64,000 nucleotides of DNA from Saccharomonospora marina XMU15 (GTDB lineage Bacteria > Actinomycetota > Actinomycetes > Mycobacteriales > Pseudonocardiaceae): NCBI RefSeq assembly GCF_000244955.1, contig NZ_CM001439.1, positions 2,446,628 through 2,510,627 of the forward strand. Reading direction: 5' to 3'. The notes beneath the pieces were generated by a model. The model was not told where the DNA came from. It was given only the letters and a program-made list of their open reading frames with translations, and made no database searches. The position numbers were made by a program, and so were the translations under genes. Every line of letters starts with the position of its first letter. Positions within the stretch are counted from its first letter, which is position 1. Positions 1-64,000 of this stretch are shown piece after piece.

Positions 1-737
1 TGTGGGACTACGACTCCACCATGGAGATGACCCTGTTCGAGCGGGACGGCAAGAAGCTGCTGGCCCACTTCGACAAGAACGGGTACATGTTCGTGCTTGA
101 CCGCACCAACGGCGAACTCCAGCACGTCACACCTTTCGTCGACAGGATCGACTGGGGCGTCATCACCCGTGACGGCAAGGTGACGCCGCGGAAGTACCCG
201 GACAAGGAAGGCGAGCCCTGCCACTTCTTCCCAGGCCCTGCCGGCGCCAAGGAGTGGACGCACGCGTCGTACAACCCCGACCACGATCTGTTCTACGTTC
301 CGGTGGCCGACGTGGGTGCCACTGCCACCCGGCGTCGTCGCGAGTTCAAGGAAGGCATGCCCTACTGGGGTGCCGCCGTCGAGGTCGACATCGACAACAT
401 GGCCGGGTCGGTGAGCGCGTTCGACTCCCACGGTGAGGAGAAGTGGCGCTACCGGCTCAACAACATGCCGATGGCCGCCTCGACACTCAGCACCGCGGGG
501 AACCTGGTGTTCGCGGGCACGCCTGCGGGCGAGTTCATGGCGCTGCACGCCGAGACCGGAGAGAAGCTCTGGAGCTTCCAGTGCGGCAGCGGTCACCACA
601 GCAGCCCGAGTACCTACTCTGTCGATGGCAAGCAGTACATCTCGGTGCCGGTCGGCTGGGGTGGCTGGCTCGAAGGCATCGTCCCCGGCCTGTCAGGGCA
701 GGGCCACGGTGCCTCGCTGATCACGTTCTCGCTGTGA
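1..737 (+). CDS. PQQ-dependent alcohol (methanol-type) dehydrogenase, C-terminal part
   Basis: The reading frame is open from the window edge (first full codon at 3, beginning WDYDST) and ends at 735-737, giving 244 visible residues. Quinoprotein dehydrogenase beta-propeller features are visible: WDYD near the edge, GPAGAKEWTHASYNP, and the final blade segment FAGTPAGEFMALHAETGEKL followed by W-S-F and VPVGWGGW. Family members oxidise primary alcohols in the periplasm or on the outer face, using pyrroloquinoline quinone with Ca or a lanthanide. The active-site Asp/Glu and metal-ligand region lies upstream of the window, so methanol versus ethanol preference, and Ca versus lanthanide use, cannot be read here. 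Its position beside RuMP-cycle genes favours methanol oxidation to formaldehyde. A strong hairpin follows 36 bases after the stop. Confidence 0.88.
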   Translation, partial: WDYDSTMEMTLFERDGKKLLAHFDKNGYMFVLDRTNGELQHVTPFVDRIDWGVITRDGKVTPRKYPDKEGEPCHFFPGPAGAKEWTHASYNPDHDLFYVPVADVGATATRRRREFKEGMPYWGAAVEVDIDNMAGSVSAFDSHGEEKWRYRLNNMPMAASTLSTAGNLVFAGTPAGEFMALHAETGEKLWSFQCGSGHHSSPSTYSVDGKQYISVPVGWGGWLEGIVPGLSGQGHGASLITFSL

Positions 738-773
738 CGGCGAAGTGCCACTGACGTGGTGCTGACTTTCCAC

Positions 774-820
774 CGGACCGGTGGTCGGGGTGTCCTTGCG
801 ACGCCTCGACCACCGGTCCG
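774..820 (+). terminator. Hairpin terminator after the PQQ dehydrogenase
   Basis: There is a perfect 14-bp stem: CGGACCGGTGGTCG at 774-787 pairs with 807-820, with a 19-nt loop. No T-run follows, which is common for actinobacterial terminators. It sits just downstream of the dehydrogenase stop codon. Confidence 0.7.
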
Positions 821-939
821 CCCGCTTTGCGCGCCGTCCCGCGGACCCGCGGACGGCGGGTGTTTCGACCTTCACCCTGGTAGCTATTCCGGGTGCACCT
901 CGGTTGTCGGGAAGATCGAAGGAAGCAGCAGGTGATGTG

Positions 940-1146
940 ATGAACCAGCCGCCGGTTCCCCCGCAGGGCAACGGACTCGAAGGGCTGCCGTGCCTGTACT
1001 GCGGGGAGGCCTACGAGGCAGGCGATATCTCCCGCCACACCGAGCCGATCCACTGTGGACCGTGTATCACCTGTGTCGACAAGCCCGCATGCTTCAGCTG
1101 CCGTCTGATGTACTGCGTTTGCGACGTGCACAGGTATCGGGGCTGA
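940..1146 (+). CDS. Small Cys-rich putative metal-binding protein (68 aa)
   Basis: No family was recognised. The ATG at 940 has a weak ribosome site (AGCAGG) about 8 bases upstream; the frame can be extended upstream, but that extension looks non-coding. The 68-residue product has nine cysteines (18, 21, 39, 42, 45, 51, 54, 59, 61) in C-x2-C, C-x2-C-x2-C, C-x2-C and C-x-C patterns, plus His33, His38 and His64. This suggests one or two structural Zn or Fe sites. It has no signal peptide or membrane segment. It lies between the PQQ dehydrogenase and a GAF-LytTR regulator transcribed toward it. A role in metal or redox handling for methanol oxidation is only a guess. The dense, regular Cys spacing argues against a chance frame. 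Confidence 0.6.
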   Translation: MNQPPVPPQGNGLEGLPCLYCGEAYEAGDISRHTEPIHCGPCITCVDKPACFSCRLMYCVCDVHRYRG

Positions 1147-1229
1147 ACGCCCTCGAACCGCCGCACACCGAGTGGGCCCGTCAGCAGCAGATCGCACGGG
1201 CGCCGGCCGTGGCAGTGGCTGCTGCCGGG

Positions 1230-2624
1230 TCAGATCTCCAGCGCTCGGCGCACAGCCGGGGTGTTGCGCCGGGAAACCGGCACCATCGTCTTGGCCTCGT
1301 CGTCCATCACCAGGAACAGCTCGCCCTTGAACCGACGCTCGACCTCCTGGATTCGGCTCAGGTTCACCACGTACTGGCGATGTACCCGCAGGAAACCGGA
1401 ATCGCTCAGCTCGGCCTCGAGCCTGTCGAGGCCCGGCGATGCGGATCGCAACCTGCCCTGGTCGGTGAAAAGCCATACGTCGTTGCCGTCCGACTGCGCG
1501 AAGGACACTTCAGGCAGCCGCAGCAGCACCATACGATTCTCACGCGTCGCGACCATTCGGCGGGGTTGGGCGCGAAGCGGAACGTCGCCTCCCGCGCGAG
1601 GTAGTGGATCGCCCTCGGACACGCCGAAGGCGACGACGTTGCCAACCAGGTGCCCGGACAGGAACACGGGCTGGAAGCTGATCGACGTCGGTTCGTTGGC
1701 CAGCCGGGTGAAGATCTGCGTCGAGCCGACCCAGTCGGGATTGCGCGCCGCTTGCTTGGCGGCATACTGGGCGGCCCTGATGAACTCCGGCAGTTCCGGT
1801 TTCCACCGCACCGCGGGGTCTGGCGCGGGGGTGGAGCCCGGGATGCCGAGCAGCACGCCCGCGGTGTCGTCGGCGAGTACCACCCGGCCCGCCGGATCCA
1901 CGGCCGCGAGCGCCACGCTCGAGCGCGACCTCGCGTGGTTGAAGGCCGCCATCAGCTCGGCACCGTCGTCCCTTGCGCGCAGTCGCAGGGTCCGCTGTGT
2001 CAGCTTGGCGGCGTTGCCCAGCCAGGTACCCACAGTCGCGGGAAGCTCGCTACGCCAGCACGAGATGTTGAGTACCGCGACCGGTTCCCTGGTCACCACG
2101 TCCCGTACCGCCACACCGGCGCACGTCCAGTCGTGGAATGCGTGACACCAGTGTTCGGCACGGCGGATCAACACGGGGGTGTAGGACATCAGCGCGGTAC
2201 CCATGCCGTTCGTCCCGGTGGCGCCCTCGGCCCAGCAGAACCACGGTGCCAGGTTGGCCTTGGCGGCGACGTTGCGCGTGGCCTGGTCTCCCCACTGAGC
2301 CAGTACGCGGCCGGAGGCGTCGGTGATGGTGACGATGCCGCCGAGATTGCTGACCTCGTGTTCCAGCGAGGCGGCGCGGAATCCGAGTTCGGCGATCACG
2401 ACGTCGTGCTCCAGCGCGTGGTCGACCTTCGCCACGGCGACCGGTGCCTCGACAAGGTGGGGGTCGACCCGATACTGGTCCCGACACCGCTGCCAGGAAA
2501 TCGCTATCTCGGGTCGCACGCCGCGGAGGTCGTCCTCGCCCCGCACGAACCGCTCCCATGCCCCGTACACGGAGGCTTCGCCGTCGTTGCGTGAGGTTGC
2601 GTCGAGCCGGCGTACCTGTGCCAT
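1230..2624 (-). CDS. GAF-LytTR transcriptional regulator (paralogue 1)
   Basis: This is a 464-aa predicted cytoplasmic DNA-binding regulator. The N-terminal part has the AcoR-like head motif VRPEIAISWQRCRDQY (about residues 36-51). A GAF-type sensor domain follows (about 80-200), with the signatures TGTNGMGTAL, EHWCHAFHDWTCAG and VRDVVTREPVAVLNIS. A linker of about 130 residues, perhaps PAS-like, leads to a C-terminal LytTR domain (about 365-464) with FLRVHRQYVVNLSRIQEVER and a PVSRR ending. The ATG at 2624 follows AAAGGCGG at suitable spacing. It is divergent from a paralogue starting at 3020 and sits between methanol-oxidation and RuMP genes, so control of C1 metabolism is likely by context. 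The ligand is unknown. There is no sigma-54 AAA domain, so it is not a classical AcoR protein. Confidence 0.85.
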   Translation of the reverse strand: MAQVRRLDATSRNDGEASVYGAWERFVRGEDDLRGVRPEIAISWQRCRDQYRVDPHLVEAPVAVAKVDHALEHDVVIAELGFRAASLEHEVSNLGGIVTITDASGRVLAQWGDQATRNVAAKANLAPWFCWAEGATGTNGMGTALMSYTPVLIRRAEHWCHAFHDWTCAGVAVRDVVTREPVAVLNISCWRSELPATVGTWLGNAAKLTQRTLRLRARDDGAELMAAFNHARSRSSVALAAVDPAGRVVLADDTAGVLLGIPGSTPAPDPAVRWKPELPEFIRAAQYAAKQAARNPDWVGSTQIFTRLANEPTSISFQPVFLSGHLVGNVVAFGVSEGDPLPRAGGDVPLRAQPRRMVATRENRMVLLRLPEVSFAQSDGNDVWLFTDQGRLRSASPGLDRLEAELSDSGFLRVHRQYVVNLSRIQEVERRFKGELFLVMDDEAKTMVPVSRRNTPAVRRALEI

Positions 2625-3019
2625 ATGAGACCGCCTTTGGTCTACTGCCAACCCGGCCGGCACGCGCAGGTCTGGTGCCGCTGCCGCTGTGTGCCGTTTG
2701 ACGTATCGGGCCGCGTCGCGCGGCCGCCGAGGCAGGCTAAGCGTTCCGTTGTTCCAAGGGCAAGCAGAGTGGGATGACCGCTGACGAAGAACGTACGAAC
2801 GGACGTGAAACGGCGACGAGCGGTGGCCAACTGCTCATGGGCGGTCGTCTTTGCCGCGGCTGCCCGGGCTCGACAAGCCGATGATGTTTGTCTACAAGCG
2901 TGTGGTCGGCCGACACGGACATGTCTTGAAATGTCGTGTCACATCAAGTATTTTTCGTAGTTCTGTCACTGCCCGGAGGTTCCGGAAACCCCGGCGCGTC
3001 AGGCCGTGAGGAGGTTGCG
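2625..3019. promoter_or_regulatory. Divergent intergenic region between the two GAF-LytTR regulators
   Basis: These 395 bases contain no supported gene and must hold both regulator promoters. On the minus strand, 2795-2803 reads TCCGTTCGT, which fits the LytTR half-site consensus [TA][AC][CA]GTTN[AG][TG]. Two looser GTT-centred copies flank it, 8 and 11 bases away. The spacing differs from the usual two-repeat arrangement, so this is a weak operator candidate. An AT-richer patch at 2941-2960 precedes the plus-strand regulator. Confidence 0.4.
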
Positions 3020-4468
3020 ATGACCGGGAGCGTACCACCGCTGGCGATCGCACCGAGTAGGCACAGCGGAGGTGACCACGTGGTGAGTGGTTCGCTTGTG
3101 ACTACGTCATCGGCCAGAGAAGTAGCCAGGGCCTGGGAAAGCTTCGCCGCGGGAGAAGATGTGGAAACGGGCGTCCGGCCCGAGATCCTGGCTTCGTGGT
3201 ACCGGTGCCGAGATCGGTACGAAGTGGACCGATCGTTGGACGCCGCACCGGGAGCCGGTGGCGACGTCCAGCGGGTCGACAACGACGTGATCTTCACCGC
3301 GCTCGGCAGCCTCGGCGCACTGGCAGGCCAGCAAGTGGAACGCGACGGTGCCGTTGTCACCGTCACCGACGGCGGTGGGCGCGTGCTCGGGCTGTGGGGC
3401 GACCCCTCCACGCAGCGGCGGGCTGAGTTGCACAACCTCGCGCCGTGGTCGTCGTGGTCGGAGCAGTGCACCGGCACCAACGGTATGGGGACATCGTTGG
3501 AGGTGTCCGGTGCGGTGACGGTGACCGGTCCGGAGCACTGGTGCGAAGCGTTCCACCAGTGGGCGTGTGCGGGCATTTCCATCCGCGACGTGGTGACTCG
3601 CGCACCCGTCGCGTCGATCAACATCTCGCGATGGAACGCGCCGCTTTCCGAGCTGGTGCCGTTGTGGCTGACCAAAGCAGTCGCGTGCGTCGAGCAGGAG
3701 ATCTACCGGCGCGCGGTCTACGAGGCGGACAAGGTGATCGCTGAGTTCAACAAGAACTCCGTGCAGGCCGCCGGTGCCGTCATGGCGATGGACCGTGGGG
3801 GAAACGTGATAGCCGCCAACGAAGCGGCTGTCGCGCTGCTCGGGTTGACCGGCGAAACGCCTCTCGTGACGGGTGCGATCGAACCGGCGCAGCGCTGGAC
3901 CCCGGACATCTCAGGGCTTGCCGACGTGGTGCGGTGGGCCAAGGAGCGGGCACGGGGAACCGCGCAGTGGAGCGGTTACGCGACGTTGACCGTGAACCGG
4001 GGGGAGGCGGCAACTCCGTTGACCATGCGGCCCGTCGTCGACTCGAACCTGGTGGTGGGCATGCTCTGTGTCTTCGGGGTGCAGGAGGGCGAGCCGTTCG
4101 AGAGCACGTCGGAAGCGGCGGCAGGTTCGTTGCCTCGGCGCGTGATCGGAATGCGCAACGACCGGCTGGTGCTGCTCTCGCCGTCGGAGATCCGCTACGC
4201 CGAGGCCGACCGCAACGTCGTCTGGCTGATGACCGAACGCGGCAGGATTCAAGCCGCCACCCGTGGCCTGGAGAACGTGGAGCGTTCGCTGACGCCCTAC
4301 GGGTTCCGCCGGGTGCATCGACGCTTCCTGGTGAACCTTCGCCGGGTGGCGGAACTGGAACGGGGCATCAAGGGGGAGCTCTTCCTGATCATGGACTCTC
4401 GTTCCCACGAGTTCGTTCCCGTTTCGCGGCGACACGCTCCCGAGCTTCGCCGCATGCTCGGGGTGTAA
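3020..4468 (+). CDS. GAF-LytTR transcriptional regulator (paralogue 2)
   Basis: This is a 482-aa paralogue of the divergent regulator ending at 1230, with the same architecture. It has a head motif VRPEILASWYRCRDRYEVD (about residues 55-73) and a GAF domain (about 105-225) with TGTNGMGTSL, EHWCEAFHQWACAG and IRDVVTRAPVASINIS. A middle region carries an ANEAAVALLGLTGETP PAS-like stretch. The C-terminal LytTR domain has GFRRVHRRFLVNLRRVAELER and a PVSRRHAPEL ending. The ATG at 3020 was chosen over an upstream in-frame start because GAGGAGG lies 5 bases before it. Conserved Trp and Cys residues shared by both paralogues (HWC...AFH.W.CAG) may mark a ligand or redox pocket. A role in regulating C1 genes is inferred from position. 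Confidence 0.85.
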   Translation: MTGSVPPLAIAPSRHSGGDHVVSGSLVTTSSAREVARAWESFAAGEDVETGVRPEILASWYRCRDRYEVDRSLDAAPGAGGDVQRVDNDVIFTALGSLGALAGQQVERDGAVVTVTDGGGRVLGLWGDPSTQRRAELHNLAPWSSWSEQCTGTNGMGTSLEVSGAVTVTGPEHWCEAFHQWACAGISIRDVVTRAPVASINISRWNAPLSELVPLWLTKAVACVEQEIYRRAVYEADKVIAEFNKNSVQAAGAVMAMDRGGNVIAANEAAVALLGLTGETPLVTGAIEPAQRWTPDISGLADVVRWAKERARGTAQWSGYATLTVNRGEAATPLTMRPVVDSNLVVGMLCVFGVQEGEPFESTSEAAAGSLPRRVIGMRNDRLVLLSPSEIRYAEADRNVVWLMTERGRIQAATRGLENVERSLTPYGFRRVHRRFLVNLRRVAELERGIKGELFLIMDSRSHEFVPVSRRHAPELRRMLGV

Positions 4469-4478
4469 GGCTTCGCCG

Positions 4479-4519
4479 GGCCTGGTCCTGCCGAACGTGG
4501 TGCGCGGCAGGATCAGGCC
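4479..4519. terminator. Bidirectional hairpin between convergent regulator and rpe
   Basis: The 15-bp arms at 4479-4493 and 4505-4519 pair with a single mismatch around an 11-nt loop. It lies between two genes that converge (stops at 4468 and 4564), so it can end transcription from both sides. Confidence 0.7.
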
Positions 4520-4563
4520 TAACAGGACAACTCGGACCTACCGGCCGGAACAGCGCACGAGCG

Positions 4564-5256
4564 TCAACGCCGTCGCGAGGAAACGGCCTCCGCCCGGCTG
4601 CGCAGCCGCTGCACCGCCTGCGCCGGGTCATCGGCCGCGTAGACGGCTGAGCCTGCCACGAAGCAGTCGACGCCCGCCTCGGCCGCCTGTTCGATGGTCT
4701 CGGTGTTGATGCCGCCGTCGATCTCCACGAGCAGGTTCAGGTGGCCGGTGTCGACCATCCTGCGCGCCAGGCGCACCTTGTCGAGGACCGAGGCGATGAA
4801 CTTCTGGCCGCCGAAACCGGGCTCCACCGACATCACCAACAGGGTGTCGTAGTGGCTGAGCACGTCGACGTAAGGCTCCAGCGGGGTGTTCGGTTTGATC
4901 GCCAGCCCCGCCTTCGCGCCCGCCGCCCTTAGGTTCTTCGCTAGCATGGCCGGATCGTCGGCGGCCTCGACGTGCACCGTGACGTTGTAGGAACCCGCTT
5001 CCGCGTAACCGACCGCCCAGCGATCCGGGTTCTCGATCATCAGGTGACAGTCGAGCGGCAGGTCGGTGCTGGCCAGCAGCGACCTCACGACCGGCAGTCC
5101 GAGGGTCAGGTTCGGCACGAAATGCGCGTCCATGACGTCGACGTGCAGCCAATCAGCTCCGCGGCCGGGTTTTCCGGTTACGGCGGCCACTTCGTCGGCG
5201 AGTCGGGCGAAGTCGGCGGAGAGGATCGACGGCGCGATCATTGGCTGATTCGACAC
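4564..5256 (-). CDS. rpe: Ribulose-phosphate 3-epimerase
   Basis: This 230-aa TIM-barrel enzyme interconverts ribulose 5-phosphate and xylulose 5-phosphate, a regeneration step of the RuMP and pentose phosphate pathways. Clear family signatures are [14 protein letters not shown] at the N-terminus, [17 protein letters not shown] (metal and active-site residues), [23 protein letters not shown] and [10 protein letters not shown]. The GTG at 5256 is preferred because GGA lies about 6 bases upstream. The ATG at 5241 (MIAPS) is the alternative. The open frame continues to 5382, but that extension is a low-complexity Pro/Asn/His translation of the GT-rich spacer and is not believed. It is divergent from hps. 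Confidence 0.95.
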
Positions 5257-5446
5257 GAATTCCAGCGTAGGTGGGTGGTTTGGGGGTTGGTTATTTGTTG
5301 TGTGGATTGGGGGATTGGGGTTTTGCATGTGGTGGGGTGTTGCTGGGTTTTGGGTGGGTGCGTGATTGTCGTGGGAGTTCATTGGTTCGGGTGTGTCGGC
5401 GGGTGCGGACGGTGTCCGTCGTGATCGGTAGAGGAGAGTGTGTGTC
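5257..5446. promoter_or_regulatory. GT-rich divergent promoter region between rpe and hps
   Basis: This 190-base spacer is very rich in G and T on the plus strand, unlike other spacers in the window. It has G-runs at 5282-5286, 5309-5313, 5317-5320, 5334-5337, 5345-5347, 5352-5354 and 5356-5358, so it could form a G-quadruplex. It must carry promoters for both rpe and hps. I could not assign -35/-10 boxes with confidence. The hps ribosome site GAGGAG is at 5431-5436. Confidence 0.5.
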
Positions 5447-6073
5447 GTGAAGTTGCAGGTTGCGTTGGATGTTGTGGATCTGCCGGCTGCGTTGAGGTTG
5501 GCGCATCAGGTGGCCGAGCACGTGGACATCCTGGAGTTGGGCACGCCGCTGGTGAAGTCGGTGGGGATCGGTGCGGTCAGCGCGATCAAGGCGGCGCATC
5601 CGGACAAGCTGGTTTTCGCCGATCTCAAGACCGCTGATGCCGGCGAGTTGGAGGCGGCGATGGCGTTCGAGGCCGGGGCGGATCTGGTCACGGTGATGGG
5701 CGCGGCCGACGACGACACCGTGCGGGGCGCGGTCGCGGCCGGCCGCAAGTACGGCAAGGAGGTGGTCGCGGACATGATCACCGTGGTCGAGGACCGGGTC
5801 GCGCGTATCAGGGAGGTCGCCAAGCTCGGGGTGGCGTTCGTGGAGATCCACGCCGGCCTGGACGAGCAGGCCCGCCCCGGCTACACCATCGACACCCTGC
5901 TCGAGGACGGCCGCCAGGCCGGAGTGCCGTTCTCCATCGCGGGCGGCATCAAAACCGACACCATCGCCGCCGTCCGCGACGCAGGCGCCACCGTCGCCGT
6001 CGCAGGCGGAGCCATCTACAACGCCCCCAACCCCACCACCGCCGCCCAACAACTCAAAAAACACGCCGCCTGA
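5447..6073 (+). CDS. hps: 3-hexulose-6-phosphate synthase
   Basis: This 208-aa enzyme condenses formaldehyde with ribulose 5-phosphate to give 3-hexulose 6-phosphate, the entry step of the RuMP cycle. Motifs of the orotidine-decarboxylase superfamily are visible: [10 protein letters not shown] at the start, [26 protein letters not shown] (catalytic Asp/Lys region), [23 protein letters not shown] and the phosphate loop [10 protein letters not shown]. The GTG at 5447 is 10 bases after GAGGAG, whereas the in-frame GTG at 5438 is too close to it. The gene shows an odd composition switch: the first third is GT-rich and the last fifth CA-rich on the coding strand. It is the first gene of an hps-tkt unit and is divergent from rpe. 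The isomerase partner hxlB lies 2.6 kb downstream in a separate unit. Confidence 0.95.
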
Positions 6074-6126
6074 CGATTCATGTCCGGCCGAATCTCGCGA
6101 GAAGAAACCACCAGGAGTGCGCGCCC

Positions 6127-8232
6127 ATGGCAGCAGACGAATCAACTGACGAGGTTGTTCGCTTGACCACCAAGCGACTCCCTGAGGACTGGACCGAGCT
6201 GGACCGGCGCGCGGTGGACACGGCCCGCGTGCTGGCTGCGGACGCGGTCGAGCACTGCGGGAGCGGACACCCCGGCACGGCCATGAGCCTCGCGCCTGTC
6301 GCCTACGCGCTGTTCCAGCGGGTCATGCGGCACGACCCGGGCGACTCCCAGTGGATCGGCCGGGACCGGTTCGTGCTCTCCGCCGGGCATTCCAGCCTCA
6401 CCCTTTACATCCAGCTGTTCCTTTCCGGCTACGGACTGGAACTGGACGACCTGAAGGCCTTGCGAAAGTGGGGTTCGCTGACCCCAGGCCACCCCGAGTA
6501 CGGGCACACCAACGGTGTGGAGACCACCACCGGCCCACTGGGCCAGGGGCTGGCCAACGCGGTCGGCATGGCCATGGCGGCCCGCCGCGAGCGTGGCCTG
6601 CTCGACCCGGACGCCGAGCCGGGAACGAGCGTGTTCGACCACCAGATCTACGTGCTGGCCTCCGACGGCGACATCGAGGAAGGTGTTACCTCCGAGGCCT
6701 CGTCGCTGGCGGGAACCCAGCAGCTCGGCAACCTCACGGTGATCTACGACAGCAACGAGATCTCCATCGAGGACGACACCCGCATCGCGCTGTCGGAGGA
6801 CACCGCCAAACGCTACGAATCGTATGGCTGGCACGTCCTCACGGTCCACGGCGGTGAGGATGTGGCCGGGATTCTGGACGCGATCGAGCAGGCAAGGGCC
6901 GAGACCGCCCGCCCGAGCCTGATCGTGCTGCGCACCGTGATCGGTTACCCGGCGCCGACCATGATGAACACCGGCAAGGTGCACGGTGCTGCCCTGGGCG
7001 CCGACGAACTCGCCGCGGTCAAGCGCGCTGTCGGTCTGGACCCCGGCCGCAGTTTCCAGGTCGACGACGAGGTGCTGCGCCACGCTCGCGAGGTGGCCGA
7101 CCGCGGCAGGGCCGACCGCGAGAAGTGGCAACTCGAGTTCGATGCGTGGGCGAAGCGCAATCCGGAGCGCAAGGCGCTGCTTGACCGAATCAGCGCGCGC
7201 GAGTTGCCCGCGGGCTGGGCAGGTGACCTGCCCACCTGGGAGCCCGGCGGCAAGGGAGTCGCCACCCGCAAGGCGTCGGCCGCGGTGCTGGCGAAGCTCG
7301 GCGAGGTGCTGCCCGAACTGTGGGGCGGATCGGCGGACCTGGCCGAGAGCAACAACACCACGATCAAGGGTGCTGACTCCTTCGGCCCGGTCGAGATCTC
7401 CACCAAGGCGTGGCAGGCCCATCCCTACGGGCGCACACTGCATTTCGGTATCCGCGAGCACGCGATGGGTTCGATCCTCAACGGTATCGCGCTGCACGGC
7501 GGAACCCGACCGTACGGTGGCACCTTCCTCGTCTTCAGCGACTACATGCGCCCTGCGGTGCGCCTGGCCGCGCTGATGCGGCTGCCGGTCGTCTACGTGT
7601 GGACACATGACTCGATCGGGCTCGGCGAGGACGGTCCGACCCACCAGCCCGTCGAGCAACTGGCCTCGCTGCGCGCCATTCCCGGGATGTCGGTGGTACG
7701 CCCGGCCGACGCGAACGAGACCGCGCACGCCTGGAAAGCCGTACTGCAGGACACCGGCGGACCGGCCGGGCTGGCGCTCACCCGGCAGGACGTGCCGATC
7801 CTGGAGGGCACCTCGGCGGAGGGGGTGGCCCGCGGCGGCTACGTACTCGCCGAGGCGTCCTCGGGCAGCCCCGAGGTGGTGCTGATCGGCACCGGTTCCG
7901 AGGTCCAGCTCGCGGTGGATGCCAGGAAGATCCTCGAGTCCGAAGGGATTGCCACCCGGGTCGTGTCGATGCCGTGCGTGGAGTGGTTCGACCGCCAGGA
8001 GCAGTCCTACCGCGAACAGGTACTTCCCCCGTCGGTGCGGGCCAGGGTGATCGTCGAGGCGGGTATCGCGCAGCCGTGGCACCGGTTCGCGGGCGAGGCG
8101 GGCGAGATCGTGTCGTTGGAGCATTTCGGCGCTTCGGCCGACTTCAAGACCCTGTTCAGCCAGTTCGGCATCACCACCGAGGCCGTGGTGGAAGCGGCAC
8201 GCAGGAGCGTGCACTCCGTACGGCCGAGTTGA
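6127..8232 (+). CDS. tkt: Transketolase
   Basis: This 701-aa thiamine diphosphate enzyme transfers two-carbon units between sugar phosphates and regenerates the RuMP acceptor. Visible motifs in order are GHPGTAMSLAP, LSAGHSSLTLY, the TPP-binding stretch ASDGDIEEGVTSEA with YDSNEISIE, GKVHGAALG, FGIREHAMG (catalytic Glu) and THDSIGLGEDGPTHQPVEQL. The C-terminal domain ends with LEHFGASADFKTLFSQFGIT. The length matches bacterial transketolases. An AGGAG site precedes the ATG. It starts 53 bases after hps and is followed by a strong intrinsic terminator, so hps-tkt forms one operon. A dedicated copy in a C1 cluster is typical of RuMP methylotrophs. Confidence 0.96.
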   Translation: MAADESTDEVVRLTTKRLPEDWTELDRRAVDTARVLAADAVEHCGSGHPGTAMSLAPVAYALFQRVMRHDPGDSQWIGRDRFVLSAGHSSLTLYIQLFLSGYGLELDDLKALRKWGSLTPGHPEYGHTNGVETTTGPLGQGLANAVGMAMAARRERGLLDPDAEPGTSVFDHQIYVLASDGDIEEGVTSEASSLAGTQQLGNLTVIYDSNEISIEDDTRIALSEDTAKRYESYGWHVLTVHGGEDVAGILDAIEQARAETARPSLIVLRTVIGYPAPTMMNTGKVHGAALGADELAAVKRAVGLDPGRSFQVDDEVLRHAREVADRGRADREKWQLEFDAWAKRNPERKALLDRISARELPAGWAGDLPTWEPGGKGVATRKASAAVLAKLGEVLPELWGGSADLAESNNTTIKGADSFGPVEISTKAWQAHPYGRTLHFGIREHAMGSILNGIALHGGTRPYGGTFLVFSDYMRPAVRLAALMRLPVVYVWTHDSIGLGEDGPTHQPVEQLASLRAIPGMSVVRPADANETAHAWKAVLQDTGGPAGLALTRQDVPILEGTSAEGVARGGYVLAEASSGSPEVVLIGTGSEVQLAVDARKILESEGIATRVVSMPCVEWFDRQEQSYREQVLPPSVRARVIVEAGIAQPWHRFAGEAGEIVSLEHFGASADFKTLFSQFGITTEAVVEAARRSVHSVRPS

Positions 8233-8323
8233 TGCCCGCCCGCAGGCGGCAGGAGGGGTATCCGAGCAGCCCGAGCCCGGACGCGGAGGGCCCTTGCGGA
8301 TACCGGAATCGAGCGCCTGCACG

Positions 8324-8365
8324 AAGCGGCCCCGGCGAAACGCCGGGGCCGCTTTCTTTCTTTCC
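8324..8365 (+). terminator. Rho-independent terminator of hps-tkt
   Basis: A perfect 14-bp stem (AAGCGGCCCCGGCG at 8324-8337 pairing with 8341-8354) closes a 3-nt AAA loop. A T-rich tail (TCTTTCTTT) follows from 8355. This is one of the clearest terminators in the window. Confidence 0.92.
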
Positions 8366-8688
8366 GGCTGGTGTGCTCGAGCTGGAATGCCTCCGTCAAT
8401 ATTCGCTGTTCCAATTACGGGATAGCGGTTGTCAATGTCGTAAGCCTTGCCGGCCACCACCCCGGCCGACAATCATTTGGACCAAGTGGCTTACCCGCGC
8501 TGCCGGTCGATGGAACTCCTGCCGAAGCAGGCGTTCTTGCGACACCGAAGATGCCCGGAGCGAGCTACGACGATCCGCGCGATGGCTTTCTCGGATTGAC
8601 CGGCCAGGGTTTCACGACCGAGCGCCCGGTTTCGTATCGGGGCAATCGGCCGGCGACGCCATCCGCCCCGAGAACGGAGGAGATCTCG
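8366..8688 (+). promoter_or_regulatory. Leader and promoter region upstream of hxlB
   Basis: About 320 bases between the hps-tkt terminator and hxlB hold no convincing gene. The part nearest the terminator (8390-8450) is AT-richer and has GTCAAT repeated twice about 40 bases apart. A CGCT/AGCG inverted repeat lies between the two copies. This is the likely promoter zone. The ribosome site GGAGGAG is at 8677-8683. Confidence 0.4.
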
Positions 8689-9276
8689 TTGACCAAGTCG
8701 ATTCCCAAGAATCTGGATGCCAGCTATTTCTCGGACGCGACCCGCGCTGTCGTCGCGGAGGTGGACAGGGTGAGCGCGGCCGTGCACTCTGCGGCCTGGG
8801 TTCGCGCGGGCGCGTTGTTGCTCAAGGCGCCCGCGGTGTTCACCATCGGCACCGGGCGCAGTGGGCTGGCCCTGCAGATGGCCGCGATGCGGTTCATGCA
8901 CCTCGGACTCCCCACTCATGTCGTCGGCGAGGTGACCGCTCCGGCAATCGGCCCGCGCGACGTCCTGGTGGCGGCTTCGGGCTCCGGGTCGACGAGGCGG
9001 GTGGTGCGGGCGGCGCAGACCGCCCGTGACCAGGGTGCGGATGTGATCGCACTGACCACCGCGCCGGAGTCGGCGCTGGCCGAGGTCGCGACCGAGGTGC
9101 TCATCATCCCGGCGGCGGACAAGCAGGACTTCGACGGCAACACCTCGGTGCAGTATGCCGGAAGCCTGTTCGAGCAGTCCGTTCTGCTGACCACCGACGC
9201 GCTGTTCCACACGCTGTGGCAGACCAGCGGGACCCAGGCCCGCGAGCTGTGGCGGCTTCACGCGAATCTCGAGTAG
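8689..9276 (+). CDS. hxlB: 6-phospho-3-hexuloisomerase
   Basis: This 195-aa SIS-domain isomerase converts 3-hexulose 6-phosphate to fructose 6-phosphate, the second step of formaldehyde fixation. Sugar-isomerase motifs are visible: FTIGTGRSGLALQMAAMRF, LVAASGSGSTRRVV and the region around NTSVQYAGSLFEQ, which resembles the active-site segment of this family. The chosen start is TTG at 8689, 6 bases after GGAGGAG, giving MTKSIPKNLDASYF and the usual family length. The frame is open further upstream, but the sequence there does not look coding. It leads a separate unit from hps-tkt and is followed by glpX after 74 bases. Confidence 0.92.
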   Translation: MTKSIPKNLDASYFSDATRAVVAEVDRVSAAVHSAAWVRAGALLLKAPAVFTIGTGRSGLALQMAAMRFMHLGLPTHVVGEVTAPAIGPRDVLVAASGSGSTRRVVRAAQTARDQGADVIALTTAPESALAEVATEVLIIPAADKQDFDGNTSVQYAGSLFEQSVLLTTDALFHTLWQTSGTQARELWRLHANLE

Positions 9277-9350
9277 CCGCCGCGAACTTCCGCGGGTGTG
9301 GCCAATCGCCAGCGCTGTCCTGATGCGACAGAACGGAACAGGAGCCGAAG

Positions 9351-10319
9351 ATGCAGTGTCAGAGTGAGGTCGCAGCGCGGACGCGCGTCGATATCCATTC
9401 CTTGGAGGCTGCGGCGCTGGCGGCCACCCACAGCGCCGCGGTGGCCAGCTACGCCTGGGTGGGGCGATACGATCAGAAAGCGGCTGATGCCGCGGCCACC
9501 AAGGCGATGCGCGAGGCGTTGGCCGACGCGCCGGGGCGGGGAAAAGTCGTCATCGGGGAGGGCGAAAAGGACGATGCCCCGATGCTGTTCAACGGTGAGA
9601 TCGTGGGCAGCGGGCAAGGTCCGGACTTCGACATCGCCGTCGACCCCCTCGAGGGGACCTCGTTCTGCGCGAAGGACCTGCCTGGCGCTCTGGCCACGAT
9701 AGCTTTCGGCGAGCCGGGAACCTTGTGGTCGCCGGGGCCCGGGTTCTACATGGACAAGATCGTGGTGCCTGCGCAGGCCAAGGATGTCATCGATCTGGAC
9801 GACCCTGCAGAGCGGACCCTGGCCAACGTCGCCAAGGCGCTCGGCAAGGAGGTCGGCGAACTGCGCGTTGTCATCATGGACAAGCCGCGGCACAAGGAGC
9901 TGATCGCGCGCGTGCTGGCGGCGGGCGCGGCTGTGCAGACTCCGGCCGGAGGCGATGTCGGGGGAAGTCTCGCGGTGCTCCTGCCGACGCTCGACGTCGA
10001 CCTGCTCCTCGGAGTCGGCGGCACGCCCGAAGGTGTGATGACCGCCGCGGCGGTCGGTGCGCTGGGCGGCGGCATGCTGGGACGCCTGGCTCCGCAGCGT
10101 GCCGAGGAGGAGGCCGCCATCCGTGCGGCTGGTATGTCCCTCGACCGCGTCTACGACTGTGCCGAACTGGTGTCCGGCGATGCCTTCTTCGTCGCCACCG
10201 GCGTCAGCGGAGGACCCCTGCTCGGACGGCCACGCCAGTGTGCGGGCAGGACAACCGCCGAATCGCTGCTGATCTCCAAAGGCCAGATTCGGCACATAAC
10301 ACACACGACCTTCGAATAG
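9351..10319 (+). CDS. glpX: Class II fructose-1,6-bisphosphatase
   Basis: This 322-aa enzyme dephosphorylates fructose 1,6-bisphosphate. Class II enzymes can also act on sedoheptulose 1,7-bisphosphate, which would serve the regeneration arm of the RuMP cycle. GlpX signatures are VVIGEGEKDDAPMLFNGE, the metal-site motif DIAVDPLEGTSFCAKDLP, VIMDKPRHKELI, LGVGGTPEGVMTAAAV and SGDAFFVATGVSGG. An AGGAG site lies before the ATG. It sits between hxlB and a phosphofructokinase, probably in one transcript. Having both a kinase and a phosphatase for the same sugar phosphate pair in one cluster suggests either dual-substrate use or controlled cycling. Confidence 0.94.
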   Translation: MQCQSEVAARTRVDIHSLEAAALAATHSAAVASYAWVGRYDQKAADAAATKAMREALADAPGRGKVVIGEGEKDDAPMLFNGEIVGSGQGPDFDIAVDPLEGTSFCAKDLPGALATIAFGEPGTLWSPGPGFYMDKIVVPAQAKDVIDLDDPAERTLANVAKALGKEVGELRVVIMDKPRHKELIARVLAAGAAVQTPAGGDVGGSLAVLLPTLDVDLLLGVGGTPEGVMTAAAVGALGGGMLGRLAPQRAEEEAAIRAAGMSLDRVYDCAELVSGDAFFVATGVSGGPLLGRPRQCAGRTTAESLLISKGQIRHITHTTFE

Positions 10320-10412
10320 CTTCGCGAACTCTTGTTCGTCCGCGTGAGGCTCGTTCTCCGCGGCATCCATCCCAGAGCGGACATCACAACTGACCAGGAC
10401 CAGGGAGATTCG

Positions 10413-11801
10413 GTGACGCTGCACCTGGACGACCTCCGCGTTCGCCACCTCGGTGAGTGCCGTTACGATTCGCCGTTCTCCGAGATGCTGTCCACCAAGC
10501 AGACATCTCCGCATTACGTTGCCGAGGGCGATCGTGTCCTGCTCGAGGACACCGTTTCCATGCTGGCCGAACACGGCCTGCCGCCTGGCCAGGTGCCGAG
10601 CTTCGAAGCCGCGGGGCCCCGTAGGAAGATCTATTTCGATCCCGCCCGCGTCACGGCAGGAATCGTCACCTGCGGGGGGTTGTGCCCCGGCCTCAACAAC
10701 GTCATTCGTGGTCTCGTCCAAGAGCTTTCCGTGCACTACCGGGTCGAGCGCATTCTGGGTTTCCGCAATGGTCTGCAGGGACTGACCGCCGAGCACCGTT
10801 TCGATACCGTGGAACTGACAACTGATCGTGTCCGCGATATCCACAACGTGGGCGGCACCATCCTTGGCAGCTCACGCGGCGGCCAGGACGCCGACGAAAT
10901 GGTCGACAGCCTCGTCATGCGCGGCGTGGACATGCTTTTCGTCATCGGTGGTGACGGGGGGATGCGCGCCGCGACGTTCCTCAGCGAGGCGATCAAGGCG
11001 CGTGGGCTCGACATCGCGGTCATCGGGGTGCCGAAGACGATCGACAACGACCTGCCCTTCACCGACCAGTCCTTCGGGTTTCAGAGCGCGTTCGCGCGGG
11101 CGACCGATTTCATCTCATCGGTCTGGGTCGAAGCCGCGGCCAGCCCGAACGGGGTCGGGATCGTGAAGCTGATGGGTCGCCACTCCGGGTTCATAGCCAG
11201 CTATGCCGCGTTGGCGGCCAGCGGCGCCGACATCGTGCTGATCCCCGAGATCCCCTTCGCTCTCGAGGGGCCGGACGGCCTGCTCGCGCACGTCGAGAAG
11301 CACGTGCGGGCCAAGGGCTTCGTGGTCGTCGTCGTAGCCGAGGGGGCAGGCCAGGACCTCATCGAGAAGTATGGGCTGCCGCAACACAACGGTCGCGGTA
11401 CCGACGCCTCGGGCAACGTCAAGCTCGGCAACATCGGCGAGTTGCTGAAGGACACCATCAACGCCCACCTGACCGCGGTCGGTCTGACACCCACGATGCG
11501 TTACCTCGATCCGAGCTACGCGATCCGCAGCGTCGCCGCCAACGCCTACGACAGCGTCTACTGCCTGCGCCTGGCGCATGCCGCGGTGCACGCCGCCATG
11601 GCGGGTCGCACCGAAGTCGCCGTCGCGCGCTGGCGGCGGCGTTTCGTGCATGTTCCGTTGTCACTGATGACCAGCCGTCGCAACCAGGTGGATCCCGACG
11701 GCGACCTGTGGATGTCGGTGCTCGAGACCACTTGCCAACCGGCCGAGTTCGGTACCACTTCGGACCGTGAGAGGATCCGGCCGCCTGCGTTCTCGGTCTG
11801 A
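10413..11801 (+). CDS. pfk: Phosphofructokinase, probably ATP-dependent (PfkA superfamily)
   Basis: This 462-aa kinase phosphorylates fructose 6-phosphate, feeding aldolase cleavage in the RuMP pathway. Visible motifs are ITCGGLCPGLNNVIRG-like glycine loop (GIVTCGGLCPGLNNVIRG), FVIGGDGGMRAA, GVPKTIDNDLPFTDQSFGFQ and GIVKLMGRHSGFIA. The GGDG loop, rather than GGDD, argues for ATP over pyrophosphate as donor, while PKTIDND is shared by plant/trypanosome-type ATP enzymes and PPi enzymes. The long N-terminal extension and overall length also fit that subgroup. The GTG at 10413 follows AGGGAG. Amycolatopsis methanolica is known to use a separate ATP-dependent isoenzyme on C1 substrates, which fits this location. 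Confidence 0.9.
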   Translation: MTLHLDDLRVRHLGECRYDSPFSEMLSTKQTSPHYVAEGDRVLLEDTVSMLAEHGLPPGQVPSFEAAGPRRKIYFDPARVTAGIVTCGGLCPGLNNVIRGLVQELSVHYRVERILGFRNGLQGLTAEHRFDTVELTTDRVRDIHNVGGTILGSSRGGQDADEMVDSLVMRGVDMLFVIGGDGGMRAATFLSEAIKARGLDIAVIGVPKTIDNDLPFTDQSFGFQSAFARATDFISSVWVEAAASPNGVGIVKLMGRHSGFIASYAALAASGADIVLIPEIPFALEGPDGLLAHVEKHVRAKGFVVVVVAEGAGQDLIEKYGLPQHNGRGTDASGNVKLGNIGELLKDTINAHLTAVGLTPTMRYLDPSYAIRSVAANAYDSVYCLRLAHAAVHAAMAGRTEVAVARWRRRFVHVPLSLMTSRRNQVDPDGDLWMSVLETTCQPAEFGTTSDRERIRPPAFSV

Positions 11802-11982
11802 CGCGCCGGTGATGGCCGGTGCTGTTGGCCTCGCTACGGGTGGCCTCCAGGACCGTGGCGTGCCGCGACACGGCCCGCACTGTCTGGTTGTCCCGGTTGA
11901 GGCGGTGGGTGGGCGCCGGGGGTGCCCCGCCGCGCTGCGGCCGTCGCCGCTTCGGGTGACACGCGAAGCCGATCCCGACTAA

Positions 11983-12001
11983 TTCTTGATTCATTCCAGA
12001 A
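11983..12001. promoter_or_regulatory. Candidate FurA operator upstream of furA
   Basis: The 19-base element TTCTTGATTCATTCCAGAA has 7-base arms with one mismatch around a 5-base centre. It lies 20 bases before the furA start in an AT-rich patch. FurA proteins next to katG commonly autorepress from such a site, so the call rests on position and symmetry. Confidence 0.5.
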
Positions 12002-12021
12002 AGTAGGGCAGACTGCGGGCC

Positions 12022-14713
<2,692 letters not shown>

Positions 14714-14722
14714 TCCGCTGAT

Positions 14723-14763
14723 CGCGGTGTCCGGGCCTGCCACTCGCGGGCCCGGACACCGCG
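14723..14763 (+). terminator. Hairpin terminator after katG
   Basis: A 14- to 15-bp perfect stem (14723/14724-14737 with 14749-14762/14763) closes an 11-nt loop, 10 bases after the katG stop. No T-run follows. Confidence 0.72.
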
Positions 14764-14915
14764 CTGTTCAGGCTCATCGCGCGCCGCTGCCTCGCTCGCG
14801 GTGAGCCTCGCGCGACCGACCGACATCGGGCCTGGGTGACGCGCGTCTCTTCCGCGGCGTGCCACTCGCTGGCACGGTGGTACCCGCGAGTAACCATTCG
14901 CCGAGGAGGACACCG

Positions 14916-15404
14916 ATGCCCCAGCCGACCGCGCAGAGTTCCGTGGAGATAGCCGCGCCACCCGAGCTGGTCTACCGCCTGGTGTCCGACGTGCCCGGCC
15001 AGGGCCGCTGGGCCGCCGAGATCGACCGCTGCCGGTGGCTCGGCGGGGCCACCGGGCCCGCGGTGGGTGCGAAGTTCCGCGGCGTCAACCAGCACCGTTC
15101 GCGGCGCTGGACCACCACCTGTGTCGTGACGGAAGCCGAGCCCGGCAGGCGGTTCGCCTTCCGCGTGCAGGTCATGGGTGCGCCGTCGGCGCTGTGGCGC
15201 TACGAGATCGAGCCGACCGGCACCGGCTGCCGTGTCACCGAGACCACCCAGCGGCTGACGCCGCGGATCATCGTTCTCGCTGTCAACCGCCTCGTGCTCG
15301 GCATCCGCGACCGCGACGCGCACAACCAGCACAACATCGAGGCCACGCTCGCCGCGCTCAAGGAATACGCCGAGCAGGAGGCGCGCGAGGCCACGGCGCA
15401 CTGA
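14916..15404 (+). CDS. SRPBCC-fold (polyketide cyclase/START-like) protein
   Basis: This 162-aa protein has the START/Bet v1-like ligand-binding pattern: an N-terminal strand SSVEIAAPPELVYRLVSDV, a central GRWAAEIDRCRWLGG, then AKFRGVNQHRSRRWTTTC and a long C-terminal helix. Members bind hydrophobic ligands or act as cyclases and dehydratases, and the substrate cannot be predicted here. The ATG at 14916 follows GAGGAGG. An in-frame ATG at 14859 is upstream but lacks a good site. The gene stands alone between the katG hairpin and a transporter pair. Confidence 0.8.
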   Translation: MPQPTAQSSVEIAAPPELVYRLVSDVPGQGRWAAEIDRCRWLGGATGPAVGAKFRGVNQHRSRRWTTTCVVTEAEPGRRFAFRVQVMGAPSALWRYEIEPTGTGCRVTETTQRLTPRIIVLAVNRLVLGIRDRDAHNQHNIEATLAALKEYAEQEAREATAH

Positions 15405-15678
15405 CGCCCCACGCCGGCCGGAGCACGACCGCACAGCCGGTCGGCCACGATGCGCGGGCACAGGGGAGTGCGGCGGAGTAGGTCGGCGGTTCGAGCCCAC
15501 TCGTGCCGCGGTTCCTGCTTCAGCCGCATCGCGTGACGCGGGCTTCACTCACCGCGTGCGCAACCCGGGAAGATCGATCCGAGCCGCTCGGCCAACGGGG
15601 TGAATCACCCACCGGTCACGTCGCGACCCGGGAAAGGGCTTTCGGTCCGGCGGCCTCCACCTTAGACTCCCCGCGACC

Positions 15679-16008
15679 ATGGAACCCACCCGTTCGGATG
15701 CCGCCATGCCCGAAGGTCAGCAGCCGTTGCCACCGTCGCGACCACCTCGCGAGCCGATCGGAAAGCCGTGGATCTGGGCCGGGCTGATCGCGATCCTGTT
15801 GCTGGGCGTCCCCTGGTACCTGCCTGCGGGCGTGATCGAGCCCGTGGTGCTCGGGCTGCCGTTGTGGACGATCGTCGCGATCGGCTCGTCGATACTGCTG
15901 TGCGGCTATCTGACCTGGGTGATCTCCGCCCACTGGAACATGGTGGAGGACGAGGAGGAGGCGGCGGCCGCCGAAGCCGGCCCGGCCGACGAGGAACGGG
16001 GGCGCTGA
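15679..16008 (+). CDS. Small membrane protein (DUF3311-like), symporter partner
   Basis: This 109-aa protein has two predicted membrane helices (about residues 30-50 and 57-80: WIWAGLIAILLLGVPWYLP, then the segment through IVAIGSSILLCGYLTWVIS). It ends in an acidic tail (MVEDEEEAAAAEAG). Small two-helix proteins of this kind are commonly encoded just before sodium:solute symporters and may form a subunit or assembly factor. The gene ends 3 bases before the symporter start, which indicates an operon. The family assignment is from resemblance only. Confidence 0.75.
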   Translation: MEPTRSDAAMPEGQQPLPPSRPPREPIGKPWIWAGLIAILLLGVPWYLPAGVIEPVVLGLPLWTIVAIGSSILLCGYLTWVISAHWNMVEDEEEAAAAEAGPADEERGR

Positions 16009-16011
16009 GCG

Positions 16012-17562
16012 GTGGACGGACTGGCCTTCGGCGGCGCGGCGGGCATCGTCGTGCTGCTCGGTTACGCCGTGATCATGCTGGGCATCGGGTTCGCCGTGGG
16101 TCGCAAGCGGCCCGGCGCCAAGGAAAGCATGAAGAGCTACTACCTCGCCGGGGGCAACCTCGGCATGCTGGTGCTCTTCTTCACCCTGTACGCCACGCAG
16201 TACAGCGGCAACACGGTGGTCGGCTACGCACCGCAGGCCTACCGCGAGGGATTCGTGTGGTGGCAGTCGGTCACGTTCTTCACCGCCATCATCGCCGGGT
16301 ACATGCTGTTCGCGCCAAGGCTGTACGTGCTGGCTAAGAAGCACTCGTTCATCACCCCGACCGACTGGGTGCGGTTCCGGTTCCGGTCGACGCCGGTCAC
16401 ACTGATGGCCACGTTTCTCATGCTGTGGGCGCTGGCGAACTACGTGCTGGAACAGCTCATCGCCATGGGCCACGCGATCGCCGGGCTGACCGGCGACACG
16501 GTGCCGTACCAACTCGGCGTGACGGTGTTCGTCGTCGTCATGCTCGCCTACTCCTGGATGGGCGGCATGCGAGCGGTGGCGCTGACCGACGTGATGCAGG
16601 GCATCGCCCTGCTGGTCGGCATTCTGGTGCTGCTCGTGGGGGCGCTCTACCTCGCGGGCGGCTCGGTAGGCGACCTGACCCGGTACCTCGCGCAGAACGA
16701 GCCCGAAGCCATCGCCGTTCCACCGCTGGAGACGTCGGTGAACTGGTTCTCGATGATCCTGCTCGTGGGTATCGGCATCGCCCTGTACCCGCACGCCATC
16801 CAGCGGATCTACTCGGCGCGCAGCGAACGCACGCTCAAGCGCTCGCTCAAGCGGATGGTGTGGATGCCGTTCATCACCGCCGGTGTCGTGTTCTGCATCG
16901 GGATGCTCGGTATCCGGCTGTTCCCCAATCTGTCCGAATCGGACTCCGAGCGGCTCGTCGGTATGATCGCCAACGAGGTCGGCTCGCTGAACGCCGTGTT
17001 CTACGTGGCCATGATCCTGCTGTTCGGCGGGGTCGTCGCCGCGATCGTGTCCACGGCGGACTCCGCGCTGCTCAGCTTCTCCTCGATCATCTCGCGCGAC
17101 CTCTACGGCCGGTACCTGCGGCCGAAGACGAGCGAACAGCGCCAGGTCGTCGTGGGCAAGGTCGCCGGGGTGGTCGCGGTGGTGGGCCTGCTGCTGCTGG
17201 CATGGAACCCGCCCGCCACGCTGGTCGAGGTTTTCGTGCTGAAGATGGAGCTGCTCATCCAGCTGGCGCCTGTCTTCGTGCTCGGCATGTACTGGCGGCG
17301 TATGGCGGCGGGGCCCGCGTTCTGGGGCATGCTGGCCGGTGCCGGGCTCGCGGGTGGCATGACTGTCCTCGGCGAGGAGTCGGTGTTCGGGGTGCACGGC
17401 GGTATCGTCGGGCTGCTGCTGAACCTCGCGATCTGCGTCGTCGGATCACTGCTCGTGCCGCAGCGCCCCGAGCCCTCCGAGCCCTCCGGGACCACCACGG
17501 CAACGACGGGGACGACGGCAACGACGATGCGGCCCCCGCTGGACGCGGCAGGGGCGGACTAG
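16012..17562 (+). CDS. Sodium:solute symporter (SSS family)
   Basis: This 516-aa integral membrane transporter has about 13 hydrophobic segments. SSS hallmarks include the N-terminal SYYLAGGNLGMLVLFFTLYA with ATQYSGNTVVG, the helix LAYSWMGGMRAVALTDVMQG, and VAAIVSTADSALLSFSSIISRDLY, which matches the conserved sodium-site helix. The substrate is probably an organic acid, amino acid or related solute. It cannot be narrowed from sequence alone. GTG at 16012 is the start, 3 bases after the small membrane protein. The C-terminus carries a Thr-rich tail (TTTATTGTTATT). Confidence 0.9.
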   Translation: MDGLAFGGAAGIVVLLGYAVIMLGIGFAVGRKRPGAKESMKSYYLAGGNLGMLVLFFTLYATQYSGNTVVGYAPQAYREGFVWWQSVTFFTAIIAGYMLFAPRLYVLAKKHSFITPTDWVRFRFRSTPVTLMATFLMLWALANYVLEQLIAMGHAIAGLTGDTVPYQLGVTVFVVVMLAYSWMGGMRAVALTDVMQGIALLVGILVLLVGALYLAGGSVGDLTRYLAQNEPEAIAVPPLETSVNWFSMILLVGIGIALYPHAIQRIYSARSERTLKRSLKRMVWMPFITAGVVFCIGMLGIRLFPNLSESDSERLVGMIANEVGSLNAVFYVAMILLFGGVVAAIVSTADSALLSFSSIISRDLYGRYLRPKTSEQRQVVVGKVAGVVAVVGLLLLAWNPPATLVEVFVLKMELLIQLAPVFVLGMYWRRMAAGPAFWGMLAGAGLAGGMTVLGEESVFGVHGGIVGLLLNLAICVVGSLLVPQRPEPSEPSGTTTATTGTTATTMRPPLDAAGAD

Positions 17563-17838
17563 CAGGCGTCGGCGAGGTGCGACACGGGGGCTCGAGGCTC
17601 GTCGTGCGCGCGCAGGTGAAGCCGTCGTAGCCTTGGAAATGGTCTCGCGGAGAGGCCTGCCAGCCGCGAACGGGTCTCGTGCTCGTTCTCGTTTCGGGTG
17701 TAACAGCGGAAACCCTGGTACGACTGACGTGTTGGACGATGTAGCCGCGGGCACAGCGGTGAGGTCCTTGCCGCGAAATGCCCGATACGTGTCGCATCGT
17801 CACAATCCGTTCCGGTTTCCCTCGGCGAGCGGAGTCCC

Positions 17839-18585
17839 ATGTCGACCTTGACTATCCTCCGAGACGGCGTCAACCGTGCCCTGCGTCCGCTGGGAGTGCA
17901 GGTGGTCCGAGGGTTCACCACGGACCCGGGCATCAGCCCGTTCCTGCCCGCCCGCAGGACGGTGGCGAAAGCCAAACGTGCGGGCATGTCGGTGGGTGAC
18001 TACCTCGACGCCTACAGCGCGGAGCCGGGGGCAACGGCCGCGACCGTGGACGCGATGATCGAGCTGGGCGGATTGGATCAGCGGGTATCGCGGGTGTGCG
18101 AGATCGGTGCCGGATCGGGCCGCTATGCCAGGAAGGTCCTGGCAGCGCTGGAACCGGACGTGTACGAGGTGTACGAAACCGCACCGGACTGGCGTCGTTT
18201 CCTCCGCGAACTCCCGAACGTGACGGTGCGACCGGCTGACGGTCACACGCTCAGGCCGACGGCGTCGGCGTCGGTCGATCTGGTTCACGCGCACAAACTG
18301 TTCGTGTACATCCCGTTCATCGTCACGGTCGGCTACCTCAAGGAGATGGCACGCGTGGTGCGGTCAGGAGGGGTGGTCGCATTCGATGTCATCACGCAGG
18401 ACTGCGTGGACGAGGTCGTGATCAAGGGGTGGCTCAGTGAGCCGGGCAGCGCCACGATCTACTCGGTGACACCGAGGGAGTGGGCGATCGACCTCCTCGC
18501 TCGGCACGGCCTGGCGCTGCTGGGAAGCCGGTTCGTTCCGCTCAGCGGCGGAAGGACGGAGCTGCTTGTGTTCCGGCGGTTGTGA
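17839..18585 (+). CDS. Class I SAM-dependent methyltransferase
   Basis: This 248-aa protein has a Rossmann-type methyltransferase core: motif I VCEIGAGSGRYARKVL (about residues 92-107), an acidic motif II near VYEVYETAP, and a motif III-like stretch with LKEMARVVRSGGVVAFDV. The N-terminal 70 residues (LRPLGVQVVRGFTTDPGI) may be a substrate-specific cap. It is monocistronic, and neighbouring genes give no clue to the substrate. The ATG at 17839 is used. Confidence 0.8.
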   Translation: MSTLTILRDGVNRALRPLGVQVVRGFTTDPGISPFLPARRTVAKAKRAGMSVGDYLDAYSAEPGATAATVDAMIELGGLDQRVSRVCEIGAGSGRYARKVLAALEPDVYEVYETAPDWRRFLRELPNVTVRPADGHTLRPTASASVDLVHAHKLFVYIPFIVTVGYLKEMARVVRSGGVVAFDVITQDCVDEVVIKGWLSEPGSATIYSVTPREWAIDLLARHGLALLGSRFVPLSGGRTELLVFRRL

Positions 18586-18826
18586 CTCCTCCTGCTTCGG
18601 GGCACGGGTTTGCGCCGGTGCCGTTGGGCGAGCGGGGAACCGTCGAGCAGGCAACCTCCGGCGGCGAATTCGTTCGGCGACGACCGGCAAGGCCGCTTCA
18701 GCCAGGCCGGTCGAGCCGCATGTCCCGGTCGAGACTCCGCTGGCGTAGTCAGGTGGTGGGGAAGCCGTTTCCGTCGATGTCGGGGCCGCGGCCGGCGTGG
18801 GCTGCTGTCGATGCGGGTGGGCAGAG

Positions 18827-19327
18827 TCAGCGCCCGGTCGCGCCGTCGATGAGCTCGCGCAGGATGTCGGCGTGCCCCGCGTGCCTGCCGGTCTCTTCGA
18901 TCATATGGGTGAGTGCCCAGCGGACACTGGGAGTGCGACGTCCCGTACGTGGTGCGGGGACCGGTGCGGCGAGATCGGTGCAGCCGTCGAGTACCTCGTT
19001 GGCGCGCTGCACGGTCTGCCGGTAGCGAGCGACGACGTCGGCGACGCTGTCGGTTGGTGCGGCATGGAAGGTCGCCTGCCAGTCGGTGACGTCGGCGCCG
19101 AGGAAGAGCGAGCGCTCGACGAACGTCAGGTGGTTGAGCAGGCCGAGCAGGTTCGTGCCCGACGGTACCGCGGCGGTGCGGGCCCGAGGTTCTGCTGCAC
19201 CGTCGACCTTCGCGGCGATCGAGGTGCGGAGGTAGTCGAGGAATCCGCGCAAGACCTCGGTCTCGCTGCTGCCGGTGCGCGGCGGTGGGGTGTCACGGCG
19301 GCGGTTGCCGCGGGTCACGGTGGGCAC
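18827..19327 (-). CDS. DinB-like / DUF664 four-helix protein
   Basis: This 166-aa protein matches the DinB superfamily, a metal-dependent four-helix bundle that includes thiol-dependent (mycothiol, bacillithiol) transferases. Putative metal ligands are the His in LLNHLTFVERSL and the His pair in HMIEETGRHAGHADI near the C-terminus. The GTG at 19327 follows an AAGGA-type site. It lies 41 bases downstream of the methyltransferase ending at 19369, so the two are likely co-transcribed. A mycothiol-linked detoxification role is an inference from the family. Confidence 0.82.
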   Translation of the reverse strand: MPTVTRGNRRRDTPPPRTGSSETEVLRGFLDYLRTSIAAKVDGAAEPRARTAAVPSGTNLLGLLNHLTFVERSLFLGADVTDWQATFHAAPTDSVADVVARYRQTVQRANEVLDGCTDLAAPVPAPRTGRRTPSVRWALTHMIEETGRHAGHADILRELIDGATGR

Positions 19328-19368
19328 GGCGAGTTCCTTCCTGTGTCTGGGCGGGCTTGCCCGCTGGG

Positions 19369-20007
19369 TCAGGTGGCGCGGCGGATGAGCAGGACATGGT
19401 CGGTGACCTCGGCGGTGTGCCCGCCTGGCCCGATCGCGATCCTGCGGGGTGCGTCGGCCCGCTCGACCGTCCAGGTCGCCGCGTCCAGGTCGATGCCCTC
19501 GGCGACCTCTCGCGGGCTCGGGTACCGGACGTCGGGATCCTGGTTCCACGACCACGGCGCGGTCGAGCCGTGATCGACGACCAGCAGCCGCCCGCCCACG
19601 CGCAACGCGTGCGCGGCCGAGCGCAGCACGGCTGCGCGCTGCAGAGCGAACGGGGTGTGCAGGTAGTGGGCGCAGATCAGGTCGAACTCGCCGGGCGGGA
19701 AGGCCTGGCCAAGGTCGTGCCGCACGGCGGTGACTCGATCGCCGGTGCCGTGGGCCCTGGCGAGGGCGGCGAGCCGCTCGATCGCCACGGCCGAGATGTC
19801 GACGGCGGTGACGTGCCAGCCCTGTCCCGCCAGCCACAGCGCGTCGCCGCCGTTGCCACAGCCGAGGTCCAGGGCGTCGCCGGGTGGCACGCCGGTAACG
19901 GTTTCGGTCAGTCGGGCGTTCGGCCGGGGCCTGGTGGTGGCGGGTCGGGATGCGTGCACTCCGTCCCAGAAGGTGACCGCATCGGCGGCGCTGGGTTGTG
20001 CTCTCAT
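19369..20007 (-). CDS. Class I SAM-dependent methyltransferase
   Basis: This 212-aa protein has motif I DALDLGCGNGGDALWLA, the acidic strand-end motif VTAVDISAVAIERL, and FDLICAHYLHTPF as the motif IV region. This pattern resembles tellurite-resistance/TehB-like and thiopurine-type methyltransferases acting on small molecules. The ATG at 20007 leaves a 66-base spacer to the divergent XRE-cupin regulator. That spacer holds a perfect inverted repeat, so the regulator probably controls this gene. The DinB-like gene follows in the same direction. Confidence 0.85.
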   Translation of the reverse strand: MRAQPSAADAVTFWDGVHASRPATTRPRPNARLTETVTGVPPGDALDLGCGNGGDALWLAGQGWHVTAVDISAVAIERLAALARAHGTGDRVTAVRHDLGQAFPPGEFDLICAHYLHTPFALQRAAVLRSAAHALRVGGRLLVVDHGSTAPWSWNQDPDVRYPSPREVAEGIDLDAATWTVERADAPRRIAIGPGGHTAEVTDHVLLIRRAT

Positions 20008-20046
20008 GGGACCAGCTTCTCCGGGCGCACACCGATCTGGCACGCA

Positions 20047-20067
20047 ATCTTGCGGTTCTGGCAAGAT
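20047..20067. promoter_or_regulatory. Inverted-repeat operator between methyltransferase and XRE-cupin regulator
   Basis: ATCTTGC at 20047-20053 and GCAAGAT at 20061-20067 form a perfect 7-bp inverted repeat with a 7-base spacer, centred in the 66-base divergent spacer. XRE-cupin regulators often autoregulate from such sites. The element lies 6 bases before the regulator GTG. Confidence 0.7.
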
Positions 20068-20073
20068 GGTCTC

Positions 20074-20679
20074 GTGGACCGCGACACGCACGAGGTACTC
20101 GACACGGTGGGGCCGCGACTTCGCGCGTTGCGTCGTCACCGTGGCATCACCCTCGCCGACCTCGCGACGAAAACCGGAGTGTCGGAGAGCACGCTGTCCC
20201 GGCTGGAGAGCGGGCAGCGCCGCGCGACCCTGGAGTTGCTGCTGCCGCTGGCGCGCACCTACAACGTTCCGCTGGACGACCTCGTGGGTGCCCCGCGCAC
20301 CGGCGATCCCCGCATCCATCTCACACCGATCCGCCGGTTCGGGATGACCTTCGTGCCCCTTTCCCGGCGCCCGGGCGGGGTACAGGCGTTCAAGATGATC
20401 ATCCCCGCTCAGCCGGAACCACTCGAACCGACCCCGCAGACCCACGACGGCTTCGAATGGCTGTACGTGCTCAACGGACACCTGCGGCTGGTGCTCGACG
20501 AGCGCGACCTGACGTTGCCGCCGGGTGAGGCCGCCGAGTTCGACACGTCCTCGCCGCACTGGCTGGGCAGCGCCGACGGTGGCGTCGTCGAGCTACTCAT
20601 CCTGTTCGACCCGCAGGGAGTCCGCACACACGTCCATGCCGACTCGCATCGGCCGACTCACGGTGCGGGTCGGCGGTGA
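20074..20679 (+). CDS. XRE-family regulator with cupin sensor domain
   Basis: This 201-aa protein has an N-terminal helix-turn-helix (LADLATKTGVSESTLSRLES, about residues 25-44) and a C-terminal cupin (about 95-190) with FEWLYVLNGHLRLVLDERDL and PPGEAAEFDTSSPHWL. The cupin probably binds a small ligand that changes DNA binding. The GTG at 20074 has no clear ribosome site and may be read from a nearly leaderless transcript. It diverges from the methyltransferase/DinB pair across the perfect inverted repeat at 20047-20067, its likely operator. Confidence 0.88.
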   Translation: MDRDTHEVLDTVGPRLRALRRHRGITLADLATKTGVSESTLSRLESGQRRATLELLLPLARTYNVPLDDLVGAPRTGDPRIHLTPIRRFGMTFVPLSRRPGGVQAFKMIIPAQPEPLEPTPQTHDGFEWLYVLNGHLRLVLDERDLTLPPGEAAEFDTSSPHWLGSADGGVVELLILFDPQGVRTHVHADSHRPTHGAGRR

Positions 20680-20844
20680 ACTCGGCGAGAGACTCGGTGC
20701 CGCGAAAAGGCAAGGGCGAATCAGATCGGGCGCACCGCCACAGCCCAGTTCTCGTCGCCGAGACCACCCTGGCCGACACTACGGGACGCACGGCACACCG
20801 GTGAATGCGGTGCGCCGTGCGCATCTCCTACGCCGAGGGTGGCG

Positions 20845-22470
20845 CTATCGCGTTTCGACCTCGCCCGGTCGGGCCGACGCCTTACGGTTGCCTGCGTCGA
20901 ACACCATGCTGCGTGGCCACTGCTCCCATTTCGCGCCAAGCGCGGGATGCTGAGGCATGCCGGTACGGACGAAGGCGCCGATGCCGGCGATCATGAGGTT
21001 GGACAGTTGCAGGCGTCCCGGCTCGTTCTTGCGGCTGAACGAGAAGGCGAAGAACCCTTCATCGAAGGTACGGAAGACGAAGGGCAGGTCGATGGCGTGC
21101 ACGGCACCGTAGACGGTGTCGAAGGGAGCGGGTTGCTGGTCCCAGCCGAACTGGTAGTAGTAGAGGCCGTCGTGCCCGGCCGCTTGCAGCGAACCCATGG
21201 AGTCGAGGGCCAATCTCGTGAAGATGCTGTCGGTCAACCCATCGGCCGCGTCGTTCCAGCCGCCGGGACGGTCGGCGGGAAGGTACTCGTCGACGATGAA
21301 GTCGCGGACCTTCAGTGGAGCGCGGCGGTCGGGATCGAACTGGTACTGCCAGGTGAAGCGCTGGTAGTCGGTCGGGCGGAACGCGCCGATCGCCGAGCCG
21401 AAGAGCTTGCCCTCCTCTAGCGTGTTGCCCGCGAGCACCGGGATGTCGCGGTACTCGCCCGCCGCGATGGCGGCGTGGTAGTCCTCGGGCAGCACCACGC
21501 CGTCGGCGATCACCCTGGGCGGGTCACCTGCCGTCTCGCCACGCCGCACCTGCGCACGAATGAGGTCCTCGGCCGGCATCGACCTGAGTCGACTCACGAC
21601 ATCGTCAGTCGCTCCTGCCGCCTCGTCGGCGAACGCCTCGGCGTAGGTTCGCGCCAAGGACGGCGTGGAGAACTGCAGCCCGCCGCTGAGCGGGATCGCC
21701 TTGTCGATCAAGCCTTTGCTCAGTGGTGAGACCATGAGCGCCCAGACGTTGACCGCGCCCGCGGACTCGCCCATCACGGTTACGTTGGAGGGGTCACCGC
21801 CGAAGGCCCGTGCGTTCCGGTTGACGAAGCGCAGCGATTCGATCTGGTCCAGTGTGCCGAAGTTGCCCGAGTCGGTGTGCGGGTCGCCGGTCTTGAGCCC
21901 GGGCAGGTCGAGCCACCCGAGGACGCCGAGCCGGTAGTTCACCGTGACCACGACAGCGTTCGCCCTGCGTGCAAGCGCGCGCCCGTCGTACATCGGATCG
22001 GCGGAGTAGCCGACCATGTTGCTGCCGCCGTGAATGAACACGATGACCGGCAGGTTCCGCTGCGGCGTCGAGGGGCGGAACACGTTCAGCGTGAGGCAGT
22101 CCTCCGAGCCCACGGGCTTGTCCAGACCGTCCCGGATGTCGAGCCCGTAATGCGGGCCGCTGGGGGAGGGGCTGAACATCCGTCCTTCCTGGATGCAACC
22201 CTGCCCGTATCGCCGGGCGTCCCGGATGCCCTGCCAAGGCCGGTGGGTGACCGGCGCCCGCCAGCGCAAGTCCCCGACCGGGGGCTCGGCATAGGGAATT
22301 CCCAGCCACGAGAAGGTTCCGGTCGAACGATCCTCGTCGATACCCTTCACGAGCCCGAGGCTCGTGTGCCGGACGACCGTGCCGTGTCCGGCATGCGCGG
22401 GCGTTACCGCGCTGAGCATGCCGGTCAGCAGAACGGCCGTAAGCAATGTGATGACGAAGCGACGGTGCAT
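20845..22470 (-). CDS. Secreted type-B carboxylesterase
   Basis: This 541-aa protein starts with a signal peptide (MHRRFVITLLTAVLLTGML, cleavage probably after AHA). It is an alpha/beta hydrolase of the carboxylesterase B family. The oxyanion region is VIVFIHGGSNMVG, the nucleophile elbow is VTVMGESAGAVNV (Ser), the acid is in NTLEEGKLFG and the His is in YGAVHAIDLPFVF. EDCLTLNVFRP is a further family mark. The ATG at 22470 lies 8 bases after GGAAGG, and the GTG at 22476 is too close to that site. It hydrolyses carboxylic esters outside the cell. The substrate is unknown. Confidence 0.93.
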   Translation of the reverse strand: MHRRFVITLLTAVLLTGMLSAVTPAHAGHGTVVRHTSLGLVKGIDEDRSTGTFSWLGIPYAEPPVGDLRWRAPVTHRPWQGIRDARRYGQGCIQEGRMFSPSPSGPHYGLDIRDGLDKPVGSEDCLTLNVFRPSTPQRNLPVIVFIHGGSNMVGYSADPMYDGRALARRANAVVVTVNYRLGVLGWLDLPGLKTGDPHTDSGNFGTLDQIESLRFVNRNARAFGGDPSNVTVMGESAGAVNVWALMVSPLSKGLIDKAIPLSGGLQFSTPSLARTYAEAFADEAAGATDDVVSRLRSMPAEDLIRAQVRRGETAGDPPRVIADGVVLPEDYHAAIAAGEYRDIPVLAGNTLEEGKLFGSAIGAFRPTDYQRFTWQYQFDPDRRAPLKVRDFIVDEYLPADRPGGWNDAADGLTDSIFTRLALDSMGSLQAAGHDGLYYYQFGWDQQPAPFDTVYGAVHAIDLPFVFRTFDEGFFAFSFSRKNEPGRLQLSNLMIAGIGAFVRTGMPQHPALGAKWEQWPRSMVFDAGNRKASARPGEVETR

Positions 22471-22635
22471 GCTCACTGCCTTCCCTTGCCTTCAGCTGGA
22501 AGCCGGAAAGTCCCCATACCCGCGAGAGCGGGCAGCTTCCTCGGATTCGGTGTCATGTAAGGGCTCAAGCGTCGATCGGCTGCGAAGCCGAGCATTGCGG
22601 GTGAGGTCGTTGGGAGTCTTGCCGGCCGGCATCAG

Positions 22636-24162
22636 TCACGACCGGGACGCATGGCTGAGGTCATCGTTCGTGGTTGGGGTGTTGCGCTTTCGGGCACTGA
22701 GCGCACGGTGGGTGGACACTGCGATCGCCACGACCACCAGTGCGAAGATCGCCATCGCGACAGGTCGCCCCAGCAGGTAGCCGGGGTTGCCGTCGGAGTA
22801 GGAAAGGGTCTGGCGCAGCGATGTCTCGAGTGTGGGTTGGAGAACGACCGCGAGCACGAAGGGTGCCATGCTGAACCCGGACCGGCGCAACAGGAAGCCG
22901 ATCAGACCCGCGACGAGCATGACCACCACGTCGAACATCGAGTTTCCTTCGGCGTACACGCCGACGAGGCACAGGCCGATCACGAACGGCATCAGCGCCT
23001 GCGGCGGGATGGCCAGCAACCGGGTGAACAGCCCGACCATGGGCAGGTTGAGCACCAGCAGCATGAAGTTGGCGATGTACATCGCCGCGATCACCGTCCA
23101 GAACAGCTCGGGCTGGTCGGCGACGAAGGTCGGGCCGGGAACGATGCCGTTGAGCAGCAGCGCCGCGAGCACGAGCGCCATGGTTGGTGCGAACGGGATG
23201 CCGAGTACCAGCAGCGGTATGAACGCGGCACCGGCCGCCGCGTTGTTCGCCGCCTCCGGGCCCGCCACTCCCTGTACGGCTCCCGACCCGAACCGCTCCG
23301 GTCGCTTCGAGATCTTGCGTTCGGTGACGTAGGAGGCGAACGTGGACAGCACCGCTGCCGGTCCCGGGACAAGGCCGAGCAGGAAACCGATCGCCGATCC
23401 GCGCAGCGCCGCGGGTGCCGCCTCCCGTGACTCTCGCCGCGAGGGCAGCAACTCACGCAACTTCGGAGCCTTGACCGGTTCCGGGCGCCACCGCTTGCCC
23501 GCGAGCGTCAACGCCTCCGCGACACCGAAGACGCCCATGACCAGCGCGATGAAGCTGAATCCCTCCGCGAGCGCATCGGAGCCGAACGTGAACCTCAGAT
23601 CGCCTGCCGCCGGGTCGATACCGACCGTGCCGATGGCCAGCCCGGCGCCGATCATCACGATGGCTTTCGCGGTGGACCCGCTGGACAGTGCCGCCAGAAG
23701 CAGCAGCCCGGCGACGCACAGTGCCAGGTACTCCGGCGGCCCGAGCTCGACCGCCACGCCGCCGAGCCACGGAGCGAACAGCATGAGGCCGAGGATCGCG
23801 ACGGTGCCGGCCACGAACGACGAGACCGCCGCGATCGCCAGTGCGGGTCCCGACCTGCCGCGCTTCGTCATCTGGTGACCGTCGAGCGCGGTGACCACCG
23901 ACGACGCCTCGCCGGGGACGTTGAGCAGGATCGAGGTCGTCGAACCGCCGTAGGTGGATCCGAAGTAGATGCCGGCGAACAGGATCAGCGAGCCAGCGGG
24001 CCCCAACTGCGTGGTCATTCCGAGCAGCACCGACATCGCACCGATCGGCCCGATGCCGGGAAGTACCCCGACCAGCGTGCCGAGCACCACTCCGGCTACC
24101 GCGAGGATCAGGTAGGTCGGATCGGCGAAGGTGGCGAAGCCAGCCCAGAGGTTGTCGAGCAC
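22636..24162 (-). CDS. tctA: Tripartite tricarboxylate transporter, large permease
   Basis: This 508-aa protein has about 12 hydrophobic segments and the TctA pattern: an N-terminal GVVLGTLVGVLPGIGPIGAM, then IYFGSTYGGSTTSILLNVPG and FLLGLVPGPAAVLSTFASYV, followed by GVAGPEAANNAAAGAAFIPLL. TctA moves organic acids delivered by the binding protein. GTG at 24162 follows AAAGGA. It is the last gene of tctC-tctB-tctA, with 15 bases between tctB and tctA. The C-terminus ends in a short basic tail. The true substrate may be a tricarboxylate, terephthalate-like acid or another carboxylate. Confidence 0.95.
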   Translation of the reverse strand: MLDNLWAGFATFADPTYLILAVAGVVLGTLVGVLPGIGPIGAMSVLLGMTTQLGPAGSLILFAGIYFGSTYGGSTTSILLNVPGEASSVVTALDGHQMTKRGRSGPALAIAAVSSFVAGTVAILGLMLFAPWLGGVAVELGPPEYLALCVAGLLLLAALSSGSTAKAIVMIGAGLAIGTVGIDPAAGDLRFTFGSDALAEGFSFIALVMGVFGVAEALTLAGKRWRPEPVKAPKLRELLPSRRESREAAPAALRGSAIGFLLGLVPGPAAVLSTFASYVTERKISKRPERFGSGAVQGVAGPEAANNAAAGAAFIPLLVLGIPFAPTMALVLAALLLNGIVPGPTFVADQPELFWTVIAAMYIANFMLLVLNLPMVGLFTRLLAIPPQALMPFVIGLCLVGVYAEGNSMFDVVVMLVAGLIGFLLRRSGFSMAPFVLAVVLQPTLETSLRQTLSYSDGNPGYLLGRPVAMAIFALVVVAIAVSTHRALSARKRNTPTTNDDLSHASRS

Positions 24163-24177
24163 GGCCGTCCTTTCGGG

Positions 24178-24672
24178 TCAGACCAGTCCGAGGGTTCCGG
24201 TCGGCAGCGGGACGTACAGCCAGTACACGAAGATCAGCCAGGTAGCCGCTCCGAAAGCGACGCCGAGGATGAGCGCGCTGCTCCATCGCGAAAGGCCCAT
24301 GATCTTGGCGATCAGCACCAGCGAGATCGACAGGGTCACGATCATCCCGAGGGTGGTGCCCAACAGCGGCACGAGCAGCGCGGCGAGCACGACCCCGATG
24401 ACCCGCCACCAGTGCACCGTACCGGCGAAGTCGTCCCCGTCCTCGGCTGCGGGCTGCCCGGAATCGGTCCTGCGACGCCGCTCGCGTAGCAGCACGGCGG
24501 CGCTGGAGGCCACGAGCACCACCGCCACGAGCAAGGGGAAGAAGCCCGCACCGGTTTCCGCGATGGTGCCCAGCCCTTCATCGAGGGCAAGGCCGCCGTA
24601 CAGCAGGCCCAGCCCCAGCAGTGCCCCCGCCGCGATCGGGTCGGCGTTGCCGCGCACCCACCCCACCGTCAT
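24178..24672 (-). CDS. tctB: Tripartite tricarboxylate transporter, small permease
   Basis: This 164-aa membrane protein has four hydrophobic segments and a cytoplasmic Arg-rich loop after helix 2 (LLRERRRRTDSG). That is the usual TctB layout. The ATG at 24672 has GAGG 8 bases upstream. The alternative is GTG at 24681, which overlaps the tctC stop as GTGA. Either way the two genes are translationally linked. It partners with TctA in the membrane. Confidence 0.88.
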   Translation of the reverse strand: MTVGWVRGNADPIAAGALLGLGLLYGGLALDEGLGTIAETGAGFFPLLVAVVLVASSAAVLLRERRRRTDSGQPAAEDGDDFAGTVHWWRVIGVVLAALLVPLLGTTLGMIVTLSISLVLIAKIMGLSRWSSALILGVAFGAATWLIFVYWLYVPLPTGTLGLV

Positions 24673-24677
24673 GGTCG

Positions 24678-25661
24678 TCACCTCGAAGGCGCGAGTAGAT
24701 CCGCCGCCGCGGCGGACTTGTCGGTCAGGCGTTTCGCGGCCTGCGCACTGTCGGCGTCACTCACCAGCAGGCCGAGTTGCTGCGCCGCTTCGGTGAATTC
24801 CGCGCTTGCGACGGCCGAGCTGAACACCTCGGAGAGCTTCTTGCTCACGGCATCCGGTAGCTGGGGTGGGGCTACAACGACGTTGTAGGCCTCCCACTCC
24901 AGGTCGACACCCTGTTCCTGGAAGGTGGGAATGTCAGGGGCGATGTCGGCCCGCTCGGCGGAACCGATGGCCAGTGCGCGGACCTTGCCCGAATCCAGTT
25001 GCGCGAAGGCGCCCGCCAACTGCATGACGCCGACATCGAGGTTGTTGCCAAGCAACGCCGTTGTGGTGGCCTGGTCACCGTCGAACGAGACGTGCTTGAA
25101 TCTGGTGCCGGTCAACTGCTCGAACTTCTCAGCGGGGACGGCGTAGTTCAACGGGCCCTCGCCGAGCGTGATCGCCCCTGGCCGGGCCTTGGCGGCGTCG
25201 ACCAGGTCACCCAGATCCCGGTACGGCGAGTCCGCCGGTACCACGAACATCACCGGCGAGATCGTCACCTCATCGATGACGGAGATGCTCTCCGGGTCGT
25301 AGGAGACCTCTTCGGTGTGCGGGACCAGGGTGAGCGGTCCGTCCGGCAGGATGCCGACGGTGTAGCCGTCGGGTTTTGCGTTGAGCGTGGCCGTGGTTCC
25401 GACCGAGCCCGCTCCGCCTGCCCGGTTCACGACCTGGACGCGCTTGCCGAGCTTGCCCTGGCTGTTGATGACCTCGGCCAGCGCCCTCGCTGTCGTGTCG
25501 ATGCTGCTTCCCGCCGGATAGGGGACGACGATCTGCACGTCCCGTGCCGGATACGCGGCCTGTCCCGGTGGCCCGCCGCACGCCGCCACGACAAGAGCTC
25601 CCGCCACGATGATCGCGGACATGGCGGCACGCGGGCGCAGCCGAATCGGACGAATACTCAT
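24678..25661 (-). CDS. tctC: Tripartite tricarboxylate transporter, substrate-binding lipoprotein
   Basis: This 327-aa extracytoplasmic binding protein starts at ATG 25661 (site GGGAG). It has a lipobox VVAAC within GALVVAACGG, so the mature protein is lipid-anchored. Bug/TctC family marks are VQIVVPYPAGSSIDTTARALA and NRAGGAGSVGTTATLNAKPDGYT, then the conserved region around LGEGPLNYAVPAEKFEQLTG. It captures a carboxylate outside the cell for TctAB. It is divergent from the enoyl-CoA hydratase operon across a 490-base spacer holding two LysR-type boxes, so its expression is probably under that LysR protein. Confidence 0.93.
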   Translation of the reverse strand: MSIRPIRLRPRAAMSAIIVAGALVVAACGGPPGQAAYPARDVQIVVPYPAGSSIDTTARALAEVINSQGKLGKRVQVVNRAGGAGSVGTTATLNAKPDGYTVGILPDGPLTLVPHTEEVSYDPESISVIDEVTISPVMFVVPADSPYRDLGDLVDAAKARPGAITLGEGPLNYAVPAEKFEQLTGTRFKHVSFDGDQATTTALLGNNLDVGVMQLAGAFAQLDSGKVRALAIGSAERADIAPDIPTFQEQGVDLEWEAYNVVVAPPQLPDAVSKKLSEVFSSAVASAEFTEAAQQLGLLVSDADSAQAAKRLTDKSAAAADLLAPSR

Positions 25662-26148
25662 GGTGCGACTCCCGTGTAGGAAAGGGCGCCCGCTCGATCG
25701 CGGTCGCCGTGGGGATCGGATCGTGCCGGCCTGCATCGCCGAATTCGCGCGCGAACCGAGGAAACTTGGGTGAAGGTCGTGCTTGCGCCGTGCTCCGGGG
25801 TGACACCCGCGGCGCCGCCAACCGGATCGGTTCCGCGGTTACGGCAGCACGTGCTCGTTCCAGGCTGAGAGCCGCCGCCGCTCATCGCGACCTGCTCGTC
25901 TCTGAGCCGAGAGTCCATGACACCGATCCACTCCGTTGAGGTGTCACACAGTCCACAACGTGGTGAAGTAGTACGTCAAAGACGGGAACCCAAAGGAACC
26001 TATTGCCTACCGCAATGAGTCAGGTATTGCCTGATGCAATGGGTTGCGTTCGATTTTGCTCTTTGACTTGCTACGTCGGGCGTTCCGAGGATGGTGCGGG
26101 TATCGGGCGACACCACGATCCGATCTCGGACAGGGGAGTGACCACCGC
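25662..26148. promoter_or_regulatory. Divergent promoter region between tctC and the hydratase/CoA-transferase operon
   Basis: This region of almost 490 bases has no supported gene. Its right half carries two LysR-type boxes (separate entry). The part nearest tctC (25700-25920) shows only out-of-frame open stretches and nothing recognisable. Confidence 0.5.
26002..26040. promoter_or_regulatory. Two tandem LysR-type operator boxes
   Basis: ATTGC-N5-GCAAT occurs at 26002-26016 and again at 26026-26040. Each is a perfect 15-bp dyad containing T-N11-A, the LysR consensus, and the centres are 24 bases apart. A LysR gene is encoded downstream at 28254. The pair lies between two divergent units, so it probably controls both. 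Confidence 0.75.
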
Positions 26149-26247
26149 ATGCACCCGCGCTACTCACCACAGGCCGCACAGCTGCGGGAGGCGAGCCCGC
26201 ATCGACCGGGCGAGCCGCCGCCCACGGCGTGGCGCCTGCCTCGATGA
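26149..26247 (+). CDS. Possible short upstream ORF (32 aa) coupled to the hydratase gene
   Basis: The ATG at 26149 follows GGGGAG and encodes 32 residues (starting MHPRYSPQAAQLREAS). Its TGA overlaps the downstream ATG at 26244 as ATGA. The hydratase gene has no ribosome site of its own, so this reading could explain its translation by coupling. The peptide shows no known family and could instead be chance. Confidence 0.35.
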   Translation: MHPRYSPQAAQLREASPHRPGEPPPTAWRLPR

Positions 26248-27071
26248 GCGGCACCGCGATCGGCTCCGGAACGGCGCTGTTCACACTCGACAGCGGCGTC
26301 GCTACCGTGACCCTCAACCGGCCGCAGCGTCGGAACGCGATCTCCTGGCAGCTCGTCGAGGACCTGCTCGCTGCCATGGAGCGAGCTCACGCCGCCGAAG
26401 GGCTGCGCGTTCTGGTCCTCACCGGAGCCGGCCACGACTTCAGTGTCGGCGCCGACCTGGCCCGGGTGGCGTCGGGGCGGGCGCGCGAGCAGGAAACACG
26501 CACGCTGCGAGGACACTCCGTCGCCGACGACCGGGAGCGGCTGGCCGTGGCGTCCACCCTCGTGGAGTCGATCGCGTCGTTTCCCGCGCCGACGATCGCC
26601 GCGATCAACGGGGCGTGCGCGGGTGCCGGTCTCTCCCTGGCGCTGGCCACCGACTTCCGGCTCGCCGCCCCCGATTCGGTGTTCAACACCGCTTTCGTCA
26701 GCGCAGCCGTGTCCGGTGACCTGGGAAGCGCGTGGCTGCTGACTCGCGCGGTCGGCGATGCCCGTGCGCGGGCGCTCCTGCTCGACCCGGGGAAGCTCAC
26801 GGCGGGGGAGGCGCTGCAGGCCGGGCTGGTCACCGAAATCGCGGCGAACCCGCAGGTCCGGCTCGGCGAACTGGTAGCCAAGCTCGCGGGGCAGGCGCCG
26901 AAGGCGATGCGGTACTCCAAGCAGAACCTGGCCGACGCGGAGCGGTTGACCCTTGCCGAGTACCTCGAGCGCGAGGTGCCGCGCATGGTGGACTGTGCGC
27001 GCAGCGAAGACGCGCGCCGGGCGGCTCGCGCGTTCCTGGAGAAGCGCAAACCGGTTTTCACCGGGGAGTAG
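26244..27071 (+). CDS. Enoyl-CoA hydratase/isomerase family protein
   Basis: This 275-aa crotonase-fold enzyme has the oxyanion-hole and acyl-CoA-binding motifs VLTGAGHDFSVGADLARV and PTIAAINGACAGAGLSLALA, then FRLAAPDSVFNTAFVSAAVSG region with SGDLGSAWLLTRAVG. The segment that often carries the catalytic Glu reads SGDLG here, with Asp, as in some hydratases of this branch. So hydratase, isomerase or hydrolase action is possible. The start is ATG 26244, overlapping a small upstream frame; GTG 26229 is an alternative. It is followed by a CoA-transferase (7 bases) and LysR. Together with tctCBA they suggest uptake and CoA-dependent catabolism of an organic acid. Confidence 0.87.
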   Translation: MSGTAIGSGTALFTLDSGVATVTLNRPQRRNAISWQLVEDLLAAMERAHAAEGLRVLVLTGAGHDFSVGADLARVASGRAREQETRTLRGHSVADDRERLAVASTLVESIASFPAPTIAAINGACAGAGLSLALATDFRLAAPDSVFNTAFVSAAVSGDLGSAWLLTRAVGDARARALLLDPGKLTAGEALQAGLVTEIAANPQVRLGELVAKLAGQAPKAMRYSKQNLADAERLTLAEYLEREVPRMVDCARSEDARRAARAFLEKRKPVFTGE

Positions 27072-27078
27072 GAGCGAC

Positions 27079-28221
27079 ATGACCAACCCACTTGCGAGCC
27101 CGCTCGCGGGTATTCGCGTCGTCGAGTTCGGTCACTACATCGCCGCTCCCGCGGCGACCCAACTGCTGGCCGATCTCGGCGCGGAGGTCGTCAAGGTGGA
27201 ACCACCGACCGGCGACCAGGCCCGCGGCATCGGCGCCTACGGCGAGGGAATCGTTCTCGCGTTCAACCGGGGCAAGAAGTCGGTCGTGCTCGATCTCACC
27301 AGCGACGACGACAGGAACGCCGCGAAGCGCCTGATCTCGGAGGCCGACGTCGTCGTCCAGAACCTTCGGGCCGGGGCGATGGCCCGCCGCGGGCTCGGCC
27401 CCGACGACCTCGTGCCGGTCCGGGAGGGGCTGGTCTACGTATCGGTCAGCGGGTTCAGCTCCAAGGGGCCTTCGGCGTCACGGGCGGGCCTCGACATCGC
27501 CGCGCAGGCTGAGAGTGGCCTGATGTCGATCAACGGGGAGCAGGACGGCGATCCGCTGCGGGTCGGGTTTCCGATCGCGGACGTCGCCGCCAGCTACGCC
27601 GTCGTACAGGCCGTACTGGCCGCGCTGCTGCGTCGCGAGCGCACCGGTCGGGGCGCTGTCGTCGAGGTGTCGCTGGTGGACGCGATGATCCACATGCAGT
27701 CGGCGATGTGGGGCGAGTGGCACACCTCCGGCCAGGAACCCCGCAGGAAGGGCAACGGCCAGGCGACGGTGGCCCCGGCGGCGGATCTCATCCGTACCGC
27801 CGACGGAGCCATCGTGCTGTCGGCCTACACCCCTGAGCACTTCGCCCGGCTGTGCGAGCTCATGGGCAAGAGCTGGATGATCGAGGACCCACGCTTCGCC
27901 GACAATCCGTCCAGGGTCGCGCACCGGGACGTGCTGCTGGCCGAGATCTCGCAAGCCTTCGGAGCTGTCCCGACCGACGAATGCCTCGCCGCGTTGGCGG
28001 ACCGTGGCCTCGTCGCGGCGGCTGTGCGCACCTACGGCGAGGTTGCCGCCTCGGCCGATACCCGGGCCAGCAGCATCCTGACCACCGGGGTGAGCCCGGA
28101 CGGCGAGCGTTACCCGATCCCGTCGCTGCCGTTCAGCCTCGACGGTGTCGACCCGGCACCGGGCCGGGCGGTACCGAAGGCGGGCGCGGACAACGACGAG
28201 CTCCGGCGGTACCAGCCTTGA
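27079..28221 (+). CDS. Class III CoA-transferase (CaiB/BaiF)
   Basis: This 380-aa enzyme moves CoA between carboxylic acids, activating a substrate for beta-oxidation-like steps. Family marks are LAGIRVVEFGHYIAAPAATQ, LADLGAEVVKVEPPTGD, the invariant catalytic Asp in GLDIAAQAESGLM, and GFPIADVAASYAVVQAVLAA. The ATG at 27079 has an AGGAG site. It is 7 bases after the enoyl-CoA hydratase and 32 bases before the LysR gene. The acid activated is unknown; the divergent tripartite carboxylate transporter suggests it is imported. Confidence 0.92.
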   Translation: MTNPLASPLAGIRVVEFGHYIAAPAATQLLADLGAEVVKVEPPTGDQARGIGAYGEGIVLAFNRGKKSVVLDLTSDDDRNAAKRLISEADVVVQNLRAGAMARRGLGPDDLVPVREGLVYVSVSGFSSKGPSASRAGLDIAAQAESGLMSINGEQDGDPLRVGFPIADVAASYAVVQAVLAALLRRERTGRGAVVEVSLVDAMIHMQSAMWGEWHTSGQEPRRKGNGQATVAPAADLIRTADGAIVLSAYTPEHFARLCELMGKSWMIEDPRFADNPSRVAHRDVLLAEISQAFGAVPTDECLAALADRGLVAAAVRTYGEVAASADTRASSILTTGVSPDGERYPIPSLPFSLDGVDPAPGRAVPKAGADNDELRRYQP

Positions 28222-28253
28222 CCCGCGAGGTGAGGCGGGCCTTGGATCATACG

Positions 28254-29276
28254 ATGAAGGTCCACGAGCTCGAATGCTTCCTCGCCGTCGTCGATCACGG
28301 CAGCATCACGCGGGCGGCGGCCGCTCTGTATCTCGCCCAGCCTTCGGTGTCGCAGATCATCCGCAGGCTGGAGGCGGAGCTCAGCATCGAACTGTTCCGG
28401 CGCGTCGGGCGCGGACTGGTACTCACCCCGGCGGGCGAAGCGCTTGTCGGGCCTGCGCGCCAGGTCGTGCGCGACCTGCAGCACGCCCGCCAGGTCGCCG
28501 ACGACTACCGCGGGCTGGAGCGAGGGCGGGTGGACCTCGCCATCTCCGCAGCGCTCACCTCGAACTTCCTGGCCGCGTGGGTGGGCCACTTCCGCCGCAA
28601 GCACCCCGGCCTGACCGTCAGGCTGACACAGCACCACGGAGACACCGACGACATCGTCGCACTGATCAGGTCGGGCGAAGCCGAACTCGCCTACACCGTG
28701 AGTTCCGTGTCGCGGCAGGGGATCGAATGCGTTCACGTCGGTGACGGCGAGGTGGTGCTGGCCCTGCCACCCGGCTGGCGAACGGAGTTCCCCGACCCGG
28801 TCCCCATCAAGATGCTCGACGGCCTTCCCATGATCGTCGATCGCGGGTTCGGCCGGTCCTACCTACAGTCGATCCGCGACGCCGGTGGAGTCGAACCAGC
28901 CGTGGTCGTCGATGTCTCCGAGTCCGCGGGCCTGGTTCCGCTGATCGTCGCGGGAGCGGGTGCCGCGTTCCTGCCGATGCGGCAGGCTCTCGACGCTCGA
29001 CGGCGGGGTGCGAACCTGCGCATGGTCGATCCGCTGACGATGCGACCGATCTACGCCATCATGGCCAGCTCGCCGCTTTCGGCTCCGGCGCGCAAGTTCC
29101 TCGAGCTCAGCAAGGAGAATCTCGACCGCTGGCACCGAGCCGTCGCACGGCGCACGGAGCAGGGCAAGAGCCTGCTGGAGGCTGCGGTCGAGGCGGACAA
29201 CGTCATCGAGGCCGCCTACCAACGCCTGGCCGAGGAGCCGTTCGAGTCCGCGGGGCAGGTCGATGCTCGACGTTGA
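28254..29276 (+). CDS. LysR-family transcriptional regulator
   Basis: This 340-aa protein has the LysR winged helix at the N-terminus (FLAVVDHGSITRAAAALYLA with QPSVSQIIRRLEAEL) and the LysR effector-binding domain (about residues 90-300). A C-terminal tail of some 40 residues extends past the usual end. The ATG at 28254 was chosen; TTG 28242 and GTG 28230 are also in frame. It is the third gene of the hydratase/CoA-transferase operon. Two T-N11-A dyads at 26002-26040 are its probable sites, giving feedback over its own operon and divergent tctCBA. Confidence 0.92.
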   Translation: MKVHELECFLAVVDHGSITRAAAALYLAQPSVSQIIRRLEAELSIELFRRVGRGLVLTPAGEALVGPARQVVRDLQHARQVADDYRGLERGRVDLAISAALTSNFLAAWVGHFRRKHPGLTVRLTQHHGDTDDIVALIRSGEAELAYTVSSVSRQGIECVHVGDGEVVLALPPGWRTEFPDPVPIKMLDGLPMIVDRGFGRSYLQSIRDAGGVEPAVVVDVSESAGLVPLIVAGAGAAFLPMRQALDARRRGANLRMVDPLTMRPIYAIMASSPLSAPARKFLELSKENLDRWHRAVARRTEQGKSLLEAAVEADNVIEAAYQRLAEEPFESAGQVDARR

Positions 29277-29467
29277 CACGATCCGTGCCGAGCAGGTGAG
29301 GTTCCTGCGCGCAGGGTCGACCGCGCGGAGTCGACGGCGCGGAACGTGAGCGTGGTGGCACGGTGGTGTTGCGGTGAGGTGCGACTCGGTCGAGCAGGGC
29401 AGGCGGGAGCGGTGACAAGGTGAAGTCGCGGCGCCCGCTCGCGTATTTCCCACAATGGACTGTCGAG

Positions 29468-30070
29468 TCAGCCACGGACGTCGCCTCGCAGGCGGGCGAA
29501 GAACTCGTCCAGCTGTGCCAGTTGCCGCTGCGGTGTGGCCTCGTTCGGGGAGAGCACACCGAGGATCTGCAAACCCATCAGCATGGACAGTAGCTCGTCC
29601 ACGACGGCGTCGACGCTGGACAGGTCGGGGATCTCGCCGTCCGCACAGGCCTCGCGGAGCCGGTCGCTCATCTCGGCGCGCCATTGGTTCATGAAGCGGG
29701 CGTGTATGGCTGCCTTCTCGGGGGAGTTCAGTGCCTGCTGCCAGAATGTGATCGCCAGCCGCGCCTCGGTGACGCGTTCGTCGTCGAGCGGCATGATCTC
29801 CTGGCACAGGGTGCGAAGCCCTGCCAGCCCCCTGCGGTTGCCGTCCGCCCTGTCGGCACGCTGGTTCGTCGCATCGAAGATGTGCTGGAAAGCCGCGGTG
29901 AGCACGGCGTCCTTGTTGGGGAAGTAGTACAGCAGCGCGCCGTTGGCGAACCCGGCGGCCTCGGCGATCCGGCGGGTGGTCACAGACTGGATGCCCTCTT
30001 CGGCGACGAGTCGCCACACCACGCCGATGATCTCGCGTCTACGCGCGTCGTGATCGACGATTTTGGGCAC
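29468..30070 (-). CDS. TetR-family transcriptional regulator
   Basis: This 200-aa regulator has an N-terminal TetR helix-turn-helix (about residues 10-57) with [21 protein letters not shown], and a C-terminal ligand domain of the BetI/AcrR-like sort. GTG at 30070 follows GGAAAGAGA. It is divergent from the copper amine oxidase with 128 bases between them, which contain a GTAAC-N6-GTTAC dyad. It likely represses the amine oxidase/amidohydrolase operon until an amine or related ligand binds. Confidence 0.92.
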
Positions 30071-30115
30071 GAGTGATCTCTTTCCGCTGGTTACCGGGCC
30101 TTTCCAGGATAGGGC

Positions 30116-30131
30116 GTAACTCAGTCGTTAC
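30116..30131. promoter_or_regulatory. Candidate TetR operator
   Basis: GTAAC at 30116-30120 and GTTAC at 30127-30131 form a perfect dyad with a 6-base centre. It lies between the TetR gene and the amine oxidase. A further half-site-like GGTTACC is at 30089-30095. Confidence 0.55.
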
Positions 30132-30198
30132 CTGCGGGCCCTGTTTTTGTACAAGTGCTCAGGATAGCGTGTCGGCGATACGCTTCGAGGAGGACGCG

Positions 30199-32106
30199 AT
30201 GGCAGGGCATCCACTCGCACCGGTGACAGCCGAGGAGATCCGGACGGTCCGCCGGGTGGCCGACAAGGCAGGCCTGGTCGCCGACAGCACGCGCTTCGTC
30301 TATGTCGGGCTCTCCGAGCCCGCGAAGGAGGAGGTCCTCGGCCACGAGCCCGCCCGGCCCCCTGCACGCCGATTCCGCGCCCTGCTGCTGGATCTGGCCA
30401 CCCGCGTCTCCACCGATGTCGTCATCGATGTGACCGCCGCCGAGATCGTGTCCGTCACCGAACTCGACACCACTACCGGTGGGCAGCTTCCGGTGCTGGA
30501 CGAGGAGTTCGGACTCGTCGAGGAGATACTGGCCACCGACGAACGCTGGCTCGCCGCACTCCAAGCTCGCGGTCTCGCGGTGGAGCAGGTCCGCGTCGCT
30601 CCGTTGTCGGCAGGCGTCTACGCCGACGAGTACCCCGAGGAGACGGGGCGCCGGATGCTGCGTGGCCTGGCCTTCCTGCAGGAAACCGACGACGACTCCG
30701 CATGGGCGCACCCGATCGACGGCCTGGTCGCCTACGTCGACACCATGAACCGGGTGGTCGATCGCGTCATCGACACCGGCCCGGTGCCGATTCCTCGGGA
30801 GTCCGGCAACTACGACGACCCCGCCGTCAGCGGACCCGCGCGCACCACCCAGAAGCCGATCGAGATCAGCCAGCCGCAGGGCTCGAGCCTTCACCTCGAC
30901 GGCAACCTGTTGACGTGGGAGAAATGGTCCCTTCGCGTGGGCTTCGACGCCCGCGAAGGACTTGTCCTGCACCAGATCGGTTTCGACGAAGGGGACGGTG
31001 TCCGGCCAATCGTCTACCGCGCCTCGATCGCCGAGATGGTGGTGCCCTACGCCGATCCAGCGCCGGTGCGGTCGTGGCAGAACTACTTCGACACCGGCGA
31101 GTACCTGGTGGGGCGCTACGCCAACGCGCTCGAGCTCGGCTGCGACTGCCTCGGCGAGATCACCTACCTGGACGCCGTGATCGCCGACGAACGGGGCGAA
31201 CCCAAGACCCTCCCGAACGCCGTCTGCATCCACGAAGAGGATTTCGGGATCCTGTGGAAGCACACCGACCTGTGGTCCGGTTCGGCGCAGACCCGGCGAC
31301 AGCGCAGGCTGGTGGTGTCCTTCTTCACCACGGTCGGCAACTACGACTACGGCTTCTACTGGTACCTCTACCTCGACGGCACCATCGGCTTCGAGGCCAA
31401 GGCCACGGGCGTGGTTTTCACCTCGGCCCACGACGGAGGCGACTACCCTTACGCGTCGCAGATCGGTCCCGGGCTCGGCGCGCCCCTGCATCAGCACCTG
31501 TTCAGCGCCCGGCTCGACATGATGGTCGACGGCCTGCGCAACAGGGTCGAGGAGGTCGACGTCGAGCGGGTGCCGATCGGCCCGGACAACCCCCGTGGCA
31601 ACGCCTTCACCACCCGCGCCACGGTTCTTCACTCGGAGTCCCAGGCCCAGCGTGACGCCGACCCCGCACGCAACAGGGTGTGGCACATCGTCAACCCGGA
31701 CCGCCGGAACCGGCTCGGACGGCCCGTGAGCTACGCCCTGATCCCCGAGGGGCTGCCGACCCTGCTCGCCGACCCGCGGTCGTCCATCGCCCGCCGCGCG
31801 GCCTTCGCCACGAAGCATCTGTGGGTCACGCGCTATCACCCCGCCGAGCGCTATTCGGCGGGCGACTTCGTCAACCAGCATGCCGGTGGGGCAGGACTGC
31901 CGGCCTACGCCGCGCAGGATCGCCCGCTCGACGGCGAGGACGTCGTCGTCTGGCACACCTTCGGGCTCACTCACGTGCCGCGCCCGGAGGACTGGCCGAT
32001 CATGCCGGTCGACTACACCGGCTTCACCCTCAGGCCGGTCGGCTTCTTCGACCGCAACCCCACCCTCGACGTGCCGCCGTCGGTGTCAGCGCACTGCCGC
32101 CGCTGA
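30199..32106 (+). CDS. Copper-containing primary amine oxidase
   Basis: This 635-aa quinoprotein oxidises primary amines to aldehydes, with release of ammonia and hydrogen peroxide. With the ATG at 30199 (GAGGAGG 5 bases upstream), the active-site residues fall at exactly the numbers known from Arthrobacter globiformis phenylethylamine oxidase. The catalytic base is Asp298 in [11 protein letters not shown], the topaquinone precursor is Tyr382 in TVGNYDYG, and the copper ligands are His431 and His433 in PLHQHLF and His592 in FGLTHVPRP. This register supports the start and suggests an aromatic or similar monoamine substrate. It is co-transcribed with an amidohydrolase 11 bases downstream and divergent from a TetR regulator. 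Confidence 0.96.
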
Positions 32107-32117
32107 AGGGACCAGCC

Positions 32118-33785
32118 ATGACCGAAACGCGGGCCGACCTCGTCGTGACAGCCGGTCGGATCTGGACACAGGACCCTCGGCGCCCTTGGGCGGAGGCGCT
32201 GGCGGTGCGAAACGGCGTGCTCGTCGCGGTGGGCACGACCGCAGAAGTCCTGCCGCTGGCAGGGCCCGCAACGATCGTGCGTGACCTCGGCGGCGCGATG
32301 GTGATGCCCGGCCTGATCGACGGGCACGTGCATCTCAACCTGGGCGGCAGCCAGGCCGCTTTCGAACTCCCGCTGCTGCCGACCGACGAGCTGGACACCG
32401 TCCTGGAGAAGGTGCGCCGCTGGGCGCTCGACCTGGAGCCAGGAGAGTGGGTCGTCGGCGGCATCGTCGGCAGCACGGTGCTGGACGGGCTGACCGACGG
32501 CGACGTCCTGAAGCGGCTGGACGAGGCCGCCGGAGGCAGACCGGTCATGCTGCGCGACGACACGATGCACAACCGGTGGGTCAGCTCCCGCGCACTGGAG
32601 GCGATGGGCGTCACGGTGGACTCGCCCGATCCCAAGGGCGGCCGGTACGTCCGCGACGCGCGCGGACGGTTCACCGGAGTGCTGCACGAGTCGGCGTCCG
32701 GGCGGGCCGAGGCGGCCTTCGCCCGATCGGTCACCGACCCCGAATCCCGGACGGCGACCGCGATGCGCAAGGCCATCGAGATCCTGGGCGGTTACGGTGT
32801 CACGTCCGTGCAGGAGGCGGCCACGATGCTGCGCCCCGCGACCGCGCTGCACAAGCTCGAGGTCGCCGGAGAGCTCAACGTCCGCGCCGTGCTCTCCGCG
32901 CCGGTGCGGCCGTTCCTGGAGGAAGGTGTCGTCGGCGAGGACCTGATCGCCAGGCTGGCGGAGCTTCGCGGCGAGCTCGTCCGCCCGGACTTCGTCAAGA
33001 TCGTCCTCGACGGCGTCCCGATGACACGTACCACCGCGCTGCTTTCGCCGTACAAGTGCCACCACGGCGGAGCCGAGCCCTTCCACGGCGAGATCTACTG
33101 GACCCTCGACGACCTGTCCGACCAGCTGCTCCGCTGCGCCGAACTCGGGCTGGGGGCGAAGCTGCACGCCACCGGCGACGCGTCCGTGCGCCGGGTGCTC
33201 GACGCGGCGGAACGGCTCCGCGCCCGCACCGGCTCCGGCATCCGGCTGCAGATCGCCCACACGGAGTTCGTGCACCGCGACGACGTCGCCCGCTTCGCCG
33301 AGCTGGACGTCGTAGCCGACCTGTCGCCCTACATCTGGTACCCGAGCGTCATCCAGCAGAGCATCAGCGCGCAGGTCGACGAGGAACTGGTCGACACATC
33401 ATGGCCTGTGCGCGATCTCCTCGACTCCGGCGCGCTCGTCGCGGCCGGTTCCGACTGGCCGTGTGCCGCGCCGACTCCCCATCCGTGGACCGGCCTTGAA
33501 ACGCTCGTGACGCGCCGCAATCCCGATGAGAGGTTCCCGGGGGCGCTGAACCCCGGACAAGCCGTCAGCCTGCCGGAAGCGCTCGCCGCCTTCACAACCA
33601 ATCCGGCGCGGGCCATGGGGATCGGCGACATCGCGGGGCGCCTGGCACCCGGCTTCGCCGCCGACTTCATCGTGCTGGACCGCAATCTCTTCGACATCGA
33701 TCCCGGCGAGATCCACGCCACGACGGTCGAGCAGACCTACTTCGGCGGACGGCTCGTCCACGACCGCGAGGCGTCGCGTTCCTGA
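32118..33785 (+). CDS. Amidohydrolase (YtcJ-like, metal-dependent)
   Basis: This 555-aa enzyme belongs to the amidohydrolase superfamily with a TIM-barrel and flanking sandwich domain. The HxH metal motif is in MPGLIDGHVHLNLGG. Further His ligands are likely in LGAKLHATGDASVRR and QIAHTEFVHRDD, and the catalytic Asp in VAAGSDWPCAAPTP. The C-terminal GRLAPGFAADFIVLDRNLF is the usual closing strand. It probably hydrolyses an amide or related bond. Location in an operon with the amine oxidase suggests that it releases an amine from an amide, or acts on the oxidation product, but the substrate is not deducible. Confidence 0.92.
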   Translation: MTETRADLVVTAGRIWTQDPRRPWAEALAVRNGVLVAVGTTAEVLPLAGPATIVRDLGGAMVMPGLIDGHVHLNLGGSQAAFELPLLPTDELDTVLEKVRRWALDLEPGEWVVGGIVGSTVLDGLTDGDVLKRLDEAAGGRPVMLRDDTMHNRWVSSRALEAMGVTVDSPDPKGGRYVRDARGRFTGVLHESASGRAEAAFARSVTDPESRTATAMRKAIEILGGYGVTSVQEAATMLRPATALHKLEVAGELNVRAVLSAPVRPFLEEGVVGEDLIARLAELRGELVRPDFVKIVLDGVPMTRTTALLSPYKCHHGGAEPFHGEIYWTLDDLSDQLLRCAELGLGAKLHATGDASVRRVLDAAERLRARTGSGIRLQIAHTEFVHRDDVARFAELDVVADLSPYIWYPSVIQQSISAQVDEELVDTSWPVRDLLDSGALVAAGSDWPCAAPTPHPWTGLETLVTRRNPDERFPGALNPGQAVSLPEALAAFTTNPARAMGIGDIAGRLAPGFAADFIVLDRNLFDIDPGEIHATTVEQTYFGGRLVHDREASRS

Positions 33786-33961
33786 CCCGCACCGCTCAGC
33801 TCGCCCCCGGGAAGCTCCCGGTGCTGAGGCCGCAGCACCGCGTGGTTTGTCCGGCTGCCGCCGGAGGCGGCAGCCAGGCGTGCAACGGTTCGCATCTCGC
33901 GCCGAGCTCGGGCCGGCCGGCTGTGAGCCGGCAATCCGGTGTCATCACGGCCACTGTTGAC

Positions 33962-33977
33962 CTCTAGCAATCTAGAG
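33962..33977. promoter_or_regulatory. Inverted repeat upstream of the small monooxygenase-fold gene
   Basis: CTCTAG-CAAT-CTAGAG is a perfect 6-bp dyad at 33962-33977. It abuts a TTGACC (33957-33962) that could be a -35 box for the gene starting at 34033, so repression by operator overlap is plausible. The binding protein is unknown. Confidence 0.4.
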
Positions 33978-34032
33978 CTTTCAGAATCAGCTCAGGGCCG
34001 CCTGGCCCGCGACCGACGGCTGGAGGACCGAC

Positions 34033-34386
34033 ATGAACACCGATCGCGGCTTCTACTCGATCATCGACTACACAGTGGACGGACCTGCGACTCAGGCCGA
34101 GCTCGTGAGTGCATTCGCCCGGATCCAGGAGCAGTGGGTGTGCTGCTATCCCGGATACCGTTCGGCGCGGTTCCAGGTGAGCACGGACGGAACCCGGGTC
34201 TATACGATCGTGCATTGGGAGAGTGAGGCCGACTACTGCAACTTTGTCGAGACCTCCGACACCGAAGCCCGGATGGCCGCCATCGAGAAGGCGCTGGAGG
34301 GGCTCTCCGGCAAGGCCGAACCGCGGATGAGCGGGCTTTCGACGTACACGGTGGTACGGGAAGTCGGCCCGGGAGCGTGCCGGTGA
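34033..34386 (+). CDS. Antibiotic-biosynthesis-monooxygenase-fold protein
   Basis: This 117-aa protein fits the ABM (dimeric alpha/beta barrel) fold: an N-terminal strand GFYSIIDYTV, a helix around LVSAFARIQEQWVCCYPGY, then SARFQVSTDGTRVYTIVHWE and FVETSDTEARMAA. Members include cofactor-free monooxygenases and haem-degrading proteins; the substrate is unknown. GGAGGA precedes the ATG. The gene stands alone, with a possible regulatory dyad 56 bases upstream. Confidence 0.75.
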   Translation: MNTDRGFYSIIDYTVDGPATQAELVSAFARIQEQWVCCYPGYRSARFQVSTDGTRVYTIVHWESEADYCNFVETSDTEARMAAIEKALEGLSGKAEPRMSGLSTYTVVREVGPGACR

Positions 34387-34995
34387 GTTCGGCAGGCGTG
34401 CCGGCGTTCACCTCCGGAGGAGCAAGCATGCCGGCCACGGTGTTCGGCCCGATCGGCCCACGTGACCACGGCGCAGTCGCCGTCGATAGTGGACGCTGGG
34501 CCGAACGGGTCCGCCACCCGCCGCAACACACAGGCGTCGGCGATGGTGGTACCGGTGGTCCTCGCCCTGCGGGCGAACGCGGGTTGCACCGGCTACCTCG
34601 GCGACGACAGGTTCGTCCGGTTGGCTCATCGACCCATGGCCACAGCCGTCCTGGTCCGCAGGCGCGACTGCCCGAGGGATGCCTGGCATCGATCGATGCC
34701 AGGCTGGCCACCGTCGTGATCGTCCACTGCGACGTCACCGAGTCCGGTGCAGGCCAAGCCGGTAACGAGGTTGCCGGTCGCGGCAGGGCAGCCCGCGAAC
34801 CCGACGGTGGGAAAGCCGGCGGCCAGCGCCCGCGACAGGTCACATTGTGGTAACGGAGCGCCCGCCGTTACCAGCGACGGAACAAAGCTGCTTGACCACA
34901 AGATGAGAGCTGGGTAACACTCAGCGTCCACTGGCTGAGCCACTATGCCACTCACGGGACGGGGAGCCGGTCCGTCTCGGCAAAGGAGAAGAAGC
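34387..34995. other. 600-base spacer with no supported gene
   Basis: Open frames on both strands here are short, overlap each other and have no recognisable motifs. Minus-strand pieces such as TTIADACVLRRVADPFGP and LVTGLACTGLGDVAVDDHD look slightly protein-like but lie in different frames, so a decayed gene is possible. A perfect 24-bp palindrome is at 34681-34704. The dctP ribosome site AAAGGAG is at the right edge. Confidence 0.4.
34681..34704. repeat. Perfect 24-bp palindrome
   Basis: The left arm GCCTGGCATCGA (34681-34692) is exactly complementary to the right arm TCGATGCCAGGC (34693-34704), with no spacer. It lies in gene-free DNA about 290 bases before dctP and about 295 after the small monooxygenase-fold gene. 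It could be a protein-binding site. With no loop it is a poor terminator. Confidence 0.7.
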
Positions 34996-36063
34996 ATGAA
35001 GAAGCTGCGAAGCCGCCCCGCCTGCGTCGTCGCAACGGCCCTGGTGCCCGTGCTGGTACTCACCGCCTGCGGTGGTGGAGGCGGCTCCAGCGACGCAGCG
35101 TCGGGCGATTGCGAAAGCACCACGCTTCGCCTGTCACACCAGTGGCCCGCCGCGACCGGCGACGAGGGCAGCGACTTCCGTGCCGAACTCGCGCAGCGGT
35201 TCGCCGACAAGGTGGCAGAGCAGACCAACGACCAGGTCGAGGTCAAGATCTTCCCCAACAGCTCCCTGGTGAAGTCCACGGAGCAGTACGACGCGATGCA
35301 GCAGGGCTCCGTGGACATGTCGGTGTTCCCGTTGGACTACGCCTCGGGCCGTCACCCCGACTTCAGCATCACGCTGATGCCCGCGATGGTCCGTAACCAC
35401 CAGGAGGCGCAGGCCTGGCAGCAGGCCGAGATCGGCAAGCGGCTCGAGAGTGTGATGGAGGAGAACGGGTCGAAGGTGCTCACCTGGGTGTGGAACGCCG
35501 GGGCGGTCGGTTCCAAGGGACAGCCTGTGGTCTCGCCGGGCGACGTCAAGCCGGGCATGACCATGCGTGCCGCGGGCAGCTACGTGGAACGCATGCTCGA
35601 GGACGCGGGCGCGGGCATCTCGAGCCTGCCTTCGAACGAGATCTACACCGCGATGCAGACGGGGGTCCTGGACGCCGCGGTCACCTCGACCGGCTCGTTC
35701 GCCTCCTACAACCTGCAGGAGCAGGTCAAGTCGTTCACCTCGCCGACTGAGAACACCTTCTGGTTCATGTTCGAGCCGCTCATCATCAGCACCGAGGCTT
35801 TCGACGGGCTGTGCAAGCAGCAGCAGGACACCCTGACTGCGGTCGGCCAGGAGTTGCAGGACTTCGCCTACTCCGCGTCGGAGGAAGACGACCAACGGGT
35901 CGCGAGGGTGTTCTCCGACGCCGGTGTCGAGGTCGTGACCATGGATGACGCCGCTTTCGACGAGTGGCGCGAGCTGGCGCAGAAGCAGTGGAACGCCTTC
36001 GCGAGCTCCGCTCCGAACGGTAAGGAACTTCTGGAGCTGGCGAAGCAGGCATCCGGGAAATGA
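34996..36063 (+). CDS. dctP: TRAP transporter substrate-binding lipoprotein
   Basis: This 355-aa extracytoplasmic receptor captures an organic acid or related anion for the TRAP permease. The ATG at 34996 lies 7 bases after AAAGGAG. The N-terminus has a lipobox in LVLTACGGGGG, so it is a lipoprotein with a Gly/Ser linker. DctP-family marks are STTLRLSHQWPA, AEQTNDQVEVKIFPNSSLVK and MQQGSVDMSVFPLDY. The SSLPSNEIYTAMQTGVLDAA segment carries the conserved ligand-gate region. It is followed by dctQ and dctM, with a hairpin in the dctP-dctQ gap that probably keeps receptor mRNA more abundant. Confidence 0.94.
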   Translation: MKKLRSRPACVVATALVPVLVLTACGGGGGSSDAASGDCESTTLRLSHQWPAATGDEGSDFRAELAQRFADKVAEQTNDQVEVKIFPNSSLVKSTEQYDAMQQGSVDMSVFPLDYASGRHPDFSITLMPAMVRNHQEAQAWQQAEIGKRLESVMEENGSKVLTWVWNAGAVGSKGQPVVSPGDVKPGMTMRAAGSYVERMLEDAGAGISSLPSNEIYTAMQTGVLDAAVTSTGSFASYNLQEQVKSFTSPTENTFWFMFEPLIISTEAFDGLCKQQQDTLTAVGQELQDFAYSASEEDDQRVARVFSDAGVEVVTMDDAAFDEWRELAQKQWNAFASSAPNGKELLELAKQASGK

Positions 36064-36070
36064 TCTCCCG

Positions 36071-36102
36071 CGTTGGGCCCTCCCCGCGCGGAGGGCCCAA
36101 CG
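36071..36102 (+). terminator. Intercistronic hairpin between dctP and dctQ
   Basis: CGTTGGGCCCTCC at 36071-36083 pairs perfectly with 36090-36102 (13 bp) around a 6-nt loop, 8 bases after the dctP stop. It lies inside an operon, so it probably acts as a partial terminator or a 3'-end stabiliser for dctP mRNA. Confidence 0.75.
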
Positions 36103-36139
36103 TGCTGTCGCGGTAACGAAACGGAATTCGGAGAGCGTC

Positions 36140-36820
36140 ATGCGCCTGCTCAAGTATCTGCTGAGCTTTCGGTGGGCCAACGCGTTGTCGGAGGGCGCGG
36201 GCTACCTCAGCGGCCTGGCGCTGGTCCTGGCGACGGTCGCCATGGTCCACGGGGTGTTGTCGCGCTACCTGTTCGGGCAGCCGACCGTGTGGCAGACCGA
36301 AGTCAGCATCTACCTGCTCATCTTCGTGACTTTCGTCGGCGCGGCCTACGGGCTCAAGCACCACGCTCACGTGGGCGTGGACCTGCTCGTCGGGCGGCTG
36401 CGGGTCCGTAACCGGCTCGCGGTGCGCATCGCGACGTCGGTGCTCGCGCTCCTCGTCGTCGCGGCGGTGATCTGGACCTCGTTCCACACGTGGTGGGAGG
36501 CGGTGGAGGGCGACTACCGATCACCGACGGCCTTGCGCGCCCCGCTCGCGGTCGTCTACGCCATCCTGCCGCTGGGCATGCTGCTAGTCGCCTTCCAGCT
36601 CATGGCGTTCATCGTCGACGGGGTGAAGACCCTGCTGCCGGGCGGATCCGAACCGGAGCACGCCGCCCTGCTCGGACAGGGAAACACCGAACTGGCATCG
36701 GCGATCGAAGCCGGTCCCCGCGACGCGGACAAAGCTTCGGACACGGACGCGAACACGGCCGAAGCCGCCGCTTCACCTGCTGAACCACTTCCCGCCGACG
36801 AAAGGCACGGCCGCTCGTGA
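36140..36820 (+). CDS. dctQ: TRAP transporter small permease
   Basis: This 226-aa membrane protein has four hydrophobic segments and the DctQ marks VLSRYLFGQPTVWQTEVSIY and FVGAAYGLKHHAHVGVDLLV. An unusual acidic, Ala-rich cytoplasmic tail of about 60 residues follows the last helix. The ATG at 36140 has a GGAGAG site. The stop overlaps the dctM GTG as GTGA, so translation is coupled. Confidence 0.93.
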   Translation: MRLLKYLLSFRWANALSEGAGYLSGLALVLATVAMVHGVLSRYLFGQPTVWQTEVSIYLLIFVTFVGAAYGLKHHAHVGVDLLVGRLRVRNRLAVRIATSVLALLVVAAVIWTSFHTWWEAVEGDYRSPTALRAPLAVVYAILPLGMLLVAFQLMAFIVDGVKTLLPGGSEPEHAALLGQGNTELASAIEAGPRDADKASDTDANTAEAAASPAEPLPADERHGRS

Positions 36821-38193
36821 ACTCATTGACGACCGGTGCGATCATCGGCGTGATCGGCCTCGTTCTCTTCGTGACCGGCATGCCGATCGCCTTCGCCCTT
36901 GGGCTTACGGCCATCATCTCCATCCTGCTCTTCCTGGACCCGGATGAGTTCGAGTTGTTCGGGAAGCTGCTCTTCGATTCCACCAACGACTTCGGGCTGC
37001 TTGCGATCCCGCTCTTCGTGCTCATGGGCAACCTCTTCGGCGGGTCGGCGGCCAGTAGGCAACTGTTCGCGGCAGGGGAGGCGTGGCTGAACCGGATTCG
37101 GGGAGGCCTGGGTATGAGCAGCGTGCTAGCTTGCGCGGTGTTCGCCGCTCTCACCGGGTCGAGTCCCGCCACCGCGGCGGCGATCGGCCGCGTCGCGGTT
37201 CCGGAGATGCAGGCTCGCGGATACTCGGCACGGGTGGCCGCGGGCGCCATCGCCGCCGGAGGCACCCTCGGAATTCTGATCCCCCCGAGCGTCACGCTGA
37301 TCCTCTACGGCATCGCGGCCGAGGTCTCCATCGGCCAGTTGTTCGCGGCCGGGATCGTCCCCGGCATCCTCGTGACGATCCTCTTCGTCGTCTGGATCTT
37401 CATCGCGGTCAGCGCGGAGGCGCGTTCCTCGCAGCGGGAAGCGCGTGCGACGGTCGCGGCAGGGCAGGCGTCGGCCGGTCTCTCGGACACCGGCGTGCAG
37501 GACGGTTACGTGACGCCCGGGTACACCTGGGGCGAGCGGTTCCGCGCGTTGCTGCGCACCTTCCCGTTTCTCGCCCTCATCGTCGCGATCCTAGGCGTGC
37601 TGTACGCGGGAATCGCGACGCCGAGCGAGGCGGCGGCGGTCGGTGTCGTCCTCGTCTTCGTCCTCATCGCGTTGGTGTACCGGCAACTGAAAGGTCGGCA
37701 GTTCCTGCGGGTACTGCTCGAGACGACCAACCAGAGCACGATGATCCTGCTCATCACGGCCTTCTCCGCGGTGATCGCCACCGTGCTGAGCTTCCTGAGC
37801 GTGCCTCAGGACCTGGCGATGCTGGTCACGGAGATGGAGGTCAACCGCTGGCTGGTCATGCTCGTGATCAACGTTCTGCTGCTGATCATGGGCCTGTTCC
37901 TGCCACCGGTGTCGATCATCGTGATGGTCACGCCGGTGCTGCTGCCGCTGATCGTCGGTCTCGGGTTCGACCCGATCTGGTTCGGCATCATCATGACGCT
38001 GAACATGGAGATGGGCCTCATCACGCCGCCCGTGGGGTTGAACCTCTACGTGCTGAAGGGGATCGCGCCGGACGTGCCGATCAAGGAGATCCTGCTCGGC
38101 GCGCTGCCCTACGTCGTGGTGCTCGCGGCGGGCATCGTCTTGCTGTCGGTCTTCCCCGGCCTCGTGACGTGGCTGCCCGGGCTGCTGTTCTGA
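36817..38193 (+). CDS. dctM: TRAP transporter large permease
   Basis: This 458-aa protein has about 12 membrane helices and typical DctM motifs: VTGMPIAFALGLTA, LLAIPLFVLMGNLFGGSAAS, SGSSPATAAAIGRVAVPEM-like (TGSSPATAAAIGRVAVPEM), AAGGTLGILIPPSVTLILYG and NMEMGLITPPVGLNLYVLKG. It forms the sodium-driven channel with DctQ. The loop at about residues 205-230 is longer than usual. It is followed after 16 bases by a HAD hydrolase, so the latter may be in the same operon. Confidence 0.95.
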   Translation: MNSLTTGAIIGVIGLVLFVTGMPIAFALGLTAIISILLFLDPDEFELFGKLLFDSTNDFGLLAIPLFVLMGNLFGGSAASRQLFAAGEAWLNRIRGGLGMSSVLACAVFAALTGSSPATAAAIGRVAVPEMQARGYSARVAAGAIAAGGTLGILIPPSVTLILYGIAAEVSIGQLFAAGIVPGILVTILFVVWIFIAVSAEARSSQREARATVAAGQASAGLSDTGVQDGYVTPGYTWGERFRALLRTFPFLALIVAILGVLYAGIATPSEAAAVGVVLVFVLIALVYRQLKGRQFLRVLLETTNQSTMILLITAFSAVIATVLSFLSVPQDLAMLVTEMEVNRWLVMLVINVLLLIMGLFLPPVSIIVMVTPVLLPLIVGLGFDPIWFGIIMTLNMEMGLITPPVGLNLYVLKGIAPDVPIKEILLGALPYVVVLAAGIVLLSVFPGLVTWLPGLLF

Positions 38194-38209
38194 TCGCCGG
38201 AACCACAGG

Positions 38210-38896
38210 ATGCGGGCGAACCAGCCGCCGGTCGTGACCTTCGACTTGTTCAGCGCGCTCATCGATTCCAGGTCAGGGGGCTCAACGGCGCTGTGCGGCA
38301 TCAGTGTGGCCCGCGGCTGGCACAGGACCGGGCACGAGGTGTACGAGGAGTGGGACCGGCGCAACAAGGCCGCACAGCGTGCCAGCATTCGGTGGGTTCC
38401 GTACACCACCCTTGCCCGGGAGGCGCTCGCAAGCAGCTATGCGGCGCATGCGCTGCACGGTGATGCCCGCGATGACCTGCAGCGCATGCTCAATTCGTTA
38501 CCCGAATGGCCGCTGTGGGACGACGTGGCCGAGTCGATGCCGGTGCTGGCCGAGCGGCACCGGATCGGTCTACTGTCCAACGTGGACGATCACCTGTTCC
38601 GCCGGACCGCGGCCGCCCGCTATCTCGACCCCGACCTGGTGCTGACCTCCGAGCGACTCCGTGCCTACAAGCCCGATCCCCGGATCTACCTGCGAGCACG
38701 GGAAGCCCTCGGGTCGATGGTGCACGTGGCTACCTCGGCACGAGACGTTCGTGGCGCTCTCGAAGCGGGAATCCCGGTGGTGCGGCTGCGCAGGCCGGGC
38801 CACCAGCTGGATCCCGAGGGGCCGAGACCCGGCCTGGTGGCGGACAGGCTGGCCGATGTCCCCGCCCTTGTCGAGCGATCGCGGTGTGCCGGGTGA
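38210..38896 (+). CDS. HAD-superfamily hydrolase (haloacid dehalogenase type)
   Basis: This 228-aa protein has HAD motif I VVTFDLFSALIDS (nucleophile Asp in FDLFS), motif II LLSNVDDH (Ser-Asn), motif III Lys in RAYKPDPRIYLRA, and a motif IV region around HVATSARDVRGALEAG. The FDLF form and the overall layout resemble L-2-haloacid dehalogenase-type members, but phosphatase action is equally possible. It starts 16 bases after dctM, suggesting co-transcription with the transporter and a role in processing the imported compound. Confidence 0.85.
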   Translation: MRANQPPVVTFDLFSALIDSRSGGSTALCGISVARGWHRTGHEVYEEWDRRNKAAQRASIRWVPYTTLAREALASSYAAHALHGDARDDLQRMLNSLPEWPLWDDVAESMPVLAERHRIGLLSNVDDHLFRRTAAARYLDPDLVLTSERLRAYKPDPRIYLRAREALGSMVHVATSARDVRGALEAGIPVVRLRRPGHQLDPEGPRPGLVADRLADVPALVERSRCAG

Positions 38897-38945
38897 TCCG
38901 GGGCAAGGCCGCGGCGGTCGCGGCCCGGTTGCCCGGTGCTGCCCT

Positions 38946-40436
38946 TCACCTGCCGATCCTGCTGTAGCGGCGCAGCCGGCTACGCAGCCGCGAGGCGGCG
39001 TCCTCGTGGGCGAGCGCGGTGAGTTCCTCACGCAGTACGCGGCCAACCCGCAGGCAGAACTGTTCGGGCTCCTCGGCCGCGTCTGGGTACTCGGGTACGA
39101 CGCGGTCCACGATCCCGGCCGCGAGCAGGTCAGCGGAGCGAACACCCTGAGCCTGCGCCAACTCCGGCGCGTGATCGGTGTCGCGGTGAACGATGGCGCT
39201 GGCACCTTCCGGCGGCAGCGGTGCCAACCAGCTGTGCTGGGCCGCGATCACGCGGTCGCCGGGCAACAGTGCCAGTGCCCCACCGCCGGTGCCCTGGCCG
39301 AGCAGCAGAGTCACCGTCGGCGCTTCGAGCATCGTCAGATCGGCGAGCGAACGAGCTATCTCGCCCGCGATACCTCCCTGCTCGGCGTCGACGGACAGCG
39401 CGGCGCCCGCTGTGTCGATCACCGTGACCAGCGGCAACTCGAGTTCGGCGGCCAGCCGCATCCCGCGCCGCGCTTCGCGAAGGGCACCGGGACCCAACGG
39501 CGTGTCCTCGGTCTGGCCGCGTCGATCCTGTCCGAGGAAGACGCAGCGGGCTTCGCCGAACCTCGCGAAGGCCAGCAGCAGTCCAGGATCTCGCTCTCCC
39601 TCGCCTGTCCCGTTCAGCGGCAGGACGTCGTCCGCCGCATAGTGCAGGAGGCGCCGCACGCCCGGTCGGTCCGGTCGCCGCGACCGTGTGATGGACTCCC
39701 AGGCGTCCACATCCGGCAGCGGCAGCCGCTCCGGCTCGGCGGGCCCGGCCTCGACGCGACGATCAGCACACAGCACGTCGAGTGCCCGTCCCAGCAGTTC
39801 GGCGATCCGTTCCGGCTCGACGACCCCGTCCACGAGACCGTGCGCGTAGAGGTTCTCCGAGGTTTGCACGCCCTCGGGAAAAGCCCTGCCGTAGAGGCTC
39901 TCGTACACGCGCGGTCCCAGGAACCCCACCAGGGCACCCGGCTGCGCGACGGTCACGTGACCGAGCGAGCCCCAGGACGCGAAGACACCACCGGTCGTCG
40001 GATGCCGCAGATACACCAGGTACGGATGGCCCGCTGCCTTGTGAGCGGCGACCGCGGCGGTGATCCTCACCATCTGCACGAAGGCGGGTGTTCCCTCCTG
40101 CATGCGTGTTCCACCGGACACCGGGGCGGCCAGCAGGGGCAGACCTTCCTCGGTAGCGCGTTCGGTGGCCCGGACCAGCCGGTCCGCGGCGGCCACGCCG
40201 ATGGAACCGGCCAGGAAGGCGAACTCACTCACCATCACCGCGACCCGACGTCCGCCGATCCTGCCCTCGCCGGTCAGCACCGCCTCGTCGAGGCCCGTCC
40301 GGTTCCGGGCCGCCGCCAGTTCCTCCGCGTAGGAGGCCGACATGGGCGGGTCCACCGGCGGCTCGTCCCAGGAGACGAAAGTTGCCTCGTCGAGCACGAG
40401 ATCGAGCAACTCCCGCGCGCTTGGCCCCGCACTCAC
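38946..40436 (-). CDS. Fused AccD/AccA-type carboxyltransferase
   Basis: This 496-aa protein joins two crotonase-fold carboxyltransferase halves. The N-terminal half is AccD-like (LLAAPVSGGTRMQEGTPAFV, VYLRHPTTGGVFASWGSLGH). The C-terminal half is AccA-like (LPLVTVIDTAGAALSVDAEQ, LLGQGTGGGALALLPGDRV). The four-Cys zinc ribbon usual at the AccD N-terminus is absent. GTG at 40436 overlaps the stop of the upstream CoA-transferase as GTGA. No biotin carboxylase or biotin carrier lies nearby. It could be the carboxyltransferase of an acyl-CoA carboxylase using subunits encoded elsewhere, or a malonyl-CoA-type decarboxylase like the related MdcD/MdcE pair. Context with a CoA-transferase and TRAP transporter favours dicarboxylate metabolism. 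Confidence 0.85.
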   Translation of the reverse strand: MSAGPSARELLDLVLDEATFVSWDEPPVDPPMSASYAEELAAARNRTGLDEAVLTGEGRIGGRRVAVMVSEFAFLAGSIGVAAADRLVRATERATEEGLPLLAAPVSGGTRMQEGTPAFVQMVRITAAVAAHKAAGHPYLVYLRHPTTGGVFASWGSLGHVTVAQPGALVGFLGPRVYESLYGRAFPEGVQTSENLYAHGLVDGVVEPERIAELLGRALDVLCADRRVEAGPAEPERLPLPDVDAWESITRSRRPDRPGVRRLLHYAADDVLPLNGTGEGERDPGLLLAFARFGEARCVFLGQDRRGQTEDTPLGPGALREARRGMRLAAELELPLVTVIDTAGAALSVDAEQGGIAGEIARSLADLTMLEAPTVTLLLGQGTGGGALALLPGDRVIAAQHSWLAPLPPEGASAIVHRDTDHAPELAQAQGVRSADLLAAGIVDRVVPEYPDAAEEPEQFCLRVGRVLREELTALAHEDAASRLRSRLRRYSRIGR

Positions 40437-41611
40437 GATCGCTCCCCGGCTTCGAGTTCGTCCAGCCACTGCCTGACACTGCGGTCATGCTCGCCGAGCA
40501 GTGGCGGCGGTAGGTGCTTCTCGCGGTCACCGGCATATGGGTTGTCGTCGAATCGCAACGGCGGGCCGGGGAGCCGGATCGGCCCCGCGGTGGGGTGTTC
40601 CACGTCGATCAGCAGCCCTTGCGAGCGGGTCTGTTCCCAGGTGTACACGTCGTCGAGTGTGCGGACCTTGCCTGCGGGCACCCCCGCTTCGGCGAGCCGG
40701 GCGAGCCAGACCTGGGCACCCTCGGTCGCGAAGGCACTCTCGATCCGGCCGACCAGTTCGGCCCGGTGAGCCACCCGCTTCTCGTTGCTGGTGAACCGTT
40801 CGTCGTCCACGTCCAGGCCCACCAGCGGGGCGAACGCGCGCCACAGCGCCTCGCTACCGACCGCCACCTGTACCGGAGCGTCGGCGGTGCGGAACAGACC
40901 GTAGGGCGCGATCGAGGAGTGGTGATTGCCCATACCTCGAGCAACCTCACCCGCCACCGTGTAGCGAGTCCCCTGGAACGCGTGCACGCCCACGAGTGCG
41001 GCGAGCAGGCTGGTGCGAACGACCCGCCCTCGGCCGGTCCGGCGGCGCTCGTGCAAGGCGGCGAGAACCCCGAAGGCCCCGTACATCCCCGCCAGCAGGT
41101 CGCCGATGGGAACGCCGACCTTGGTCGGCACCGACGGGTCCGGCCCGGTCACACTCATCAGTCCGGCCTCGCCCTGGGCGATCTGGTCGTAGCCCGCTCG
41201 GCCGCCCTCGGGACCGTCGTGGCCGAATCCCGTGATCGACATGACCACGAGCCCGGGATTGAGCTCATGCAGCCTCTCGATCGGAAAACCCAGCCGGTCG
41301 AGCACCCCCGGACGGAAGTTCTCCATCAGGACGTCGCAGCGGGCCACGAGGCGTCGCAAGAAGTCCTTGCCTTCCTGGCTCTTGAGTTCGGCCGTCACCG
41401 ACTCCTTGTTCCGGTTGCAGGACATGAAGTACGTCGATTCACGCCTCGATCCCTCGCCGACGAACGGCGGTCCCCACCACCTCGTGTCGTCCCCGGTCAC
41501 CGGCGTCTCCACCTTGATTACCCGTGCCCCGAGGTCTGCGAACATCATCGCGGCATGGGGACCGGCGAGTGCGCGGGTCAGGTCGAGAACGGTGACATCC
41601 GACAGCATCAT
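40433..41611 (-). CDS. Class III CoA-transferase (CaiB/BaiF)
   Basis: This 392-aa enzyme has VTVLDLTRALAGPHAAMMFA, DLGARVIKVETPVTGDDTR, the catalytic Asp in GRAGYDQIAQGEAG, and VGVPIGDLLAGMYGAFGVLA. It probably activates a dicarboxylate or other acid with CoA. The ATG at 41611 lies 8 bases after AAGGG; ATG 41608 and GTG 41620 are alternatives. The stop overlaps the next gene (carboxyltransferase) as GTGA, so the pair works together. It is divergent from a GntR regulator, and a 6-bp dyad lies in the spacer. Confidence 0.92.
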   Translation of the reverse strand: MMLSDVTVLDLTRALAGPHAAMMFADLGARVIKVETPVTGDDTRWWGPPFVGEGSRRESTYFMSCNRNKESVTAELKSQEGKDFLRRLVARCDVLMENFRPGVLDRLGFPIERLHELNPGLVVMSITGFGHDGPEGGRAGYDQIAQGEAGLMSVTGPDPSVPTKVGVPIGDLLAGMYGAFGVLAALHERRRTGRGRVVRTSLLAALVGVHAFQGTRYTVAGEVARGMGNHHSSIAPYGLFRTADAPVQVAVGSEALWRAFAPLVGLDVDDERFTSNEKRVAHRAELVGRIESAFATEGAQVWLARLAEAGVPAGKVRTLDDVYTWEQTRSQGLLIDVEHPTAGPIRLPGPPLRFDDNPYAGDREKHLPPPLLGEHDRSVRQWLDELEAGERS

Positions 41612-41629
41612 GATGCCCACCCTTGGTCT

Positions 41630-41644
41630 AGTGGCTTAGCCACT
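41630..41644. promoter_or_regulatory. Candidate GntR operator
   Basis: AGTGGC-TTA-GCCACT is a perfect dyad at 41630-41644, between the CoA-transferase start (41611) and the GntR start (41726). FadR-subfamily regulators bind dyads of this size, so it is the likely control point of the CoA-transferase operon. Confidence 0.6.
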
Positions 41645-41725
41645 TGCACAATGAGCCTCCTATAGGATGGCTGTCAAGAACGTGGTGAGCGCCCTCTCGC
41701 GGGCCGCCTGTCCGAAGGGAGCCCG

Positions 41726-42460
41726 GTGGTCAAGGAGGAAATGGACCAAGTAGCCCCGGAACCGAGAGCGCGAGCACTGCGTCCCGTGCAGCGGTCCCGG
41801 TTGTACGAGCAGCTCGTGGAGCGCCTGCTCGCACTCGTGGACGAGCTCGACCTTCGGCCGGGCCAGCGGCTCCCGCCGGAGCGGGAACTCGCGTCCAGCC
41901 TCGGGGTCAGCCGAGCGTCGGTTCGGCAGGCGCTGGTCGTGCTGGAGGTGCAGGGCCTGGTCGAGGTCCGTCAGGGCGAGGGCGCCGTGCTGCTGGAGAA
42001 CCGTTCCACCTCGGCCGTGCTGTCCGCGGCCAAGGCCCACACCCGTCGGCTGCAGGAGGTGATCGAGGCTCGCGAGGCGCTCGAGGTCAAGCTGGCCGCG
42101 CTGGCCGCGCAGCGTCGCACCGAGGACGATCTGGTCGCCATCGACCGAGCCCTCGAGCGGATGGAGGCCGATGTGGAGCGCGGGGATCGTGGCCTCGAAG
42201 GTGATGAGCGGTTCCACCGGGCGGTGACGGCGGCGGCCAGGTCGGCGCTGCTGGCCGATCTGATGACGGAGATCTCCTCGGCTATCAAGGAGAGCCGGAT
42301 CGAGTCGCTGTCGCAGCCGGACCGGCCGCGACAGTCGCTGGCCAGTCACCGCAGGATCGCCGAAGCGATCCGTGCTGGTGACGCCGGCGGAGCCGCCGAG
42401 GCGATGGGTGAGCACATCCGCCTGGTCAGCGATGTGGCGATCCTGCGGGACAAGAGCTGA
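41726..42460 (+). CDS. GntR-family regulator, FadR subfamily
   Basis: This 244-aa regulator has a GntR winged helix (about residues 25-92; LRPGQRLPPERELASSLGV, SRASVRQALVVLEVQGLVEV) and an all-helical FadR-type ligand domain (about 105-235) with the conserved Asp/His metal pattern in DERFHRAVTAAARS and SHRRIAEAIRAGD and then EHI. GTG at 41726 has AAGGGAG 5 bases upstream; ATG at 41741 has GGAGG too close. It is divergent from the CoA-transferase/carboxyltransferase pair and probably represses it in response to an organic acid. Confidence 0.92.
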   Translation: MVKEEMDQVAPEPRARALRPVQRSRLYEQLVERLLALVDELDLRPGQRLPPERELASSLGVSRASVRQALVVLEVQGLVEVRQGEGAVLLENRSTSAVLSAAKAHTRRLQEVIEAREALEVKLAALAAQRRTEDDLVAIDRALERMEADVERGDRGLEGDERFHRAVTAAARSALLADLMTEISSAIKESRIESLSQPDRPRQSLASHRRIAEAIRAGDAGGAAEAMGEHIRLVSDVAILRDKS

Positions 42461-42658
42461 CCGCGCCTGTTTCGGCTGCCGATCGGCGCGGAACCCGCAG
42501 GCAGCAGTTCGCTCTTTCCTGTGATCACCGACGGCGCGTCACGGTGCCGTGGGGAGGCTCGATCGACCCGCTTGACCGCCATTGGCGTCACCGGACTGAT
42601 CTTGGACGTCGTCGATGCTCAGCCGAGTGTGCCAGGTAGCGCCGTGAGGAACCGCGCG

Positions 42659-42697
42659 CTCGGGCGGGGGCGAGTCTGCGCTGCGCCCCCGCCCGAG
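42659..42697. terminator. Hairpin between convergent GntR and DUF305 genes
   Basis: The 14-bp arms CTCGGGCGGGGGCG (42659-42672) and 42684-42697 pair perfectly around an 11-nt loop. It lies 7 bases beyond the DUF305 stop on the minus strand and downstream of the GntR gene, so it can serve both. Confidence 0.78.
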
Positions 42698-42703
42698 GCC
42701 CGG

Positions 42704-43297
42704 TCACTGCGGTAGGAGGCCCGTCATCTCGCGGATCTCCGCTTCCTGAGCATCGACGATGCGCCGGGCGAGCGCCTTGGCCTCGGCGTCACTGCCCTCG
42801 CGCAGCTCCGCCTTGGCCATCTCGATCGCGCCCTGGTGATGCTCGATCATCAGCTGCGTCCACATGACGTCGAACTCGGAGCCGCCGGCCTGCTCCAGCC
42901 GCGCCAGTTCCTGGTCGGACATCATCCCGGGCTCCGACATCGAGCCGTGGTCCATTCCCTCCATGTCGGACCCTGCGGCAGCGCCCCACTTCTTCAGCAT
43001 GCCTTTCAGCTGTTGAATCTCGGGGTCCTGGGCACCCTTGATCCGCTTGGCGAGGTCCTTGACGGTCGGGTTGGTGGCGCGACGAAGAGCCGCTTCGGCC
43101 ATGTCCACCGCTTGCTCGTGGTGCGGGATCATCTGCTGGGCGAACATGATGTCGCTGTCGTTGTGACTACTTTGCTGCGTTGCGGCCGACGTGGTGGCCG
43201 GGTTCGTGTCGGCGGAGGGTGTGTCACCGTTGCCGGCACAGGCCGTGGCGAGGGCGAGAACGGCAGCCGTGCCCGCCCCGATGAGGATCTTCTTCAT
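42704..43297 (-). CDS. DUF305 lipoprotein
   Basis: This 197-aa lipoprotein has a lipobox in LALATACAGN. It holds two copies of a ferritin-like helical motif (DIMFAQQMIPHHEQAVDMAE and LMIEHHQGAIEMAKAEL), each with a Met-Ile-x-His-His core, and a Met-rich linker (DMEGMDHGSMSEPGMM). These features suit copper or other metal binding outside the cell. AAGGA precedes the ATG. It is followed upstream on the same strand by a small membrane protein gene, a common pairing for DUF305. Confidence 0.93.
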   Translation of the reverse strand: MKKILIGAGTAAVLALATACAGNGDTPSADTNPATTSAATQQSSHNDSDIMFAQQMIPHHEQAVDMAEAALRRATNPTVKDLAKRIKGAQDPEIQQLKGMLKKWGAAAGSDMEGMDHGSMSEPGMMSDQELARLEQAGGSEFDVMWTQLMIEHHQGAIEMAKAELREGSDAEAKALARRIVDAQEAEIREMTGLLPQ

Positions 43298-43375
43298 CGG
43301 TGTGTCCTTCTGCTCTGCGTTGACGAATGAATCTGGGGAGCTCTTCGTAGCCGAAGCAATGCGAAGAGTGATCGT

Positions 43376-43771
43376 CTAGATGCGCAGAATGCAGACGGTC
43401 GCGAGCAGCCTTCGCCCGGCGGGTCCCGGGAACCGGCGTCGAACGACGAACGCATCGCAAGCGCGTTCGACGACGTCCAAGCCACCCCAGGTGCGCAGCC
43501 CTTCGCCGAGCATCCGGGCCAGTACGAGCACCGCACCGGCGGCGAGCACGGCAAGGCAGAGGTTCAGCAGGCCGTGACTGCCTTGCTCTGGTAGTGGATC
43601 AGGAAGGGGCTGCTCGACGCTCACCGGCGCTTCGCCGGCCATCCCCGCGATCACGGGTGTCTTGCTGGTCGCGGGTTCGTGTGAGGTCGACATGACGCTG
43701 TGCATGCCGAGCACCGCGAGAACGAGCACGCACAGCAGCAGCCATTGTGGCACTTCGCTGCGCGTGGTCAT
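43376..43771 (-). CDS. Small membrane protein (DUF6153-like)
   Basis: This 131-aa protein has an N-terminal helix (QWLLLCVLVLAVLGMHSVM) and a second hydrophobic segment (LLNLCLAVLAAGAVLVLARM), separated by a Pro-rich outside loop. A basic C-terminal tail follows. Proteins with this GMH segment commonly neighbour DUF305 genes in actinobacteria. The start is ATG 43771, with GTG 43774 as an alternative. Its function is unknown; a metal-related envelope role is a guess from the neighbour. Confidence 0.6.
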   Translation of the reverse strand: MTTRSEVPQWLLLCVLVLAVLGMHSVMSTSHEPATSKTPVIAGMAGEAPVSVEQPLPDPLPEQGSHGLLNLCLAVLAAGAVLVLARMLGEGLRTWGGLDVVERACDAFVVRRRFPGPAGRRLLATVCILRI

Positions 43772-44090
43772 CACGTCGATCAGGATAGTGACGTGTCGGG
43801 ACCGCGCTGCTGGCGCATCGACTGCCTGCCGTGAGGCATCAGGACTCCCTGGATCGATCCGCGCCTACGCGACGGCGGCTCGTCGGCGAGCCGGCGGCTA
43901 CGGTGCAGCAGGCGCAGCACGAGCACGCAGCCCGCTCCGACGAGCGAGTGTCCGGTTCACACGGCGGTGGCCCGAGCAGGTCGTGTTCGGCACGGTCGTG
44001 GGATTGACCCGTTGGGCCCATATCGCTATCGGGGATGTCGGTCTCGGATGCGGGGCCTCCTGGACGGCTGTCGGCAGGCGACGACCGTGC
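43772..44090. other. Spacer between the small membrane protein and NlpC/P60 genes
   Basis: About 320 bases with no supported gene. Short frames on both strands have no recognisable motif. It should contain the promoter of the small membrane protein gene, transcribed leftward. Confidence 0.4.
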
Positions 44091-45140
44091 TCAGCCGACG
44101 ATGCGGCGGGCACCGATGAGGTGCCCGTCACCCTCCATCGACCGCACGTCGACGAGTTGCCCCTCGGTCGGTGCGTCGACCATCTTGCCGTCACCGACGT
44201 ACATCCCGACGTGGTGAATGGCGCTGGGGTCGCCGGTCCCGTCGTCGTAGAACAGCAGGTCTCCGGGAAGCAGGGCGTCGAGGGAAACCGGTTTGCCCGC
44301 ACCCCATTGCTGGCGGCTGGTGCGGGGGATCGTGATGCCCGCCTGCGCGTAGGACCACGAGGTGAGGCCGGAGCAGTCGAACTCGTTCGGTCCGGTGGCG
44401 CCCCACTCGTACTCGGAACCGCGGCGGGACAGCGCGGCCTGTAGTGCGTCGTTGGCCGCGCCGGGAGGACCGAGGTAACTGCCGGTGTCCTGGACCGTGC
44501 CCAGCGCTGTCCGCTCGGTTGAGCTGAGGTCGGCCAGCGCCGACCGGACCTGCTCGATCTGCGCGTCCAGCCTGGCCTTGCGGTTCTCGAGGTCGCGCAC
44601 GGCACGTTCGGCCTCGGCCGTGGCCGTTTCAGCTCGCTGCCTCGCTCGCGCCGCGTCGGCTCGCGCGGCATTGGCCCGCGCCCTGATGCCGCTGAGCCGG
44701 TCGAGGGTCTCGGCGTCGTTGTTCGCGAGCACGCCCAGCGCCGACATCTTGTCCAGGAACTCTCGGCTGGACTCGTTGGTCAGTATCGCCGACCACCGCG
44801 CGATGCGGCCGTTGCGAAGGCTGGCGGCGGCGAGGCTGTCGGCTTCGTCCCGAAACGCCGCCTCCGCCCGCTGCGCCTGCCGCAGTGCCCGGTGCGCCTC
44901 GGCCAGCGCCGCATTGGCCTTGTCCAGTTCCCGCTGCCTGCGTGCCAGCGCGTCCTCGGCCTCGGACAGGTCCTCCTCGGCATCGGCTGCCTGCGCCCCG
45001 AGTTCCTGGTAGCGCTCCATGGCGTCCGAGGTGTCGCCCTGCGGTTGAGCGTCGGCTGGGAACGGGGCCAGGGCGATCGCCAGCGCCATCGCGGTCACAG
45101 CGGTCCTGGTGGCGGCGATACGGCCGTGGTGTGCGGTCAC
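44091..45140 (-). CDS. Secreted NlpC/P60 peptidoglycan hydrolase
   Basis: This 349-aa protein has an N-terminal signal peptide (TAVTAMALAIALAPFPADAQ). A long Ala/Glu/Arg-rich coiled coil follows (about residues 40-215). The C-terminal NlpC/P60 domain (about 235-349) has the catalytic Cys in NEFDCSGLTSWSYAQAG and His in IHHVGMYVGDGKMVDAP. This RipA-like layout, coiled coil plus peptidase, is typical of actinobacterial cell-separation enzymes that cut peptide stems in peptidoglycan. GTG 45140 follows GGGAG. Confidence 0.94.
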   Translation of the reverse strand: MTAHHGRIAATRTAVTAMALAIALAPFPADAQPQGDTSDAMERYQELGAQAADAEEDLSEAEDALARRQRELDKANAALAEAHRALRQAQRAEAAFRDEADSLAAASLRNGRIARWSAILTNESSREFLDKMSALGVLANNDAETLDRLSGIRARANAARADAARARQRAETATAEAERAVRDLENRKARLDAQIEQVRSALADLSSTERTALGTVQDTGSYLGPPGAANDALQAALSRRGSEYEWGATGPNEFDCSGLTSWSYAQAGITIPRTSRQQWGAGKPVSLDALLPGDLLFYDDGTGDPSAIHHVGMYVGDGKMVDAPTEGQLVDVRSMEGDGHLIGARRIVG

Positions 45141-45225
45141 GAGTGCTGATCTCCCTGTGATGTCGACGTTTCTCGCATGACCGCCCCGCCGGTCCGCGGG
45201 TCACAGTAGAGTAACGCCGCCGATC

Positions 45226-45265
45226 TTGTCCACTATGAGATCTAGTACTAACCTAGATCGGACAA
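45226..45265. promoter_or_regulatory. AT-rich nested inverted repeat upstream of the NlpC/P60 gene
   Basis: GATCTAG (45239-45245) and CTAGATC (45253-45259) form a perfect dyad with a 7-base centre. TTGTCC (45226-45231) and GGACAA (45260-45265) add outer arms, offset by 7 bases on the left. It lies about 100 bases before the NlpC/P60 start in an AT-rich island, so it may be an operator or promoter. Confidence 0.45.
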
Positions 45266-45399
45266 ACCTGGCGGGAGATCAGCAGGACGTGACCGGCAAT
45301 CCTGCCTGGCCGGCCCGGTCGGCACCCGAACCGCTCGACGGCACAGTCCGAACAGGACCCAGGGGGTGGTCCCAGGGGCGCAGGCCGCCGACGACCGCT

Positions 45400-45852
45400 T
45401 CAGCCGACCGCCTCGCGGACGAGGGCAGCGATACGCGTCTCGACCTCGGCCGTCACCTCGGTGAGAGCGAACGCCGTGGCCCACATCGAGCCGTCGTCCA
45501 GCTTCGCCGGATCGTTGAACCCGAGCGTGGCGTAGCGCGCCTTGAACTTGTCCGCGCCCTGGAAGAAGCAGACAACCTTGCCTTCGCGTGCGTAGGCGGG
45601 CATGCCGTACCACAGTTTCGGCGCCAGCATCGGCGCCTCGGCCTTGACGACGGCGTGCACGCGCTCGGCCATGATCCGGTCGGCCTCCGGCATCTCGGCG
45701 ATCTTGGCGAGGACGGCGCGCTCGGCCTCGGCCGCCTTGTCCGCCCGCGAACCGCGACGCGCCTGCCGTTTCAGTTCCTGCGCGTGTTCCTTCATCGCGG
45801 TGCGTTCTTCGGCCGTGAACCCGACGGTTGCGGTGCTCTTGCCTCGGCTCAT
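45400..45852 (-). CDS. DUF1801 / YdhG-like protein
   Basis: This 150-aa protein has a basic N-terminal extension (about 55 residues, [20 protein letters not shown]). A DUF1801-type fold follows, with [40 protein letters not shown] and [19 protein letters not shown]. Members are small cytosolic proteins of unclear function, some linked to iron or intracellular delivery. ATG 45852 follows GGAGAGG. Its upstream neighbour on the strand is a VOC protein. Confidence 0.85.
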
Positions 45853-45994
45853 CGCGGTGTCCTCTCCTTGGCCGTGGTGTCGGCGGGGTGCGCTTCGTCG
45901 AGCGCGAGTGCGGGATCGTCCCGGTCGGGGGTTCGTGGCTCGGCGTCGTCGCGGGGGAGTGCGGCGACCATGCCGGGCAGGCGGTAACCACACA

Positions 45995-46618
45995 TCAGGA
46001 CACCACCGCACCGGTGGGTTCCCAGGCGAAGCCGTCCGGGTCGGTGAACGGCTCGGCCGCACCACCGAGCGTGATCCGGTGCGATCCGGTGCCCTCGGGC
46101 GAGACACCCGCATCCTTGGCGAGGGCACGGCGCCGGTACAGGGCCAGCTTGACGGGGCCGGAACCGGTGGCGAACTCGACGTACATGCGGCCGAAGCTCT
46201 TCGCGACGGTGAGCCCTCGGTCGAGGTAGAACTGCTTGCTCGCCGCCACGTCGGCGACTCCCAGCAGAGCCACGATGCTGTCGAACCGCCGGGTTGCCGG
46301 GCCGGTGTCCTTCTTCGCCGACGTCGCGACCTTCCAGACCGTTCCGTCCGGTGCCTCGACCACCCCGCCGTAGCCCCAGAACGACTTCTTCACCGGCTTG
46401 AGCACCGTCGCCCCGCCGTCGAGGGCGGCGTCGATCAGGGCGTTGACATCGGCGGGTTGGGCGGTGGTGAGTGAAAGGGTGAAGCCGCGGAAGCCGCTCG
46501 TCGGTTCCTGCGAGGCCCGCAGCCGCAGCTGGGTGCGCAGCCCGAAGGCGGTGGCGTAGAAGCGCTCGGCGACCGAGGGGTCGGCCACCTCGAGGGTGAT
46601 GGTTTCGATGGAAGTCAT
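45995..46618 (-). CDS. VOC-superfamily (glyoxalase-like) protein
   Basis: This 207-aa protein consists of two betaalphabetabetabeta modules: [20 protein letters not shown] at the N-terminus and [20 protein letters not shown] in the middle, each ending in a metal-type strand ([28 protein letters not shown]). Such proteins are glyoxalases, dioxygenases or resistance proteins. The exact activity is not clear. ATG 46618 has no obvious ribosome site. It is followed by the DUF1801 gene 142 bases downstream. Confidence 0.88.
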
Positions 46619-47054
46619 GCCGCGAACGCTAGGCGCGGCCCGCTGACCGGCGCTTCTCGATTCCTGACGGCTTCACGACCACGGCGTGCGGCCCCGGAAG
46701 CAACGCGAGCAGGCACGGATGTGCTGCCCTTCGGTGACCCTGCCACCGAATACCATGCCGAGATCGTGGTGTGCCAGGAGCGCGAGGGTCGGCCCGCGAG
46801 CACGCTGACGCGCGGGTCGCGCCGATCCGCTGCCGCCACGTCACCGGCTCGGCCACCCGCGACGTCGAGGACGTTCCCGGGCACCGAGGTGCTGGTGATC
46901 GATCAGTGGCAGCCCGCGACGGTTGCCGCGGAGAACCCCAGACCCATGACCTGTCCGATCGGGTAGGTGGCCGCCGCCGGGCCGAACGGTGACCGACCAG
47001 GCAGGGGAGAGGTACCTTGGAGCGCGCCGACGCGAGGAAGCGAGGTGGGCCGCT
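46619..47054. promoter_or_regulatory. Divergent region between VOC protein and alcohol dehydrogenase
   Basis: About 370-435 bases, depending on the dehydrogenase start. Both strands have short open frames without motifs. The promoter of the dehydrogenase-kinase-regulator unit should be here. No clear operator was found. Confidence 0.35.
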
Positions 47055-48374
47055 GTGGTACGACTGACCGACCTTCCACAGTCACCGGGAGCCGCGACCG
47101 GATTGGCGCTCGCCGCGAGACCGCTGCCTGCCCGAACGCAGGGGCCGAGGCGGGAGCTGGTCGCGCCCGACGACGAGCTGCTCGGGCCGCAGGAGCCGAC
47201 CCCGGCCAGCGGAGAGCGGGCCTGCGACCTCGCCAAGTTCCACATCCCCGAAGTGGTGTTCGGGCCGGGCGCGCTGGCCGAACTCGGGCACGCGGCGCGG
47301 CGGGTCGGCGCGCGACAGCCGTTCCTGGTTACCGACCCCGGGATCATCGAGGCAGGCTGGGTGGCGGAGGCACAGGGCCACCTGCGCCTGGCCGGGCTGT
47401 CACCGGTGACCTGGCACGGCGTCACCCCCAACCCCAAGGACCACGAGGTCACCGACGCTTATGTGCACTACGTCGAAAGCGGTGCGGATGTGATCGTCGC
47501 GGTCGGCGGAGGCTCGTGCATCGACGCCGCGAAAGGGGTCGCCATCCTGGCGAGCAACGGTGGCACGATCCTCGGCTACGCGGGTGTCGACAAGGTCGTG
47601 CAGCCGATCCCCCCGCTGGTCATGGCGCCGTCGACCTCGGGGACGGGTGCGGACGTGTCGCAGTTCGCGGTGATCACCGACACCACCGAACACACCAAGA
47701 TCACCATCATCAGCAGGACGTTGGTGCCCGAGATCTCGATCGTCGACCCGCGCCTGCTGATCACGATGCCGGACGAGTTGAACGCGGCGACGGGCCTGGA
47801 CGCGCTGACCCACGCGATCGAGTCCTTCACCTCGCGGGCGCACAATCCGCTCACCGACCAGCACGCACTGCATTCGGCCCGCCTCATCACGGAACACCTG
47901 CTGGAGACCATGCTGCGGCCGAGGGCGGCCGCGCCACGCACGGCAATGGCGCAGGCGGCGCTGCAGGCCGGGATGGCCTTCACCAACGCGATTCTCGGCA
48001 TCACCCACGCCATGAGCCACCAGGTCGGCGGGCTGCTCGACATCCCGCACGGCGTACTCAACGGGGTCCTGTTACCGCACGCCATCCGGTTCAACGCGGC
48101 GGTGGAGCCGCAACGGTACGTCCCGATCGCCGCGGCGATCGGGATCGACACCGCCAACGGCAGGCCCGGCGCCGAGGTCGCCGACGAACTGGCCGCTCAC
48201 GTCCGCCAACTCGCCGACACCGTCGGGGTGCCGCGTGGGCTGTCGAAGCTCGGCGTGAGCGAGGCCGATATTCCGACGCTGGCACGCAACACGCTCAAGG
48301 ACGCGTGCCTGGCGACCAACCCGCGGGAGGCCGATGTCGCCGAGGTCGAGGCGTTGCTGCGGCGGGCGATGTAG
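47055..48374 (+). CDS. Iron-type (group III) alcohol dehydrogenase
   Basis: This 439-aa enzyme oxidises primary alcohols with NAD-type cofactor. Motifs are VIVAVGGGSCIDAAKG (nucleotide site), APSTSGTGADVSQFAVI, and metal ligands in GLDALTHAIESFTS (Asp, His), ITHAMSHQVGG (His) and LLDIPHGVLNG (His). The GTG at 47055 follows GAGGTGG; a GTG at 46989 would add 22 residues. Even from 47055 there are about 55 residues before the core (FHIPEVVFGPGALAEL), longer than usual. It is followed 12 bases later by a histidine kinase and response regulator, so a signal linked to alcohol presumably controls it or the facing mno cluster. Confidence 0.9.
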   Translation: MVRLTDLPQSPGAATGLALAARPLPARTQGPRRELVAPDDELLGPQEPTPASGERACDLAKFHIPEVVFGPGALAELGHAARRVGARQPFLVTDPGIIEAGWVAEAQGHLRLAGLSPVTWHGVTPNPKDHEVTDAYVHYVESGADVIVAVGGGSCIDAAKGVAILASNGGTILGYAGVDKVVQPIPPLVMAPSTSGTGADVSQFAVITDTTEHTKITIISRTLVPEISIVDPRLLITMPDELNAATGLDALTHAIESFTSRAHNPLTDQHALHSARLITEHLLETMLRPRAAAPRTAMAQAALQAGMAFTNAILGITHAMSHQVGGLLDIPHGVLNGVLLPHAIRFNAAVEPQRYVPIAAAIGIDTANGRPGAEVADELAAHVRQLADTVGVPRGLSKLGVSEADIPTLARNTLKDACLATNPREADVAEVEALLRRAM

Positions 48375-48386
48375 GGGCTGGCTGTC

Positions 48387-49760
48387 GTGACATCGGCGCA
48401 GAGCGCGGAAAACGGGCGAGGCGCGGCATACATCGGTGCCCTGACCGGCGTGCGGTCCGGCAAGCGGTCGTTCTACCCCGAATACGTCCGCTCCTCGCAG
48501 CGGCTGGAACGCGCCATCGGCGCGCTCGACCGGATATCCCGCGCGCTCGTTCGCACCGCAGAGGGCCCCAGCGCGCTCGTCGAGGCGGTGGTGCGCGCGG
48601 CGGCGGACCATCTGCACGCCGACTGGCTGCTGTTCGCGATCGCCGACGGCGTGCTGCCCGCCGCGAGACCGAGGTTCCTGCTGCTGGCCAGGGGACGGTT
48701 GCTGGCCAGCGAGGAGGCCATCCCGGCGCACGCACGGGCCGCGCTGGAGACGCTGCGGTGCCGGCCGTGGGAGGCCGAGCGTCCCGTGGCCGACGAGGTG
48801 CGCGTGGCGATGACCCTGGACGGGGAGCCGGTCGGCGGGATAGCCGGTCGGCCGGGCCGCGACATCGAGCCCGCCGACACCGACCTCGCCGTACTTCGGG
48901 TACTCGCCAACCAGGCAGCCGTCGCACTGCACAACTCGTTCCTGCTGCACGCCACCATGCGGCTGCGTGGCCGCACCGAGCGGCTCTCCGAGGAGGCCGC
49001 GCAACAGGCACGGGACCTCGCCGCGCGCAGCGCCGAGTTGCAGAGCACGCAACAACGGCTGATCGGCGCGATGCAGCGGCAAGCGCTCGACGACGAGCGG
49101 CACCGGATCGCGCGGGAACTGCACGACAGCGTCACGCAGGAGGTGCTGTCGGCGGGGATGACGATCGAGATCTGCCGTGCCGAACTGGCCGAGGCCGGCC
49201 CCGAGTTCGCGGGCATCACCGGGCGGCTCGCCGATGCCAAGGACCTCACCCGGCACGCCGTGGAGCGGCTCCGCGCCGCGATCTACGCGCTGCACAACAC
49301 CGCCGAGGAATCCCCCGGCTCGCTTCCAACACTGCTGAAGCGACTGTCCACCGTCCACCTGCCGACGGACCTGACCGTGACCGTCCGGGTCGGCGGGCAG
49401 CCCGTGCCGTTACCGGGTGAGGCCGAGCATGCCCTCATCAGGATCACCGGGGAGGCCCTGTTCAACACGGCGATGCACACCAACGCGAGCAGGGCGCTGG
49501 TCCGGCTGCGCTACCGCGACGAAAGGCTCGTTCTGTCTATTTCGGACGACGGCGACGGCGATCCGGCGCAACTTCGCCGTAGCCTGCGGCTCACCTCGGC
49601 CACCGACCTCGCGGGTTGCCACCGTGGCCTCGCGAACATGCGTGCCCGCGCGGAACAACTCGGTGGCAGCCTTGCCATCCGTAAGTCCCGCATCGGCGGG
49701 ATCATGCTTGTCGTGCAGCTGCCGCTTCCCACGGCGGCAGAAGGAGAGAGTGGTCGATGA
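48387..49760 (+). CDS. GAF-containing sensor histidine kinase (HisKA_3 type)
   Basis: This 457-aa soluble kinase has no membrane segments. An N-terminal GAF-like region (about residues 55-195) is followed by a coiled coil and the phosphoacceptor box ERHRIARELHDSVTQEVL, with His246. The ATP-binding domain has LVLSISDDGDGDP and HRGLANMRARAEQLGG. This is the NarL/LuxR-partner class. GTG 48387 is used. It overlaps the response regulator (ATGA). Mycobacterial two-component pairs next to alcohol dehydrogenases control mycofactocin-dependent alcohol oxidation, and by analogy this pair may control the mno region facing it. Confidence 0.92.
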   Translation: MTSAQSAENGRGAAYIGALTGVRSGKRSFYPEYVRSSQRLERAIGALDRISRALVRTAEGPSALVEAVVRAAADHLHADWLLFAIADGVLPAARPRFLLLARGRLLASEEAIPAHARAALETLRCRPWEAERPVADEVRVAMTLDGEPVGGIAGRPGRDIEPADTDLAVLRVLANQAAVALHNSFLLHATMRLRGRTERLSEEAAQQARDLAARSAELQSTQQRLIGAMQRQALDDERHRIARELHDSVTQEVLSAGMTIEICRAELAEAGPEFAGITGRLADAKDLTRHAVERLRAAIYALHNTAEESPGSLPTLLKRLSTVHLPTDLTVTVRVGGQPVPLPGEAEHALIRITGEALFNTAMHTNASRALVRLRYRDERLVLSISDDGDGDPAQLRRSLRLTSATDLAGCHRGLANMRARAEQLGGSLAIRKSRIGGIMLVVQLPLPTAAEGESGR

Positions 49761-50431
49761 AAGGCGCGACGGATGCCGTGGTGAAGCCACAGCAGCGAGG
49801 GCAACTGAGGATCGTCCTGGTCGACGACCATCCCGTCGTCAGGCAGGGCCTGCGGTTCATCCTGGACCGCGAGCACGACATGAGTGTGGTGGGGGAAGCC
49901 AGCAGCGCGGCCGAGGCGCGCGCGGTGGTGGAGCGCAGCCGCCCCGACATCGTACTGCTGGACCTGAAACTGTCCACCGGCTCGGAAACCGAGGGGCTCG
50001 ACGTGTGCACCGAGCTGACGACCCGGTTTCCGGAACTGGGCGTGCTGGTGCTGACGACGTTCCTCGACGACGCCCTCGTCGTCGAGGCCATCCACCGTGG
50101 CGCTCGCGGGTACGTCATCAAGGACGTGGACACCAGCGGGTTGCTGTCCTCGATCCGCGCCGTGGCACGCGAGGAGAGCGCGTTCGACTCCCGCTCGGCC
50201 TCAGCCATGGTGCGCTCGATCAGAACCGTCTCGGCGGACCCGCCACTGACCGAACGGGAACGCGGCGTGCTGGAGCTGCTCGCGCACGGACTGTCCAACA
50301 AGGACATCGGTGGCAGGCTGTTCATCTCCGAGACGACGGCGAAGTTCCACGTCCGAAACATCATGCGCAAGCTGGGCGCGTCCAGCCGCACGGAGGCCGT
50401 CTTCGAAGCGAGCAAGCTGGGACTGATCTGA
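49757..50431 (+). CDS. LuxR/NarL-family response regulator
   Basis: This 224-aa regulator has a receiver domain with the acidic pair in VLVDDHPVVRQG, phosphoacceptor Asp in IVLLDLKLSTGSE and Lys in GYVIKDVDTSGL. A C-terminal LuxR helix-turn-helix follows, with LTERERGVLELLAHGLSNKD and FISETTAKFHVRNIMRKLGA. Its ATG overlaps the kinase stop (ATGA), so the two are translated together. Targets are probably the alcohol dehydrogenase and/or the mno cluster, on context only. It converges with the VWA-protein gene. Confidence 0.94.
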   Translation: MKGATDAVVKPQQRGQLRIVLVDDHPVVRQGLRFILDREHDMSVVGEASSAAEARAVVERSRPDIVLLDLKLSTGSETEGLDVCTELTTRFPELGVLVLTTFLDDALVVEAIHRGARGYVIKDVDTSGLLSSIRAVAREESAFDSRSASAMVRSIRTVSADPPLTERERGVLELLAHGLSNKDIGGRLFISETTAKFHVRNIMRKLGASSRTEAVFEASKLGLI

Positions 50432-50463
50432 CTACGGCCCGGGTGGCGGTGCGGCTGCCCGCC

Positions 50464-51990
50464 TCATCGCCGCACGGCTTGGGCGCCGGCTTCGTCGGCC
50501 ATCCTCGACAGTCCGGACAGGTCGCGAACCACCCGGATGCGGTCACAGTGCTCGGCGTAGAGCGGCAGGTCGCACCGGCCGAGCCGCCACGAGTAGCGCG
50601 GCTCCGGCGTCAACCACACCGTTTCCCTCGCCCGCCTGGTGAGCTCGGCGAACGCGGGAAGGTTGGGGTCGTTGCCGTTGCCCCTGCCGTCGCCCAGCAC
50701 CAGTATCGTGGTGCGGCGGGTGACCGCGCCTGCGTGCTCGGCGAGAAACTCGCCGAACACCGCGCCGTAGTCGGAGTTGGCGTCGACGTCGAGCAACGAG
50801 CCCGCGAGGACGGTTCGCAGCGCCTGCTCGGGAGGTGCCTCGGCGAGCAGTTCCGTCACCTCGGCGACCTGCGCGACGAACGCGAACGAACGCACCTGCG
50901 CGAACAGGTTCTGCAGGCCGTGCACGACATGCAGCGTGAACCATGCCGTGGCACGTACCGACAGGCTCACGTCGGCCAGCACGACAAGGCGTGGCCGGTC
51001 CTCGACCCGGCGCATCGTGACGGGACGGAAGGGGACCGCGTCGTACGCCATGTTCGTGCGCATCGTGCGGCCCGCGTCGATCCGGCCCCGCGCGCCGACG
51101 CGCCGTCTCGGGTTGAGCGCGCCACGGAACGTGCGGGCCAGCCGCCGCAACGAGTCTTCCAGTTCCGCACGATCACGCTCGGCTGAACCGTCGATGTCGA
51201 AGCGTTCCCGCTCACGCTGCTCGACCAGCGTGGTTTCCAGCTCCAGCAGCTTCTCGACATGCCGCTTGAGGGCCTCGGGCAGGTTCTGCAGCACCCCGGC
51301 CAGCCGCCCGCGCAGCGCGGCCGCGTCGCCCTCGTCTCCTTGGCCTTCGGTGTCTGCCGAACCGTCCAGCCACCGCAGCAGCGCGTCCTGCTCGGCGAGC
51401 GTCAACTCAGCGTCCACCTTGGTCTGGCTCTGCCCGGCGAGTTGCCCCGGGGCACCCGCACCGTGCAGGCGGGTCGTCTCCAGCCGCACCCGGTACTCGG
51501 CGTCGGCACCGTCGGCCTCCTCCTGGGAGAACACGATCTCCTCGGTCAACGCGGACATGTCGATCTTGTTGGCCTCCTGGTGAAGGTTGTACCGCTGCGC
51601 CAGGTCGTCGGGATCGAAGTAGTCGCGGATGTCGGAGGGCTTGCCGTGCTCGTGACCCTGCTCCGGGGTCCGGCCGGGCTCGTCGGACAGCGTGAACCGC
51701 TCCAGCTCCCCGGTGTCGGTGAGGTCGTCGTGGCCATGACCGTGGCCGTGCCCGTGCTGTTCGGCCCCGATGCGCACCAGGCCGAAGAACGCGTCGAAGA
51801 CCTCGTCGAACGCCGGCTCGTCGCGGTGATCCTTCACCAGCGCCACGCGCAGCGCCGCCCGTAGCCGCTCCCGGTGGGACAGAATCCCCGGCTCCGCCGC
51901 CGCCCGGACCGCGTCGACGATCTCCGACACCGAGATCCGGATTCCCCGCAGCCGCAGCAGCCGCGTGAACCGGTGGATGGAGGATTCCAT
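50464..51990 (-). CDS. CoxE-like VWA-domain protein with His-Gly tract
   Basis: This 508-aa protein has an N-terminal helical part and a short metal-binding-like tract with five His alternating with Gly (about residues 79-87). A long acidic/helical middle follows, then a C-terminal VWA domain (about 330-500) with the metal-ion-dependent adhesion motif VVLADVSLSVRATAW (DxSxS), SDYG and LVLGDGRGNGND. Such proteins pair with MoxR ATPases to mature metalloenzymes (as in NorQ/NorD and CbbQ/CbbO). It lies 11 bases after the MoxR gene and downstream of mno. The likely role is activation or metal loading of Mno, inferred from context. Confidence 0.88.
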   Translation of the reverse strand: MESSIHRFTRLLRLRGIRISVSEIVDAVRAAAEPGILSHRERLRAALRVALVKDHRDEPAFDEVFDAFFGLVRIGAEQHGHGHGHGHDDLTDTGELERFTLSDEPGRTPEQGHEHGKPSDIRDYFDPDDLAQRYNLHQEANKIDMSALTEEIVFSQEEADGADAEYRVRLETTRLHGAGAPGQLAGQSQTKVDAELTLAEQDALLRWLDGSADTEGQGDEGDAAALRGRLAGVLQNLPEALKRHVEKLLELETTLVEQRERERFDIDGSAERDRAELEDSLRRLARTFRGALNPRRRVGARGRIDAGRTMRTNMAYDAVPFRPVTMRRVEDRPRLVVLADVSLSVRATAWFTLHVVHGLQNLFAQVRSFAFVAQVAEVTELLAEAPPEQALRTVLAGSLLDVDANSDYGAVFGEFLAEHAGAVTRRTTILVLGDGRGNGNDPNLPAFAELTRRARETVWLTPEPRYSWRLGRCDLPLYAEHCDRIRVVRDLSGLSRMADEAGAQAVRR

Positions 51991-52001
51991 CTGCTGCCTA
52001 C

Positions 52002-53183
52002 CTAGAACGCGCGTCGCCGGGCGAAGGACCGGCCGCCCTGGCCCGCGCCCGGCGTCCTCGGCGTGAATCCACCGGACCTGCCCGCGCTCGGACTGCCGTA
52101 GTAGCCGTCGTCGAACCGGCCCGGTTGGTCCTTGGCGGCGCGGACCTCACGCCCGTCGGTGTCGTGCCCGTGGCCGTGGCTGTGGCTGTGGCCGTGCCCA
52201 TGGCCGTGGCCGTGCCCTTGTTCGTGGCCGTTGGAGAGCGAATCGGGAACCTCGGCGTTGGGGTCGACCAGCCGGGGCAGCGCGTCCAGCGCCTTGGCCA
52301 GGTCCTTGTCGTACTTGACGACGACCGAGACCGTGTCGGCGAGCACCGGGGCCGACAGTTCCCGCACGCCCAGGACGGCGAGGGTGCGGGCCCAGTCGAT
52401 GGTCTCGGAGATGCTCGGTGCCTTGCGCATATCCAGCTCACGCAGCCCGCGAACGACCTCGACGAGCTGCCGGGCGGCCGCGTCGGCTAGTCCGGTGTCC
52501 TTGCCGCGCACGATGTCCAGCTCGCGCTGCGCCAGTGGGTAGTCGAGGAACAGGTGCAGGCAGCGTCGTTTCAGCGCGGCGGCGAGGTCCCGGGTGTTGT
52601 TCGAGGTCAGCACGACGTACGGCCGCTGCTGCGGTGTGAACGTGCCGATCTCCGGAATCGACACCTGGAACTCGCCGAGCATCTCCAGCAGCACGGCCTC
52701 CAGCGCCTCGTCGGCCCTGTCGATCTCGTCCACGAGGAGCACCACCGGCTCCGGCGAGCACACCGCCTCCAGCAGCGGCCTGCGTGCGAGGAACCGCTCG
52801 GAGAAGAACGCGCTGTCCTGTGCGCCGATCCGGTCGACGGCTTCGGCGATGTCCGCCGCGTCCTCGACGATCTGGCCGATCTTGTCGCGCAGCAGCTGGG
52901 TGTACAGCAGCTGCTTGCCGTAGTCCCACTCGTACAGGGCCTTGGTGTCGTCCTGTCCCTCGTAGCACTGCAACCGCAGCAGCCTGCGCCCCGTCGCGGC
53001 GGCGAGCACCTTGGCCAGCTCGGTCTTGCCGACGCCGGCGGGTCCCTCCAGCAGGAGTGGCTTCTCCAGCCGGGTCAGCAAGAAGACGGTGGTCGCCATG
53101 CGGGTATCGGCCAGATAGCCCTGCTCGGCCAGCGCCGTCAACACCTCGTCCACCGAACCGAACGGGGGAGTACTGGCAGACAC
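52002..53183 (-). CDS. MoxR-type AAA+ ATPase with His-rich C-terminal tract
   Basis: This 393-aa AAA+ ATPase has Walker A LLEGPAGVGKTELAKVL (about residues 44-60), Walker B VVLLVDEIDRAD, sensor-1 YVVLTSNNTRDLA and an arginine-finger region KRRCLHLFLDYP. After the AAA lid, residues about 317-341 hold ten His in Gly-His/Ser-His repeats, unusual for MoxR proteins and suited to Zn, Fe or Ni binding. The partner VWA protein carries a shorter tract of the same kind. It lies between mno and the VWA gene in one direction, so it probably remodels or metallates the methanol dehydrogenase. The ATG at 53183 gives the standard start. Confidence 0.92.
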   Translation of the reverse strand: MSASTPPFGSVDEVLTALAEQGYLADTRMATTVFLLTRLEKPLLLEGPAGVGKTELAKVLAAATGRRLLRLQCYEGQDDTKALYEWDYGKQLLYTQLLRDKIGQIVEDAADIAEAVDRIGAQDSAFFSERFLARRPLLEAVCSPEPVVLLVDEIDRADEALEAVLLEMLGEFQVSIPEIGTFTPQQRPYVVLTSNNTRDLAAALKRRCLHLFLDYPLAQRELDIVRGKDTGLADAAARQLVEVVRGLRELDMRKAPSISETIDWARTLAVLGVRELSAPVLADTVSVVVKYDKDLAKALDALPRLVDPNAEVPDSLSNGHEQGHGHGHGHGHSHSHGHGHDTDGREVRAAKDQPGRFDDGYYGSPSAGRSGGFTPRTPGAGQGGRSFARRRAF

Positions 53184-53266
53184 GCGAGCTCCTTCCTACC
53201 GTGGTGCGTGGGGTGGCGGCAGGTGCCCCCTGGACCGTGCCGCCACCCCACGGGTCCGGGGACCGG

Positions 53267-54559
53267 CTAGCTGAGCAGGTCGTCCAGATCGCCGGTGAGG
53301 CAGTGCTCGACGACCGGCCGGACGGTCTCGAACGTGCACTCCTTCGCGTTGCCCGGCGTGCACGCGTCACCGAGTACGTGCCTGGTGATCCGGTCGGCGT
53401 CCTCGGCGCCGCCCTTGATCTCCTTGGCGTTCTCGTAGAACTTGGTCGGACCGGTGCCGAGCCGGTTCTTGGAGTAGGTGTCCTGCTTGACGTCCACGAA
53501 CCGCTCCGGGATGCCGACATCACGCAGCAGCCGGATCGCCGCGGCCAGCGCCGCGTCGGCGGCCCGCACATCGGTCATGCCGTGGGTGTCAACGCCCATC
53601 GCCTGCGCGATCTCGGCGAACCGACGGTAGGCCACCGGCATGTTGAACGCCCACACCCTCGGCAGCGCGATCGCGTTGTTGAGCCCGTGGTGGGTGTCGT
53701 AGAAGGCGCTAACGGCGTGCGAGATCGAGTGAACGATGCCCAACCCGCCGGAGTTGAACGCCTGCGCGGCGATGTACTGCGCGTACATCATGCCCTCCCT
53801 GCCGGACAGGTCGAGCGGGTTCCACGTCGCCTGACGCAGATGTTCGGCGGTGAGCTTGATGGCGTGCAGCGCGTTGCCCAGCGACGGCTGGAAGTTCAGC
53901 CGGGAGACGTACGGTTCGGAGGCGTGCGCGAGCACGTCGAAGCCGCACTGCGCGGTGTAGTCGAGCGGGCAGTCGTAGTACAGCACCGGGTCGTCGACGG
54001 CCAGCGTCGTGACCGAGGTGTCGTCGAAGACCACGTACTTGTGCGGGTTGTCCGGGTCGGTGGTGGTATCGGTGATGACATACGCCCACGACGTCTCCGA
54101 CCCGGTTCCGGCCGTTGTGGACACCGCGATGTGCGGCGGGTTCTTGGGATTCTCGGACTTGTTGAAGCCCTCGAACTCGTTGACGTTCCTGCCGTCGTGC
54201 GCCACCGAGATCCGCGCGCCCTTGCACGCGTCGTGCGAGGAGCCGCCGCCGATGGAGACGAAGCTGTCGCACTTGTTCTCCTGGTACAGCGCCACCGCGT
54301 CCATGACGTTGTAGTCCTTGGGGTTGGACTCCACCTTGTCGTAGAGCACCACCTCCAACCCGTGGTACTTCATCGACTCGGTGATCTTGTGCACGATGTC
54401 CGACCCGCGCAGCCCGCTGGTCATCACCAGCGTCCGCTTGAACCCGAGCTTGAGTGCCTCCGGTCCGATCAACTCGTGCGCGCCTGGGCCGAGCAGGGCG
54501 CGGGGGAACGGGTGGAACTCCTTGATCGGGAACGGTTTGAGTAGCTCGTCGACCTGCAT
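53267..54559 (-). CDS. mno: NDMA-dependent methanol dehydrogenase (nicotinoprotein)
   Basis: This 430-aa iron-type family enzyme matches the actinobacterial methanol:NDMA oxidoreductase, a decameric nicotinoprotein with tightly bound NADP and Zn/Mg that oxidises methanol and other primary alcohols. Visible are the N-terminal KPFPIKEFHPFPRALLG, cofactor site SIGGGSSHDACKGARI, VSTTAGTGSETSWAYV and metal ligands in GFDVLAHASEPYVS and LGIVHSISHAVSAFYDTHHG. The length fits the family. ATG 54559 was chosen because the sequence upstream does not look coding. Electron transfer in vivo is thought to involve mycofactocin; no mft genes are in the window. MoxR and VWA genes follow downstream. Confidence 0.94.
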   Translation of the reverse strand: MQVDELLKPFPIKEFHPFPRALLGPGAHELIGPEALKLGFKRTLVMTSGLRGSDIVHKITESMKYHGLEVVLYDKVESNPKDYNVMDAVALYQENKCDSFVSIGGGSSHDACKGARISVAHDGRNVNEFEGFNKSENPKNPPHIAVSTTAGTGSETSWAYVITDTTTDPDNPHKYVVFDDTSVTTLAVDDPVLYYDCPLDYTAQCGFDVLAHASEPYVSRLNFQPSLGNALHAIKLTAEHLRQATWNPLDLSGREGMMYAQYIAAQAFNSGGLGIVHSISHAVSAFYDTHHGLNNAIALPRVWAFNMPVAYRRFAEIAQAMGVDTHGMTDVRAADAALAAAIRLLRDVGIPERFVDVKQDTYSKNRLGTGPTKFYENAKEIKGGAEDADRITRHVLGDACTPGNAKECTFETVRPVVEHCLTGDLDDLLS

Positions 54560-54605
54560 GGCAGTGTGATCCTCTCTCCGCGCTGAGCTGGATACCGGGA
54601 CGCTA

Positions 54606-54635
54606 CGAGGCGAAACCGCGCGCCGAAACGCCTCG
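54606..54635. promoter_or_regulatory. Inverted repeat upstream of mno
   Basis: CGAGGCG at 54606-54612 and CGCCTCG at 54629-54635 form a perfect 7-bp dyad with a 16-base centre, 47-76 bases before the mno start. It may be a binding site for the LuxR or GAF regulator nearby. This is position-based only. Confidence 0.35.
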
Positions 54636-54729
54636 CGCGGCATTCCGCCCGGCCGGGACACCAGGTCCGCACGGCAGGTCAGTCCGGCACCTGTCCAAAC
54701 GGAGGGTCGGCGTTGTGGACACGAAAAAT

Positions 54730-54760
54730 GGCGGGGCCGGACACCTGGTCCGGCCCCGCC
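54730..54760 (-). terminator. Rho-independent terminator of aldehyde dehydrogenase-DUF779 operon
   Basis: GGCGGGGCCGGAC at 54730-54742 pairs perfectly with 54748-54760 (13 bp) around a 5-nt loop. On the minus strand the stem is followed by ATTTTTCG, giving a U-tract. It lies 19 bases beyond the DUF779 stop and separates that operon from mno. Confidence 0.92.
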
Positions 54761-54779
54761 ACGGGCATCGCGTTGTCGA

Positions 54780-55187
54780 TCAAGCTTCCGGGTCGCGGCC
54801 CCTGATCGGTGGGGTCTGTGACAGCAAACCGATCTCCTCGTCGGTGAGCAGTCGCGACCGGACCAGGAAGCGCACCCCCTCGGGCGCCTCCAGCGAGAAC
54901 CCGCTGCCCCTCCCGGCGACCACGTCCACGGTCAGGTGCGTGTGCTTCCAGTACTCGTACTGGTCGAGGCTCATCCAGAAGGGCGTGTCGCCGCCGACGT
55001 GGCCCAGCAGCACATCGGCCGCACCCACCGAGAATTCGCCGCGCGGGTAGCACATGGGCGCGCTGCCGTCACAGCACCCGCCGGACTGGTGGAACAGCAC
55101 CGGGCCGTGCACCTCGATCAACCGCCGGAGCACGGCAAGTGCCGCGCCGGTCATGGCGACCCTGCCGGCCGGTTCCGGGCCCGGCAT
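54780..55187 (-). CDS. DUF779 protein
   Basis: This 135-aa protein matches DUF779, small proteins almost always found beside aldehyde dehydrogenases. Marks are VLFHQSGGCCDGSAPMCYP (three Cys), GAADVLLGHVGGDTPFWMS and YWKHTHLTVDVVAGRGSGFS. The Cys/His cluster suggests a metal site. Its ATG at 55187 begins 1 base after the dehydrogenase stop; ATG 55154 is a shorter choice. It may assist the aldehyde dehydrogenase or handle a reactive intermediate; the role is unproven. Confidence 0.9.
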   Translation of the reverse strand: MPGPEPAGRVAMTGAALAVLRRLIEVHGPVLFHQSGGCCDGSAPMCYPRGEFSVGAADVLLGHVGGDTPFWMSLDQYEYWKHTHLTVDVVAGRGSGFSLEAPEGVRFLVRSRLLTDEEIGLLSQTPPIRGRDPEA

Positions 55188-55188
55188 G

Positions 55189-56706
55189 TCAGAAGAACCC
55201 CAGCTTGTTCGGCGAGTAGCTGACCAGCAGGTTCTTCGTCTGCTGATAGTGCTCCAGCATCATCTTGTGGTTCTCCCGCCCGATGCCGGACTTCTTGTAA
55301 CCGCCGAACGCCGCGTGCGCGGGGTAGGCGTGGTAGCAGTTCGTCCACACCCGACCGGCCCGGATGCCCCTGCCGAGCCGGTACGCGGTGTTCATGTCGC
55401 GGGTCCACACGCCCGCGCCGAGCCCGTACAGCGTGTCGTTGGCGATCTTGACGGCATCGTCGACCGAGTCGAAGCTGGTGACCGACACCACCGGCCCGAA
55501 GATCTCCTCCTGGAAGATCCGCATGTCGTTGCTGCCCTCGAAGATCGTCGGCTCGATGTAGTAGCCACCGGGAAGGCCGTCGACTTTTCGAGGTTCGCCG
55601 CCGGTGAGGACGGCCGCGCCCTCTCGCCTGCCGATGTCGATGTAGGACAGGATCTTCTCGTACTGGTCGTTGCTGGCCTGCGCACCCAGCATGGTGGCGT
55701 CGTCGAGCGGGTTACCGCCCCGGATGGCCTTGGTTCGCTCGACGCAGCGCGCCAGGAAGTCGTCGTAGATCGAGGAGTGGATCAGCGCACGCGAAGGGCA
55801 GGTGCACACCTCGCCCTGGTTCAGCGCGAACATCACGAAACCCTCGACGGCCTTGTCCAGGAACTCGTCGTCGGCGGCGAGCACGTCGGGCAGGAAGATG
55901 TTGGGGCTCTTGCCACCCAACTCCAGCGTGACCGGGATGATGTTCTGGCTGGCGTACTGCATGATGAGCCGTCCGGTCGTGGTCTCACCGGTGAACGCCA
56001 CCTTCGCCACTCGCGGGCTGGACGCGAGCGGCTTGCCCGCCTCGGCGCCGAATCCGTTGACGACGTTGAGCACACCCGGCGGCAGCAGGTCGGCGATCAG
56101 TTCGATCACCTTGAGGATCGACACCGGGGTCTGCTCGGCGGGCTTGAGCACCACGGTGTTGCCCGCCGCCAGCGCGGGCGCGAGCTTCCACGCAGCCATC
56201 AGGATGGGGAAGTTCCACGGGATGATCTGCCCGACCACGCCGAGCGGCTCGTGGAAGTGGTAGGCGACCGTGTCGGCGTCGATCTCGGCGATACCGCCTT
56301 CCTGCGCCCGCACCGCGCCCGCGAAGTAACGGAAGTGATCCACGGCGAGCGGGAGGTCGGCCGCCAGCGTCTCGCGGACCGGCTTGCCGTTCTCCCAGGT
56401 TTCGGCGACGGCGAGCGATTCCAGGTTGTCCTCGATCTTCTGGGCGATCCTGCCCAGGATGTTCGCGCGCTCCGTCACCGAGGTGGCCGCCCACTTGCCC
56501 GCAGCGCGGTGGGCCGCGTCGAGTGCGAGATCGATGTCCGCGGCCGAGGAACGCGCCACCTGTGTGAAGACCTGGCCGTCCACGGGGGAGAGGTTGTCGA
56601 AGTAGCGCTGCTCCACCGGTGCCACCCAATCGCCCGCGATGAAGTTGTCGTAGCGGTCGGCGAAGCTCACGGAGCTACCTGGGGTGCCTGGTTTCGCGTA
56701 GATCAT
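55189..56706 (-). CDS. NAD-dependent aldehyde dehydrogenase (acetaldehyde/formaldehyde type)
   Basis: This 505-aa enzyme oxidises aldehydes to acids. Family motifs are [19 protein letters not shown], the cofactor turn [12 protein letters not shown], catalytic Glu in [13 protein letters not shown] and catalytic Cys in [31 protein letters not shown] and [16 protein letters not shown] are further marks. The sequence resembles ExaC/AcoD-type acetaldehyde dehydrogenases. ATG 56706 gives the usual start. It is the first gene of an operon with DUF779, divergent in function but adjacent to mno, so it probably clears aldehydes made by alcohol oxidation. A GAF regulator gene lies upstream on the same strand. 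Confidence 0.95.
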
Positions 56707-56807
56707 GCGTCGCTCCTCGTCGAGTCGTGAGTGCGTGCGGCCGCGTCGCGGCCGTGGCGGTGCTCACGGTGGCGCAGCGAGGTTGGCGAAAGGTTGGACC
56801 GGCGCGC

Positions 56808-58052
56808 TCAGTCCAGCAGCGCGGTGTGCAGGCGGGCGGTCGCGACGGCCCGGCGCGGGTCGCCGTGCTCCAGCAGCGCGAGGGCGTGCTCGTGAATCGC
56901 CACGTCGTACGGCGCGACCTCGCCGTAGCGCAGGGCGTGGTCGGCGCACCGGTCGGCGAGCACCGCGGTACGCATACTCACCTCCAGGTACTCCCGCCAC
57001 CGCACGATGCCGGGAGCCTCCGACTCGGGCAGCAGCGGACCCCGGTACAGGCCGACGGCCTTCGCCGTGTCACCCGCCCGTAGCGCCTCGAGCAACTCGA
57101 CGGCGTCGCAGGGCAGCGGCACGGTGAGCGCGTAACGCCTGCTGGCGATCTCGCCGCCGACGGCCCGGCGCAGGTGTGAGACCTCGGCCTTCAGCGTGGT
57201 GGCGCCGAGGTCGCGCTCGCCGTACAGCGCGTCGCGCAGCCGTTGCGGTGTGAAGCCGTCGGGTTCGAGCGCCAGCAGTGTGAGGATCTCCAGTTGCCTG
57301 GGCCGCAGCTTGGCCACGACACCCGCTCGCGACAGTTCGCCGCCGCCGAGGCAGGTCAACCGCACGCCCGCGGCGCCGGCCGCGGTGAGCGTGCCACGCA
57401 GCCGGGTTTCGATCGTCGTGACCAGCGTGCGCACCGTCGACATCGCCAGCGGGTGTGCCCGGTCCCAGGTCGTGGACAGGTCGAGCACGCCCAGCTTCCT
57501 GTCGTGGGAGTCGCGGATCGGCGCGCAGTAGCACACCCAGCCGTGCAACGCCGCGACGAGGTGTTCGGCGGAGAAGACCGTGCTCGGGCGTCCGGTACGC
57601 AGCGCGAGAGACAGCGCGTTGGTACCCATGTTCGGTTCGTCCCAGCGCCCACCGGGGGCGAAGTTGACCCGCTCCGCGCGTCGCCGCATCACCCGCCCGC
57701 CGTAGGACCACAGGATGGTGCCGTCGGCGTCGGTGACCGCGGCGACGAAGCCCGCGTCGTCGGCGATGGACCGAAGCTCGTCGGCCAGGTCGGTGACGGG
57801 CGCGCGCAGCGGCGAGTCCGCCCAGCGCGGGCCGACGTCGCCGGTGCCCGTGGTAGGTGCGCTCTCGCGGCCGGGGTCCACGGTCACCAGCGATCGGCGC
57901 CAGGACTGGAGCACCTCGTCGCGGAGCGCGGGGCCGGTGCCCGCGATTTCCACACGGGTCGAACCGCGCGGTACCCACCGCGTCCATTCGCGTTCCAGTG
58001 CCGTCCTGGTGCCGCGGAGGTCGCCGTGTGCGGCGACGTGACGCCCTGCCAT
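56808..58052 (-). CDS. GAF-domain regulator with winged-helix output
   Basis: This 414-aa regulator shares the AcoR-like GAF head with the two LytTR regulators at 1.2-4.5 kb: VLQSWRRSLVTVD, a GAF domain (about residues 85-215) with EPNMGTNALSLAL, AEHLVAALHGWVCYCAPIRD and LGVLDLSTTWDRAHPLA. The output instead is an OmpR/SARP-like winged helix (about 250-320), KLRPRQLEILTLLALEPDGF and RDLGATTLKAEVSHLRRAVGG. The C-terminal 90 residues are helical. ATG 58052 follows GAGG; upstream in-frame starts exist at 58124 and 58133. It probably activates the downstream aldehyde dehydrogenase operon in response to an alcohol or aldehyde. Confidence 0.88.
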   Translation of the reverse strand: MAGRHVAAHGDLRGTRTALEREWTRWVPRGSTRVEIAGTGPALRDEVLQSWRRSLVTVDPGRESAPTTGTGDVGPRWADSPLRAPVTDLADELRSIADDAGFVAAVTDADGTILWSYGGRVMRRRAERVNFAPGGRWDEPNMGTNALSLALRTGRPSTVFSAEHLVAALHGWVCYCAPIRDSHDRKLGVLDLSTTWDRAHPLAMSTVRTLVTTIETRLRGTLTAAGAAGVRLTCLGGGELSRAGVVAKLRPRQLEILTLLALEPDGFTPQRLRDALYGERDLGATTLKAEVSHLRRAVGGEIASRRYALTVPLPCDAVELLEALRAGDTAKAVGLYRGPLLPESEAPGIVRWREYLEVSMRTAVLADRCADHALRYGEVAPYDVAIHEHALALLEHGDPRRAVATARLHTALLD

Positions 58053-58372
58053 CGAACGAACCTCGCTGTCCTGGGATTTCTCGGGTCCGTGGTCAGCCGA
58101 CGATGATGGCGCACGATCGGGCATCGGTGCCACTGCCTGGTTGGTCAGTCTTCATGGCGGCGGCGCACCGATCGGGTGTTCTCACCGTGACCCTCGCCCG
58201 GCTGTGAGGCCTTCTTCACCGTCCCGCAACGTGATCTCACCGGCCGGTTACGTGAGGTCATGGCGCGGAAACAGCGGCTCCGTAGCTTGCCCGCCATCGA
58301 ATACGACAGCGGATACCGCGCTGTATACGCGGTTTTGCGTTGCTGCGCCGGCTTAGCATGAAAGGTTTGCCC
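58053..58372. promoter_or_regulatory. Divergent spacer between GAF regulator and urtA
   Basis: About 320 bases without a gene. ACCGCG-N7-CGCGGT at 58315-58333 is a perfect 6-bp dyad about 40 bases before urtA, within a longer imperfect palindrome with ATAC/GTAT arms. This could be the operator of the GntR protein encoded at the end of the urt cluster. The urtA ribosome site AAAGG lies 8 bases before its ATG. Confidence 0.45.
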
Positions 58373-59617
58373 ATGAAGTTGTCCTCAGCAGTGCGAACGG
58401 CCGCGGCGGCGATAGCGCTCGGCCTCGTCCTCGCCTCGTGCGGCAGCCGCGCGGGCGATCCGGCCGCGGCCGGCGCCACCAGTTGCGTGGACACCTTGGG
58501 CGAGGAGGTCAAGGTCGGCTCGCTGAACTCGCTTTCCGGCACCATGGCGATCAGCGAGGTGACCGTCCGGGACTCGATCAAGCTGGCGGTCAAGGAGATC
58601 AACGCCGACGGCGGTGTGCTCGGCAAGCGGCTCAGGATCGTCGCGGAGGACGGAGCGTCCGAGCCGACCGTGTTCGCGGAGAAGGCCGAGAAGCTGATCC
58701 GCGACGACTGCGTCGCGGCCGTCTTCGGTGGCTGGACCTCGGCCAGCAGGAAGGCGATGCTGCCGGTGTTCGAGGACAACAACGCACTGCTGTACTACCC
58801 CGTGCAGTACGAGGGACTCGAATCCTCGGAGAACATCTTCTACTCCGGCGCCACCACCAACCAGCAGATCGTTCCCGCGCTCGACTACCTGCGCGAGCGA
58901 GGTGTCAGGTCGCTGTTCCTCCTCGGCAGCGACTACGTGTTCCCCCGCACCGCCAACGAGGTCATCAAGGCATACGCGAAGGCGAACGGTATCGAGATCA
59001 AGGGTGAGGAGTACACCCCGCTGGGTTCGACCGACTTCTCGACGATCGGCAACAAGATCCGCAAGGCCGACGCCGACGCGGTGTTCAACACCCTCAACGG
59101 CGACTCCAATGTGGCGTTCTTCCGCGAGTACAGCAACGTCGGCCTTTCCGCGAAGGACATGCCGGTGATGTCGGTGTCCATCGCCGAGCAGGAGGTCGGC
59201 GGCATCGGCGTCAAGAACATCGAGGGCCAGCTGGTGTCGTGGAACTACTACCAGACACTCGATTCGGCCGACAACTCGGCGTTCGTGGCGGCGTTCAAGA
59301 AGGAGTACGGCGCCAAGCGAGTCACCTCCGACGCTATGGAGGCCGCCTACACCTCCGTGTACCTGTGGAAGGCCAGCGTGGAGAAGGCAAAGTCGTTCGG
59401 TGTGGACGATGTCCGCACGGCGGCGGCGGGCGTGAGCTTCGATGCGCCGGAGGGGACGGTGACGATCGACGGCGAGAACAACCACATCAGCAAGACGGCA
59501 CGGATCGGCGAGATCCGCTCCGACGGCCTGATCTACACGGTGTGGCAGTCCGACGGCCCCATCGACCCCGACCCGTACCTCAAGTCCTACGACTGGGCCG
59601 AGGGCCTCGCTCGGTAA
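58373..59617 (+). CDS. urtA: Urea ABC transporter substrate-binding lipoprotein
   Basis: This 414-aa lipoprotein has lipobox LVLASC within [11 protein letters not shown]. It matches the UrtA/AmiC-like periplasmic binding family: [40 protein letters not shown] and [20 protein letters not shown], then [20 protein letters not shown]. These segments are characteristic of urea or short-chain amide receptors. ATG 58373 (AAAGG 8 bases upstream) is chosen over ATG 58358. It leads urtABCDE, so high-affinity urea uptake is the likely function. Confidence 0.93.
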
Positions 59618-59661
59618 CCCGCGGGTTTGGCGACGGTATCGGACGAAAGGGAGACCCTCGC

Positions 59662-60546
59662 ATGGACGTCGTCATCGGACAGTTGCTCACCGGTATGAGC
59701 ACCGGCTCGATCCTGCTGCTCGCCGCGCTGGGGTTGTCGCTGGTGTTCGGCCAGATGGGCGTGATCAACATGGCCCACGGCGAGTTCATCATGGCGGGCT
59801 CCTACACGGCGTTCGTCACGCAACAGGTGCTGGGCACCTCGGGTGTGTCACTCCCGGTCGCGCTGGTGGCCGGATTCGCCGTCGGTGGCCTGCTGGGGGT
59901 GGCTCTGGAGGCCGCCCTCATCAGGCGGCTGTACCACCGGCCGCTGGACACCCTGCTGGTGACCTTCGGCGTCGGGATGGTGCTGCAGCAACTGGCCCGT
60001 GACGTCTTCGGTGCGCCCGCGGTGAACGTGACCGCACCACAGTGGCTCGTGGGCGGCGTCGAGCTTTTCGGGACCGTGGTGCCCAAGACCAGGGTCTTCA
60101 TCCTGGTGCTCGCCACGGTGTGCGTGCTGGCTCTCACGGCGGTGCTGCGCTACACGGCCATGGGGCGGCGGGTGCGCGCCGTCGTGGGCAACCGCGACCT
60201 GGCCGAGACCGCGGGAATATCGAGCAGGCGAACCGACCTCACCACGTTCTTCATCGGCTCCGGGCTGGCGGGCGTGGCCGGTGTCGCGCTGACCCTCATC
60301 GGCTCCACCAGCCCGACCACCGGCCAAAGCTACGTCATCGACGCGTTCCTCGTGGTGGTCGCGGGCGGGCTCGGGCAGCTCAGGGGCGCCGTGATCGCGG
60401 CGTTCGCGCTCGGCAGCCTGCAGTCCTTCTTCGAGTACTCGACAACGGCGAGCCTGGCAAAGGTCGGCGTGTTCCTGGTGATCGTGGTCTTCCTGCAGCT
60501 TCGACCGCAAGGACTGTTCAGCCTCAAGACAAGGAGCCTGGCGTGA
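59662..60546 (+). CDS. urtB: Urea ABC transporter permease
   Basis: This 294-aa LivH-like permease has about 8 membrane helices and the marks LGLSLVFGQMGVINMAHGEF, GRRVRAVVGNRDLAETAGIS and AGGLGQLRGAVIAAFALG. It is shorter than many UrtB proteins, which carry an N-terminal extension. It starts 44 bases after urtA (AAAGGGAG site) and overlaps urtC as GTGA. It pairs with UrtC in the membrane. Confidence 0.93.
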   Translation: MDVVIGQLLTGMSTGSILLLAALGLSLVFGQMGVINMAHGEFIMAGSYTAFVTQQVLGTSGVSLPVALVAGFAVGGLLGVALEAALIRRLYHRPLDTLLVTFGVGMVLQQLARDVFGAPAVNVTAPQWLVGGVELFGTVVPKTRVFILVLATVCVLALTAVLRYTAMGRRVRAVVGNRDLAETAGISSRRTDLTTFFIGSGLAGVAGVALTLIGSTSPTTGQSYVIDAFLVVVAGGLGQLRGAVIAAFALGSLQSFFEYSTTASLAKVGVFLVIVVFLQLRPQGLFSLKTRSLA

Positions 60547-61679
60547 CCACCTTCCGCTCGGCGTTCACCACCGCCCACGCTTCGGGCAGCTCGTCGCGAT
60601 GGCGCGCACCGGCGGGATTCGTACTCGCCGCCGCGGTGCTGTTCGGGCTGGCACCCGCGGTGCTCAGCGAGTTCCGGCTCAACCTGCTCGCCAAGTTCCT
60701 GTGCTACGCGATCGTGGCGGTCGGTATCGGACTGGCATGGGGCCGGGGCGGGATGCTGACCCTGGGCCAGGGAGTCTTCTTCGGACTCGGCGCCTACCTG
60801 ATGGCGATGCACCTGAAACTCGCCGATGCCGAACTGCGCGACGGCCCGGGCAGCGTGCCGGTGTTCCTGCAGATCGCCGGGTTCGACGCGGTTCCCGGTT
60901 GGTGGGCACCGCTGGCCTCGCCGGTGGTGACGCTGCTCGCGATCCTGGTGTTGCCTGCGGCGATCGCGGTGTTGCTCGGGCTCGTCATCTTCAAGCGGCG
61001 CGTCAAGGGAGCGTACTTCGCGATCCTGAGCCAGGCGCTCGCCGCCGCGTTCGCGATCCTGCTCATCGGGCAGCAGAGTGTCGGTGGCAGCAACGGCCTG
61101 AGCAGCTTCCATTCCTTCTTCGGGTTCGCGCTCAACGACCCGGTCAACATGCGGATGTTGTTCTTCATCGCCGCGGGCACGCTGCTGGCCGTGGTGCTAC
61201 TCGCGTGGCAGTTGACGCGAAGCCGCTACGGGGAACTGCTGGTCGCGGTGCGCGACCAGGAAGAGCGGGTGCGGTTCCTCGGCTACGACCCGGCCAACAT
61301 CAAGGTCGTCGCCTACGCTTTCGCCGCCGCGTTCGCTGGGATCGCCGGCGCGCTGTTCGTGCCCGTCGTCGGGATCATCTCACCCGCCGACGTCGGCATC
61401 CTGCCCTCCATCGCATTCCTGATCGGGGTCGCGATCGGTGGCAGGGAGACGCTGCTGGGACCGGTGATCGGCGCTGTCGCGGTGGCGTGGGCACAGACCA
61501 CTCTTTCGGAACAGTTCCCTTCGATGTGGACCTACGCACAGGGCGTGCTGTTCATCGCGGTAGTCGGGTTCCTGCCAGGTGGACTTGCCTCGATCGTCGC
61601 CCTGCTGAAACGACGACGCGCGGCGGTGGCGAAACCGCAGGTGCGGCATGCGACGAAACCGGAGGAGGCAACGGCATGA
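60543..61679 (+). CDS. urtC: Urea ABC transporter permease
   Basis: This 378-aa LivM-like permease has about 9 membrane helices. Marks are GRGGMLTLGQGVFFGLGAYLM, RYGELLVAVRDQEERVRFLG and VVGIISPADVGILPSIAFLI. The GTG at 60543 overlaps the urtB stop (GTGA), and its TGA overlaps the urtD ATG (ATGA), so translation is coupled through the operon. Confidence 0.94.
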   Translation: MTTFRSAFTTAHASGSSSRWRAPAGFVLAAAVLFGLAPAVLSEFRLNLLAKFLCYAIVAVGIGLAWGRGGMLTLGQGVFFGLGAYLMAMHLKLADAELRDGPGSVPVFLQIAGFDAVPGWWAPLASPVVTLLAILVLPAAIAVLLGLVIFKRRVKGAYFAILSQALAAAFAILLIGQQSVGGSNGLSSFHSFFGFALNDPVNMRMLFFIAAGTLLAVVLLAWQLTRSRYGELLVAVRDQEERVRFLGYDPANIKVVAYAFAAAFAGIAGALFVPVVGIISPADVGILPSIAFLIGVAIGGRETLLGPVIGAVAVAWAQTTLSEQFPSMWTYAQGVLFIAVVGFLPGGLASIVALLKRRRAAVAKPQVRHATKPEEATA

Positions 61680-62515
61680 CAACCACCGAGGGCCCACAGC
61701 CACCGGTGACGGGCGGCGCCCGCAGGAGCGACCAGCCCGTTTTCGGAGGTAACCGGGGAATGGGCACCGAGTACCTGGAGATCACCGGGCTGACGGTGAC
61801 CTTCGACGGGTTCACCGCCGTCGACGGCGTGGACCTGACCCTGTTGCAGGGCGACCTGCGGTTCCTGATCGGACCCAACGGTGCCGGAAAGACGACGCTG
61901 GTGGACGCCGTCACCGGACTCGTACCCGCGACCGGCTCGGCGACGAAATCGGGGACCGAGCTCATCGGCAGGAAGGTGCAGCAGATCGCGCGGCTCGGCG
62001 TGGGGCGCACGTTTCAGACGGCGACGGTGTTCGAACGCCTCACCGTGCTGCAGAACCTGGACATCGCCGCGGGCGCCGACCGGTCACCGCTGCAGCTGCT
62101 GCGGCGACGCCGCACGGTGGAACCGCGTGTCGCGCAGGCGCTGGAGACCATCGGCCTCACCGCACTGGCCGACCGGCAGGCCGAAACGCTGGCCCACGGC
62201 CAGAAGCAGTGGCTGGAGATCGGCATGCTGCTGGTGCAAAACGCCGACGTGCTGCTGCTGGACGAACCGGTCGCGGGCATGAGCCACGAAGAACGCGCCG
62301 CCACAGGGCAACTGCTGCGGCGGATCGGTGCCGATCGCACCGTGGTCGTCGTCGAGCACGACATGGACTTCATGCGCGACTTCGCCACGTCGGTGACCGT
62401 GCTGCACGCGGGCAAAGTGCTCGCAGAGGGCACCGTCGCGCAGGTGCAGGCCGACCCCCGCGTGCAGGAGGTCTACCTCGGCACCCCCGCGATGGCAGGA
62501 GCGGCCGATGCTTGA
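61676..62515 (+). CDS. urtD: Urea ABC transporter ATP-binding protein
   Basis: This 279-aa ATPase has Walker A LIGPNGAGKTTLVDAV, a Q-loop RTFQTATVFERLTVLQNL, a signature LAHGQKQWLEIGMLL (the UrtD-type form rather than LSGGQ), Walker B VLLLDEPVAGM and the switch His in VVVEHDMDFMRD. The N-terminal 35 residues are an extra Gly/Pro-rich lead. It is joined to urtC by ATGA and overlaps urtE by 8 bases. Confidence 0.95.
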   Translation: MTTTEGPQPPVTGGARRSDQPVFGGNRGMGTEYLEITGLTVTFDGFTAVDGVDLTLLQGDLRFLIGPNGAGKTTLVDAVTGLVPATGSATKSGTELIGRKVQQIARLGVGRTFQTATVFERLTVLQNLDIAAGADRSPLQLLRRRRTVEPRVAQALETIGLTALADRQAETLAHGQKQWLEIGMLLVQNADVLLLDEPVAGMSHEERAATGQLLRRIGADRTVVVVEHDMDFMRDFATSVTVLHAGKVLAEGTVAQVQADPRVQEVYLGTPAMAGAADA

Positions 62516-63200
62516 GCTGGTCGACATCCACACCGGCTACGGCCGCACCGAGGTGGTGCGCGAGGTGTGCCTCGAGGTCCCCTCCGACGGGGTGGTCGCC
62601 GTGATGGGCCACAACGGAGCAGGCAAGACCACACTGCTGCGCGCGGCGGTCGGTCTGCTGAACGTCACAACGGGCCGGGTGCTGCTCGACGGTGAGGATC
62701 TCACCCGGATGCGCCCGGCCGCCCGGGTCGCGCGGGGGCTGGGCTACGTGCCGCAGGGCCAGCAGTGCTTCGGGCAGCTCACCACCATGGAGAACCTGCG
62801 TGTCGTCGCTGACGGGCGCCGCCGCGGCAGGCAGCTGATCGCGCAGGCACTCGACCTGTTTCCGGCGCTGACCGGGCTGCTCGACCGCAGGGCAGGGCTG
62901 CTCTCGGGCGGGCAGCGGCAGCAACTGGCCATCGCTCGCGCGCTGCTCACCGAGCCCAGGATGCTGATCCTCGACGAGCCCACCGAAGGCATCCAGCCAA
63001 CGGTGGTGGCCGAGATCGAGCAGACCATCACCGGCCTCACCCGGCGAGGCGGCCTCGGTGTGCTCATGGTCGAGCAACACATCGGGTTCGCGCTGCGCGC
63101 CGCCTGCCGCTACTACGTGCTCGAGTCCGGCCGGATCACGGCCACCGGAGAAGGCGGTATCGGTGCGGAACGCGCTGCGCGCGAGGCGATGGCGATCTGA
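62508..63200 (+). CDS. urtE: Urea ABC transporter ATP-binding protein
   Basis: This 230-aa LivF-like ATPase has Walker A VMGHNGAGKTTLLRAAV, signature LLSGGQRQQLAIARALL, Walker B MLILDEPTEGIQPTVV and the His switch in LMVEQHIGFALRAA. EGIQP is a mark of the urea-type subunit. It ends 7 bases before the GntR gene, so regulator and transporter share an operon. Confidence 0.95.
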   Translation: MLELVDIHTGYGRTEVVREVCLEVPSDGVVAVMGHNGAGKTTLLRAAVGLLNVTTGRVLLDGEDLTRMRPAARVARGLGYVPQGQQCFGQLTTMENLRVVADGRRRGRQLIAQALDLFPALTGLLDRRAGLLSGGQRQQLAIARALLTEPRMLILDEPTEGIQPTVVAEIEQTITGLTRRGGLGVLMVEQHIGFALRAACRYYVLESGRITATGEGGIGAERAAREAMAI

Positions 63201-63207
63201 GGCAGGT

Positions 63208-63915
63208 ATGACATTGAAACAACCGCGGCCCGACCGCGCGCGGCCGCTGGGTGAGCGGGTTTACCGAGCCCTGCGAGCCGACCTGATGAGTGGTGCCTTC
63301 CCGCCGTCGGATCGGCTCGGCGAGGGCAAACTCGCGGCCCGCTACGAGGTGTCTCGAACCCCGATCCGTGAGGCACTCGCGCGGCTGGTCGCCGACGGCC
63401 TGGTGCAGCGCGGCGAGGGCGGGCTCTACCCGTACCGGCCGAAGTTCAGCGACCTCAACGACCTGTACGAACTCAGGTTCACCCTCGAACTACGCGGCTT
63501 CGAACGGTTGGCCCCGACGCGGGCACGCCACGACCCGGACCTGCTCGGACCCGAACTCGACGACTGGCACGCCCTGCAGCGCGACCCGCCGCTGCCGGAC
63601 GCCGGATTCGTCGACCGGGACGAGCAGTTCCACGTCACGCTGCTGGCGGCGTCCGGCAACATGGCCTTCGTCGAGGCGCTGCATGCGGTGAACGCGCGCA
63701 TCCGGCCGGTTCGCATGTACGACTACCTCACCCCGGACCGCATGTCCGCCACCATCACCGAACACATCACCGTCCTCGAACTCGCGCTCGACCGGCGGCT
63801 CGAGGAAGCACAGGCCGCGCTGCGCGGCCATATCGACGCGTCGCGAGCCGTTGTCGTAGCCAGAGCCGAGCAGGCGATCTCCATGGCGCGCATGGCGTCG
63901 GTGCTGCGGCCGTGA
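63208..63915 (+). CDS. GntR-family regulator (FCD/FadR-type)
   Basis: This 235-aa regulator has a GntR winged helix near the N-terminus (LGERVYRALRADLMSGAFPP, VSRTPIREALARLVADGLVQ) and an FCD-type helical domain with likely metal-site residues in DRDEQFHVTLLAASGN, ATITEHITVLE and GHIDASRA. It follows urtE by 7 bases and precedes a biotin carboxylase gene by 27 bases. It probably regulates urea uptake and carboxylation. Confidence 0.9.
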   Translation: MTLKQPRPDRARPLGERVYRALRADLMSGAFPPSDRLGEGKLAARYEVSRTPIREALARLVADGLVQRGEGGLYPYRPKFSDLNDLYELRFTLELRGFERLAPTRARHDPDLLGPELDDWHALQRDPPLPDAGFVDRDEQFHVTLLAASGNMAFVEALHAVNARIRPVRMYDYLTPDRMSATITEHITVLELALDRRLEEAQAALRGHIDASRAVVVARAEQAISMARMASVLRP

Positions 63916-63942
63916 CGAAACCGAGAACCCGAGGAGGGGCAG

Positions 63943-64000
63943 ATGTTCGAGCGAATCCTTGTCGCCAACCGGGGTGAGATCGCCTGCCGGATCATCGCCA
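63943..64000 (+). CDS. Biotin carboxylase-type enzyme, N-terminal fragment (probably urea carboxylase)
   Basis: The window ends 19 codons into this gene. The visible MFERILVANRGEIACRIIA is the hallmark start of biotin carboxylases (urea, pyruvate and acyl-CoA carboxylases). The ATG at 63943 follows GAGGAGG. Because it sits directly behind a urea transporter operon and its regulator, urea carboxylase of the urea amidolyase route is the most likely, with pyruvate carboxylase or an acyl-CoA carboxylase subunit as alternatives. Confidence 0.75.
   Translation, partial: MFERILVANRGEIACRIIA

Follow-up and report, generated by a model that had tools for sequence, protein, structure and literature searches.

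Genes and histidine tracts at the mno locus

In the window, i.e., the whole 64,000-nucleotide stretch of Saccharomonospora marina XMU15 DNA that was analysed, a methanol dehydrogenase gene (mno), a MoxR-type ATPase gene (moxR) and a VWA-protein gene (vwa) follow one another on the reverse strand, and regulatory genes lie beside them on the forward strand. The features are as follows:

46989..48374, forward strand: second Fe-ADH (ErcA-like), by position the probable counterpart of MSMEG_6239
48387..49760, forward strand: MadS/MnoS-type sensor kinase (NF047786, 635 against a cut-off of 500)
49757..50431, forward strand: MadR/MnoR-type response regulator (NF047785, 349 against a cut-off of 300)
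50464..51990, reverse strand: VWA_CoxE protein, 508 aa (PF05762, 119 bits)
50959..50973, reverse strand: MIDAS motif DVSLS, VWA residues 340–344
51637..51657, reverse strand: second VWA linker motif GHEHGKP, residues 112–118, an HxH motif
51730..51756, reverse strand: VWA linker His tract HGHGHGHGH, residues 79–87, five His
52002..53183, reverse strand: MoxR-type AAA+ ATPase, 393 aa, GTG start (AAA_5, 44 bits, cut-off 22)
52164..52226, reverse strand: MoxR C-tail His tract, residues 320–340, ten His, kept in all 80 loci scanned (best 80 of 313 relatives)
53022..53045, reverse strand: MoxR Walker A GPAGVGKT, residues 47–54
53267..54559, reverse strand: mno, NDMA-dependent methanol dehydrogenase (Fe-ADH family), 430 aa from the ATG at 54559
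54728..54762, reverse strand: terminator-like hairpin between DUF779 and mno, 15 pairs followed by a T-run (fold z −6.7); 2 hairpin and T-run sites of that type were found in the region, versus 2.0 expected by chance

The window Mno exceeds the TIGR04266 cut-off (680 versus 625 bits), and its metal ligands D208, H212, H277 and H291 (numbered from the ATG) are present and invariant in the comparison; the Walker and MIDAS sites of the two partner proteins are also intact. Mno belongs to the nicotinoproteins and is linked to mycofactocin (PMC11778925), and the precursor gene mftA, the mft gene that was searched for, is present in its own genome (49.8 bits, above 25). Tightly bound NADP(H), Zn/Mg content and a decameric assembly are reported for Mno relatives (PMC3602061, PMC11303327). 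In the case of the related B. methanolicus Mdh, one Zn2+ and 1–2 Mg2+ per subunit are reported (PMC3602061), and Mn2+ is present in a crystallised B. methanolicus relative (PMC12926040).

MoxR possesses both Walker motifs of a MoxR-type AAA+ protein, with the Walker B (VLLVDEI) beginning at residue 148, and a sequence search of the PDB gives weak matches to NorQ and CbbQ. Ten of its 11 His residues are situated within residues 320–340, inside a segment (residues 316–344) of low model confidence. Membership of the UreE type was considered and rejected, the UreE profile reaching 24 bits, far under its cut-off of 237, and aligning with the tail region alone (residues 279–351).

The adjacent partner is a CoxE-type protein with a C-terminal VWA domain and a MIDAS of the DxSxS form, and its five-His tract is located between the N-domain and the VWA domain. 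The surrounding residues 75–119, including both His motifs, are modelled with low confidence, and the tract-bearing segments of MoxR and the VWA protein are probably disordered, judging from the models. With this low-confidence VWA model (pTM 0.42), Foldseek returns VWA-domain matches, the NorQD entry standing at rank 12. The first-pass annotation described mno, then a MoxR with a ten-His tract, then a VWA protein with a five-His tract, and these counts are confirmed from the translations; the GHEHGKP motif was absent from that description.

Distribution of the tracts among relatives

The co-occurrence of the tracts with mno, which the first-pass annotation had put forward for survey, is borne out in a locus scan of the best 80 of 313 relatives: both tracts are present in 80/80 loci, and mno is situated immediately 5′ of moxR-vwa in 79, the 80th being interrupted by the contig end. 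The tracts of the two partners are concordant: among 139 distinct loci, HxH tracts, scored at a threshold of 4 His that was picked after the data had been seen, are found in both partners in 116, in neither in 20 and discordantly in 3. Along the 116 tract-bearing pairs, the HxH motifs total 839 in the MoxR tails and 456 in the VWA linkers, compared with 0 in the MoxR cores, 27 in the remaining VWA sequence and 4 in Mno, and the last 20 linker residues hold an HxH in every one of the 116 VWA proteins.

Across the phylum, Mno is found in 25 of 396 genomes; in 21 of them, mno shares its contig and strand with a vwa gene lying just 3′ of it, and moxR adjoins mno in the remaining 4. In one of the 25 mno operons (G189), moxR follows mno, but no vwa was found within the next 4.0 kb. 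Among 25 MoxR proteins outside mno operons, 15 of which come from 15 genomes entirely without Mno, none has more than one HxH motif within its C-terminal 110 residues.

The disorder-like, low-confidence location of the tracts, together with their variable spacing and length among relatives, is what neutral low-complexity repeats might display. However, in all 105 VWA proteins that could be anchored (of the 116 bearing tracts), the last and the third-last residues of the tract are His, while the residue between them varies (G 52, A 26, S 14, E 6, T 6, V 1). Because the His columns are fixed while the spacers vary, neutral low complexity is rejected; the tracts of the distant family f19, with other spacers, and the concordance of the partners further argue against it, making this explanation extremely improbable. 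The tracts are not due to chance, and their His columns are under selection.

Along the Mno tree, the tract state changes four times in each partner, at nearly coinciding places; this co-variation comprises few independent events, two pairs being forced by the starred branches (sign test p 0.5). The tree omits Mno sequences shorter than 380 aa (L086, L090, L091, L110 and L178) and the duplicates L081, L240, L241 and L251, and the branch of L128 may be lengthened by an Mno N-terminus read too far upstream.

Of the 20 distinct loci without tracts, 17 have Mno as a neighbour, and the tract-less mno operons still have moxR and vwa. Altered Mno metal ligands were sought in the 18 compared Mno rows from tract-less operons and none was found, all four ligands being intact in 18/18. 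Since every metal ligand is kept in these operons, the His-rich arms look like an accessory, and the existence of such operons argues against an obligate role of the tracts. A substitute His-rich gene right after vwa was sought in the tract-less or near tract-less L128, L129 and L132, where mftM is found instead; mftM lies directly 3′ of vwa in L128, L132 and L048 by family search, and in L129 by eye. The DLDDLL-type peptide at the Mno C-terminus was considered as a candidate docking site and set aside, as the peptide does not track the tract state.

A proposed metal-loading role for moxR and vwa

The near-constant pairing of the tracts suggests a dedicated metal-loading machine for Mno. In our main reading, to which we give a probability of about 0.5, moxR-vwa encodes a chaperone that resembles NorQD and uses ATP to metallate Mno, with the His arms handling the metal. 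ATP hydrolysis by the MoxR ring would move the VWA protein, the MIDAS site of which would dock on Mno; the Mno subunits would thereby be opened, and the active-site divalent metal inserted or exchanged. The flexible His arms, comprising the C-terminal tail of each MoxR subunit (~60 His per AAA+ ring if hexameric, at ten per tail) and the two HxH motifs of the VWA linker, would bind one common transition metal, most likely Zn2+, and would either concentrate it locally or pass it to the Mno site. We infer the interaction with Mno, the metal binding by the tracts, the direction of transfer and the identity of the metal. The further proposal of an insertase carrying its own cargo, in which the AAA+ ring and the VWA adaptor pass zinc along the arms into the nicotinoprotein dehydrogenase, is tentative and falls short of even odds. 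As both arm-bearing and arm-less versions exist, a metal-supply module would have been gained or lost on the MoxR-VWA motor. HxH tracts favour transition metals; therefore, Mg, which had been listed as a possible metal, is an unlikely cargo. Many Fe-ADHs are not known to depend on a helper, which counts against the main reading. The Mn2+ of the crystallised B. methanolicus relative (PMC12926040) also counts against it.

The same pair may instead act as a CbbQO-like conformational repair chaperone that reopens Mno, for example by giving access to mycofactocin or by freeing the enzyme from a dead-end complex with NADP(H) or an inhibitor; the His tracts would then serve only to sense metal or, through a shared metal, to tether the MoxR and VWA proteins to one another or to Mno. 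CbbQO, also a MoxR-VWA pair, is described as a remodeller of Rubisco instead of a metal inserter (PMC12657314), and the persistence of tract-less pairs, the tie between Mno and mycofactocin (PMC11778925), the mftA gene in the genome and mftM after vwa in L128, L132 and L048 are consistent with such a repair function. One metal bridging the paired tracts would, in addition, explain their concordance. However, conformational repair alone leaves the retention of so many His and the zinc-related expression (PMC7174638) without explanation, and we regard it as rather unlikely.

In M. smegmatis, MSMEG_6240/6241/6242 change by −24.4/−24.6/−27.6-fold in the zur mutant, by −4.6/−5.1/−6.4-fold in the smtB mutant and by (−3.0)/(−3.7)/−4.64 under zinc excess; in the tables, no value is printed for these genes in the column for the chelator TPEN, and none of the three is marked as having a predicted Zur site (PMC7174638). 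The tables class MSMEG_6240–6242 as zinc-dependent, and one passage puts 6239–6242 under the zinc-independent genes (PMC7174638). Because no TPEN value is given, expression falls in plentiful zinc, the Zur mark is absent and the text is conflicting, the zinc response of these genes is not a plain starvation response. Direct Zur control is also unsupported, as those tables lack the mark and a Zur-box search of the whole window, using a 15-base core with ≤3 mismatches, gives no match.

HxH-rich tails are common among metal-storing proteins. Tracts that protect the cell by buffering or storing zinc (or Ni/Co), apart from Mno maturation, would also be in keeping with zinc-responsive genes (PMC7174638). 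However, zinc excess lowers expression (PMC7174638), while a store should be induced, and the tracts are situated on mno-linked pairs and are absent from the 25 other MoxR proteins examined, so that a cellular buffer seems improbable. The first-pass claim that the tracts store or deliver the metal of Mno thus stands in part: a service to the Mno metal is favoured by the co-occurrence, the concordance, the NorQD precedent and the M. smegmatis zinc response, whereas the tract-less operons speak against an obligate role and storage is the weaker half.

The metal-loading reading bears on metal acquisition by nicotinoprotein methanol dehydrogenases and on the role of most MoxR-VWA pairs. The arm-bearing and arm-less forms of one operon constitute a natural matched set, and the corresponding locus exists in the tractable M. 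smegmatis, whose mno genes show a zinc-related response (PMC7174638). Engineered methanol-using strains with Mno might need co-expression of moxR-vwa.

Comparison with known systems

A literature search, with most subscription journals outside its reach, found no publication describing a MoxR-VWA pair rich in His. With MadB (NF047784) and MadC (NF047783), the locus shares the gene order of Mno-family dehydrogenase, MoxR and VWA protein, and homology over the full length; however, the window MoxR and VWA proteins score under both cut-offs (379 versus 475 bits and 297 versus 600 bits, respectively) and are not equivalogs by this test. The MadC cut-off is passed by three loci, L169–L171, all without tracts in both partners, and MadS/MadR-like regulators are located near L170 and L171. 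The source paper for the names MadA–MadC was not found in the literature search.

The M. smegmatis locus MSMEG_6242–6236 contains mno (6242), an AAA ATPase (6241) and a ‘hypothetical protein’ (6240) at the vwa position, followed by a 1,3-propanediol dehydrogenase (6239), a kinase and a regulator, and its expression is alcohol-induced and zinc-related (PMC11303327, PMC6529628, PMC7174638). Gene order and other Mycolicibacterium loci suggest that MSMEG_6240 is the vwa gene and that His tracts are present; in the available text of these sources, no function is found assigned to 6240 or 6241.

The metallochaperones of the UreE/HypB/CobW type likewise have a flexible tail rich in HxH, but their folds are unrelated to MoxR, and the weak UreE match is restricted to the tail. 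CbbQ-CbbO, RavA-ViaA and the CO-dehydrogenase pair MSMEG_0748/0751 are also MoxR-VWA duos serving a dedicated enzyme (PMC12657314); they differ in their targets, and the 25 MoxR proteins outside mno operons are tract-free.

The closing comparison is with NorQ-NorD, which supports the first-pass statement that known MoxR-VWA pairs activate metalloenzymes, as NorQD inserts metal (PMC13036017). Both systems combine a MoxR AAA+ protein with a VWA partner, in which a flexible linker joins the N-domain to a C-terminal VWA domain with a MIDAS, and with one metalloenzyme as the target, predicted to be Mno for the window pair (PMC13036017, PMC9976466). The NorQ-NorD target is a membrane haem/non-haem-iron enzyme, whereas that of the window pair would be a soluble Fe-ADH nicotinoprotein, and HxH tracts occur on both partners here, while the term ‘His-rich’ occurs 0 times in the accessible text of PMC13036017 and PMC9976466. 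The NorD linker is required for FeB insertion into nitric oxide reductase (PMC13036017, PMC9976466), its deletions yielding NOR without non-haem iron (PMC13036017), and the tract-bearing segment of the window VWA protein corresponds to this linker.

Gene order and histidine tracts of the mno locus

On the minus strand of the window, an ExaC-type aldehyde dehydrogenase, a DUF779 protein, mno (the NDMA-dependent methanol dehydrogenase), moxR and vwa follow in this order, accompanied by three plus-strand genes:

55189-56706, minus strand: ExaC-type aldehyde dehydrogenase
54780-55187, minus strand: DUF779 protein
54728-54762, between DUF779 and mno: hairpin, 15 pairs then T residues, fold z -6.7
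ATG 54559, end 53267, minus strand: mno
52002-53183, minus strand: MoxR AAA+ ATPase
50464-51990, minus strand: VWA_CoxE protein
Plus strand: second Fe-ADH
Plus strand: MadS/MnoS-type kinase
Plus strand: MadR/MnoR-type regulator

Given the hairpin between DUF779 and mno, mno-moxR-vwa is probably a transcript of its own; the scan found two such sites in the region against 2.0 expected by chance. In addition, a putative solute-binding protein resembling the urea transporter UrtA is recognised by eye at 58340-59617 (plus strand), and a permease-like frame comes after it.

The first-pass annotation had described a ten-His tract in MoxR and a five-His tract in the VWA protein behind mno, and both are seen in the window sequence. 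Ten of the 11 His of MoxR lie within residues 320-340, and the VWA tract HGHGHGHGH occupies residues 79-87, with a second motif, GHEHGKP, starting beyond it at residue 112. Past the MoxR tract, the C-terminus (window 52005-52163) contains AAKDxPGR...YYG and GQGxRSF. These motifs can be made out in the majority of 15 MoxR rows, whether tract-bearing or tract-less, which suggests another conserved role of the tail besides the His tract.

Conservation of the operon and co-occurrence of the tracts

A genome scan with the VWA alignment A1 returned 313 relatives, of which the best 80 were analysed. In 79 of these 80 loci, moxR-vwa is directly preceded by mno, and the remaining locus (L102) is cut by a contig end. 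All 80 MoxR proteins possess at least six His within some 20 residues and all 80 VWA proteins at least three within 20 residues of the N-terminal 140 (6-20 His in MoxR tails, 5-7 in VWA linkers), a tract fraction biased upward by the choice of loci for closeness to mostly tract-bearing queries. Hence, 65 loci were added, comprising the window and 64 further stretches, divergent families included. Removal of two loci without VWA on the stretch (L216, L217) and four duplicates from the resulting 145 left 139 distinct pairs.

The first-pass annotation had proposed a survey of tract co-occurrence with mno; with tract-bearing defined as at least four His in the tail or linker, tracts exist on both partners in 116 of the 139 pairs (Mno adjacent in 111), on neither in 20 (Mno adjacent in 17), and three pairs are discordant. 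Each partner of every doubly bearing pair has at least two HxH, and neither partner of any doubly tract-less pair has one. Two discordant loci, L132 and L133, show four His with one HxH at the MoxR end and one His without HxH in the VWA linker; the third, L182, combines a tract-bearing VWA with a MoxR whose tail, at the end of the contig, apparently has a disrupted reading frame. In one genome (G357), a MadC-type operon without tracts (L169) coexists with an mno operon that has them (L172). Tracts are likewise present on both MoxR and VWA of the distant family f19.

Among 396 sampled genomes of the phylum, 25 encode Mno at E<=1e-90, and in 21 of these (G430 included) a VWA gene is situated just downstream of mno on the same contig and strand. 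In two of the other four (G222, G359), the contig is cut inside moxR; in G446, moxR adjoins mno and the contig ends 0.9 kb beyond. The exception is G189, where moxR adjoins mno, yet no vwa exists in the next 4.0 kb. In G446 as in G189, a VWA gene occurs on a different contig. In G189, mno-moxR without vwa lies on C5 (L255) and a moxR fragment with a tract-bearing vwa on C76 (L182), the operon being perhaps split or duplicated.

At L174:7953-11175, moxR is followed by a tandem pair of vwa genes; a His tract is present in the one closer to moxR and absent from the other. In L135, of the same family, the kinase, regulator and vwa are each split in two and only part of the second Fe-ADH is recovered, while mno and moxR are whole, a state of decay or poor assembly. 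At L128:7470-8369, L132:8730-9713 and L048:7756-8613, vwa is immediately followed by mftM, the gene for the mycofactocin methyltransferase (NF041255, score above cut-off), which ties the mno operon to mycofactocin; unlike these loci, the window has a response regulator directly after vwa. MSMEG_6237 of M. smegmatis is presumably MftM.

Controls, tract evolution and the Mno metal site

In the 116 doubly tract-bearing pairs, HxH motifs are concentrated in the tracts, with 839 in MoxR tails, 456 in VWA linkers, 27 in the rest of VWA, four in Mno and none in MoxR cores. Of 116 tract-bearing VWA sequences, 105 could be anchored (11 could not), and all 105 have His as the final and third-from-last residue of the tract, with six kinds of residue between them, a pattern that points to selection on the His. 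The VWAs of L231, L232 and L234 have 5-6 HxH across the whole open frame and none in the linker as aligned.

As a control, 28 loci with other MoxR-VWA genes were used, leaving out L045 (a cut mno-type locus) and L046 and L167 (no MoxR found); among the 25 kept, L033 and L138 are one place. Within the final 110 MoxR residues, two of the 25 have one HxH and none has more. Many control stretches have only 1.5-kb flanks; hence, 15 of their genomes were checked for TIGR04266, the Mno model, and none gave a match at E<=1e-90, while the same model does find matches in the 396-genome sample. The absence of Mno from these 15 genomes is a control in favour of the tract-mno link. The window's own genome contains a second MoxR-VWA pair (G000:C1:2978578-2980724, L014). 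Its VWA shares 41% identity across 232 residues, its MoxR lacks HxH in the final 110 residues, and the 20 kb covered there include no mno.

When tract states are mapped on the Mno tree (125 rows), four changes are needed for each partner. Those of VWA fall at L215, a MadA-like clade of ten, a clade of seven (L225, L129-L131, L237-L239) and L128, which sits among Amycolatopsis loci; MoxR differs from this only in L132 and L133, two members of the ten-row clade that count as tract-bearing. The tree, which carries a tool warning of long branches meeting, supports coupling of both tracts, though the events are few: starred branches force only 2-3 independent pairs (sign test p 0.5). Gain and loss are indistinguishable from the change count alone; the position of L128 and the clade of seven among tract-bearing rows suggests tract loss there.

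The Mno metal ligands D208, H212, H277 and H291 (ATG numbering) are retained in 106/106 tract-bearing rows, 18/18 tract-less rows and also L215. Since tract-less operons keep all ligands, the His arms look like accessory elements, perhaps for low-metal conditions. Mno of the window ends in DLDDLLS (53270-53290), and an acidic LDxL[LIV]x peptide ends 104 of the 125 Mno rows, being absent in those MadA-like and f19 relatives that were inspected. This peptide is a possible candidate docking site for the VWA MIDAS.

Zinc response, predicted structures and comparison with known MoxR-VWA systems

In the tables of PMC7174638 used here, MSMEG_6240, 6241 (labelled 'ATPase AAA') and 6242 change by -24.4, -24.6 and -27.6-fold in the M. 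smegmatis zur mutant, by -4.6, -5.1 and -6.4 in the smtB mutant, and, when zinc is in excess, by (-3.0), (-3.7) and -4.64, the parentheses being those of the source; for these three, the tables give no TPEN value. The methyltransferase MSMEG_6237, encoded in this cluster, changes by +7.4 with TPEN and -11.2 with zinc. The SmtB table marks MSMEG_6237 and 6240-6242 as zinc dependent, and a text passage on zinc-independent genes names 6239-6242 (PMC7174638). From these fold changes, the M. smegmatis mno locus follows zinc status, with lower expression at high zinc, and probably does so indirectly. MSMEG_6240 is taken as the VWA protein from gene order. The operon msmeg_6242-6238 is described as controlled by MnoSR (PMC11303327), MSMEG_6242 is required for growth on ethanol (PMC6529628), and MSMEG_6241 and 6242 are up in mycofactocin mutants (PMC8406134).

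In the VWA model (mean pLDDT 61, pTM 0.42), residues of about 1-70 form a helical N-domain and a VWA-like domain lies at the C-terminus, with low confidence at 75-119 and 134-197. Its Foldseek matches are mostly VWA domains, and a NorQD complex entry ranks 12 (E 2.8e-4), chain G of which is taken as NorD. In the MoxR model (mean pLDDT 67, pTM 0.44), the longest segments of low confidence span 316-344 and 357-393. A PDB sequence search gave Midasin, NorQ and CbbQ for MoxR, no match for VWA, and methanol dehydrogenases first for Mno.

By sequence, the pair would belong to a known kind, the MoxR-VWA chaperone for a neighbouring enzyme, and the window proteins are relatives of NCBIfam MadB and MadC that score below both cut-offs. 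In the literature searched, no description of a MoxR-VWA pair with such arms on both partners was found; what appears to be new here is the co-varying arms of metal-binding type on both MoxR and VWA. In the NorQD system (PMC13036017), linker deletions in NorD give NOR that lacks its non-haem iron; twisting and stretching of the NorD linker by the motor is the mechanism proposed there. In the VWA protein of the window, the His tract and the GHEHG motif occupy the corresponding linker segment.
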